Part shown: piece by piece, positions 1 to 39,503 of the stretch
Position numbering within the stretch: the stretch's first letter is position 1
How the letters are laid out: the number at the start of each line of letters is the position of its first letter
Source of the DNA: Roseiflexus sp.
GTDB taxonomy: Bacteria > Chloroflexota > Chloroflexia > Chloroflexales > Roseiflexaceae
Assembly: GCA_017743475.1 (NCBI GenBank)
Contig: JAGHYV010000041.1
Coordinates: forward strand, 1 to 39,503
Direction: 5' to 3'
DNA length: 39,503 nt
The notes under the pieces: generated by a model
The model's database searches: none
Told to the model about the DNA's origin: nothing
The model's input: the letters and a program-made list of their open reading frames with translations, nothing else
Made by a program: the position numbers and the translations under genes

Positions 1-34
1 GCGGCTTGGTGCGCTCAAACTTCTGCTTTGCCAT
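1..34 (-). CDS. tuf: Elongation factor Tu, N-terminal fragment
   Basis: Only the first 11 codons are in the window and the gene runs off the left edge. Read on the minus strand they give MAKQKFERTKP, the typical bacterial EF-Tu start. An AAGGAG ribosome binding site lies 12 bases before the ATG at 34. EF-Tu is the GTPase that delivers aminoacyl-tRNA to the ribosome. The tRNA-Tyr, tRNA-Thr, tuf order matches the tRNA-tufB operons known in other bacteria. Too short to say whether this is the only tuf copy. Confidence 0.85.
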   Translation of the reverse strand, partial: MAKQKFERTKP

Positions 35-89
35 TGCTGTTCACTGCTCCTTGCACTGTTGGGCGCGGCACTGACCGCCGCTTCCCTGC

Positions 90-165
90 TGGAGCCCATG
101 ACGGGACTCGAACCCGTGACCTCGTCTTTACCAAAGACGTGCTCTACCTGCTGAGCTACATGGGC
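90..165 (-). tRNA. tRNA-Thr (anticodon GGT)
   Basis: A 76-nt cloverleaf on the minus strand. The acceptor stem GCCCATG pairs with CATGGGC, followed by T and an encoded CCA. The anticodon stem CGTCT/AGACG encloses loop TTGGTAA, giving anticodon GGT (Thr). The T arm contains GGTTCGAGTCC. It sits between tuf and tRNA-Tyr and probably shares their transcript. Confidence 0.97.
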
Positions 166-180
166 GTATGAACACAAGAA

Positions 181-233
181 TGAGAATGTAGAATTGAGAG
201 CTGGTCTGGTACTGTCTCAACTCTACATTCTCA
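181..233. repeat. Long inverted repeat in the tRNA-tRNA spacer
   Basis: Arms at 181-199 and 215-233 are 19 nt and complementary except for one mismatch, around a 15-nt loop. The repeat fills the spacer between tRNA-Tyr and tRNA-Thr. In the cotranscript it would fold into a strong hairpin, possibly a processing determinant. It has no T-run expected of a terminator. Confidence 0.8.
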
Positions 234-240
234 GCCAAAC

Positions 241-327
241 TGGTGGGCCGGGCTGGATTCGAACCAGCGAAGGCGTTAAGCCAGCAGATTTACAGTCTGC
301 CCCGGTTGGCCACTTCGGTACCGACCC
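241..327 (-). tRNA. tRNA-Tyr (anticodon GTA)
   Basis: An 87-nt minus-strand tRNA with the long variable arm typical of bacterial tRNA-Tyr. The acceptor stem GGGTCGG pairs with CCGGCCC, followed by A and an encoded CCA (243-241). The anticodon stem GCAGA/TCTGC encloses CTGTAAA, anticodon GTA. The T arm contains GGTTCGAATCC. It is the first gene of the tRNA-tRNA-tuf transcript. Confidence 0.97.
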
Positions 328-363
328 GCTACGACGGCACGCCACATACCGTAGCAAGTGTGC

Positions 364-392
364 ATTATACGACAGCGTTGAGCGTGTGTCAA
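364..392 (-). promoter_or_regulatory. Consensus sigma70-type promoter for the tRNA-tuf operon
   Basis: On the minus strand TTGACA (392-387), a 17-bp spacer and TATAAT (369-364) form a perfect consensus promoter. Transcription would start near 357, about 30 nt before the mature 5' end of tRNA-Tyr. This fits strong constitutive expression of tRNAs and EF-Tu. Confidence 0.88.
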
Positions 393-755
393 ACCGTTTT
401 CGAGGGATTTAAGTGTTCACATTTTGCTGGGAGCGAGTGCATCTTGCCCTCGTAGATGCGACAAGGACGGAATACTCTCGCCTCCAGGCGTATATGTTCC
501 TCCAGGTGTAAACAGTTCCTTCAGAAGTTGACGATTCGTGTACAATTAGATGTGAAGGTGTGCGCGCACTATCGAGCGCTGCCCTTGATCGAGCGCAGCA
601 TTGCGCGGATCGCGGCGAAAGCAAGTGCGTCTGTGCTAATGTCCCGCTTTTGTCGGTATATCGCCAGACGGACAAGAGAAACGGACCGAGGGGCTCTATG
701 CTCATCTGATATGTCCGTGTCTGATAACTGTATCGAATCCACTCATTGCAATTAT
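393..755. other. Spacer upstream of the large regulator
   Basis: About 360 bp between the tRNA promoter and the ATG chosen for the regulator. The regulator's reading frame is open back to 456, and in-frame ATGs exist at 456 and 711. However, the encoded sequence before 756 is rich in Arg, Cys and Ser and does not look like part of the ATPase domain. I see no convincing plus-strand promoter and no other gene. Confidence 0.5.
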
Positions 756-3700
756 ATGGCGCAAACGCTGCTGCCGCTGAAACTCGTTCCCCCACCGCTT
801 CGTGAGGGTGTGTTGCTTCGCCCCGATCTCCAGGCGCTACTTGCTGAGGTACGTCTGCATCCCCTGACCGTTGTGACAGCTCCAGCCGGGTATGGGAAGA
901 CAACCCTGCTAGCGCAATGGGCGCAGGAGTTGGGACGTACCGGTGCGCCCGTCTCCTGGTTGACGCTTGATGTCGGCGATCGCGATCCGGCGTTGTTTCT
1001 GGCGTATCTCATTCGCGCCTTTCAAATGGCATTTCCCACGTTGGGGCGCGATGCAACGCGGGTGCTATCGAGTGCCGCAAGTCTTGAACGCGATTGGTCC
1101 CTGATTGCTGGGGCGCTGTGCGGCGATCTGCAACGTCGTGTGCAGTCGGCTGCCTTTCTGTTTCTAGATGATCTGCATCATGTGATCGACTCGGCGGTCA
1201 TCGAGCAGATCCTGGGTTATCTGTTGCGTGCTGCGCCGCCGACATTGCACATCGTGGTTGCCTCGCGGCGCGAGGTGCATATCCCACCGCTGTCGCGTTT
1301 GCGTGCGGAAGGTCGTCTTGTTGAGGTGCGTCAGGCTGATCTGCACCTGACGCTGGAACAGGCGCGGCAGTTGCTCACCATTCAGGGTGTGGCTCTCTCT
1401 GATGAGGAACTGACGACACTCCTCGCGCGCACCGAGGGGTGGGCGTTGAGCCTGCAACTGGCTGCCCGTGCGCTCGCTGAACTCCCTGCCGAACGGCGCA
1501 GCGCCTTCGTTGAGGCATTAGGCGGCGGGAGTGAGCAGTTAATTTCCTATCTGGCAGATGAGGTGCTTGCCGATCTGCCTGCCGATATTCTGGAATTTCT
1601 CCGCCTTGCTGCTCTTCCGCCGCACTTCGATGCCGATCTGTTGACTGCAGTACTATTGCGGGACGATGTTCCCTACCTGCTGCGCCGTGTGCGCGCCCTT
1701 GGTTTGCCGCTCACTCCGCTCGATAATCAGGGGGAGCGATTGCGCTTCCATCCACTTTGGCGTGAACTGTTGTTGCGCGGCATCGATGAGTTCGTCGACA
1801 ATGAGACGCTGGCAGCGTTTCACCGTCGTTTTGGTCGTCAATTCGAAATGCGGGGCGAACTCGAAGAAGCGCTTGAGCATTATGCGCACGCAGGCAGTAT
1901 TGATAATCTCGAACGGGCATTACTTGAACGGGCGTGGCCCCTTCTCAACTCGCCGCGGCGCGATACAGTACGACGCTGGATTGAACAGATCCCCGTTGAG
2001 CGTCGTGATGCCAATCCCGAACTTTTGTACATGTGGGGGTACAGCCAGATCGTTTCCGATCCGTCGCGGGCGGCGCAGACTATCGAGCATGCTGCCGAAT
2101 TGTTTCGGCGTTCAGGCGCGCATGCGCGCGAATTGCGCGCCTACTCCGATCTTGCTATGCTACTCTTCTGGCAGGCGCGTCCCGCCGATTTTGCTGCTGT
2201 CTGTGTGCGTGCTGTTCGCGCTGCCAACCTGGCGCGCGATGCCTGGTCGCGTGGCGCTGCGCTGACCTGCGTCGTCGCTATGCTGGCGATTCGTGGTCGT
2301 CTCTCTGCTGCGCTACGCGTTGCCCGTCACGCGGCTACACATCCGCTGAATCCAGCCTGGCACTGGTTGCTGGCGATGATCGTCACATCGATCCACAACC
2401 AGCTCGGTCGCCCGGACGATGCGCTGGCCATGGTCGATGAAGCTCTGCAGTCGAATCAGATTGACGGCAACGACCGCATGCGACAGAATTTGTTGCGTCA
2501 ACGCGCGATGGCGCTGTACCAGATCGGACAGCCTGCCGAGGCAATCACCCTGGCACTCGATGTTCATCGCTATCTGCTCGACTATTACCACGACGGCACA
2601 GCTGGCGTTAGCGCTGCGCAACTTGCGCTGCTCCTTTCGTTACAGGGACGTTTCGATGAGTCGGCATTCTACATTGCCCAGGCGCGCGCTGCCTTCCACG
2701 ACCTCGGTGCGCTTGCGCCGCTCGCATCATTGCAGGTGATCGAACTGTACAACATGCTGAGGTGTGGGCAGGCAGCGCGCGCAGCAGCGGCGGCTAGCGC
2801 ATTCGTGCGCCGCCTCGATGAGGTAGAAGGTGTTGCGCCGGATCTGCGCCTGCGCCTGTTGCTGGCGGTTGTGCTCGGTGAGGCAGGTGAGCATCGCCAG
2901 GCGCTCGATCTGTTGCGGACAACGGTGCAACAGATGCAGCACCGAGGCTATCGTCTGTTTCTGGCGTCCGCCTGTCTTTATGGAGCATCGCTTGCTAGCG
3001 TGTGCGGCGAAGGGGCGTTGCGCGATGCGTGGCTGCGCATCGGCTGGACGATTGCTGCCGAGGATCGGAGTCGTTTCCTACCGATAATGCCTGTATCTGC
3101 ATTGAAAGATGTAGCGATTGCCGCGTTGCGCGCTGGAATCGCACCTGATGCAGTTGGTCGCATTTTGCCGCACCATGTTGGCGACGAAGCGGTCGAACTA
3201 CTGCGGGATGCGCTAAACGATCCAGACCCATCGGTGCGGACTCACGCAGTGCGGTTGCTGGGGGAAGTTGGTACGGCCGCTGCCTATCCGGTGCTTCGTC
3301 TGCTGTTGAAGGACCGCAACCCTGCTGTGCGTCAGGCTGCCGAGGAGTCGCTCAATCGCCTGGTCTATCGCCCGCCGTATCCGTTGCGCATTCGGATGCT
3401 TGGTGCCTTTACTGTCTGGCGTGGCGACCACGAGATCCGTGATCGCGAGTGGCGCAGTAGTAAAGCCCGTCAACTGCTTCAACTGTTGCTCACCGAACGC
3501 GGACGCGCCCTTCCGCGCGAACGGGTGGTCGAGGCGCTCTGGCCCAATATGGAGATCGAGGCGGCAACCAATAATTTGCGAGTCACGATCAATCGGTTGA
3601 GCAAAGCGCTTGAACCAGATCGTCCCGAAGGAGCGCCGTCCGCTTACCTGATCCAGCAGGGTGAGACATATGCGTTCAATACCGCCAGCGACCATCACAT

Positions 3701-4148
3701 CGATGTAGTTGAGTTTGCTGATGCGGTTGCCGAGGGAAGACGCGCTGATCAGCGCGGTCAACGTACCGCGGTAATTGCCGCCTATCGACGCGCCGTTCAG
3801 TTGTATGGCGGTCCGTATTTGCCCGACAATATGTACGAGGACTGGACGGTCGTCGAACGTGAACGCCTGGCGTTAATGTTCGTCGAGAGTGCGCTCCGCC
3901 TGGGAACGCTGCTCCTAGAAGAAGGCGCTGTTCACGAAGCAATTGGTTTGGCGTGGCGGGTAGTCGAGATTGATCAGACTCAGGAAGAGGCGTACCGTTT
4001 GTTGATGCGCGCCTATGCTGCGCTTGGCGAACGAAGCACAGCGTTGCGCCTGTATGCACGCTGTGTCGATGTGTTGCAGAATGAACTGGGGATCGCTCCG
4101 CTGCCTGAAACGACCGCACTGTACCACACGTTACGCGATTTGCGCTAA
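756..4148 (+). CDS. MalT-like STAND ATPase regulator with C-terminal SARP/BTAD domain
   Basis: About 1130 aa. From the N-terminus: a short linker typical of MalT/LuxR-type regulators (LPLKLVPPPLREGVLLRP); a NTPase with Walker A APAGYGKTTLL near residue 45 and a Walker B-like FLFLDDLHH; a long TPR-like helical region; a HEAT-like pair near 800-880 (DPDPSVRTHAVRLLGEVG, then DRNPAVRQAAEESL); and a C-terminal OmpR/SARP-type winged helix (IRMLGAFTVWRGD) followed by a BTAD domain. Known members act as ATP-controlled switches that bind DNA after ligand sensing; the ligand here is unknown. The start at 756 is chosen because the conserved domain begins at once after it, although the frame is open to 456. 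It is convergent with the next gene and not in a clear operon. Confidence 0.85.
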   Translation: MAQTLLPLKLVPPPLREGVLLRPDLQALLAEVRLHPLTVVTAPAGYGKTTLLAQWAQELGRTGAPVSWLTLDVGDRDPALFLAYLIRAFQMAFPTLGRDATRVLSSAASLERDWSLIAGALCGDLQRRVQSAAFLFLDDLHHVIDSAVIEQILGYLLRAAPPTLHIVVASRREVHIPPLSRLRAEGRLVEVRQADLHLTLEQARQLLTIQGVALSDEELTTLLARTEGWALSLQLAARALAELPAERRSAFVEALGGGSEQLISYLADEVLADLPADILEFLRLAALPPHFDADLLTAVLLRDDVPYLLRRVRALGLPLTPLDNQGERLRFHPLWRELLLRGIDEFVDNETLAAFHRRFGRQFEMRGELEEALEHYAHAGSIDNLERALLERAWPLLNSPRRDTVRRWIEQIPVERRDANPELLYMWGYSQIVSDPSRAAQTIEHAAELFRRSGAHARELRAYSDLAMLLFWQARPADFAAVCVRAVRAANLARDAWSRGAALTCVVAMLAIRGRLSAALRVARHAATHPLNPAWHWLLAMIVTSIHNQLGRPDDALAMVDEALQSNQIDGNDRMRQNLLRQRAMALYQIGQPAEAITLALDVHRYLLDYYHDGTAGVSAAQLALLLSLQGRFDESAFYIAQARAAFHDLGALAPLASLQVIELYNMLRCGQAARAAAAASAFVRRLDEVEGVAPDLRLRLLLAVVLGEAGEHRQALDLLRTTVQQMQHRGYRLFLASACLYGASLASVCGEGALRDAWLRIGWTIAAEDRSRFLPIMPVSALKDVAIAALRAGIAPDAVGRILPHHVGDEAVELLRDALNDPDPSVRTHAVRLLGEVGTAAAYPVLRLLLKDRNPAVRQAAEESLNRLVYRPPYPLRIRMLGAFTVWRGDHEIRDREWRSSKARQLLQLLLTERGRALPRERVVEALWPNMEIEAATNNLRVTINRLSKALEPDRPEGAPSAYLIQQGETYAFNTASDHHIDVVEFADAVAEGRRADQRGQRTAVIAAYRRAVQLYGGPYLPDNMYEDWTVVERERLALMFVESALRLGTLLLEEGAVHEAIGLAWRVVEIDQTQEEAYRLLMRAYAALGERSTALRLYARCVDVLQNELGIAPLPETTALYHTLRDLR

Positions 4149-4231
4149 ACTGCGCTGAAACAGGCTTCTTTCCGCTGGCACCCGATTGTCCGTGGAAGTC
4201 ATTCGGGCTGAGATAGCGCTTGCACGCTCGA

Positions 4232-4450
4232 TCATGGAAACGGCGGCGGCAGGTCGTATAGCGTGGTGTTGCGCTCTTTTGATTGCGCGCATCGGTAGCG
4301 AATAAAGGTCAGCGCCTCTTGCAGGGTGCGAAACACCTGTTCATCGCCACTCGCCACATGCTGAACACGTCCGTGCCATTGTTCAGGATCCTGCGTTTCG
4401 TCTTCCAGAACCAGACGGAGCAGAAATGCCTCTGTGCGTCGCTGACTCAT
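4232..4450 (-). CDS. Small hypothetical protein (72 aa)
   Basis: Family not recognised. It has a good GAGGAGG ribosome binding site 6-8 bases before the ATG at 4450, which argues that it is real. The protein is soluble and charged, with an N-terminal segment (MSQRRTEAFLLRLVLED) and a middle segment (EQVFRTLQEALTFIRYR) that could pair a short sheet with a helix. It lies downstream of the threonine ammonia-lyase group, separated by an 8-bp perfect inverted repeat. It is convergent with the large regulator 83 bp away. Confidence 0.6.
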   Translation of the reverse strand: MSQRRTEAFLLRLVLEDETQDPEQWHGRVQHVASGDEQVFRTLQEALTFIRYRCAQSKERNTTLYDLPPPFP

Positions 4451-4476
4451 CCCTGTGTCCTCCTCAGCGCGTCGTC

Positions 4477-4503
4477 CCTGATGCGACGATGCAGAGCATC
4501 AGG
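4477..4503. repeat. Inverted repeat between two small minus-strand genes
   Basis: CCTGATGC (4477-4484) and GCATCAGG (4496-4503) are perfect complements around an 11-nt loop. It follows the small gene 4544-4765 in the direction of transcription. There is no T-run after it on the minus strand, so it may be a processing or rho-dependent end rather than an intrinsic terminator. Confidence 0.5.
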
Positions 4504-4543
4504 TTGATAAGGGTGAGTCTAGCGGGATCTCGTTAATGTTTTA

Positions 4544-4765
4544 TTACCGTCGCGTAATGCTAGTGACCACATTCATCAGGTAGGTGACGCTGATGGTATC
4601 GCCAGGTCGCGGATCGGCATAGGCATCCTCCACCCCGATCCGTGCGCGACGCAGTTGATCGGGCGTGTCCGTGTGGCTGAAAATGATGTCGTAGAAGCGG
4701 GTTCCATGAATGTCAATAAGGTTCACCTGGTGCAGAACGGCATCTTTCTTGCCGGACATGATCAT
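4544..4765 (-). CDS. Small hypothetical protein downstream of threonine ammonia-lyase (73 aa)
   Basis: A conserved-looking small protein I cannot assign. The sequence VNLIDIHGTRFYDIIFSH followed by ARIGVEDAYADPRPGDTISV suggests a compact beta-rich domain. The ATG at 4765 is chosen because AAGGA lies 8 bases upstream; a GTG at 4783 in the same frame lacks this. It starts 18 bp after the ilvA stop codon, so it is almost certainly cotranscribed, and its product may relate to amino-acid metabolism (inference only). Confidence 0.65.
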   Translation of the reverse strand: MIMSGKKDAVLHQVNLIDIHGTRFYDIIFSHTDTPDQLRRARIGVEDAYADPRPGDTISVTYLMNVVTSITRR

Positions 4766-4783
4766 GTCCGTCGTCCTTTCCAC

Positions 4784-6016
4784 TTATTCGGGCCAGCTGC
4801 CAACTCCCTCACGCTCCACATGATAGCCGCAGTCGAGGAGATGTTGCACAACTTGTTGCCCATGTTGTTCATCGCGCACTTCGAGCACTAGTTCGATGCC
4901 GACGCGGTCAAGTGGCGCCAGCCAGACGGCGCGGCGATGAAAAATATCGATAACATTTGCGCCCGACTCGGCGACGCGCGTCAGCAGCGGTGCCAGATTG
5001 CCGGGGCGATCTTCAAGGGTCGATTTGAGGAGCAGGTACCGTCCCTGACGCACGGCTACCTGTTCGAGCACGCGCGTCAGCAGGTTGCTGTCGATATTGC
5101 CGCCACACAACGGCACGCAGACCGTTTCGCCGGGACGCGGCGTCACCTGCCCGCTGATCAGCGCCGCCAGACCAGCGGCGCCAGCGCCTTCGACCACCAG
5201 ATGGTCGTACTGTACGGCATGCGCGATTGCACGCGCAATGGCGTCATCATCGACTGTGACCACGTCATCGACCAGCTGGCGAATGATGGACAGTGTGAGT
5301 TCGCCGGGGCGCTTGACGGCAATACCATCGGCGATGGTGTGCACCTGGGCGACGGCGACGGGATGACCGGCAGCGAGTGATCGCGGCACTGGCGCGCAGC
5401 CTGCTGCCTGGACGCCGACGATCCGTGCGTGCGGTAATAGCGCCTTGACTGCCAATGCAATGCCACTGATCAATCCTCCACCGCCAATCGGCACAATCAC
5501 CAGACCGAGATCGGGCAGCGATTCAGCAATTTCCAGCCCCAGCGTCCCCTGGCCAGCAATCACGTCTTCGTGGTCGAACGCTGGCACGTAGACCATGTCG
5601 CGTTCCGCTTCCAGGTGGCGCGCATACTGCTGCGCATCATCGAACGTTGCGCCATGCAGGATGACCTCTGCGCCGAGACGCTGAGTTGCCATAATCTTCG
5701 TCAACGGTGCGCGTTCGGGCATCACAATCGTCGCAGGTAACCCTATCAGGCGTGCCGCTAGCGCGACGCCCTGCGCGTGATTTCCTGCTGATGGCGCAAC
5801 GACTCCACGTTTGCGTGCTTCCGGGGGCAGGCGGCGTATCATAGTATATGCGCCGCGGATCTTGAACGAGCCGCTCCGTTGGGTGCATTCGGCTTTGAGC
5901 CAGACGGATGCGTTAAGTTCCTGCGAGAGGCGTTCGTCCAGGAGAAGCGGTGTGTCGATGATAATGCCGCGCAACAGCATGCGGGCAGTGCGAATGTCGT
6001 CAATGGTAATCGGCAT
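4784..6016 (-). CDS. ilvA: Threonine ammonia-lyase (threonine dehydratase) with C-terminal ACT domain
   Basis: 410 aa. PLP enzyme converting L-threonine to 2-oxobutanoate and ammonia, the first step towards isoleucine. The PLP lysine is K52 in SGSFKIRGA, followed by SAGNHAQG near 76-83 and the glycine-rich phosphate loop GGGGLISG near 175. The last ~85 residues (YLLLKSTLEDRPGNL onward) form a single ACT-like domain. The length matches the ~400-aa single-ACT class rather than the ~510-aa E. coli IlvA. The catabolic TdcB class or a broader serine/threonine dehydratase is possible; the family call is firm and the pathway less so. It is flanked by small cotranscribed genes at 6064-6282 and 4544-4765. 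Confidence 0.9.
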   Translation of the reverse strand: MPITIDDIRTARMLLRGIIIDTPLLLDERLSQELNASVWLKAECTQRSGSFKIRGAYTMIRRLPPEARKRGVVAPSAGNHAQGVALAARLIGLPATIVMPERAPLTKIMATQRLGAEVILHGATFDDAQQYARHLEAERDMVYVPAFDHEDVIAGQGTLGLEIAESLPDLGLVIVPIGGGGLISGIALAVKALLPHARIVGVQAAGCAPVPRSLAAGHPVAVAQVHTIADGIAVKRPGELTLSIIRQLVDDVVTVDDDAIARAIAHAVQYDHLVVEGAGAAGLAALISGQVTPRPGETVCVPLCGGNIDSNLLTRVLEQVAVRQGRYLLLKSTLEDRPGNLAPLLTRVAESGANVIDIFHRRAVWLAPLDRVGIELVLEVRDEQHGQQVVQHLLDCGYHVEREGVGSWPE

Positions 6017-6063
6017 AGCTGCGTAACCCTCACGTTCGTCATTGAACGGCGGTCGTCGTCCGG

Positions 6064-6282
6064 CTATTCTGCATTCTTTTCCAGTTGCTCGCGCATATCG
6101 GCAGCGCAGGCTGCAAGGACCTGGAAGCGCAGCGCGAGATGTTTATCGCCCAGGTCGCGCACTGCCGCCATCAGGAACCCTGCAACATCCTGATCGCGCT
6201 TCAACGCCAGCCGATCACCGGCGAGGTGATGCTCGGCGATCCGGCGTTCCAGATACTCCAGGACCTGTTCAATGGTTACCAT
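6064..6282 (-). CDS. Small helical hypothetical protein (72 aa)
   Basis: Family not recognised. It starts at ATG 6282 behind GAGGGGG, giving MVTIEQVLEYLERRIAEHH. The protein is almost entirely predicted helix and rich in Ala, Leu and charged residues, ending ADMREQLEKNAE. The frame extends upstream to 6318 without a better start. It lies between the radical SAM gene (36 bp upstream) and ilvA (47 bp downstream), all on one strand, so probably one operon. Confidence 0.6.
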   Translation of the reverse strand: MVTIEQVLEYLERRIAEHHLAGDRLALKRDQDVAGFLMAAVRDLGDKHLALRFQVLAACAADMREQLEKNAE

Positions 6283-6318
6283 AGGTTCCCCCTCTGCTTG
6301 CGCCGCATTGTAACACAA

Positions 6319-7386
6319 TCAAGCATCGCCATTGTGTTCGCGCTGCAAAATGGCGGTCAACGTTGCGTACAGCGGGCTGGCGCGCAACTGAATATCGGTC
6401 GCTTTGCCGTGGTACACCAGATTGGCAAGTTCACGCCCCTGACGTGCCAGACTGGTACGTCCCTGAACACTATCCCGAAACGCTGTATGACGGAGCAGCA
6501 GTGACGCCTCATTCCGTGGATGCAACCGACCGGCATACAGGTGGTGGGGCGCACGTACTGGAAGATTAAGCGCATCGCATCGCTCCAGCAATGTCCGATC
6601 ACGTTCATTGCGGTAGGTCAGGTCAGGGAGGGCGCGACCGCGATAGAGATCGCGATAGTACGCTGGTGGATAGCGACCGATGCGTGCAAGCATATCGTTG
6701 ATCCGCCCGCGATGACGTTCGTCCGGGATCAGGAGATAATCCCAGACGACAAAATCAGCACCAGCTTCGGCGATAGCACCAAGCGTTGCATTGATGATCA
6801 GGTCCGTATCGTTGACATATGGCAGGATGGGTATCATTGCCACGCCGACAGGAATACCTGCGCGTTTAAGCGTGGCAATCGCGTCCAGGCGCAGTGCTGG
6901 CGCAGGGGCATGGTCTTCGAGTTTCTCCGCGAGATGCGGGTCAATCGTGAGCAGGGTGAACATTACGATTGCCAGGCTGGCAGCATGGATGCGCTCCAGC
7001 AGCGTCAGATCCTCGATGACCATCGGGCTTTTAGTGAGGATCAGGAGCGGTTGACCACACTCTGCGAAGACATTCAGCGTCTGGCGCGTTAGACGGTAGG
7101 TGAGTTCAGCGGGTTGATAAGGATCGCTCAGAGCAGTGATTCCAATCAGATCGCCACGGCTCACACCCTCGAGTTCCTGCCGAACCCGTTCTGGCAGGTC
7201 AATGGGGACGCGCACCATCTCATTTAACGGACGTTGCTGAACTGCCCACCCGTCACAGTATGGGCAACCGAACTCGCACCCGGTGTAGATCGCCATGGTG
7301 TACGATGACAAAAAATACTCGTTAATCATCGGGCGTCGTGGACCGATGGCAGCGCCGGAAAGATAATCCTCAATATAGTACGCCAT
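6319..7386 (-). CDS. Radical SAM protein, SplB/Rv2578c-like
   Basis: 355 aa. The CX3CX2C cluster motif is at C37, C41 and C44 (TGCEFGCPYCDG) and should bind a [4Fe-4S] cluster for S-adenosylmethionine cleavage. A downstream block, ITALSDPYQPAELTYRLTRQ, is typical of the radical SAM group related to spore photoproduct lyase and Rv2578c. Substrate unknown; DNA-lesion repair is not supported beyond this similarity. It begins 10 bp after the inositol monophosphatase-family gene and is followed by small genes and ilvA on the same strand. Confidence 0.85.
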   Translation of the reverse strand: MAYYIEDYLSGAAIGPRRPMINEYFLSSYTMAIYTGCEFGCPYCDGWAVQQRPLNEMVRVPIDLPERVRQELEGVSRGDLIGITALSDPYQPAELTYRLTRQTLNVFAECGQPLLILTKSPMVIEDLTLLERIHAASLAIVMFTLLTIDPHLAEKLEDHAPAPALRLDAIATLKRAGIPVGVAMIPILPYVNDTDLIINATLGAIAEAGADFVVWDYLLIPDERHRGRINDMLARIGRYPPAYYRDLYRGRALPDLTYRNERDRTLLERCDALNLPVRAPHHLYAGRLHPRNEASLLLRHTAFRDSVQGRTSLARQGRELANLVYHGKATDIQLRASPLYATLTAILQREHNGDA

Positions 7387-7396
7387 ATGACGTCTG

Positions 7397-8158
7397 CTAT
7401 TCAGCGAGCACTGCGATCAACTCATCGTGGATGCGACCGTTCGACGCCACCAGTCGGTCGTTCCACGGGTTCCAGGGTTGGCCATGCCAGTCGGACACGC
7501 GACCACCTGCTTCGAGCACGAGCAACGCACCAGCGGCGGTATCCCACGGTTTCAGGCGTAATTCCCAGTGCGCATCAAGCCGACCCGATGCCACATACGC
7601 CAGGTCGAGCGCGGCGGAACCGGCGCGGCGCACTCCCTGCGTGCGTGCCTGTATTCGGGTGAACTGGCGAGCATTGTTGTCTGTTGTCGTTGCGAAATCG
7701 TAGGGAAAACCGGTCGATACTAGCGAAGCAGCGAGGGCAGGCGTATCCGAAACATGCAACCGCTGATCATTGCGCCACGCCCCTGCGCCGCGTTCCGCGA
7801 AGAACAGTTCATCCCGTAACGGATCGAACACGACGCCAAGGCGCAGTTCGCCATCTTCCATCAGCGCGATCGACACTGCGAAGAATGGAAAGCCATGAGC
7901 GTAATTGTTCGTACCATCCAGCGGATCGATTAGCCACAAGAAGGGCGATGTGCGTTCAATGCCGCCGCCTTCTTCAGCAAGAATAGCATGGTTGGGAAAC
8001 GCATGTCGAATGGCAGAGACAATCAATGCCTCACTCTCCCGATCCACCTCGGTCACGACTTCATATGCGCTTTTCAACTCCAGCGAGCGGTGACGCTCAA
8101 GCCCTGCCAGGAGCAGAGCGCCAGCACTGCGGGCGGTTTCGATAGCAAAAGAAAGCAT
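7397..8158 (-). CDS. Inositol monophosphatase family protein
   Basis: 253 aa, usual length for the family. The Mg2+-binding residues of the fold are visible: E62/E63 in ILAEEGGG, D78 and D81 in WLIDPLDGTNNYAHGFP, and D206 in KPWDTAAGALLVLEAGG. Members hydrolyse phosphate from inositol monophosphate, histidinol phosphate, fructose-1,6-bisphosphate or similar; the sequence alone does not fix the substrate. It is the first gene of a minus-strand group and is divergent from the lipoprotein gene at 8318. Confidence 0.9.
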   Translation of the reverse strand: MLSFAIETARSAGALLLAGLERHRSLELKSAYEVVTEVDRESEALIVSAIRHAFPNHAILAEEGGGIERTSPFLWLIDPLDGTNNYAHGFPFFAVSIALMEDGELRLGVVFDPLRDELFFAERGAGAWRNDQRLHVSDTPALAASLVSTGFPYDFATTTDNNARQFTRIQARTQGVRRAGSAALDLAYVASGRLDAHWELRLKPWDTAAGALLVLEAGGRVSDWHGQPWNPWNDRLVASNGRIHDELIAVLAE

Positions 8159-8317
8159 AGGCGTTGTCGAGTAGAATATCAGTATTGCGCGGATGGAACT
8201 GTCGTCCCGGAAGCAGCGTCTATTCTATGGCATGGAGATCGTAACTTCCATACGCGCAATGGGAGCGAACACCTTTTCAGGAACAGCTGTCGTTGTCATT
8301 GTACCAGGGAGGAACCA

Positions 8318-8842
8318 ATGCGCAAGTTGATCAGATCGCTGGGTTTTGGCGCAGTGCTGGCGCTGGCTGCATGCGGTCCCGCGCCCACGGCAACGCAACC
8401 AACAGCGCCGCCGACCAGGGAATCGCCAGCAACGGTCGCTGTGGTTGAAATGCCAACAGCAATTGGCGGTATGCCGTATCCTGCGCCGGGTAGCACGGAT
8501 CAGTCGCCAGGGCAACCGACAGTCGCACCGATTAGTGGGTATCCAGCGCCAGGGCAACCGACGCTTGAGCCGACAAGTGAGATCAATGAATCAACGATGA
8601 AGGCAATGAGTGAGCTGGCGCGTCAAAAACTGGCTGAGGAACTGGAAATCAGCGTGGATCAGATCAAGGTAGTGACCGCTGATCCGACATACTGGAGCGA
8701 TACCAGTCTGGGTTGTCCACAGCCTGGCATGACGTATCCCCAGGTTATTACGCCAGGGTACCGGGTGACGCTCGTGGTTGGGAGCACTCTCTACACCTAC
8801 CACACGGATACGAAGCAAACGGTTGTTCGCTGTGAGCTGTAG
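8318..8842 (+). CDS. Lipoprotein with C-terminal Chloroflexi-type domain
   Basis: 174 aa. The start at 8318 has an AGGGAGGAA ribosome binding site. The signal peptide MRKLIRSLGFGAVLALAAC ends in a LAAC lipobox, so C19 should be lipidated. Residues 20-90 are a Pro/Thr/Gln-rich linker with the motif YPAPG twice (PYPAPGSTDQSPGQP, GYPAPGQPTLEP). The C-terminal ~85 residues, with SLGCPQPGMTYPQVITPGYR and a closing YHTDTKQTVVRC, form a small domain I associate with uncharacterised secreted proteins of Chloroflexi. Two cysteines there may form a disulfide. Role unknown. Confidence 0.8.
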   Translation: MRKLIRSLGFGAVLALAACGPAPTATQPTAPPTRESPATVAVVEMPTAIGGMPYPAPGSTDQSPGQPTVAPISGYPAPGQPTLEPTSEINESTMKAMSELARQKLAEELEISVDQIKVVTADPTYWSDTSLGCPQPGMTYPQVITPGYRVTLVVGSTLYTYHTDTKQTVVRCEL

Positions 8843-8858
8843 CCGATGACAAAGTGCG

Positions 8859-8886
8859 GGGTGGCGCAGACGCAGGTGCGCCGCCC
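8859..8886. terminator. Bidirectional hairpin between convergent genes
   Basis: GGGTGGCGCA (8859-8868) and TGCGCCGCCC (8877-8886) form a 10-bp GC-rich stem with one G-T pair and an 8-nt loop. It lies between the lipoprotein stop and the NYN-gene stop, so it can end transcription from both sides. T-tract is only TT on the plus strand. Confidence 0.6.
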
Positions 8887-8895
8887 TTCACCCGC

Positions 8896-9393
8896 TTATG
8901 CGGGGTTATCCTGTTCCTCTTCCCCGAACAGACGCAGCCATTCATCAACTTCCGACTGATCCGGCAGTCGCTCCGGCTTGTCGGCGTCTGCCGAAGGTTG
9001 ACGGGGGGCGGGGGATGTCAGTTGCTGCAAGGTTTGAGCGAAGGTGCGCGAATCGATCACCTTGATACCGCGCGCTACTGCCGCTTGCGCTACCTGGCGA
9101 TCCGAGGTGACGACTGTCCACTCATGCGGACGCGCAATGGTTGTGATCCGACGGATCAGTTGCGTATCTGCGTCGTGCGGTGACCGCGCAAAAGCGCAGG
9201 TGACGCCATACCCGTCGAGGCGTTGCGGGTGACCGTAGACGCCGTGGTCGAACACAACGGTGATGCTTCTTCCGCGTCGTGCTGCAGCGTAGCGTCGCAG
9301 CAGCATGACCAGTTGCGCTTCATCGTCAATGTCGGACAGTCGTAGCCCCGGCATCTGCGCAATCAGGTTGTGTCCGTCGATCAGCAGCGGCAT
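8896..9393 (-). CDS. NYN-domain (YacP-like) putative RNase
   Basis: About 165 aa. The N-terminus MPLLIDGHNLIAQ with DGHNL is the hallmark first strand and acidic residue of NYN/PIN-like nucleases. Further acidic positions follow: VVFDHG, SPHDADTQLIRRI and VVTSDRQVAQAAVARG. This spacing of aspartates fits a metal-dependent RNase fold related to YacP (Rae1). The C-terminal ~45 residues are a proline- and acid-rich tail. The ATG at 9393 has GAGGT 6 bases upstream; an upstream frame extension to 9420 has no initiation signal. It faces the lipoprotein gene across a hairpin. Confidence 0.82.
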   Translation of the reverse strand: MPLLIDGHNLIAQMPGLRLSDIDDEAQLVMLLRRYAAARRGRSITVVFDHGVYGHPQRLDGYGVTCAFARSPHDADTQLIRRITTIARPHEWTVVTSDRQVAQAAVARGIKVIDSRTFAQTLQQLTSPAPRQPSADADKPERLPDQSEVDEWLRLFGEEEQDNPA

Positions 9394-9479
9394 GGCAGAC
9401 CTCGCGAATGGGTTCTGCAACCTGGCTGTCTCCAGTGGCGTCGTAGCATATAAGTATTGAACGATCTGGAGAATAGATT

Positions 9480-10494
9480 ATGGATGAGCAGAACCGTGAG
9501 CGTTATACAACGGAACGTCTCCCGTCGTTAAGAGATACCCCTTTGTCGCGTCCGTCTAATGAGACATATGATCGACAAACCGCTTCGCTGCAGCGTCGCA
9601 GTGCGTTGCTCGCTGGTCTGGTACTGCTGACGCTTGGAATAGCCTGGCTGCTGCTGCGATTTGCCGGTGATCTAATGCCAGTGACGCCCGGTAGTGCGTC
9701 TCTGGTTGATCAGACAGTCGGCGGGCGCCGGATCGAGATCGATGCCAGTAGCGCCGATGTAACCATTATACGCTGGGATCGACCAGAGTTTCGTGTTCAG
9801 GCGGAGCGGGCAGGCTGGCCAACCGGTGCTATTGATGTGTCGGTGCGTGTCGATGACGAAACAGTGCACGTGGCGCACCGCACCAATTTCCTGTTCTTCT
9901 GCGGCGGGTTGCGCTACCAGATCACGGCGCCCGCCACGGCGGACATTCGCGTTACCACGGCGAGCGGCGATGTGCAGATCGAGGCGATTGACGGCGATGT
10001 GACAATTGAAACAACCAGCGGCGATGTGCGTCTCGATGCCATTGGCGGGGCGTTGGCGGTCAAAACCGTCAGCGGCGATGTAACCCTGCGCAAGGGGCAG
10101 GTTCCGCGCGCCAGAGTCGAGACGACCAGCGGTGACGTGAACCTGAGCGGTGTCAGAGGTCCGCTTGAGGCAACAAGCATTTCCGGCGACATCGGTGTAC
10201 GCGACGTTGTTTGAGGGTCCGGTCAAGGTGAACACCACCAGCGGGCGGATCACTGGCGCAGGCGCTCTTTCCGTCGATCTGAGCCTGTCTAGTGTGTCAG
10301 GCGATGTGCGGCTGAACCTTCCGGCTGACACCGGCTTCCGGTTATCCATTCAGACAATCAGCGGCGATATTGATGCGCCGGGGTTGCGTGGCAGCAAGAG
10401 ATGGAGCGAATGGAACGCTACCCTTGGTGATGGTGCGCATATAGTGAATATAACGACCAGCAGTGGGGACGTGCGTATCAGGCAGGAGGGATAA
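9480..10494 (+). pseudogene. DUF4097-type beta-helix membrane protein, interrupted by a frameshift
   Basis: One gene read in two frames. Frame 1 (9480-10214, 244 aa) has a cytoplasmic N-terminus, one transmembrane helix (ALLAGLVLLTLGIAWLLLRF, near residues 43-62) and repeated TSGDV/SGDVT strands typical of DUF4097 proteins. It stops at TGA 10212-10214. The same repeat pattern continues one base later (GPVKVNTTSGRITGAG onward, SVSGDVRLNL, TISGDI, SSGDVRIRQEG) to 10494. Removing one T from the TTT at 10210-10212 restores a single ~337-aa protein. The junction reads GTT TGA G, resembling the +1 shift site of prfB, but a simple indel or sequence error is the default reading. Confidence 0.8.
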
Positions 10495-11052
10495 CGTACG
10501 TCGGGACGAAGTGTTCGTCATCGTGGGGCGACCGAAATGATAAGTTTCAAGAATTGGCGCAGTTCTCACAAAGTTTGAACCTATTGCCCAAGGTTGAACT
10601 CTCAACAGACGACCGCGATGAACCTCGCGCTTCCCGCGCAGCGACCAAAATGCATGTCGGTCTATGAGGGAAGTGCGCCGACATGCATTTCAGTCGCGAA
10701 CCGTCAGGGTTCGGCGTGCGCTGTCGCAGCGATGATCACCACTTGGCGGCGGGTGCGGTACTGCGTCAGGAACTGCAGTGCCAGTGGCGCGGTGCTCCGT
10801 TCCCGGGTTAGACATGGGTCTGTGAGCCACCCGCCGCAGCCGACATTTATGCTAGGCTGTGCCCGTCGTCTAGAGTGTCGGGCACGCCTGGGCGCTGGCA
10901 GTCCAGCACAGCACAACTGTACTGCTAAGCATGATGCCTAGTGGCAACAAGAGGATAGAGAGCAGGCGAGTGAGGAGAAAGATCATCAGGATGCCCTATC
11001 TCCCCCTATGGGAGAAGTAGAGGGGGGACGAGGGGAAAAACACCCCCTCTCC
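10495..11052. other. Spacer with palindromic repeats and a possible gene remnant
   Basis: 558 bp between a plus-strand gene and the end of bchZ. It contains the inverted repeat at 10648-10690 (own entry). On the minus strand from ATG 10986 a hydrophobic stretch (MIFLLTRLLSILLLPLGIML) runs 38 codons to a TAG, and a further open stretch in another frame ends at 10704; together they may be the remnant of a small membrane protein gene. Near 11019-11050, AGAGGGGG and CCCCCTCT could pair just after the bchZ stop as a weak transcription end. Confidence 0.4.
10641..10697. repeat. Two-unit palindromic repeat, same family as at 29.4-29.5 kb
   Basis: AAATGCATGTCGG (10648-10660) and CCGACATGCATTT (10678-10690) are perfect 13-nt complements. 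Read on the minus strand, each arm lies in a unit of the form GACYGA-N8-TYGGTCGC. The same unit is tandemly repeated at 29394-29531, so these are dispersed members of one short repeat family. Confidence 0.65.
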
Positions 11053-12534
11053 CTACATCCCCGCGTTTGCCAGCGCCTCACGCACCAGATCGGGCGTGAT
11101 CTCCTTCAGCGCACGTTCGCGCGCAAGCGTCTCGACATGCATCTGCATCTGGCGGCTCGCGGAGATGCGCGGAATATAGGGGAGTTTCTCCAGTGCTTCG
11201 TCAAGCACTGCTTTCGCTTCAAGCGACCAGGGCAGGTTCCCCGGCGCCGACTCAATCTTTGGCGGGCCGCTGCGCATCATGCTGTACGCCTGATCGACCG
11301 GCAAGAAGTTGAACAACGTGTCGTACAACCCGTTGACAATTTCCTGCACCACGTACACTGCCCCGCGGTACCCCATGAACGGCGTCCCGACCGCGCGCCG
11401 CACAGTTGGACCGGGAAATGCCGCCATGAAGAAGCGCGCAAATTTCGCTCCCGCTTCGGAGAGGTAGATCTTTTCGTTGATCGAGCCGAAGACAAACGCT
11501 GGCGCGCGCCGGTGCAACATCTGCCGGATCTGATCATTGTCTGGGTCATTGGGTCGTCGTGGACGGGCGGACACAAATGCAATCTTCATGCCCAACTCAT
11601 CCCCCAGGTAGCGCGCCAGACCTTCAGCATACGACCGCCCCGCGACGATGCCGACATCAGTGGTGCCAAACCAGTCCCCCTGCGGTCCGCGCCACAGATC
11701 CCATACTGCACGCAGGGTGGTTCGTTTCTCGGCGGCAATGAACGCCTCCGCCTGATCCATTGTGCCGAGCAGCTGCCCCAGTTCGCGCACAAACGAGGTC
11801 GTTTCGCGCAAGCCGAAAGGCGCGTAGAGCATCGGTTGACCGAGCATGCTTGCCAGACCGGTGCCGAACTCGCGGTACATGACCACATTCACCTGCGCTG
11901 CCGCCAAGCGCGGCGTGTCTGCCAGCGTCGCTTCCATGGGGTAAACTAGATTGATCCGCCCGCCAGCGCCGACGATCAGACGTTTGACTTCTTCTAGGTC
12001 CGATGGCGAGTTGAAGCAGCCATAGGTAGGACCAATGATATTGACCGTTCCTGGCGCTGGTTGCACGTCAGCAGCGCGAGGCGCACCAAACTGATCCCAC
12101 AACCAACGAAGCACCCGGTCGCGCCCGGACCATTCATCTTCCGAGAGCGAATTGCTCCAGTAGAAGCGCGTTCCTTCGCCGAGCGTCGTCACCACCGACG
12201 ACAGATCGGCGCCGATCATTTCACTCTCGGCAGTCGAGATCACGATCAGTTGTTTGCCGTTGAGCGCACCGCTGGCACGCAGATTCTCATACGTCCAGCG
12301 AACCTTGTCGCTGGTGCCCTTTCCGCCGACTTCCTGCTCGGTGATCGTCGCCGGAGTCATGTTCTCGATATGCGGAATCGCATCGGTGTAATCGGGCACA
12401 GCAGTCGCCACAAGGTTGAAGCACCCGACCGGCGCATCGGCGATCACGTGGACATCTGGCATGGCGCACATTGTCCACACTGCTGCCCAATACCCGGATG
12501 TATCAGAAAGGTCGCGAATCAGTGCAGGGGGCAT
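11053..12534 (-). CDS. bchZ: Chlorophyllide a reductase subunit Z
   Basis: 493 aa, within the usual BchZ length. With BchY it forms the catalytic NifDK-like heterotetramer of chlorophyllide a oxidoreductase, which reduces the C7-C8 bond on the way to bacteriochlorophyll a. Visible features are a conserved cysteine C38 in DAPVGCFNL (BchZ contributes one ligand of the intersubunit [4Fe-4S] cluster), the NIIGPTYGCFNSPSDLEEVKR block, and the C-terminal helical domain LPYIPRISASRQMQMHVE that BchZ shares with related enzymes. The ATG at 12534 is 6 bp after the bchY stop, and GGAG overlapping that stop is the ribosome binding site, so translation is likely coupled. Last gene of bchFCX-YZ. Confidence 0.95.
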   Translation of the reverse strand: MPPALIRDLSDTSGYWAAVWTMCAMPDVHVIADAPVGCFNLVATAVPDYTDAIPHIENMTPATITEQEVGGKGTSDKVRWTYENLRASGALNGKQLIVISTAESEMIGADLSSVVTTLGEGTRFYWSNSLSEDEWSGRDRVLRWLWDQFGAPRAADVQPAPGTVNIIGPTYGCFNSPSDLEEVKRLIVGAGGRINLVYPMEATLADTPRLAAAQVNVVMYREFGTGLASMLGQPMLYAPFGLRETTSFVRELGQLLGTMDQAEAFIAAEKRTTLRAVWDLWRGPQGDWFGTTDVGIVAGRSYAEGLARYLGDELGMKIAFVSARPRRPNDPDNDQIRQMLHRRAPAFVFGSINEKIYLSEAGAKFARFFMAAFPGPTVRRAVGTPFMGYRGAVYVVQEIVNGLYDTLFNFLPVDQAYSMMRSGPPKIESAPGNLPWSLEAKAVLDEALEKLPYIPRISASRQMQMHVETLARERALKEITPDLVREALANAGM

Positions 12535-12540
12535 AGTCGA

Positions 12541-13809
12541 TCACTCCGCAAAAAAGGCAAGCATCTCACGATAGCGGTTGCTGCGCTCCAGCGTCTCTGC
12601 CACGAACCCAATGGTCGCTGCCATGCCGCCGCTTAGGAAGAAGGGGCGCGACGCGAGTTGATTGGTGAAATACATCGCCGGAATGCCCCGCTCCTTTGCC
12701 GCTGCCGCGAACGGTGTCGTGCCGAGCACAAAGTCGGGCGCATAGCGATCAAGTGCTGCCATATCCTCTTCCAGCGCCTTACGATAGACGACCTCCTGCG
12801 TTCCGCGCGCCTTCAACCACAACTCATCAGGCAGTGCCAGCGGGTCGGCGCCGATTGAAGTCGAGACATATGGCACTTCGGCGCCTGCCTCGACCAGCAG
12901 ACGGGCATATGCCAGTTCGGTGCCCTCATAGCCAGTTACCAGCACCCGTGCTCCCTTGAGAGACTTCGCTGCCAGCACTGCTTCGGCTTTAGCGCGCTCC
13001 TCCTGTGCAACCTGATCGACCAGCGCCGGATCGAGATTGAGCAACGCTCCAATCGACTTCAGCCATGCGTAGGTTCCGCTGATGCCAACCGGCGCACCAC
13101 CTGCCACCGATGCGCCCCATTCGCGGTAGAGACGCGTCACTCCTTTGTAGAACGGGTGCAGCGGCGCCAGTGCCGCAGCGCGACCGGCGCGCCGCAGATC
13201 ATCTATCGAGCGTCCCGGCAGCGCAACCGTCGCCTCGACCCCCATCCGCCGGAGAACGGCATCTATCGCCAGTTGATCAGCAGGGAACACCTCACCGACC
13301 ACCACAACGGTACGATCCTCGCGTGGTCCTTCGCGGTCGCCCAATCGGCGCAGCAGCGCTTCCAGCGCCACATCTTTTGCTTCTGGATGCGAATGAATGG
13401 CGTAGGCAGGAACCCGCACCAGCACCACTTCTGCATCGCCCACCCTGCGCGGCAGCAATTCCTCTGGCATACCTGCTGTTTCCGCAACGCATAGTGATAC
13501 GACTGGCACAAGACGGCACCCTGGCTCTCGCGCCGCTGCCTCGATTGCTGCGCGCGTTCCTTCAACAATCTCGCCGGAGTACAACTCAGCGCTTCCCAGC
13601 GTCGGCGCCAGGATCGACTTGCGCGCCCCGTAGAAATGGGTAACGAACGTCAAACCGTACAGGCATCCGGTATCGGTCGCCATTACCGGGTGCGACCCTT
13701 CGATCCGGCTCAGGATGCGCAACGATCCAAACGCTGGGCACATCGACTGTGGGTGCAGTTTGCACGTGTGCCCCTGCGGCTGCTCAGCGCTCAACGCAAT
13801 TGGCTCCAT
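12541..13809 (-). CDS. bchY: Chlorophyllide a reductase subunit Y
   Basis: 422 aa. Partner of BchZ in the catalytic component of chlorophyllide a oxidoreductase. Conserved cysteines expected to hold the [4Fe-4S] cluster are C24 (SMCPAFGSL), C49 (DTGCLYGLTF) and C107 (VVSLCVAETAG), and GLTFVTHFYGARKS is a BchY signature. The start is ATG 13809 with AAAGGTG upstream; three further codons back to 13818 have no initiation signal. Unlike bchF, bchC and bchX, it is preceded by a 322-bp spacer with a hairpin and short repeats, so it may have its own promoter or depend on RNA processing. Confidence 0.95.
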   Translation of the reverse strand: MEPIALSAEQPQGHTCKLHPQSMCPAFGSLRILSRIEGSHPVMATDTGCLYGLTFVTHFYGARKSILAPTLGSAELYSGEIVEGTRAAIEAAAREPGCRLVPVVSLCVAETAGMPEELLPRRVGDAEVVLVRVPAYAIHSHPEAKDVALEALLRRLGDREGPREDRTVVVVGEVFPADQLAIDAVLRRMGVEATVALPGRSIDDLRRAGRAAALAPLHPFYKGVTRLYREWGASVAGGAPVGISGTYAWLKSIGALLNLDPALVDQVAQEERAKAEAVLAAKSLKGARVLVTGYEGTELAYARLLVEAGAEVPYVSTSIGADPLALPDELWLKARGTQEVVYRKALEEDMAALDRYAPDFVLGTTPFAAAAKERGIPAMYFTNQLASRPFFLSGGMAATIGFVAETLERSNRYREMLAFFAE

Positions 13810-13889
13810 GGAACGCACCTTTCAGGTAGCAGATGGGAGAGGTGATAACATTCACAAATATGACGACATACTCTTTACTACATGATCAA

Positions 13890-13921
13890 CGGAAAGATGC
13901 ATGCCAGCGCATGCCTTTCCG
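13890..13921. repeat. Hairpin in the leader of bchY
   Basis: CGGAAAG (13890-13896) pairs with CTTTCCG (13915-13921) and, inside it, GCATGC (13899-13904) with GCATGC (13909-13914). This gives a 13-bp stem with a 2-nt bulge and a 4-nt loop, about 80 nt before the bchY start. It could be a partial terminator or an mRNA-processing stem within the bch operon. Confidence 0.6.
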
Positions 13922-14079
13922 TGAGAACCACAGAACTACGCCACCTGAACGTTTTTATGAATTCCTCCCTCGTCCTGGAAGAGCGGGCGCTTCTAGGTTC
14001 TTCGTGTCCTGATTACCAGTTCCGGGCGCTCAGGTTCCGCTTACCGACACTGAACATCCAGCGCCCAATTACCACTTTC

Positions 14080-14131
14080 TGGTCTTCAGTTCTCAGTTCC
14101 GGTTCTTGGTTCTCAGTTCTTGGTTCTTGGT
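14080..14131. repeat. Degenerate heptanucleotide repeat tract
   Basis: On the minus strand the tract reads as 7-bp units of the form C(C/T)(A/G)AGAA, about seven in a row with small interruptions. The same heptamer family appears at 29078-29102, 29183-29210 and 36458-36471. It lies directly after the stop codon of the small membrane protein gene. Confidence 0.7.
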
Positions 14132-14323
14132 TTACTGCTGCTCCGGCTCATTCGCTTTTGCCGGATCGAGCCGCAGGTAGGTCGATGTCGCCTGCTTGTC
14201 GGTGAAGCGCGCCGCAATGATGAAACCGAGAATCACCGCCGCCAGCGGACCGAAGCAGATCAGATACCCCGTCCATTCGGGCCAGGGCGACGGCGCCGCT
14301 TGAAGAAGGATCAGGAAATCCAT
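14132..14323 (-). CDS. Single-span membrane protein in the bch operon (63 aa)
   Basis: Family not recognised. A strong AAGGAGAGG ribosome binding site precedes ATG 14323. The protein has a short N-terminal segment (MDFLILLQAAPSPWPEWTG), one transmembrane helix (YLICFGPLAAVILGFIIAARF, residues 20-40) and a polar 23-residue tail ending in NEPEQQ. It lies between the DUF169 gene and bchY on the same strand as the bch genes. A role as a small accessory or antenna-like polypeptide is possible, but there is no His in the membrane span to bind bacteriochlorophyll, which argues against an antenna role. Confidence 0.7.
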   Translation of the reverse strand: MDFLILLQAAPSPWPEWTGYLICFGPLAAVILGFIIAARFTDKQATSTYLRLDPAKANEPEQQ

Positions 14324-14486
14324 AGCACCTCTCCTTGCCTGTCAGATGATGACCTGGACACAACGAACGACTACCGCGCCAGCACCACGCTGGCATTATG
14401 ACCCCCAGTCGAGTCCGCTGCAAAAAGGCTATTTCCTCACAGAGCCGCAGAGTTCGCAGGGGAAGACTCTCTTGCTTCGCCGCGCA
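14324..14486. other. Short spacer with CAGAG-type repeats
   Basis: Contains the motif CACAGAGCCGCAGAG near 14439. Its degenerate inverse, CTCTGCG followed by GTCTCTGCGGTG, occurs near 14507-14532 inside the 3' part of the DUF169 frame. A similar motif, CCACAGAGGCGCAGCG, is at about 36554. It probably belongs to a dispersed repeat and may have added a spurious tail to the DUF169 reading frame. Confidence 0.4.
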
Positions 14487-15286
14487 TCAAACTGGGTCGT
14501 TGGAGTTCTCTGCGCGCCCGGCGTCTCTGCGGTGCGCTTTCGCAGTGAAGTCGTAGTTTCCTTTCCGTGTGTGCGACGGCATGATCGACCGTCGCATTTC
14601 GTCGGGATCGATCCTGAAATTTTCGATCAACTCGACAATGTACCTGAAGTGCTCCCGTGGTACCGCAATAAACATCTCACCCGGCGCCACCCGATTGTGC
14701 ATCCGTCCGCTGCCGTCGCCAGTTGCGAATACACCGCGCCTGAGGCGTGGCGTTGCAAAGATCGACGCACATGTGGACGGCCCCAGCTCACCGATAGGGA
14801 AGGTTCCCTCCCGCACCGACGCCGCACCCGCAATCTGCATGGCGTGCATCGGGTCGGTGATACAGACCAGCAGATCGACTGGCACGCCGTCCGGCACATT
14901 GTCAAGCGGCGTAGTGGCCAGTGCAGCAATCGAACCGGTAGGCAGCACGGAACTCTGTGCTTTGTTGCGCCGTGCACCTTCTTCGGTAAAAACCCCTGTG
15001 CCATCGTCAGATACTGCCCCTCGGTGATCAGACGCCCAGCGTCTGGCAGCCAGCCAAGGTGATACTGCCCAACCCAGCAGTCGTGGTGGTGCGCATCGAC
15101 ATACACCCGTCGCCCTGCCTCCGCTTCGCGGATTATCGCGCACGCCACAACATTCGCTGGCTCATAGCCTGGAGGCGGTCGATCTTCGCAGTACGTCACC
15201 GCTACCGGTCGCCGCTTGACTTTCATCCGCTCGACCAGCAGCGTATGCAGGTATTTAAGATCGACGGCGGTTTGTTCCGCTGGCAT
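14487..15286 (-). pseudogene. DUF169 family protein in the bch operon, interrupted by a frameshift
   Basis: Two frames together make one DUF169-like protein. The start is ATG 15286 with AAAGG upstream (MPAEQTAVDLKYLHTLLVER). The first part carries VTYCEDRPPPGYEP, VVACAIIREAEAG and the His/Cys-rich DAHHHDCWVGQYHLGW, and runs to GQYLTMAQGF. The sense then moves to another frame (TEEGARRNKAQSSVLP, DLLVCITDPMHAMQI, GELGPSTCASIFATPR) ending at 14487. The break is at a GGGGTTTTT run (minus strand, about 14987-14995); one extra T would give one ~266-aa protein. Conserved sequence on both sides suggests recent damage, sequencing error or slippage. The last ~25 residues look like repeat-derived tail. 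Position between bchX and bchY suggests a tetrapyrrole-related role (inference). Confidence 0.75.
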
Positions 15287-15381
15287 ACAGCCTTTCCACA
15301 CTCTTGCCAATCGATCGCTGTCAGCGAATAAACGAATGCCTCAGCGCCTAAAACATTCCCGCCTCCAACCCCCACGCCTCA

Positions 15382-16560
15382 CTACCGATATGTCGGCGCA
15401 TCGGCGTACCGCAGATCGACAAAACTAAATGCCTGCCCTGATCGACGCAATGCTGACAGGAACGCAACTTTGTGTTCAAGATCGTTCGGCTCGCCCAGTC
15501 GAATCTCAATCGAGCCGGAGGTAACGGTGATACCATCACGATCACTGCGCACCATATCGGTCACGTACATGCCGATCGCCTCGATCATCTGTTGTACCTT
15601 GCGCTGTACCGGATCGGTCACCTGCACCTGTGGGATGACCGGTTTAAGCGACAGGATCGGCACTGTAAAGGTTGGCGCCTTGTCGCCAAACAGGTCCTGC
15701 TCGCACGCTGCAACCGGTCGACCGGGCGGTTCTTCAGCGCCAAACACGCGCAGGAACTCCTCATAACTCAGCGGCGTATAGTTTTCGACCGGCTGCAATT
15801 CCTGGCGCGCGATACGCCCTGCCAGGTCGCCAAAAATCTCATTGAACTGCGCATCTTCGAGCGCTAGACGGCAGGCATCGGCAAGCTCACGCACTTTCCG
15901 GCTCAACGGCACTCGCGTCAGGATCGGTAATCCAATGGCTTCTGCATACCGGTCAGCGGTATCGCTGCCGTCGTCACGGTTCACCACCAATCCGAGAATC
16001 TGGGTTGTGCCGCCCATCGAGCGGAAGTACTGCGCTGCGCGCGCGATATTGTTCGCCGCATAGAGTGATTGCCGGTCGTGCCCGACGAGGATGATCACCT
16101 GCTCTGCCAGCGAGCGCGCAAGCGGCGTAGCGAACCCGCCGCATACTACATCGCCGAGGAAATCCATAACGATGAAATCAAGGTTCCAGCGGCTCATCCC
16201 CAGGCCTTCCAGCACCTTGAAGCCAGTCGAAATCCCCTGCCCGCCGCATCCGCGCCCGACTTCGGGACCGCCGAGTTCACACCCGAAGATGACAACGCCA
16301 GGGCGCAGTTCATTGCGGAAGATCACATCGCTAATCGACAATTGATCCTCTTTTCCCGCCTCCTTGAACAGACGCCACTGATCGCCAAGCGTCGGCAACG
16401 AGTGCCCGCCAAAGATTGTGTTGCACGAGTCATGCTTCGGGTCGCAGCCGAGTTGCAGCACGCGATAGCCATCGAAAGCCAGGCGCGCCGTCAGGTTGGA
16501 GGTGAAGAAACTCTTCCCCATCCCACCCTTGCCATAGATTGCGATCATACGTGGCGCCAT
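15382..16560 (-). CDS. bchX: Chlorophyllide a reductase iron protein BchX with FtsQ-like C-terminal extension
   Basis: 392 aa, about 60 longer than purple-bacterial BchX. NifH-like dimeric ATPase that feeds electrons from a [4Fe-4S] cluster to BchYZ. Visible features are the P-loop GKGGMGKS (10-17), GCDPKHDS (38-45), and cluster cysteines C105 (GRGCGGQGI) and C140 (GDVVCGGFA). The segment LGCDPKHDSCNTIFGGHSLP separates it from BchL and NifH. Residues ~315-392 are extra. They end in IRLGEPNDLEHKVAFL and VDLRYADAPTYR, which strongly resemble the end of the FtsQ/DivIB beta domain. AGGAGGA lies 5 bases before the ATG. It follows bchC by ~70 bp containing heptamer repeats. Confidence 0.95.
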   Translation of the reverse strand: MAPRMIAIYGKGGMGKSFFTSNLTARLAFDGYRVLQLGCDPKHDSCNTIFGGHSLPTLGDQWRLFKEAGKEDQLSISDVIFRNELRPGVVIFGCELGGPEVGRGCGGQGISTGFKVLEGLGMSRWNLDFIVMDFLGDVVCGGFATPLARSLAEQVIILVGHDRQSLYAANNIARAAQYFRSMGGTTQILGLVVNRDDGSDTADRYAEAIGLPILTRVPLSRKVRELADACRLALEDAQFNEIFGDLAGRIARQELQPVENYTPLSYEEFLRVFGAEEPPGRPVAACEQDLFGDKAPTFTVPILSLKPVIPQVQVTDPVQRKVQQMIEAIGMYVTDMVRSDRDGITVTSGSIEIRLGEPNDLEHKVAFLSALRRSGQAFSFVDLRYADAPTYR

Positions 16561-16595
16561 CGTGTCCTCCTAATTCAGATACCCCCAACGCCTAA

Positions 16596-16641
16596 CGCTC
16601 AACCTTGTTCAAACGTTCAATGCTCAACCTTCAACCCCCAA
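16596..16641. repeat. Heptanucleotide repeat tract across the bchC stop codon
   Basis: Four consecutive 7-mers ending in CAA (CGTTCAA, TGCTCAA, CCTTCAA, CCCCCAA at 16614-16641), plus CGCTCAA at 16596-16602. The last units include the bchC stop codon at 16631-16633. A related perfect duplicate (AACGTTC twice) is at 33938-33951, also at a stop codon. Confidence 0.65.
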
Positions 16642-17602
16642 CATCCCACTCAATCACCAGTTTCAGACACTCCGGGTCATTTAAGGCAGTCGCATACGCT
16701 TCCTCAAAGCGGTCAATCGGCAGGCGATGCGTGATCAACCCGGTTGCATCGAGCACCCCTGCCGCAAGCATAGCACGGGTGCGTTGCAGATCGCCCTCGC
16801 CCCACTCCTTCGCGGTGAGCAACCGCGCCTGTTTGAGGAACAGCGGCATGTACGGTAGATGCAATTCGTCATAGTACCCAAGCAGGACAATCATGCCATC
16901 GTTCGCCAGCAGCGACAGCGCATCGCTCAACGCTGCCATCGACCCGGTCGCCTCGATGATCGTATCGACCGGTTGTTGCACCGCTGCAATGAGCGAGTTG
17001 GTTGCCACATTAACGCGCAGGTCCGCCACGCTGCGTTCCAGACGGCTCGCAACCCGATCACTGACCGCAACCCAGGCGCCCTGCGCCCGCGCAATCCGTG
17101 CCGCAAACTGTCCGACCGGACCCTGCCCCAGCACCAGCACTCGCCGACCGGTCAGATTCTGACTCGCACCGGCTATCAGATCGACGCCGTGGAGTGCAGT
17201 CGCTGCCAGCGCCAGCAAGACGCCGTGCTCCGGTTGTATTCCGTCGAGCGGAACCACCCGATGATAATCAACCAGTAGGGTCGCCGCCTGCCCGCCCCAT
17301 GCCGGGTTGACATCACGGAAGCAGCGCGCACCGCCAATGTACACCCAGCGCCCGTCATACTCTGCCGGAACCGCCGCACCACGTGCGACTATTCGACCGA
17401 CCGTTTCGTACCCCGGCACGACCGGAAACCGTAACATCGGATGTGGCATCCGTCCTGCCAGCAGCATCCGTTCCGTTCCGGCGCTGATCGATGTGAACGC
17501 TGTCTGCACCACGACATCACCGGGTCCCGCGTCTATCAGCGCCACATCACGCAACTCAAGACGATGTGGTTCAGGAATAACAATTGCGCGTGTCGTGCTC
17601 AT
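16631..17602 (-). CDS. bchC: 3-hydroxyethyl bacteriochlorophyllide a dehydrogenase
   Basis: About 323 aa. Oxidises the C3 hydroxyethyl group to acetyl, completing the bacteriochlorophyllide a side chain after BchF and BchXYZ. It is a medium-chain dehydrogenase/reductase: substrate-domain sequence FTSISAGTERMLLAGRMP and FPVVPGYETVGRIV, then a Rossmann site VLVLGQGPVGQFAARIA near residues 145-160. Zinc-site cysteines of classical alcohol dehydrogenases are absent, as usual for BchC. Two starts are possible: ATG 17602, which fits the family N-terminus (MSTTRAIVIPEP), and ATG 17614, which overlaps the bchF stop as TGATG and would be translationally coupled. The 3' end coincides with a heptamer repeat tract. 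Confidence 0.93.
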   Translation of the reverse strand: MSTTRAIVIPEPHRLELRDVALIDAGPGDVVVQTAFTSISAGTERMLLAGRMPHPMLRFPVVPGYETVGRIVARGAAVPAEYDGRWVYIGGARCFRDVNPAWGGQAATLLVDYHRVVPLDGIQPEHGVLLALAATALHGVDLIAGASQNLTGRRVLVLGQGPVGQFAARIARAQGAWVAVSDRVASRLERSVADLRVNVATNSLIAAVQQPVDTIIEATGSMAALSDALSLLANDGMIVLLGYYDELHLPYMPLFLKQARLLTAKEWGEGDLQRTRAMLAAGVLDATGLITHRLPIDRFEEAYATALNDPECLKLVIEWDVGG

Positions 17603-17613
17603 AGATCGTCTCA

Positions 17614-18099
17614 TCAACGCGCAACTGCGCCGGATTGCCCGCTGCCACTTCGCATCATTCGCCGCTGCCGACCGGCCTGAATGCCGCGATGGACGAACTG
17701 AGCGCAATTGATCAGATAGGTGCAGTACGCCACGAGCATCAGTGTCATGATCGCATCGGGCGACCAGTGCAGCCAGATTGCGAGAAAATACAGGTTGTGC
17801 ATCACCATCGCCAGCGCATTGCCAGCATCTTCCCAGAAGAACTCCGGCGCCATGAACCAGCGCCCGAAGATCTCTTTCTCCCAGATCATGCCAGTGATCG
17901 TGATTGCCCACAACAGCGCGATCTTAATCCATACGCTGACGGTGGCAATCGTATACCCTTCACCCGTCACCAGGTAACGGATCACCAACCCGAAACTGAT
18001 CAGAAACGCGAGGAACTGAATCGGCGCGAGCACAGCCTGCACTTTCGTCCAGACACTTGCATCGCGGCGGGCCAGCTGTTCCGGCGTATACATCGACAT
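17614..18099 (-). CDS. bchF: 3-vinyl bacteriochlorophyllide hydratase
   Basis: 161 aa. Hydrates the C3 vinyl group to hydroxyethyl. The N-terminus YTPEQLARRDASVWTKVQAV and the block ITGMIWEKEIFGRWFMAPEFFWED are BchF hallmarks. Four transmembrane segments are visible (about 24-42, 55-74, 94-112 and 116-134). ATG 18099 is preceded by GGGGGA; an upstream TTG in frame is less likely. First gene of bchF-bchC-bchX and divergent from the universal stress protein gene. A small inverted repeat (18116-18131) lies 17 bp before the start codon. Confidence 0.95.
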   Translation of the reverse strand: MSMYTPEQLARRDASVWTKVQAVLAPIQFLAFLISFGLVIRYLVTGEGYTIATVSVWIKIALLWAITITGMIWEKEIFGRWFMAPEFFWEDAGNALAMVMHNLYFLAIWLHWSPDAIMTLMLVAYCTYLINCAQFVHRGIQAGRQRRMMRSGSGQSGAVAR

Positions 18100-18115
18100 C
18101 GCGGTCCCCCAATAT

Positions 18116-18131
18116 GTCAATACATTTTGAC
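18116..18131. promoter_or_regulatory. Candidate operator: GTCAA-N6-TTGAC just upstream of bchF
   Basis: A perfect 5-bp inverted repeat with a 6-bp spacer, GTCAA(18116-18120)/TTGAC(18127-18131). It lies between the bchF start and the minus-strand TATAAT at 18158-18153, so it would sit just downstream of that promoter's start site. Size and symmetry suit a dimeric repressor site. The factor is unknown; it is not an exact TGT-N12-ACA PpsR/CrtJ site. Confidence 0.4.
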
Positions 18132-18160
18132 TTGTGAGAAGCGTGCGCTTAGATTATAAT
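18132..18160 (+). promoter_or_regulatory. Promoter for the universal stress gene, overlapping a minus-strand -10 for bchF
   Basis: On the plus strand TTGTGA (18132-18137), 17 bp and TATAAT (18155-18160). The palindromic ATTATAAT at 18153-18160 also gives TATAAT on the minus strand, 54 bp before bchF, though its -35 is poor. The two promoters would share their -10 elements, so expression of the two genes may be mutually exclusive. Confidence 0.55.
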
Positions 18161-18223
18161 ACATCCACCTCTCAAGAAAACGTCTACAACCACTACACAA
18201 TTGCTCTCAGTTTGACGCACACC

Positions 18224-18248
18224 GGTTCGACTTTGAATGCGTCGAACC
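18224..18248. repeat. Inverted repeat in the stress-gene leader
   Basis: GGTTCGAC (18224-18231) and GTCGAACC (18241-18248) are perfect complements with a 9-nt spacer. It lies about 60 bp downstream of the proposed transcription start and 140 bp before the start codon, so it may be an RNA hairpin or an operator. A second short palindrome, GTGCA-GT-TGCAC, lies nearby at about 18274-18285. Confidence 0.5.
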
Positions 18249-18389
18249 CGTCGGGCGGTGTGATACGTGCGGTGCAGTTGCACGTCGAACGCATCGTAAC
18301 ATCCAAAAGTGGACAATTGTGCGTACCTAATCACGTTAACAGGACTGACCAGAGCCAGCATACCTCACACAACCAGCAGGAGTGACGCT

Positions 18390-19235
18390 ATGCGCATCAA
18401 TAATGTTCCCCTTGTGTTTGCAACAACCGCTATCGACCGGAGTTTTGCGCTGTTGCCAAACGTTGCTACGTTCGCCTCCGCCATTGGCAGAAGTCTGCAT
18501 ATTGTGCACGTGCTCGGACAACGCTATCGCAGCTACGCCGAACGGCAGATGGCAGCGGCAATTGAAGCGTTGTCATCGGGCAATAGGTTGGTCTTCGAAT
18601 TGCACAGAATCGAAAGCAAACAGCGCCGTGCCTTCCTTGAGGAGATTGCCAGCACTACCGGCGGCATTCTGGCAATGTTGCCCACCCGTCACAATTTTAT
18701 TAGCCGGTTGCTAGCAATGATGAGCGACTACGAAAAGTTTATGATTGAAGGTCCACTACCAATTCTCGCTCTTCCGCGCAATGGCGCACTCCCGACTTCA
18801 ATCAAACGTATTCTCTTTCCGCTCGACCTTTCACCGCGCTCCGACGACCCGCTCGACCAGGCTGCCGATTTCGCAAAGTCGGTTGGCGCCGAACTGCACC
18901 TGATCTATGCCTTCGGCAACGACCGGCTGCTTCCTTCTGAAATGGACATGGCCGCACGCATGGCAGCACGTTCACCACGCGAACTGTATCAGATCGATAA
19001 AAATCGCATTAACGCGCTTGCCGAACGCGCCCGGTCGCATGGCGTTCCGGTGGTTGTCTCCACAACCGAAGGGCGTGCGCATACCGCAATCCTGAACTAC
19101 TGCAACGCCGAAAAGATCGATCTGGCCATTATGGCGACCCACGGTCCGCGCACCAGCGAAGACATCTGGCATGGCACCACCACAGCGCGGGTTATCAAAC
19201 ACGCCACTATCCCTGTCATTGCAATGCGCTGTTGA
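18390..19235 (+). CDS. Tandem universal stress protein (UspA family)
   Basis: 281 aa, two Usp domains. The N-terminal domain (FATTAIDRSFALLPNVATFA onward) is degenerate. The C-terminal domain starts at KRILFPLDLSPRSDDPLDQA and ends with the usual LAIMATHGPRTSEDIWHGTTTARVIKHATIPVIAM, where GPR/T residues form the ATP-binding loop of the family, although the canonical G-2x-G-9x-G(S/T) pattern is altered. ATG 18390 has CAGGAG 8 bases upstream; frame extension to 18309 has no signal. It is divergent from bchF and its last 20 bp overlap the convergent puhE-like gene. A link to light or oxygen stress in this locus is plausible but unproven. Confidence 0.85.
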   Translation: MRINNVPLVFATTAIDRSFALLPNVATFASAIGRSLHIVHVLGQRYRSYAERQMAAAIEALSSGNRLVFELHRIESKQRRAFLEEIASTTGGILAMLPTRHNFISRLLAMMSDYEKFMIEGPLPILALPRNGALPTSIKRILFPLDLSPRSDDPLDQAADFAKSVGAELHLIYAFGNDRLLPSEMDMAARMAARSPRELYQIDKNRINALAERARSHGVPVVVSTTEGRAHTAILNYCNAEKIDLAIMATHGPRTSEDIWHGTTTARVIKHATIPVIAMRC

Positions 19236-19995
19236 GAATGCGCTGCCCATCCTCCCGCAGGTTCGCGAGCCTGCGGGAGGATTGAAGCCGCCAGACCCAC
19301 ATGTTTACTGGCAGGACATCGAGCCAGAGTGCGACGCACGCCATCGCTGATTGAGCCGCGAGCAACATCGCACCAACACCCGCACTCGTGTCCAAACCAT
19401 ACTCCAGCGCATCGGCAGCGAGCCACACACACGCCGCTGTTAGAGCAGTGACGCTGAGCGGAAAGATTGCGCTCAACGCCTGCGCTGGCGGCAATCCGAC
19501 CGCAAACCAGGGTGGCCAGATTAGAGGACCGCCATCACGCGCATGAGTGGCGGCATACGCCGTCAGGCGCATGCTGAGATGTCCCCACCAGGCGAGGAAG
19601 AATGCCCAAACCCCCCACTGATTGGCGCCATTCCACGTCAGTGCAACGATCCCGGCAGCGGGGAAGACCCACATGACTTCCTGCCACAGCGCACTCCGGC
19701 GCGCGAACCCCAGGCGACGCATCCCCGGTCCGGCATACATGCGACACCCGATCTCCTGCCACACCCACACGATCATGGCACAGAGATGAGCCACATACAC
19801 CCCCCGCAGCGACCGGTCATTGCAGGTCAGCGCCAGGACGACAAGCGCCCCGACCACCGCAACCGTCGCCAGTCCATACAACCACGAAAACGCCTCAGAT
19901 GACAGACGATCGGCGAGTGTAGGCAGAACTATTGCTGCGCTCAGAACCAGAACCGCATAGAGCAATGGCGCAAGGGGGAGTGGCATATGCTTCAT
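19216..19995 (-). CDS. PuhE-like putative photosynthetic complex assembly protein (DUF3623)
   Basis: 259 aa with about seven hydrophobic segments. The region MIVWVWQEIGCRMYAGPG, then LTWNGANQWGVWAFFLAWWG, SMRLTAYAA and LSAIFPLSVTALTA, matches the order of conserved blocks in PuhE (TWG-PNQ-G-WTF, MRLSAKLN, FPLSVT). In purple bacteria PuhE is encoded with the reaction-centre H subunit and helps photosystem assembly; no puhA is present here. ATG 19995 lies 26 bp after the bchP stop, so this is the last gene of the puf-bchGP operon. A strong hairpin (19249-19282) lies inside its last codons, and its stop overlaps the convergent stress gene by 20 bp. The call rests on block similarity and is divergent. 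Confidence 0.72.
   Translation of the reverse strand: MKHMPLPLAPLLYAVLVLSAAIVLPTLADRLSSEAFSWLYGLATVAVVGALVVLALTCNDRSLRGVYVAHLCAMIVWVWQEIGCRMYAGPGMRRLGFARRSALWQEVMWVFPAAGIVALTWNGANQWGVWAFFLAWWGHLSMRLTAYAATHARDGGPLIWPPWFAVGLPPAQALSAIFPLSVTALTAACVWLAADALEYGLDTSAGVGAMLLAAQSAMACVALWLDVLPVNMWVWRLQSSRRLANLREDGQRILNSALQ
19249..19282. terminator. Perfect 13-bp hairpin at the convergent junction
   Basis: Arms 19249-19261 and 19270-19282 are perfect complements (13 bp, GC-rich, 8-nt loop). It begins 14 bp after the stress-gene stop and lies within the last codons of the puhE-like gene. It can act as the terminator for the plus-strand gene. For the minus-strand transcript it precedes the stop codon, which is unusual. 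Confidence 0.65.
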
Positions 19996-20021
19996 CTCTG
20001 CCGATTGTGAAGAACGAAACC

Positions 20022-21242
20022 TCAAGCGACAGCCGGTTGATCGGTCCGACGGCGCGGCAGATAGTGACGCACCTGAGCAGCGATAATATCCGCCGTCATC
20101 CGCAACTGCGCCAGCCACGGCACCGGTGCCATTGTCTTGTGCATATACGACTCAAATGTCAGCCGTTGCACATCTAGATTACGGCACATGTCGGTGAACA
20201 CTTCCATCTGCCGTGCACTGCCATACCCCCACTTCTGCAAGAAGACGAGGAAGCGATACATCGTGCCGTAGGTCTTCCACCATCGACGCTCATAGCGCCG
20301 TAGCGCGGCGAGCGATGTGTCTGGCAGACTGTCGATCAGCGTCTCAGCCGCCATTTTGCCGCTCTTCATCGCCCAATAGATGCCTTCACCGGAGGTGTGC
20401 ACCACTAGACCAGCCGCATCACCAATAAGCATCACGCGCTCAAACGCCATATGTTTGCGCGGTTCCATCGGCAGTGCATGCGCCTCTTCGAGAATGATCT
20501 CACCCCCTTCCAGATCTTTGCGGATACGGTGCTTCAGATTCGCAAGAAATTCACGCGCGCGCTTGCTGTGGGCAGGTCCCGTTCCAATGCCGACAGCTAC
20601 GTGATCGCTCTTGGGAAACGCCCACGCGTACAGGTCGGGGCTGACCTCAGGACCCAGATACAGATCAGCGGTATCCTCCCAGCGCGCCATCTTGCTTGCT
20701 GGGAGACGAATGCGCTGCTGAATAGCGATACAGCGCGGCAGATTGGGCAAACCCAGAAGTTTCGCCGTGGTCGAATACGCCCCATCGGCGCCAATCACTG
20801 CCGTAACGCGCAACTGTTGACGGGTGCCACTGGACCGTTCACGATAGGTTGCAGTCACACCCTCCTTATCGAATGCGAGATCGACCAGTTGACCTTCGAT
20901 CAACGTCGCACCTCGCTGAACAGCGCGCTGACGGATGTAGCGGTCGAATTCCTCGCGGCAGCACATAGCGATATAGTCCTGATCGCTGCGATTGACGCCA
21001 GCAACTTCGATTTCGACGACCCGTTCGCTCGGAGAATGCACCAGGGCGTGGTGCACCTTGCGCGAGATCAGCGTTTCCGGCAGGTCAAACTCGGTGAACG
21101 CCACTGGCGGCACTGCACCGCCGCAGGGTTTGACATACGACGTGTCGCGCTCAAGCATCACGACCGGCACACCCGCGCGTGCCAGCGTATCGGCAGCCGT
21201 CGAGCCGCCAACCGATGCACCTACCACGAGGACTGGATCCAT
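20022..21242 (-). CDS. bchP: Geranylgeranyl reductase
   Basis: 406 aa, usual BchP length. Flavoprotein that reduces geranylgeranyl-bacteriochlorophyll a to the phytylated pigment. The FAD-binding N-terminus is VLVVGASVGGSTAADTLARAG with ERD near 31-33, followed by the family motif KPCGGAVPP. Further blocks are VIGADGAYSTTAKLLG and the second FAD motif VMLIGDAAGLVVHTSGEGIYWAMKSG. It follows bchG by 207 bp, in which I see no hairpin, and precedes the puhE-like gene by 26 bp. A paralogue acting on archaeal-type lipids is unlikely given this context. Confidence 0.95.
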   Translation of the reverse strand: MDPVLVVGASVGGSTAADTLARAGVPVVMLERDTSYVKPCGGAVPPVAFTEFDLPETLISRKVHHALVHSPSERVVEIEVAGVNRSDQDYIAMCCREEFDRYIRQRAVQRGATLIEGQLVDLAFDKEGVTATYRERSSGTRQQLRVTAVIGADGAYSTTAKLLGLPNLPRCIAIQQRIRLPASKMARWEDTADLYLGPEVSPDLYAWAFPKSDHVAVGIGTGPAHSKRAREFLANLKHRIRKDLEGGEIILEEAHALPMEPRKHMAFERVMLIGDAAGLVVHTSGEGIYWAMKSGKMAAETLIDSLPDTSLAALRRYERRWWKTYGTMYRFLVFLQKWGYGSARQMEVFTDMCRNLDVQRLTFESYMHKTMAPVPWLAQLRMTADIIAAQVRHYLPRRRTDQPAVA

Positions 21243-21449
21243 GCATCTCTCCGTTTCTAGCGTCTCACGTCGATAAGAGTAACCTCATCGCAAATAACGT
21301 GTACCGCAGAGACATCGGGAACACAAAGTTTTCCATTCCATTGCTTGCTACGTCCGCTACGCTGCTGCGGTAAAACAACCTTGTTGCAGAAGAGTCTTTC
21401 TTCAGAATGAACGTCGAGCAATAACGCGATACTACCATTTCCTGCGTTG

Positions 21450-22367
21450 TCATCCTCTCAACCCGATCGCCGCTGCCATCATCCCCCACACAAACATTGC
21501 GATACCGCTGGCATTGTAGAAAATAGCGCGTTTACGCGGATCGGCGATCGTAAAGAACTTCCACTGCGTCGGAATCTGCATCAGCACTAGTGCTCCAATA
21601 ATGCTGGCGATGATCCAGTTGCGGATGTGGAGAAAATACATCACCACTAGAATCTGGGCGACATTGATCGTCACGAATGCAGTCCAGGCTGCCGCGATCT
21701 CGCCGTACAGCACCGGGATGGAGCGAATGCCGCTAATGCGGTCGCCCTCGATGCTCTTGAAATCATTGATCGTCATGATACCGTGGGCGCCAAGTGAAAA
21801 GAGCGCTGCCATCAGCACGCTGCCGAACGTCAATGGCGCAAACGCCAGATGACCGGCAATCCACGGCAACCCCTCGTAGGAAACAGCGACGATCGCATTC
21901 CCGATCCAGCCATTGCGCTTTGCGCGGATCGGACCCGCACTATAGATCACCGCAAGTACCATGCCGATTGCCGTCATCAGGGCGACGTACTGTCCGAGAA
22001 ACAGTGCAATGCCCAGACCAAGCACGACCAGTACACCAACGGTAATAAATACCTGCCTTGTCGATACCAGACCCGACGGAATCAGGCGCTGCGGCTCGTT
22101 GATTGCGTCCACGTCGCGATCGCAGTAATCATTGACGACCTGCGCCATCCCGCAGAGGATCGGACCAGCAAGCAGTGTTCCCAGTGCGATACGTCCTACA
22201 TCGGTGACCGTCCACTGGCTGGCGCCGCTGGCGATAGAACCGCACAGAAACGCCCATGACGGCGCAAACCATGTCACCGGTTTCATTAGCTCAACAGAGC
22301 GCCGCAGAATCAACATCGGGCTGGGCGAAGCCCGAGATGACGCGGTCGAAGCGGTTGATTCCGGCAT
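21450..22367 (-). CDS. bchG: Bacteriochlorophyll a synthase
   Basis: 305 aa from ATG 22367, which has GGAGAG 7 bases upstream; open frame further upstream to 22424 is not supported. UbiA-family membrane prenyltransferase that esterifies bacteriochlorophyllide a with geranylgeranyl diphosphate. The first Asp-rich motif NDYCDRDVDAINEPQR and the second region TINDFKSIEGDR coordinate Mg-diphosphate. RLIPSGL and the multiple membrane spans (seven to nine) fit the ChlG/BchG group. It follows pufC with a perfect 12-bp hairpin in the gap, and precedes bchP. Confidence 0.95.
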   Translation of the reverse strand: MPESTASTASSRASPSPMLILRRSVELMKPVTWFAPSWAFLCGSIASGASQWTVTDVGRIALGTLLAGPILCGMAQVVNDYCDRDVDAINEPQRLIPSGLVSTRQVFITVGVLVVLGLGIALFLGQYVALMTAIGMVLAVIYSAGPIRAKRNGWIGNAIVAVSYEGLPWIAGHLAFAPLTFGSVLMAALFSLGAHGIMTINDFKSIEGDRISGIRSIPVLYGEIAAAWTAFVTINVAQILVVMYFLHIRNWIIASIIGALVLMQIPTQWKFFTIADPRKRAIFYNASGIAMFVWGMMAAAIGLRG

Positions 22368-22444
22368 TAGCTCACTCTCCTGCGAGTCAAAAGAAGAAAG
22401 TCGCCACGGCAGGTGCACAATCATTCATTGTGACAAACAAGAAA

Positions 22445-22484
22445 TGCTGTGTGATGCGCAATGACGTTCACACATCACACAGCA
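22445..22484 (-). repeat. Intercistronic hairpin between pufC and bchG
   Basis: TGCTGTGTGATG (22445-22456) and CATCACACAGCA (22473-22484) are perfect 12-nt complements with a 16-nt loop. On the transcribed minus strand the stem is followed by a T-rich stretch, so it may be a partial terminator or a 3' mRNA stabiliser separating structural puf genes from pigment genes. Confidence 0.75.
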
Positions 22485-22510
22485 CGCATCACACCCTCGT
22501 GGCGCCAGGG

Positions 22511-23473
22511 CTACGGTGTACTTGAAAGCACCGCTGGCACCTGGCCCGGCCTGGCTGCACCCGGTGGAATGCGGGCACCCTGATGGCACAGCCAGCACGA
22601 AGGACTCTTTCCAGCCATGATGCCATCGGCAATCCGCCCGCCTGGCGCAACATATGTTTCCTGAATATGCTTCGACATCTGGAGCATAATGATGGAATGG
22701 TTCTTCTGCTCAACCTCGTAGCTCGGGAAGTAGCGCGAATTGTGGCAGAAGGTGCATCCCTGCCCCAGACTGACGTTCATGTGATACATGGCGAACTGGT
22801 TCTGCTCTACCTCCGCGTTCGACACATCCTTCCGCCCGGTGACGACCAGACCGCCGGGGTAGTCCAGATCAAGCGGCAGGCGCCAGTCGTTCGGCAGCGT
22901 GTTCATAATCTCGATTGGATACGGCTCCAGACCCGCCGCCTTCCCGTTGTGGCAGGTTGCGCAGGTGATCTGATAGTTACCGACCGATGCTGGCAGTTTG
23001 GCAGTATAGTTCTGGTTCAGATCGGCGGACATCAGCATCATCTTGCGCGCTATCACCTTCTTTGCCGCGTTCGGATACCCCTCCTGCTGGGCGAAGTTGG
23101 CGATATTGTGGCAGTAGCTGCAATCGACCTTCAAGCCACCGGAAACATGCGCCACCATGTATGCCGAGATTTGCGCCGTCGTCATTCCTTTCAGCACCTG
23201 CACTGCCTGTGGCTGCGGATTCGCCTGAATATAGGCATTCATTGCCGCGAGCGACTCAGCCTTAATATAATCCGTGGGCTCCTGGGTGTAATTGACGTAG
23301 ATTGGGTTCTGCAACGGCGGCGCAGGCGCCGGAATGACCGTGTAGAAGATCCACCAGAAAATCACGACACTTGCCACGGCCATAACGACCGAAATGAGTC
23401 CGGCCACAATGTAGAACCTGCCGCGGACGGTATTCGTGATTTCCGGAAAGAGCGTTGGAGGCTGCTGGATCAT
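22511..23473 (-). CDS. pufC: Reaction-centre tetraheme cytochrome c subunit
   Basis: 320 aa. Donates electrons to the photo-oxidised special pair from the periplasmic side. Four CXXCH haem sites are at C118-H122, C171-H175, C240-H244 and C293-H297. Candidate axial methionines precede them in helices (for example KMMLMSADLN and IIMLQMSKHI). The N-terminus has one membrane helix (about residues 21-45, IVAGLISVVMAVASVVIFWW) without a lipobox, so it is anchored by an uncleaved span rather than by lipid. The C-terminus is proline-rich. It begins 97 bp after the pufLM stop with a strong hairpin between. Confidence 0.96.
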   Translation of the reverse strand: MIQQPPTLFPEITNTVRGRFYIVAGLISVVMAVASVVIFWWIFYTVIPAPAPPLQNPIYVNYTQEPTDYIKAESLAAMNAYIQANPQPQAVQVLKGMTTAQISAYMVAHVSGGLKVDCSYCHNIANFAQQEGYPNAAKKVIARKMMLMSADLNQNYTAKLPASVGNYQITCATCHNGKAAGLEPYPIEIMNTLPNDWRLPLDLDYPGGLVVTGRKDVSNAEVEQNQFAMYHMNVSLGQGCTFCHNSRYFPSYEVEQKNHSIIMLQMSKHIQETYVAPGGRIADGIMAGKSPSCWLCHQGARIPPGAARPGQVPAVLSSTP

Positions 23474-23533
23474 CGCTTCTATTCCTCTCTAGCAGTGCTG
23501 CGGACGAGACATAACGCTGGCCCAACTGAGTGG

Positions 23534-23561
23534 GCGGGCGAATGGATGATCATTCGCCCGC
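23534..23561 (-). repeat. Intercistronic hairpin between pufLM and pufC
   Basis: GCGGGCGAATG (23534-23544) and CATTCGCCCGC (23551-23561) are perfect 11-nt complements with a 6-nt loop, starting 10 bp before the pufLM stop codon boundary on the plus coordinate. No T-run follows on the transcribed strand, which favours an mRNA-stability or processing role over termination. Confidence 0.75.
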
Positions 23562-23570
23562 GCTACACGC

Positions 23571-25502
23571 TTACTGGAAGATAAACTGCTGCCACCAGTA
23601 CTCAAGTGGTGGCATGGGTGCCACTATCTTGATCGACTCACCCCATGTATACCAGTCGGTTATGACCGTACCGCTCAGGAATAGACCTATCGCGCCAGTA
23701 ATTGCGGTCAACGCCGCGAACCACCATGCCCAGATGTGGATGTTGTACGAGTTGGCGTTCCAGCCCATCACCCAGCGCCAGAAGAGCTGGGCACGCTGCG
23801 TGCCGGGACCTTCCGCCATCATCTCGGTGAACTCCATCTCCGACTTCCACTTCGAGGTCGACACGATCGTCGCCCCGTGCATCGCCAGCAGCAGCGTCGA
23901 TCCCAGCAGGAAGAAGATCGAGAGCATGTGGAAGGGGTTATAGTAGAAGTTGCCCCAGTGGATGCTCACATAGTTCGTCCAGTCCAGGATCGCGCGGAAG
24001 CCGTGGCCCGGTGCGGCGTTCCAGTTGCCGAGCGCGATGGGATGGAACAGGTAAATAACGAAGTAGAGCGACAGTGCCGAAGCAAACCCCCAGGCGAGGT
24101 GCGTGCCGAGGCGCGTGGCTTTTGCGCGCGTATACAGCCGCGCCCACCAGGTCAGCACCGAGATATGCAGGAAGAACGTCGCTGCCAGCCATGCGCCACC
24201 CTTGTCCCAGGGCACATTCCAGCTCAAGCCGTACTCGGTCGGCGGGGGATAGACCGCCAGGTTCCAGAATTCACGCAGGTAAATGATCGGGTTCCATGCA
24301 ACCTGACGACCGTAGTCCACCAGGATGATGAACGCACAGGCAAAAAAGCTGATGAACGAGATAACACCCCACAGACCAACGTAGATCGGACCGACCTGAC
24401 CCTCGCCAAGCAGACGCTGCATCCAGCCAACATGCCCTGGCGGCTTGGCAATCGTGCCTTCCAGTCCGTCACGATACTCCTCGTCATGCAGATCAACCGG
24501 CTCCAGCGTCTCACGGGCGCGCCCCAGCACCAGTCCGACACCCATCAACGCCAGACCGGCAGCCAGCACTCCCTGACCGATGCCGTTCCAGATCGGCATC
24601 TTGTCCCAGAAGCCCCAGAAAGCGTTCCAGTCCTTTACGAACGTACCAGAGAGGAAGATGCACAGGTTCGAGAACAGCACCGATGCTGTGCCTGTCCAGA
24701 ACGCAACGCGGTGGATGCCGATCTCGCCGATGCTGTAGCCGAGGATATTGCGCCAGAAGACGTGGATGTTCTGGTCGGTGATATTCCGCCGCGCTTCGCT
24801 CAGCACCGCCGAACCGTGCATGTGCAGGAATAGCGTCGAGGCGAAGAGCAGGGTAATGCCGATGGCGTGGAACGGGTTATAGAAGAAGTTGTAGTACTGA
24901 TATCCAATGTTCGACACCCAGTCAAGGTGATGCGTAATGCCAAGCGGGAAGCCATGTCCCCAGGCGCCCATCGCAATCGGGCGCAAAAACTGCAGGGTAA
25001 TCCACGATGACACGACCGCGCCGAACGCAATCGGCACCTCCATGCCCATGTCCAGCTTCAGGCAGATGTCGATCTGGCGCAGCAACCAGCCCACAAAGGC
25101 AATGGTTGCCGCGATGACAGTCAGGAACCAGAAGAAGCCGGGTTTGGCAGGATCGATATTCAAACCTTGCGATACCGGCGGCGGCTCGATACGCATCGCC
25201 AGGATGTTGAACGTTCCCTCGTTGACCACGCCCTCGTACAGGTAGAACGCTACCCCAAGAATAATACCGACAATTGAGATCGCGCCAAACAGACCGACGT
25301 AGAAGCGACCGATCCAGAAGTCGAAAGGATCGACTCCAAAGAAGCGCGCCGCAAGCGTCTTACCGGGGCGCTTATAGAACTCCTCGATGATCGAGAACGG
25401 AATAACTTCTGCAGATGCTGCCTGCGAGCCTGTGGAGGAAATCGCCTCAGCGGGGAGAGTCTCTCCACTCGGCAGCGGCAGCGCGCGTGGCACAGCGGAC
25501 AT
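23571..25502 (-). CDS. pufLM: Fused photosynthetic reaction-centre subunits L and M
   Basis: 643 aa. Residues ~35-325 are L and ~355-643 are M, joined by a charged linker (about 326-360). L part: H192 in HHLDW (L-side accessory BChl ligand, L153 in Rhodobacter numbering), H212 in YNPFH (special pair, L173), H229 and H264 (iron). F207 replaces L-H168. M part: H525 in YNPFH (special pair, M202), H542 and H589 (iron). I505 replaces the accessory-BChl ligand M-H182 in the ILDWTN block, which fits a third bacteriopheophytin as in Chloroflexus-type centres. Each half has five membrane helices. Fusion is known for Roseiflexus. Hairpins flank the gene on both sides. Confidence 0.97.
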   Translation of the reverse strand: MSAVPRALPLPSGETLPAEAISSTGSQAASAEVIPFSIIEEFYKRPGKTLAARFFGVDPFDFWIGRFYVGLFGAISIVGIILGVAFYLYEGVVNEGTFNILAMRIEPPPVSQGLNIDPAKPGFFWFLTVIAATIAFVGWLLRQIDICLKLDMGMEVPIAFGAVVSSWITLQFLRPIAMGAWGHGFPLGITHHLDWVSNIGYQYYNFFYNPFHAIGITLLFASTLFLHMHGSAVLSEARRNITDQNIHVFWRNILGYSIGEIGIHRVAFWTGTASVLFSNLCIFLSGTFVKDWNAFWGFWDKMPIWNGIGQGVLAAGLALMGVGLVLGRARETLEPVDLHDEEYRDGLEGTIAKPPGHVGWMQRLLGEGQVGPIYVGLWGVISFISFFACAFIILVDYGRQVAWNPIIYLREFWNLAVYPPPTEYGLSWNVPWDKGGAWLAATFFLHISVLTWWARLYTRAKATRLGTHLAWGFASALSLYFVIYLFHPIALGNWNAAPGHGFRAILDWTNYVSIHWGNFYYNPFHMLSIFFLLGSTLLLAMHGATIVSTSKWKSEMEFTEMMAEGPGTQRAQLFWRWVMGWNANSYNIHIWAWWFAALTAITGAIGLFLSGTVITDWYTWGESIKIVAPMPPLEYWWQQFIFQ

Positions 25503-25586
25503 CGTGTGCTCTCGCTTTCTAGCGTATGGATTGGCTTACGCGAAGATAGTTATGTCTCCACAGGCAAAGCCAGCACTTCATACAGT

Positions 25587-25646
25587 GTAAAGACAGGACA
25601 GGGGCTGATGCGCTGCCACGTGCCAGCCCGCTGTCCTCATCTTTAC
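25587..25646 (-). repeat. Long intercistronic hairpin between pufA and pufLM
   Basis: Left arm 25587-25607 and right arm 25624-25646 form about 20 paired bases (GTAAAGA/TCTTTAC, AGGACAG/CTGTCCT, GGGCTG/CAGCCC) with 1-2-nt bulges and a 16-nt loop. It lies 25 bp after the pufA stop. It parallels the stabilising pufBA/pufL hairpin of purple bacteria, which gives antenna mRNA an excess over reaction-centre mRNA. Confidence 0.82.
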
Positions 25647-25670
25647 GAGCGCCAGGCAGAATAACGATCC

Positions 25671-26000
<330 letters not shown>

Positions 26001-26128
26001 TCATCTGCCTGACTCAATAACGCAGTGCTTCATGAACTGCGTGACAATGTTTTTCCCGCGCCAGTTACTGCCTGTCGCCTCCTGTATCTGAGCGTCATTT
26101 GTCAAGAGTATGCGCGGGTTTCACCGCG

Positions 26129-26158
26129 ATTATACTCCTGAGAAAGCCAGCGCGTCAA
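26129..26158 (-). promoter_or_regulatory. puf operon promoter
   Basis: On the minus strand TTGACG (26158-26153), 18-bp spacer and TATAAT (26134-26129). Predicted transcription start near 26122, about 140 nt before pufB. It is the only near-consensus minus-strand promoter seen in the intergenic region. Confidence 0.72.
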
Positions 26159-26180
26159 TCAAAATCCCTCACACATCTAC

Positions 26181-26213
26181 TATGCAAGGGTTATGCAGAC
26201 TGTGTGCAAAAGC
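26181..26213 (+). promoter_or_regulatory. Candidate CarH-type operator: three direct repeats, 11-bp period
   Basis: TATGCA (26181), TATGCA (26192) and TGTGCA (26203) are spaced exactly 11 bp start to start. CarH-family B12 photoreceptors are known to bind three 11-bp direct repeats with core nTnTACAn; these cores read TNTGCA, one base different. The site lies between the puf promoter and the gene for a MerR/B12-binding regulator. It is upstream of both proposed -35 boxes rather than overlapping them, so activation or an overlooked promoter must be considered. Confidence 0.62.
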
Positions 26214-26260
26214 CTGAGTTATGAATTTGCAACACTGCGTCAGAGTATGTACTACAGCGT

Positions 26261-26288
26261 TTGACAATCCCTCTGCGTATACTATAAT
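26261..26288 (+). promoter_or_regulatory. Promoter of the MerR/B12-binding regulator
   Basis: TTGACA (26261-26266), 16-bp spacer, TATAAT (26283-26288): perfect hexamers. Start expected near 26295, leaving a ~187-nt leader before ATG 26482. The 11-bp repeats end 47 bp upstream of the -35. Confidence 0.82.
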
Positions 26289-26481
26289 AAAGCCCTACAA
26301 TCCTAGCCAAAAGGAGGGGAAGCAGCGAGCAACCTTGCTTCACCCTGCTGCCGGAACTGCCACGTTGCAGGGTGAATACGCGGCGCCGACCGTGTGCGTG
26401 GCATTCCTCACGGGTTTGCCGCCAGGCAAACCATGTGGTGCGTATGCCGACGCTTGACCGTTCTAGAGATGGAGAACCCCA

Positions 26482-27489
26482 ATGTTGAAGCAGGTCCATC
26501 ACCTGCTGACGCTGTCAGACGTGCCACGCTACAATATCAAGGCAGTCGTTCAGCAGACACAGGTCAATGTTTCGACACTACGCGCATGGGAGCAACGCTA
26601 CGGCGTTCCGCGCCCGACTCGCTCTGAACACGGTCATCGGCTCTATTCGCAGCGCGATATCGAGATCATCAAGTGGCTGAAGCAGTGTACTGAGGAAGGA
26701 CTGGCGATCAGTCAGGCGGTCGCACTGTTGCGCGACATCAGCAACTCAGGTAATGCTACTCCTCATGCACTGCAATCGCAGCCGCCCCCGCCAACACTGG
26801 CAGATGCAGGATGGCCCGATCTGCGCACCCAACTGACTGAGGCGCTCCTTAGCACGAACCTGCGCCAGGCGCATTTGCTCGTCAATACTGCAGTAGCCCT
26901 CTTCCCTATCGAGACACTGGTGCTCGATCTTTTTTATCCCATGCTGGTCGATATCGGCGAGCGCTGGGCGCAGGGGGATGTGTGCGTGGCAGAGGAGCGA
27001 GTGGTGACCAACTTCGTGCGCCAGCGCCTGCTCGGGTTGTTGCAGATCCACGCGCCGTTCGCCGTCGGTCCGCGTCTGATCGCCGGATGTGCGCCGGAAG
27101 AACAGCACGAGATTGGGTTGATCATGTTCTCGCTGCTAATGGAACAGCGCGGCTGGGAACTGATCTACCTGGGGCAAACTGTGTCGGCGGAAGGACTTGA
27201 TGGCTTCCTGATGCGCCTGGCGCCGGCGCTTGTATGCATGTCGGTGTCGATGGCGGAGCATGTGCCCGGTCTGCTCGAAATTGCCCGGATTGTCGAAGGT
27301 CGCCGTCGCCATCACCTGGTGTTCGCCTACAGCGGTCAGGTGTTTGATCGCCATCCTGAGCTTCGTGGTCGCATTCCTGGCATCTTTCTTGGCAATGATT
27401 TGCGCGAAGCGGTTATTCGTGCGGATGATCTTGGTGGAGAGATCGATCCAGAACGCTGGATGCGACGGTCGAACTTCTTTCGCCACTAA
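26482..27489 (+). CDS. MerR-family regulator with cobalamin-binding domain (CarH/LitR-like)
   Basis: 335 aa. Residues ~17-85 are a MerR winged helix (YNIKAVVQQTQVNVSTLRAWEQRYGVPRPTR, GHRLYSQRDIEIIKWLK). Residues ~112-190 are the four-helix B12 cap and ~195-315 the B12 Rossmann domain. The E-x-H-x-x-G motif is present as EQHEIG, making H209 the likely lower cobalt ligand. In the cap, W162 and E172 match CarH W131 and E141, but A163 and R173 replace H132 and H142. H132 is the residue that captures cobalt after light in CarH, so the light chemistry may differ. GGAGA precedes ATG 26482. It is divergent from puf, with CarH-like repeats between. CarH numbering is from memory of the Thermus protein. 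Confidence 0.88.
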   Translation: MLKQVHHLLTLSDVPRYNIKAVVQQTQVNVSTLRAWEQRYGVPRPTRSEHGHRLYSQRDIEIIKWLKQCTEEGLAISQAVALLRDISNSGNATPHALQSQPPPPTLADAGWPDLRTQLTEALLSTNLRQAHLLVNTAVALFPIETLVLDLFYPMLVDIGERWAQGDVCVAEERVVTNFVRQRLLGLLQIHAPFAVGPRLIAGCAPEEQHEIGLIMFSLLMEQRGWELIYLGQTVSAEGLDGFLMRLAPALVCMSVSMAEHVPGLLEIARIVEGRRRHHLVFAYSGQVFDRHPELRGRIPGIFLGNDLREAVIRADDLGGEIDPERWMRRSNFFRH

Positions 27490-27596
27490 TTTTGGAACGC
27501 CGGTTTGAAGGTGTTGGGCACGAATGAAACCAGCATACCGATGCGCCAGCAATACTTCCTGGCACATATACAAGAACGGCGCTAGAAAGTGCAAGT

Positions 27597-28040
27597 ATGC
27601 GCTCATTGATGACGTGGCTGAGCAGTCGCGGACCGGAAATCGCCCAGGCCCTCGATCAACACCGTGAGGCGATCTGTTCTGCGGTCAATAATCGCCTCAT
27701 GTCAACGTTCGCAGGATTGCTGGCAAATATCGAATCGCGCCACGGTGGTCAGTATCATCAGGTGACCTTCAGTCGCACACCCCGGCGGCTCCATCAATTG
27801 TTGCTTGTGGCGCTCGCGCTTCAGGCACCGTCGGTGCTGCAACGTGAGATTGAGTGGAGCGTTCGCCTGTTACTGCGTCACGGTGTGACGCAGCATCACA
27901 TTCAGTCCATGGTACGCTGGTACTTCGAAGCGGTGCGACGCGAAGTGGCGCTTGATGAGCACGACCGCGATAACTTGGCGGCGCTCGAAGAAGCGATCCT
28001 GGCAACCGTCTACGCGATCGGGGATGAAACCGAACCGTGA
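27597..28040 (+). CDS. Helical protein of unknown function next to the B12 regulator (147 aa)
   Basis: I do not recognise the family. The protein is predicted nearly all alpha-helical: IAQALDQHREAICSAVNNRL, STFAGLLANI, RLHQLLLVALALQA, IEWSVRLLLRHGV, then HIQSMVRWYFEAVRREVALD. The pattern recalls small helical sensor domains such as the RsbR N-terminal type, without a firm match. Several histidines (for example H49, H66, H94, H99 and H100 approximately) could bind a cofactor. The start at 27597 has a poor ribosome binding site; ATG 27609 is an alternative. It follows the regulator by 107 bp on the same strand, so a shared transcript and a regulatory partnership are plausible. Confidence 0.65.
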   Translation: MRSLMTWLSSRGPEIAQALDQHREAICSAVNNRLMSTFAGLLANIESRHGGQYHQVTFSRTPRRLHQLLLVALALQAPSVLQREIEWSVRLLLRHGVTQHHIQSMVRWYFEAVRREVALDEHDRDNLAALEEAILATVYAIGDETEP

Positions 28041-28124
28041 CTCCCGGATAGATTGCGCTGGGTGACAGAGACGCTCCGGCGTTGCATAGGGATTGTCGAT
28101 CCAGATAAGTGGAAAGCAGGACGC

Positions 28125-29075
28125 CTACTGCTGCGCCTGAATCTGCTGTGCCTCTGCCTCAGCGATGAACGAACGCTCGACCGCGCGCCATTCAGGCGTT
28201 GTGTCGTCGGCTGTCTCCGCAGGAGTTGCCACCAAGGTGACGCGCACTGCCACATCGAGTTCGCTCGTTGCCTGACCTTTGTACACTCCGCGTGACGGCG
28301 GCACATCGGCATAGTCGCGTCCGATAGCCACGCGAATGTGGCGTGAACCGGCGACCAGGTTGTTCGTCGGGTCAAATCCCACCCATCCCATGCCGGGCAG
28401 CAGGGCTTCTACCCAGGCATGGGTTGCGTCCGCCTCGGAACGATCACGGTCCTCGGCACGGTGAAAAAGATAGCCGCTGACGTAGCGACACGGAATGCCC
28501 AGCATGCGCGCCAGCGCGATCATAATATGCGCGAAATCCTGACAGACTCCGCGTCGGGCACGCAGAGCATCGTCGACCGGCGAGTGCACATGAGTACTGC
28601 CGGGCGCGTATTCAAAGGCATGGTAAATGCGCTCGTTGAGCCAGCAGAGGGTTGTCAATGGATCACTGCCACGCTGTACCTTCAATTCCTCCGCAAATGA
28701 GCGCAGTAAGTCGCTAGCGTATGCAAAACGGCTGGGCTGGATCATCTCCCAGTGTTCGCCACTGGCGGCAAGTGCGTCGAGGGCAAGCCAGGCATCTCCA
28801 CCAAGCGGGGTCAGTGGCGGCGGTTCTAGCACTTCCACCAGCGCTTCAGCGATGATTGTCAGCAACTTATGGCGCCCGGGCACATCGAAGTGATGCACCA
28901 CGTTCCCGAGAACGTCACGATAACTAAACAGCGTCGCGCGCGGTATCGTCGTCATTTGAAAGGTGTGGAGACGCTGGTAACCGTCGCTGCGCGGTTGCAT
29001 ACGCACTTCCATCACGCTTTCGCTGACGGGCGCGCTGTAACGGAACCGGGTCAGATGGCGAATGTGATAGTACAT
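28125..29075 (-). CDS. Transglutaminase-like cysteine protease family protein
   Basis: 316 aa. N-terminal beta domain (MYYHIRHLTRFRYSAPVSES, typical of the bacterial transglutaminase N-terminal family) followed by the catalytic domain. The triad is visible: C178 in RRGVCQDFAH, H219 in ATHAWVEALLPG and D235 in WVGFDPTNN. No signal peptide. Such proteins are often encoded with alpha-E and circularly permuted ATP-grasp proteins, and both lie upstream on this strand, separated here by a 540-bp repeat-rich spacer. Predicted to cleave or form isopeptide/amide bonds; substrate unknown. Confidence 0.9.
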   Translation of the reverse strand: MYYHIRHLTRFRYSAPVSESVMEVRMQPRSDGYQRLHTFQMTTIPRATLFSYRDVLGNVVHHFDVPGRHKLLTIIAEALVEVLEPPPLTPLGGDAWLALDALAASGEHWEMIQPSRFAYASDLLRSFAEELKVQRGSDPLTTLCWLNERIYHAFEYAPGSTHVHSPVDDALRARRGVCQDFAHIMIALARMLGIPCRYVSGYLFHRAEDRDRSEADATHAWVEALLPGMGWVGFDPTNNLVAGSRHIRVAIGRDYADVPPSRGVYKGQATSELDVAVRVTLVATPAETADDTTPEWRAVERSFIAEAEAQQIQAQQ

Positions 29076-29077
29076 TT

Positions 29078-29102
29078 GAGAACTAAGAACTGAGAACTAA
29101 GA
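29078..29102. repeat. Heptanucleotide repeat, left part
   Basis: GAGAACT, AAGAACT, GAGAACT and a partial AAGA in perfect 7-bp register, directly upstream of the transglutaminase start codon on that gene's template side. The tract resumes at 29183 after an inserted element. Confidence 0.8.
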
Positions 29103-29182
29103 GCCTATCCGAAAAAACTGGTGTACCTCTTCGCCTGTGGCTTGATCGCCTTGCGTGCCGCTAGGTTATTCGGATAGAATCC
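29103..29182. mobile_element. MITE-like miniature element inserted in the heptamer tract
   Basis: CTATCCGAA (29105-29113) and TTCGGATAG (29169-29177) are perfect terminal inverted repeats of a ~73-bp element without coding capacity. AAGA occurs immediately on both sides (29099-29102 and 29183-29186), although this may come from the heptamer repeats rather than a target duplication. The ends resemble those of short non-autonomous insertion-sequence derivatives; the parent element is not in this window. Confidence 0.5.
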
Positions 29183-29210
29183 AAGAACTAAGAACTGAGA
29201 ACCGGGAACT
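29183..29210. repeat. Heptanucleotide repeat, right part
   Basis: AAGAACT, AAGAACT, GAGAACC, GGGAACT in perfect 7-bp register, continuing the tract interrupted at 29103-29182. Confidence 0.8.
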
Positions 29211-29393
29211 TTTTGCTTCTATAATCGTTTCGATGACAAATGAGATGCGATACCAACCTGGGTGCGCGGACCCCCGGCCTGCACGATGATGTGAGCGAGA
29301 GCAGCATTACGCCTGCGAGCGGACAGGTCGGAACCCATCCCTGCTGTGCGAGCGTAGATGCATAATGTTCCAAACATATTCGGAATAATTCTC

Positions 29394-29531
29394 AATCCTC
29401 ATCATTTCGGTTGCTCTCGTACACAAAAGTTCACTTCAGTCTCCTCTTATAGACCGAAATCCATTTCGGTCGCCACGGAGACTGAACTTCATTTCAGTCG
29501 CTCTCGTAGACTGAACTTCATGTCGGTCGCC
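29394..29531. repeat. Tandem array of ~29-bp palindromic units
   Basis: Five degenerate units. The clearest three start at 29453, 29481 and 29510 (periods 28 and 29 bp) and have the form GACYGAA-N6-TTYRGTC followed by CGC and a short tail. The first is a perfect 9-bp palindrome arm pair (GACCGAAAT/ATTTCGGTC) and the second has 7-bp arms. Two weaker units precede them from about 29394 and 29423. It is not a CRISPR: units are contiguous, with no unique spacers. A related pair lies at 10641-10697. Confidence 0.7.
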
Positions 29532-29615
29532 ATGTGTGGTACTCGTCTCATCTGTGTCGAAGTACTTCTACTGCAGACGACCGCAGCAGCGAGTGATTCA
29601 CTCCAAAAAATGTGC

Positions 29616-30590
29616 TCAGAGTGCGCCTTCGCCCTTCAACGCCTCATCCGCCGGATAACTGATATACGCCCGATAGATCTCATCGTGCACCTGAATGCAC
29701 ATGCGACGAATGGACATTAGAAATGTGTGCATATCGGTCATAATCTCATCTACCTGACCATAATCGAGCACTGCGCGCAGACGACCGGCAAGGCGTTCGA
29801 CACGTGCAGTGGCGCGGCGGATACTAGAGCGACCAATGGACTGTGCCGCCTCCTGGATCATATCGGCAGCAAAGCGGATCGAACGTGGGAATTCGGCATT
29901 CAGCAACAGAAACTCGGCAACGTCCTCAGGACGAATACTGGCAGTGTACACTTTGCAGTACGCCTCGAACGCTGTGCAACTCTTCAACAGGGCGACCCAC
30001 TCGAAGTAATCGAGCATCTCGGCGTCCGATCCTTCGAGCGGGCAGAAATGAACATCGAGCAACGTTGCGGTCGCCATCGCACGCTCAAGATACCGCCCGA
30101 TCTGAATGAACCACCATCCCTCGTCATGGCTCAGGGTCGCATCGGTGATGCCCTGAAACAGGTGCACTCCTTCTTTGACCGATCGAAAGAAGAGGTGCGG
30201 TTCACCCGACCACATTTCATCCATGGAGGTATGACGAACATGGAGATAGAGGCGGTTGACCTGCTCCCACATTTCGGAACTGATGCGCTCACGCACCTGA
30301 CGGGCATTGTCGCGCGCTGCTGTGATACACGCAGCAATCGAGTCGCTGTTGGACATATCGAAGGTCAACGCCTGCGTAATCGCGTAGGGGGTGACGCCGG
30401 CAGCAGGGGGTTGGCTGTGCAACGCCAGTAGCAGGCGCCGCCAGCGCCGCTCGGCAGCAGTTGGCGTCAGATCGAGTGCACTGTGCAGATGCACATCAAG
30501 CAGGCGCGCCGTGTGTTCGGCACGCTCTAGATAGCGCGCCATCCAGAAGAGACTGTCGGCGACCCGGCTGAGCATTGGTGTTTTAGTCAT
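29616..30590 (-). CDS. Alpha-E domain protein (DUF403)
   Basis: 324 aa. All-helical protein starting [20 protein letters not shown], where [28 protein letters not shown] is the signature N-terminus of the alpha-E family. Other blocks are [21 protein letters not shown] and [25 protein letters not shown]. Biochemical role unknown; it is regularly encoded with a circularly permuted ATP-grasp protein and a transglutaminase, a set proposed to make or modify peptides. Its ATG at 30590 overlaps the ATP-grasp stop by 8 bp, so translation is coupled. Confidence 0.9.
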
Positions 30591-32013
30591 TGAGCACCCA
30601 GGTATCTTTGCTTCCGCCACCCTGCGATGAGTTGACGACCAGCGACCCGCGCCGCAACGCCACCCGCGTCAGCCCTCCCGGCACAATGACGATCTTCTCA
30701 CCGTATAGGATGTAGGGGCGCAGATCAACGTGGCGCGGCTCTACCCGCCCATCAACAAAACAGGCAGCGCGGGAGAGCATGATAGTCGGTTGCGCAATGT
30801 AATTGCGCGGCGCTGCAAGGATTCGACGCCGAAACTCCTCACGCTGCTCACGGGTGCTGTGCGGACCGACCAGCATCCCATAGCCGCCCGACTCACCGAC
30901 CGCCTTGATCACAAGTTTGTCTAGGTTGTCGAGGATATAGCGCCGATCAGCTTCATTGCACGCCAGATACGTCTCGACATTCGGCAGGATGGGATCTTCA
31001 CCGAGGTAGTAACGAATAATACGTGGCACGTACGCATAGATCGCCTTGTCATCGGCGATGCCAGTGCCAATGGCGTTTGCCAGACCAACATTCCCAGCGC
31101 GATAGGCGTTGAACAGCCCGGCCACGCCGAGCGCTGAGTCAGGTCGAAATGCCAGCGGATCGAGAAAATCATCGTCGAGACGGCGGTAAATAACATCAAC
31201 ACGTTGCAACCCCGCCGTGGTGCGCATGTATACCCGGTTATCGTGGACAAGCAGGTCGCGCCCTTCGACCAGTTGCACTCCCATCTGACGTGCCAGGAAC
31301 GTGTGTTCGAAATATGCTGAATTGTAAATGCCGGGTGTAAGTAGCACAATCGTGGGATCCGGTCGTTGCATCGGATCGAGTGCGCGCAGCGTTTCCAGCA
31401 ACGCCTGACCGTAATGCTCGATTGGGCGGACATTGTAGCCTTCGAACAGCATCGGGAAGGTGCGCTTCATCACCTGACGATTGACCAGCATATACGACAC
31501 ACCACTGGGCACGCGCAGATTGTCTTCGAGCACTAGAAAACGCCCATCGGCATCGCGCACGAGATCGGTTCCAACAATCGCAATATAGACGTCGCGCGGA
31601 ACCCGCACGCCCCGCATCTCACGACGGTAGTAGGCACAACTGTAGACAAGTTCGCGCGGAACGACGTTATCGGCAAGGATGCGCCCTTCGTGGTACACAT
31701 CGCGCAGAAACATGTTCAGCGCCGTGATACGCTGTGTCAGACCGCGCTCGATAACTGACCATTCCGCCGCAGGAATGATCCTCGGGATCAGATCGTAGGG
31801 AAAAATTTTCTCTGTGCCGTCGCCATGACCATATACCGCAAACGTGATACCCTGATAGAGAAACGCAGCATCAGCTGCCTGCTGTCGTCGGTATAACTCC
31901 TCGGCTGAAAGGTTCGTGAGACGTTCGTACAGGGGGAGGTAATGTGGGCGCGGTTGCCCATCGGCAGTGAACATTTCGTCCCAGGCGATGTCAATATCAT
32001 ATGAGGCAAACAT
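30583..32013 (-). CDS. Circularly permuted ATP-grasp protein (DUF404/DUF407 type)
   Basis: 476 aa. The blocks [47 protein letters not shown] and [15 protein letters not shown], followed by ARPYI-like [10 protein letters not shown], are characteristic of the permuted ATP-grasp family predicted to form amide bonds with ATP. ATG 32013 ([15 protein letters not shown]) is chosen because the conserved region begins there; the frame stays open to 32163 with a sequence that does not fit. First gene of the ATP-grasp/alpha-E pair. It is divergent from the histidine kinase at 32278. Confidence 0.92.
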
Positions 32014-32277
32014 CTTGTGCAGTATAAACAAAAGGCACCCTACAGGGAAGGTGCGAGGGGCCACGCTGCCGGTCACTACATGCCAGAGTTGAGTGGGTAT
32101 ATAGTACGTCTTTGTGCATATTTCGTCAAGCCTTGTCAGCCTGCCTGTTGTTCCACGTTTCACACAGCGTGCTATACTGTTAGGAACAGCAGATCACACT
32201 GGCATAAACGGTTCGCCGCCTTTCGGTGGCACGTACTGGATTCGCACCATCGAGTTCGAAGGGCGTAGAATAGCAGC

Positions 32278-33297
32278 ATGGATACGACGCTTGCGCTGGC
32301 AGATGCCTATCAGCGCCTGCTGGGTGAACTGAGCCGTCGTCTGGGCGCTGCCCGGGCGGAGCTTTTACTGCGGATCGATCCGCGCCTGCCAGCTCAGATT
32401 GTTGCGCAGTGTGAGAATGCCAGCATCCCCGCCGGTGCAGCTCAAACACTGGAAATACCGATCAGCGAAGGCGACATCGAAGTTGGGCGTCTACGGATCG
32501 AGTTCGCTCCCACGTCGCCGCTGCCGCAACCATCAGAACTGAGTATGGCGCAGGCGCTGGTCGAACTAGCTACCCTGCTGATCGAGGATCGCCATCAGCA
32601 CACATGGGGCCTGCAATTGCAAGCCGGACGACGGATGCTCGCAGTGACAGAGGAAGAACTTCAGCGTATTATTCTTGACATCCACGACGGCCCGGTTCAG
32701 AAACTGTTCGCTGTCTCGTCCCATCTGGCGCTCGTTCAGGCGCGCCTGGAAGAGTACGGCGACACGGCGCTGCGCCGGGAGATCAAACCAATCATTGAGC
32801 GCATGAACGAGTTGATGGAGAGTGCACTGCAGGAGATCCGGGCGACGTTGAGCGGTTTTCGCCTGGCTGAATTTGAGATGCGACCGCTGCAATCTGTTCT
32901 ACGTGGGCTTGCAATGCAGCACGAGGCATTAACTGGCAATCAGGTGGCGCTGGAGATTGAAAATGAACTGCCGCAAGTGGAACTGCCGGTCAAGATCGCT
33001 CTGTATCGTGTGCTGCAGGAGGCGCTGTCGAACAGTTACCGGCATGCTGGCGTTGATCGCCATGAGGTGCGCGTTCGAGCGCACGAGGGCTGGATCGAAC
33101 TCATTGTTATTGATGAAGGGCGCGGATTCGATCCGCCGCCGCTAGAAGGACCCGGCGCAACCGAACGGCAGGAACATATTGGACTGCGAGGTATGCGTGA
33201 GCGCGTCCATCTGGTCGGCGGGCAGTTGCAGGTCCTGAGTCGGCCAGGGCACGGGACGCGCGTGATTGTGCGGGTGCCGGCGAAGGAGGCAGTATGA
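32278..33297 (+). CDS. NarL-type soluble sensor histidine kinase
   Basis: 339 aa with no membrane segments. An N-terminal ~110-residue region may be a degenerate GAF-like input domain. The HisKA_3 dimerisation motif has the phosphoacceptor H136 in IILDIHDGPVQKLF. The HATPase domain has the N box N252 (LQEALSNSYRHAG), G1 DEGRGFD near 278-284, and G2 GLRGMRERVHLVGG. The sensed signal is not evident; lack of transmembrane parts indicates a cytoplasmic cue. Its TGA overlaps the ATG of the response regulator (ATGA), so the pair is cotranslated. Confidence 0.93.
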   Translation: MDTTLALADAYQRLLGELSRRLGAARAELLLRIDPRLPAQIVAQCENASIPAGAAQTLEIPISEGDIEVGRLRIEFAPTSPLPQPSELSMAQALVELATLLIEDRHQHTWGLQLQAGRRMLAVTEEELQRIILDIHDGPVQKLFAVSSHLALVQARLEEYGDTALRREIKPIIERMNELMESALQEIRATLSGFRLAEFEMRPLQSVLRGLAMQHEALTGNQVALEIENELPQVELPVKIALYRVLQEALSNSYRHAGVDRHEVRVRAHEGWIELIVIDEGRGFDPPPLEGPGATERQEHIGLRGMRERVHLVGGQLQVLSRPGHGTRVIVRVPAKEAV

Positions 33298-33938
33298 CTG
33301 ATCTCAATCGTCCGATCCGGGTCGTCCTTGCCGACGACCACGAACTGGTGCTCGAAGGATTGCGCGGTCTGCTGGAACGTGAAAATGATATGACGGTGGT
33401 CGCCACCGCAACCGATGGGGAGTCGCTCCTTGCGCTTATCGAAAGCGAACGACCGGATGTGGTTGTCATGGATCTGGCAATGCCCACCCGTGATGGCATG
33501 TCGTGCCTGCGCGAGATCCGTCGGCGTGGTATGCCGGTCAAGGTCGTGATCCTGACAGCGTTCGGCGATGGGGGAGCATTGCAGTCGGCATGGGAGATGC
33601 AGGCAGATGGATTTGCGCTAAAGACCGATCCGCCCCGCCAGACGATTGCAACGATCCGCAACGTGGCGCATGGGCAAATTGTGTTTCCGCGCGTCGTGCG
33701 CCAGGCTGCCGATACGTCGCAGGTGCAGCATACCAGTCTGCTTTCGCGGCTTACGCAACGAGAGCGCGATGTGTTGCGCCTGCTCGCAGAAGGTATGCCA
33801 AATGCCCAAATTGCTGAACGACTGGTAGTACAGGAGAGCACAGTGAAATATCATTTGCAGAATATCTTTCAGAAACTGGGGGTTACCAATCGCACGGAGG
33901 CTGCACAGGTGTACTACCGCGAAGGTGGGGAGAGATGA
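33294..33938 (+). CDS. NarL/FixJ-family response regulator
   Basis: 214 aa. Receiver domain with acidic pocket DD (ADDHE, 14-15), phosphoacceptor D60 in VVVMDLAMPTRDG, T/S in ILTAFGD and K in ALKTD. A LuxR-type helix-turn-helix occupies ~148-205 (LTQRERDVLRLLAEGMPNAQIAERL, STVKYHLQNIFQKLGVTNRTEA). It overlaps the kinase gene by 4 bp and is followed 21 bp later by a membrane permease gene, a likely target or partner. The stop codon is joined to a perfect heptamer duplicate (AACGTTC twice, 33938-33951). Confidence 0.94.
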   Translation: MTDLNRPIRVVLADDHELVLEGLRGLLERENDMTVVATATDGESLLALIESERPDVVVMDLAMPTRDGMSCLREIRRRGMPVKVVILTAFGDGGALQSAWEMQADGFALKTDPPRQTIATIRNVAHGQIVFPRVVRQAADTSQVQHTSLLSRLTQRERDVLRLLAEGMPNAQIAERLVVQESTVKYHLQNIFQKLGVTNRTEAAQVYYREGGER

Positions 33939-33959
33939 ACGTTCAACGTTCATCATAAG

Positions 33960-34787
33960 ATGAATGTAGTCCTGACCATAACCTGGTTAACCTTTCACGA
34001 AGCGCGGCGGCGACGTATGGTGCTGGCGGCGCTGATCATTGGCGTTTTGTTTGTGGCGTTGTTTGGCATCGGCGTATGGCTGATTGCGCGCGAAATGGAA
34101 CGGAACGCACCGCTGGCGATCCAGCGTCAGGCGCAGAGTTTCCTGCTGATCGCCGGTCTCTATGTGGTCCACTTTCTGACGATTATGCTGGCGATTTTTG
34201 CCTCGGTCGATACAGTTGCTGGCGAAATCTCGACACATACCATCCAGACGCTGGTGACGCGCCCGATCCGCCGCTGGCAGGCGCTGCTTGGCAAGTGGAT
34301 CGGCTTTGCCCTCATGCTGACCGGGTACCTGGGGTTGTTGAGCCTTGGCGTCATTGCTGCGATGTGGCTGATCGTCGGATACTGGCCCCCCAAAGTTGCA
34401 GTCGGACTGCCGTTGCTGGCGCTTGAAGCTCTGACTCTCCTTTCGCTCTCGCTCCTGGGTGGAACGCGCCTTTCGACGCTGACAAATGGCGTGACGCTCT
34501 TTTTGCTGTATGGCCTGGCATTCATCGGATCGTGGGTCGAACAGATTGGCGCGCTGCTGCAGTCGAGCGATGCAGTGCGGATCGGTATTATCACCAGTTT
34601 GATCCTGCCGGTCGAGGCGCTGTGGCGACGCGTCGCCTATCTGATGCAGCCGCCGCTGGCGAATAATCTCCCCGGACCATTTTCAACCGCTTCCGTCCCC
34701 AGTGAGGCGATGGTCATTTACGCCGTGGTGTATGCTGCTGTTGCGCTACTATTGGCAATGCGTTCATTTGGACAACGCGATCTCTAG
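33960..34787 (+). CDS. ABC-2 type membrane permease subunit
   Basis: 275 aa with six hydrophobic spans (about 18-42, 58-80, 100-125, 135-160, 165-185 and 245-268). The block FASVDTVAGEISTHTIQTLVTRPIRRWQALLGKW is characteristic of ABC-2 export permeases (the E-I-x-x-x-T-I-x-x-L-x-x-x-P motif). No ATP-binding subunit is adjacent, which is unusual; it may be encoded elsewhere. It lies downstream of the two-component pair and may be regulated by it. The ribosome binding site is weak. Confidence 0.85.
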   Translation: MNVVLTITWLTFHEARRRRMVLAALIIGVLFVALFGIGVWLIAREMERNAPLAIQRQAQSFLLIAGLYVVHFLTIMLAIFASVDTVAGEISTHTIQTLVTRPIRRWQALLGKWIGFALMLTGYLGLLSLGVIAAMWLIVGYWPPKVAVGLPLLALEALTLLSLSLLGGTRLSTLTNGVTLFLLYGLAFIGSWVEQIGALLQSSDAVRIGIITSLILPVEALWRRVAYLMQPPLANNLPGPFSTASVPSEAMVIYAVVYAAVALLLAMRSFGQRDL

Positions 34788-34893
34788 CTGCATACGCTCT
34801 GTCTGACTGCCTGACTATGACGTACTATCGTCATTATGCATACCGCGTATAATATGTGCCAGAGACTCTACCGTTTGTATGAGGAGATCGCGT

Positions 34894-35811
34894 GTGGCGG
34901 TTGTTGTCTTCGGCAGCATCAACATGGATCTGGTAGTGCGCACGCCGCGCCTGCCAGCGCCTGGTGAGACGCTGACCGGTTATACATTCTTTGCAGCGCC
35001 TGGCGGCAAAGGCGCAAACCAGGCGGTTGCCTGTGCGCGACTCGGCGCACCAACCCGCATGGTTGGTCGCGTCGGCGATGATCTGTTCGGTGAACAATTG
35101 CGCACCAGCCTCCGTTCTTATGGTGTGCAGGATGACGGCGTTCTGACAACGCCCGGCCCATCGGGTGTGGCGCTGATCGCCGTCGACGACACAGCAGAGA
35201 ATACAATTGTGATCGTTCCGGGCGCCAATGGCGCTGTCAGCAGTGCAGATATTCCACGGCTGGAACAGGCGCTTGATGGCGCCCGCACGCTCCTGCTGCA
35301 ACTCGAAGTGCCGATTGAAACGGTCGTTGCGGCGGCACGCGCTGCACACACGCGCGGAGTGACGGTGATTCTCGATCCGGCGCCAGCATTGTCGCTGCCT
35401 GACGAACTGTATACGCTGGCAGACATCATAACCCCCAACGAACATGAAGCGACGACTCTCACCGGCATCGCTGTTCATGATGATCAGGGAGCAATCGCAG
35501 CGGCGCGTGCCTTAATCGCACGTGGCGCCCGCAGAGTGGCGCTCAAACTCGGCGCACGCGGCGCACTGACTGCTGATGCCGAAGGTGAGCAATTTTGGCC
35601 CCCGTTTAACGTCACACCGGTCGATACGGTCGCTGCCGGTGATGCATTCAACGGCGGGCTGGCAGTGGCGCTCAGTGAGGGACGTTCCTTCAATGAAGCT
35701 ATACGCTGGGGACTGGCAGCGGGAGCGCTGTCGGTTACCAGATATGGCGCACAACCATCGATGCCGGAACGGGACGAAGTGCTGACCTTGCTTGCGCAGG
35801 AGCATCTGTGA
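34894..35811 (+). CDS. rbsK: Ribokinase
   Basis: 305 aa. PfkB-family sugar kinase that phosphorylates ribose at O5. N-terminal signature VVVFGSINMDLVVRTPRLP, GGKGANQAVACARLG near 36-50, and the C-terminal PfkB signature DTVAAGDAFNGGLA with the catalytic Asp in GDAF. GTG 34894 is chosen because GAGGAG lies 7 bases upstream; an in-frame ATG at 34879 contains that ribosome binding site. No ribose transporter genes are near. Its stop overlaps the GTG start of the decayed HAD gene (GTGA), so the two once formed an operon. Confidence 0.92.
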   Translation: MAVVVFGSINMDLVVRTPRLPAPGETLTGYTFFAAPGGKGANQAVACARLGAPTRMVGRVGDDLFGEQLRTSLRSYGVQDDGVLTTPGPSGVALIAVDDTAENTIVIVPGANGAVSSADIPRLEQALDGARTLLLQLEVPIETVVAAARAAHTRGVTVILDPAPALSLPDELYTLADIITPNEHEATTLTGIAVHDDQGAIAAARALIARGARRVALKLGARGALTADAEGEQFWPPFNVTPVDTVAAGDAFNGGLAVALSEGRSFNEAIRWGLAAGALSVTRYGAQPSMPERDEVLTLLAQEHL

Positions 35812-36466
35812 CACTCAAAGCGTTAATTTTCGACCGATGGACTGAATCCTTGATACTAGAACGCCGGATTCCGTCGTCCTGAGTGAACAGTACTGTCAGT
35901 ACGGCGCGGATCTTCGTCCCGAATGATGGATGCACGGGCCTGGCACAACCGATGGATACGGTCCTTGCGGCGAACTTGAATCATTGACGGGCGTTGTCCT
36001 TGATCGCAAAGCGTTGCGACGCGAACATCGTGGTATTGCATTATGCGCACAGCAACCGCTTCAATCTGGCATGCGCGAGTTGATTGTCGCTGCCCGTGAA
36101 CGTGGTATCTGCCTGGCAGTCGCATCAAGCATATCGCGTGAGTGGGTCGAGGGATGGCTCGAGTATCACAGAATACGAGACAGTTTTCATTGCGTGCGCA
36201 CCTGGAGCAATGGGTTGCGGGTCAAACCTGCTCCTGATCTGTTCCTAAGCGCTGCCGCCTGCCTCAATGTGGCGCCAGAATCCTGTGTCATGCTGAAAGA
36301 CTCGCAGAACGGCATGCGCGCTGCGGAAGCGGCAGGTGTGCGCTGTGTTGCAGTTCCGGTCGCGCTGATTGACATGCTGCCGTTGCCGCCCTATACCCTG
36401 CGCCTGCATTCACTGGCAGACTTGCCACCTGAACAATTGCTCAATCTGCTGGCACGTGAGAACTGA
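35808..36466 (+). pseudogene. HAD-superfamily phosphatase, decayed
   Basis: It begins with GTG overlapping the ribokinase stop: VTLKALIFD, the usual start of beta-phosphoglucomutase-like HAD enzymes. The catalytic DxDG is destroyed by indels; pieces of the expected sequence lie in other frames (DGL and LDT near 35833-35853, QYGADLRPE near 35896). The last ~140 codons are intact in one frame (ELESLTGVVLDRKALRREH, GICLAVASSISREWVEGWL, KPAPDLFLSAAACLNVAPESCVMLKDSQNGMRAAEAAG), ending at 36466. At least three frame changes and a stop at 35880-35882 make it non-functional as read. Its 3' end runs into a GAGAACT heptamer repeat. Confidence 0.85.
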
Positions 36467-36471
36467 GAACT
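36458..36471. repeat. Heptanucleotide duplicate GAGAACT x2
   Basis: Two perfect GAGAACT units at 36458-36471, followed by GAACTGG. Same family as 14080-14131, 29078-29102 and 29183-29210. It supplies the last codon and stop of the HAD remnant. Confidence 0.7.
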
Positions 36472-36649
36472 GAACTGGAAGCATCGTGCGCTCCCGCGAA
36501 TTGCAATGCCACAACGAACGAAACACAGATGGAGTCTCCTGCAAATTATTTCTCCACAGAGGCGCAGCGTTCACCGAGAGTTGCTCAAAAGCGTCTGCTG
36601 AACCGCAACAATGAACCATATATCTGCACACGTTCGAGGGTGAAACACT

Positions 36650-37024
36650 ATGGTACGAGGAATAACCGCTCTTCTCGTCTGTCAACTTGCAGGCGAGATT
36701 ACCACGCGGGCGCTCAACCTGCCAGCGCCCGGACCGGTGCTCGGAATGCTGCTCCTGTTCGGCATTCTGCTGTGGCGTGGTGCTCCGGACTGGCTCGATC
36801 AGGTCGGACAGGGGTTGCTGCGCCTGTTGCCGCTCTTCTTTGTGCCAGCCGGGGTCGGCATCATGAACCACGCCCAACTGATGCAGACCGAATGGCTGGC
36901 ACTCCTAGCAATCCTGTTGATCAGCACAGTCGTCACTATGATAACAACTGCCGGTGCTCTATTGATCCTCTCGCGATTGGCTGGGATCAGAAAGGAACAC
37001 GAAGGTGCAACCAAAAGTTACTGA
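36650..37024 (+). CDS. lrgA: CidA/LrgA family holin-like protein
   Basis: 124 aa, usual length. About four membrane helices. Family blocks: LVCQLAGEITTRALNLPAPGPVLGMLLLF and PLFFVPAGVGIMNH. GAGG lies 9 bases before ATG 36650. In other bacteria LrgA/CidA with LrgB/CidB affect murein hydrolase export, lysis, or pyruvate and glycolate-like metabolite movement. It overlaps lrgB by 20 bp. The 183-bp region upstream carries a degenerate CACAGAG-type repeat near 36554. Confidence 0.9.
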   Translation: MVRGITALLVCQLAGEITTRALNLPAPGPVLGMLLLFGILLWRGAPDWLDQVGQGLLRLLPLFFVPAGVGIMNHAQLMQTEWLALLAILLISTVVTMITTAGALLILSRLAGIRKEHEGATKSY

Positions 37025-37727
37025 CATCTGGGTCTACCTGGCGCAGACCCCGCTCCTCTGGCTGACCGCCACGCTGGTAATCTATTATCTGGCAGATATC
37101 GTGTATCAGCGTGTCGAACAGTGGCCCCCGGCGAATCCCGTGCTCATATCTGTTGTGATCCTGATCACTTTTCTCACGCTCACTGGTACGCCGTACCAGC
37201 AGTACTTCGATGGAGCGCAATTCGTCCATTTTCTGCTCGGTCCGGCGACGGTGGCACTCGCGTTGCCGCTCTGGCGCTACGCCGGGCGATTGCGCCACAT
37301 GCTGGCGCCCCTCTGCGGCGCCTTGTTGATTGGGTCGCTTACCTCGATCTTTACGGTCGTCATTCTAGGCCGATTGTTTGGCGTATCTGATATTACCTTA
37401 CGTTCCCTTATACCCAGGTCGGTCACCACACCCATCGCAATGGGAATCTCGGAGCAGATCGGCGGACTGCCGTCGCTCACTGCTGCGCTGGTGATTATGA
37501 CCGGAATCATCGGTGCGGTGATTGCGCGTGATCTGTGCAACCACCTGCGGATCGATGATCAGGCAGCGCGTGGTCTGGCAATCGGGGTTGCGTCACACGG
37601 GATTGGGACAGCGCGGGCATTCCAGATGAATCCGGAAGCTGGTGCATTCGCAGGGCTGGCAATGGGACTGAATGGCGCACTGACCACGTTGCTGGCGCCG
37701 CTGCTGGTGAGACTGCTGGGTTTGTAA
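37005..37727 (+). CDS. lrgB: CidB/LrgB family membrane protein
   Basis: 240 aa with about seven membrane segments. Family blocks: FVHFLLGPATVALALPLW, RSLIPRSVTTPIAMGISEQIGGLPSLTA and VASHGIGTARAFQMNPEAGAFAGLAMGLNG, all near-canonical. It starts at GTG 37005 with AAAGGAA upstream, inside the end of lrgA, so the two are translationally coupled. It pairs with LrgA in one membrane system. Confidence 0.93.
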   Translation: MQPKVTDIWVYLAQTPLLWLTATLVIYYLADIVYQRVEQWPPANPVLISVVILITFLTLTGTPYQQYFDGAQFVHFLLGPATVALALPLWRYAGRLRHMLAPLCGALLIGSLTSIFTVVILGRLFGVSDITLRSLIPRSVTTPIAMGISEQIGGLPSLTAALVIMTGIIGAVIARDLCNHLRIDDQAARGLAIGVASHGIGTARAFQMNPEAGAFAGLAMGLNGALTTLLAPLLVRLLGL

Positions 37728-37819
37728 CGACCGAATTGATCTTCATCCCACCGTGGTATCATGCACTGTCACCTGTACCGGGCTGATCTCCTGTGTTGCA
37801 ACGTCTCAGGAAATCGATC

Positions 37820-38550
37820 ATGTCCAAAGAAAGCGCCATGATCATCACTGGTGGAAGTTCAGGGATTGGACGCGCGAAGGCGTTAGCGTTTGGACGGCAT
37901 GGTGCGCAGGTAGTTATCGACAACTGTAACACCAGCACTGGCGAAGGGACGGTCGCCACAATCCGGTCAATAGGGGAACATGCGCTGTTCGTTCTGAACC
38001 GATGGAACTCAAACCATGGCAGTGCGCTCCCTGATCGACACAACCATCGCGACGTTTGGACGCCTTGATATTGCATTCAATTTGGTTCGGATCGGTCGCT
38101 CTGCTGGCGGATCAGAACGGGTACGAGTTTGATCCTGTTATCGACACAAATGTATGTGGCGTCTCTCCAAGTATGAACTGGCACGGATGCCGAAGCAGGC
38201 TCAGGGTATCATCATCTACATCGACGACGAGTGCGCGCAACTTAATGTTCGGTGTGGTACTGTATGCCGCAGCAAAAGCATGCGGTTATCTCCCTAACCC
38301 GTTCTGCTGCCTGGAATACGCCGCTTATGGCGTGCGCATCAATGCTGCGGCGCCGGGACGGATTGCAACCGGGATGCTGGCGAAGGCTAGCAGCAGCAAC
38401 CCGGAACGTTTTGCACGGTTATTTATTCTGATGCGACGTCTCGGCACGTTGGAAGAAGTCGCTGAAGCAGTCCTCTGGCTGGCGTCGCTAGATGCACCAT
38501 TCTTGACCGGTCAGGTGCTGGGGGTTGATGGCAGATACCTGGCATCATAA
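37820..38550 (+). pseudogene. Short-chain dehydrogenase/reductase, decayed
   Basis: Starts MSKESAMIITGGSSGIGRAKALAFG, with the intact TGxxxGIG cofactor motif, then loses frame near 37975. The expected middle (AVRSLIDTTIATFGRLDIAFN) is in another frame at 38018-38080. The frame changes again to FDPVIDTNVCGVSPSMN, and the catalytic region is degraded: the YxxxK motif survives as YAAAKACGY, while the preceding Ser region is garbled. The C-terminus EYAAYGVRINAAAPGRIATGML to LGVDGRYLAS is intact. At least three frame changes. Not functional as read. Confidence 0.85.
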
Positions 38551-38572
38551 TACACCATAAGGAGACAGAACA

Positions 38573-39133
38573 ATGCACGTATGCGTCTATTGCGCCTCAA
38601 GCGACCATGTACCGGCACTCTACCTGGACTCGGCTCACACCTTTGGCGAGGGGATAGCGCGGCGTGGATGGACGCTGGTCTACGGCGGCGGTAGCATCGG
38701 ACTGATGGGAGCGGTTGCACGCGCCGTTCATGGCGCTGGCGGTCGGGTGATCGGGGTGATTCCGCAGACGCTGCTCGAACGCGAAGTTGGATACCGTGAG
38801 GCAGACGAGCTGATCGTTACTGCCACCCTGCGCGAACGCAAACAGATCATGGACGACCGTGCCGATGCGTTCGCAGCCCTTCCAGGCGGGTTTGGCACGC
38901 TCGAGGAGCTGCTTGAGGTCATGACCCTGCGGATGCTTGGCTATCACAACAAACCGATTGTCATTGTCAATATCGGCGGGTATTTCGATCCATTGCTAAC
39001 CCAATTCGAGTACATCTTTGCTCAGAATTTCGCGCACGAGCGCTATCGTCGGTTATACACTGTGAGAGCCGATAGTGAGGCAGCGCTGACCTACCTGGAA
39101 CATATGGTCCCTGGCTCGAGTCCCGGACGGTGA
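38573..39133 (+). CDS. LOG family protein (TIGR00730-type nucleotide phosphoribohydrolase)
   Basis: 186 aa, usual length. Rossmann-like start MHVCVYCASSDHVP, YGGGSIGLMGAVARAV, and the family catalytic/nucleotide motif PGGFGTLEEL near 106-115. In plants and several bacteria LOG proteins release adenine or cytokinin bases from their 5'-monophosphates; the substrate here may simply be AMP. AAGGAGA lies 7 bases before ATG 38573. It is intact between two decayed genes. Confidence 0.92.
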   Translation: MHVCVYCASSDHVPALYLDSAHTFGEGIARRGWTLVYGGGSIGLMGAVARAVHGAGGRVIGVIPQTLLEREVGYREADELIVTATLRERKQIMDDRADAFAALPGGFGTLEELLEVMTLRMLGYHNKPIVIVNIGGYFDPLLTQFEYIFAQNFAHERYRRLYTVRADSEAALTYLEHMVPGSSPGR

Positions 39134-39216
39134 TATCTAAAAGGTAAACAACTGTGACGCGAATCGTGCCTGACGGTGGACGTCGAGTATGAAGCTGGTT
39201 GACACTCGGAGGAAAA

Positions 39217-39503
39217 ATCCAGGTATGGCGACCGCAAGCGCTTTTTGTCGATCCGTTGCTACTGCTGCTTGCGCTTGCCGCCCCGTACCGCTAGTTGTTC
39301 TTCCTAACGTATAGTTGCCTGATCCTCACGCCAGCATCATATGGTTGGGTACGATACGTCGGACCACAGCTCCGCCTTGACCATCGCCTGAGCCAGAAGT
39401 GGGCGCAGGTAGGCGATATGCTGGAAGAAACATAGCTCATTCACAATTGCGCACACTTACTGGTGATCTGGCTGGAGATCGATAACAGCTTAATTACCTC
39501 TAG
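39217..39503 (+). pseudogene. DUF58-like protein remnant, runs off the window
   Basis: A single frame from about 39217 reads like the N-terminus of a DUF58 membrane protein: VWRPQALFVDPLLLLLALAA, a stop TAG (39292-39294), LFFLTYSCLILTPASYGWV, then GPQLRLDHRLSQKWAQVGDM, LEET, a second TAG (39433-39435), LIHNCAHLLVIWLEIDNS. The order (two membrane segments, then R-x-L-x-x-x-W/R-A-Q-V-G-D, x-x-x-N, x-WLE-x-D) matches the family. A GGAGG lies just upstream. Two in-frame TAGs make it inactive unless suppressed. The right end is cut by the window. Confidence 0.65.

Follow-up and report, generated by a model that had tools for sequence, protein, structure and literature searches.

CarH, as described from Thermus thermophilus, Bacillus megaterium and the Myxococcales, joins a MerR domain to a four-helix/Rossmann cobalamin domain with an axial histidine motif, and acts on carotenoid genes through operators in which three to five 11-bp repeats stand in tandem. 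It forms an AdoCbl-dependent tetramer and lets go of DNA in the light. The published repeat reads nnnnTnnACAn, although the search in that study also allowed TnnRCR, and the known action of CarH is repression from an operator placed over the promoter (PMC9304148). The light response has a residue signature, GxxW/EH/GxxH/GxxxP (PMC11796333), in which His132 is the upper ligand for light-driven disassembly; the H132A variant of T. thermophilus CarH is largely tetrameric in the light, an earlier contrary report being cited in the same study (PMC10442372). The CarH paralogue CarA of Myxococcus xanthus is B12-independent; its targets are crt genes, and CarS relieves its action. CarA and CarH share one operator (PMC9304148). 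In purple bacteria, photosystem genes are controlled by the cobalamin-binding protein AerR/PpaA, which has no DNA-binding domain of its own and works through CrtJ/PpsR (PMC5362033). Cobalamin domains are also associated with bilin-type globin domains, to which they are fused in photocobilins, and gene pairs encoding a B12-protein and a bilin-globin have been described for BBAG-2 (PMC10151467) and the photocobilins (PMC10979010). In the literature searched we found neither a regulator nor an operator described for the reaction-centre operon in phototrophs of the Roseiflexus type, and likewise no expression data for Roseiflexus puf.

The window analysed here is a 39,503-nucleotide stretch of Roseiflexus sp. 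DNA (contig JAGHYV010000041.1, positions 1 to 39,503). Its minus strand carries pufB, pufA, a fused pufLM, pufC, bchG and bchP; divergent from puf, on the plus strand, lie a gene for a MerR/B12-binding regulator and then a 147-aa gene (Table 1). The array described below, its conservation and register, the promoter geometry, the synteny, the residue losses and the CarH core of the lineage were all established by computation, the genome scans being pattern searches.

Table 1. Coordinates of the puf/regulator intergenic region and the flanking genes in the window.
Feature	Coordinates	Strand	Remarks
pufC, reaction-centre cytochrome	22511..23473	-	
Fused pufLM reaction-centre gene	23571..25502	-	
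pufA, antenna alpha	25671..25796	-	
pufB, antenna beta	25815..25982	-	First operon gene; faces the array
puf promoter	26129..26158	-	TTGACG (26158-26153), 18-bp spacer, TATAAT (26134-26129); layout almost unchanged among relatives
Array repeat 1, CACACA	26170..26175	+	Nearest the puf promoter; TACACA in most relatives
Array repeat 2, TATGCA	26181..26186	+	
Array repeat 3, TATGCA	26192..26197	+	
Array repeat 4, TGTGCA	26203..26208	+	Core identical to canonical CarH operators of the order
Consensus promoter of the regulator gene	26261..26288	+	TTGACA, 16-bp spacer, TATAAT
puf-linked MerR/cobalamin-binding regulator, CarH-like	26482..27489	+	No equivalent of His132 or His142; EQHEIG as axial-His motif
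Conserved companion gene, 147 aa	27597..28040	+	Predicted phycobilin/photoglobin-type globin fold; invariant C27, R83-E84, W87

The original prediction placed a three-repeat CarH-type operator, with core nTnTACAn, between puf and the regulator. The hexamers TATGCA (26181), TATGCA (26192) and TGTGCA (26203) were found as described, at an exact 11-bp spacing; the strict three-repeat pattern matched once in the window, in none of 100 shuffles, and in none of 20,000 trials in which a Markov null modelled the 496-bp intergenic region. A looser form, three times TNTRCA, matched once in the 4.97-Mb genome, and its reversed control gave no match. The three repeats stand, but their number does not; a fourth in-register repeat precedes them, so that the array comprises four 11-bp repeats starting at 26170, 26181, 26192 and 26203. 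This fourth repeat reads CACACA in the window, as against TACACA in G011, G012, G013 and G005. The proposed core also had to be amended, since the published CarH repeat is nnnnTnnACAn (PMC9304148), from which TATGCA and TGTGCA deviate by an A to G change at one core position; the array repeats take the form TnnRCA in the window and the strict form TnnACA in some genera. An extra TTTGCA at 26226, listed along with the array, is altered in relatives and thus not conserved. A consensus scan also returned a terminator-like hairpin at 26166-26190 on the minus strand (10 pairs, 4 of them G-C), of which about one is expected by chance and which is probably meaningless.

Alignment among Roseiflexus genomes, which had been put forward as a check, bore out the 11-bp period, and its conservation extends well beyond the genus. 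The array is present in Roseiflexus (G009, G011, G012, G013), in G005, in the Kouleothrix-like genomes G007 and G008, in G004 and, with one repeat decayed, in genus g9; in four loci of genus g9 and G001, two of the four repeats are strict matches. When the genomes of 26 family members were scanned, 18 strict matches were obtained, and 17 of these lie upstream of pufB; the regulator adjoins puf in 17 genomes, including one of another family (G076). The region is shared with the Roseiflexus congener G009, whose regulator is 97% identical, and both register and core are retained in genera whose regulator is just 51-62% identical. G001 and G006 combine the puf array with an intact CarH paralogue only, the puf-type regulator being absent; G002 and G003 have puf-clade regulators away from puf, with no array detected upstream of them. 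No array was found at the puf promoters of the Chloroflexus-type genomes examined, though a CarH paralogue is present there, nor at those of a third phototrophic lineage (f29). A search for a wider regulon by strict cores returned the puf site alone in its own genome, where two-mismatch sites were scarce and did not clearly exceed the control.

To define the geometry of the site, the upstream regions of pufB were aligned on the -35 hexamer (21 loci, in which genomes within one genus are not independent). In 20 of the 21, from eight genera and two families, the repeat frame lies 16-17 bp from the start of the TTGACN hexamer; the spacer between -35 and -10 is 18 bp in 18 of these 20 in-frame loci and 17 bp in the remaining two. 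Ten lineage representatives gave 30 in-frame matches among 40 hexamers, against 0-2 in the neighbouring frames. In G076 the array sits one repeat further outward with the register unchanged, and G006 departs from the fixed geometry. On the upstream side, the repeat closest to the promoter stops 11 bp short of the -35 hexamer, so that the operator overlaps neither the -35 nor the -10, both of which are near consensus. Whereas the distance from the array to the puf -10 is constant at 35-36 bp, that to the start of the regulator ranges between about 230 and 1060 bp, which assigns the array to the puf promoter; a role as control site of the regulator's own promoter was rejected on this variable distance and on the lack of any register lock. 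The spacer sequences differ among genera, indicating that the register is not a matter of mere sequence inheritance. Conservation beyond Roseiflexus and the fixed distance to the puf promoter uphold the predicted CarH-family operator in this intergenic region. In G006, the most perfect array of all, with four TATGCA repeats (L088, G006:C349, 6874-6914), lies upstream of a pufBAC operon that lacks pufLM, and a recognisable promoter occurs well downstream of it.

The puf-linked regulator consists of a MerR domain followed by B12-binding_2 and B12-binding domains (Pfam, all above cut-off), and its best sequence match in the PDB is Thermus CarH, with which it shares the MerR and cobalamin domain plan; its score of 142.9 bits is below the 400-bit cut-off of the NCBIfam CarH equivalog. 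The segment that reads DNA, LRxWExRYGxPxPxRxxxGHRLYS, is shared by the regulator and CarH. In a tree of 41 sequences, the puf-linked clade was separated from the intact CarH paralogues with support of 99/97, the Thermus sequence forming a long branch and G076 being loosely placed. The axial histidine (His177, E/DxHxxG) and Trp131 are kept in all 22 puf-clade orthologues, and His132 (alanine in the window) and the proline of GxxxP in none. In the adenosyl pocket, Glu141 is kept along with Trp131; His142 is replaced by arginine in Roseiflexus, and the EH pair is kept in some other genera. Roseiflexus regulators also lack the glycine of GxxH, to which we gave little weight because it varies in the intact paralogues as well. 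Taken at the level of residues, the regulator appears to be a light-blind CarH paralogue that still keeps the histidine ligand of cobalamin. Light control by this protein in the manner of CarH, as had been suggested, is made unlikely by the loss of His132 from 22/22 orthologues and, in Roseiflexus, of His142, the GxxH glycine and the GxxxP proline. The fold of the cobalamin domain is closest to that of a photocobilin (8j2w, Z 22.6), and it also matches CarH (Z 21) and the AerR-type 7te2 (Z 19.4); the regulator thus shares this fold with AerR, but unlike AerR it has MerR and B12 domains in one protein.

The window genome also encodes an intact CarH-like paralogue (G000:C72:22633-23520; L002, L095) with TGTGCA-N5-TTGACA-N5-TGTGCG over its own promoter, which is the textbook CarH arrangement. 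Repeats of the type TGTGCA-N5-TTGAC[AG]-N5-TGTGC[AG] lie over the gene's own -35 in 15 of 18 intact CarH genes, and one further gene (L024, G014) carries an array that keeps the register and ends in TTGACA; TGTGCA is therefore a CarH-family core in this order, independently of puf. The intact paralogues all keep Trp131, His132, Glu141-His142, His177 and the GxxxP proline, and in G009 and G006 the gene is followed by that for phytoene synthase. The puf array differs from these and other CarH operators in lying upstream of the -35, on the opposite strand relative to its target, and the target here is the reaction-centre operon.

We consider it reasonably probable that the array is a four-repeat CarH-family operator of the puf promoter, bound by a light-blind MerR/B12 regulator that contacts RNA polymerase. 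That the binding protein is the puf-linked regulator, as well as its oligomer state, its ligand and the direction of control, is what we infer from these features. The regulator would bind the array as an oligomer whose DNA-binding domains each occupy one 11-bp turn, all on one face, and would in this position touch RNA polymerase at TTGACN-N18-TATAAT; the antenna/reaction-centre operon would then respond to cobalamin status and/or to a signal from the globin-fold partner. Contact with the polymerase is favoured because the operator ends just upstream of the -35 at a near-fixed distance, and since its position and spacing fit such contact, activation is our first choice; we lean towards it and rank it above repression. 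G001 and G006 with their lone intact paralogue, the puf-clade regulators of G002 and G003 away from puf, the deviating geometry of G006 and the loci of genus g9 and G001 with two strict repeats count against this reading. Together these data suggest that the puf promoter is under a previously undescribed B12 or partner-protein control.

Repression by the same regulator is the less probable direction, though it deserves serious consideration: an oligomer at about -48 to -90 would block the contacts of the RNA polymerase alpha subunit and be relieved by a change in cobalamin, redox state or partner. The puf -35 and -10 are near consensus and perhaps need no activator, and known CarH proteins repress, from operators over the promoter, so that activation would be new (PMC9304148); however, the array overlaps neither hexamer, and its spacing, fixed to 1 bp across genera, is tighter than steric blocking demands. 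It is also conceivable, if rather unlikely, that the intact light-sensing paralogue (G000:C72) is the main binder and places puf under ordinary AdoCbl/light control, with the local regulator competing. This paralogue has Trp131, His132, Glu141-His142, His177 and the GxxxP proline, and an identical TGTGCA core at its own operator, but the Chloroflexus-type genomes examined possess the paralogue without an array upstream of pufB, and the synteny of regulator and puf in 17 genomes favours the local gene. G001 and G006, with an array and only the intact paralogue, suggest that intact CarH may use the puf array too; by analogy with CarA and CarH, which share one operator in Myxococcus (PMC9304148), competition of the two proteins for the array is a real possibility.

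The remaining readings set the CarH family aside. OmpR/PhoB-family activators, which combine a receiver with a winged helix, use tandem 11-bp repeats placed immediately upstream of the -35. The period and position of the array suit this class, and two genomes possess the array but lack the puf-linked regulator; we nevertheless regard a response regulator of this family, perhaps an unlinked one, as improbable, because the same core and period are borne by the intact CarH genes' own promoters and the conserved neighbour of puf is a MerR/B12 gene. That the repeats are meaningless, arising by chance or by simple inheritance of intergenic DNA, draws on the region being mostly alignable within Roseiflexus, and is very improbable given that register and core persist at 51-62% regulator identity with differing spacer DNA and are absent from shuffles. 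The analysis supplies an exact, testable promoter site together with its likely protein, arranged differently from CarH control as it is known; should this hold, purple-bacterial AerR would be joined by a second, mechanistically separate example of photosystem genes governed by a cobalamin protein.

The companion gene is conserved alongside the regulator in 18 genomes, the window included, and its product has no Pfam match. Roseiflexus genomes hold three copies, the other two of the window genome lying at G000:C82:2772-3185 and G000:C32:2970-3383; distant single copies occur in Chloroflexaceae, adjoining stand-alone B12-binding proteins in G027 and G030. The predicted model (pLDDT 83, pTM 0.81) matched smURFP (Z 15.9), allophycocyanins and the bilin domain of a photocobilin (Z 13.2), Z values that helical folds inflate, and the best Foldseek E was only 3.5e-3. 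A sequence-profile search against the PDB gave no match, so the fold assignment rests on the predicted model, and a bilin-type globin fold is suggestive only. In place of the Cys-x-Arg/Gln-Asp chromophore motif of photocobilins and photoglobins, the companion has x-x-R-E, with R83-E84 invariant and the cysteine absent, and no haem oxygenase (PF01126) was found in Roseiflexus or most of the family; both disfavour bilin binding. As in photocobilins and photoglobin/BBAG-2 globins, a cobalamin domain is here associated with a candidate bilin-type globin, but the two are encoded by separate genes and the B12 partner bears a MerR domain. A split photocobilin, in which a cobalamin protein that binds DNA, together with a tetrapyrrole-binding globin as a second protein, would activate the reaction-centre operon from a dedicated operator via RNA polymerase, is a speculative and rather doubtful extension of this likeness; if it were true, photosystem synthesis would be coupled to non-green light, or else to cobalamin or to intermediates of the bacteriochlorophyll pathway.

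Further 11-bp arrays were encountered in relatives. In G017, a second array in the opposite orientation lies about 258 bp upstream of pufB, beyond the conserved one (L080/L049), and a TATGCA three-repeat array is conserved away from puf in one Chloroflexaceae genus (L105, L118, L119; G039-G041). Four-repeat CarH-type arrays containing TTGACA occur upstream of open frames in several genera (L176, L178, L180, L157); by their sequences these frames may form one MFS-type transporter family, a possible further target of CarH.
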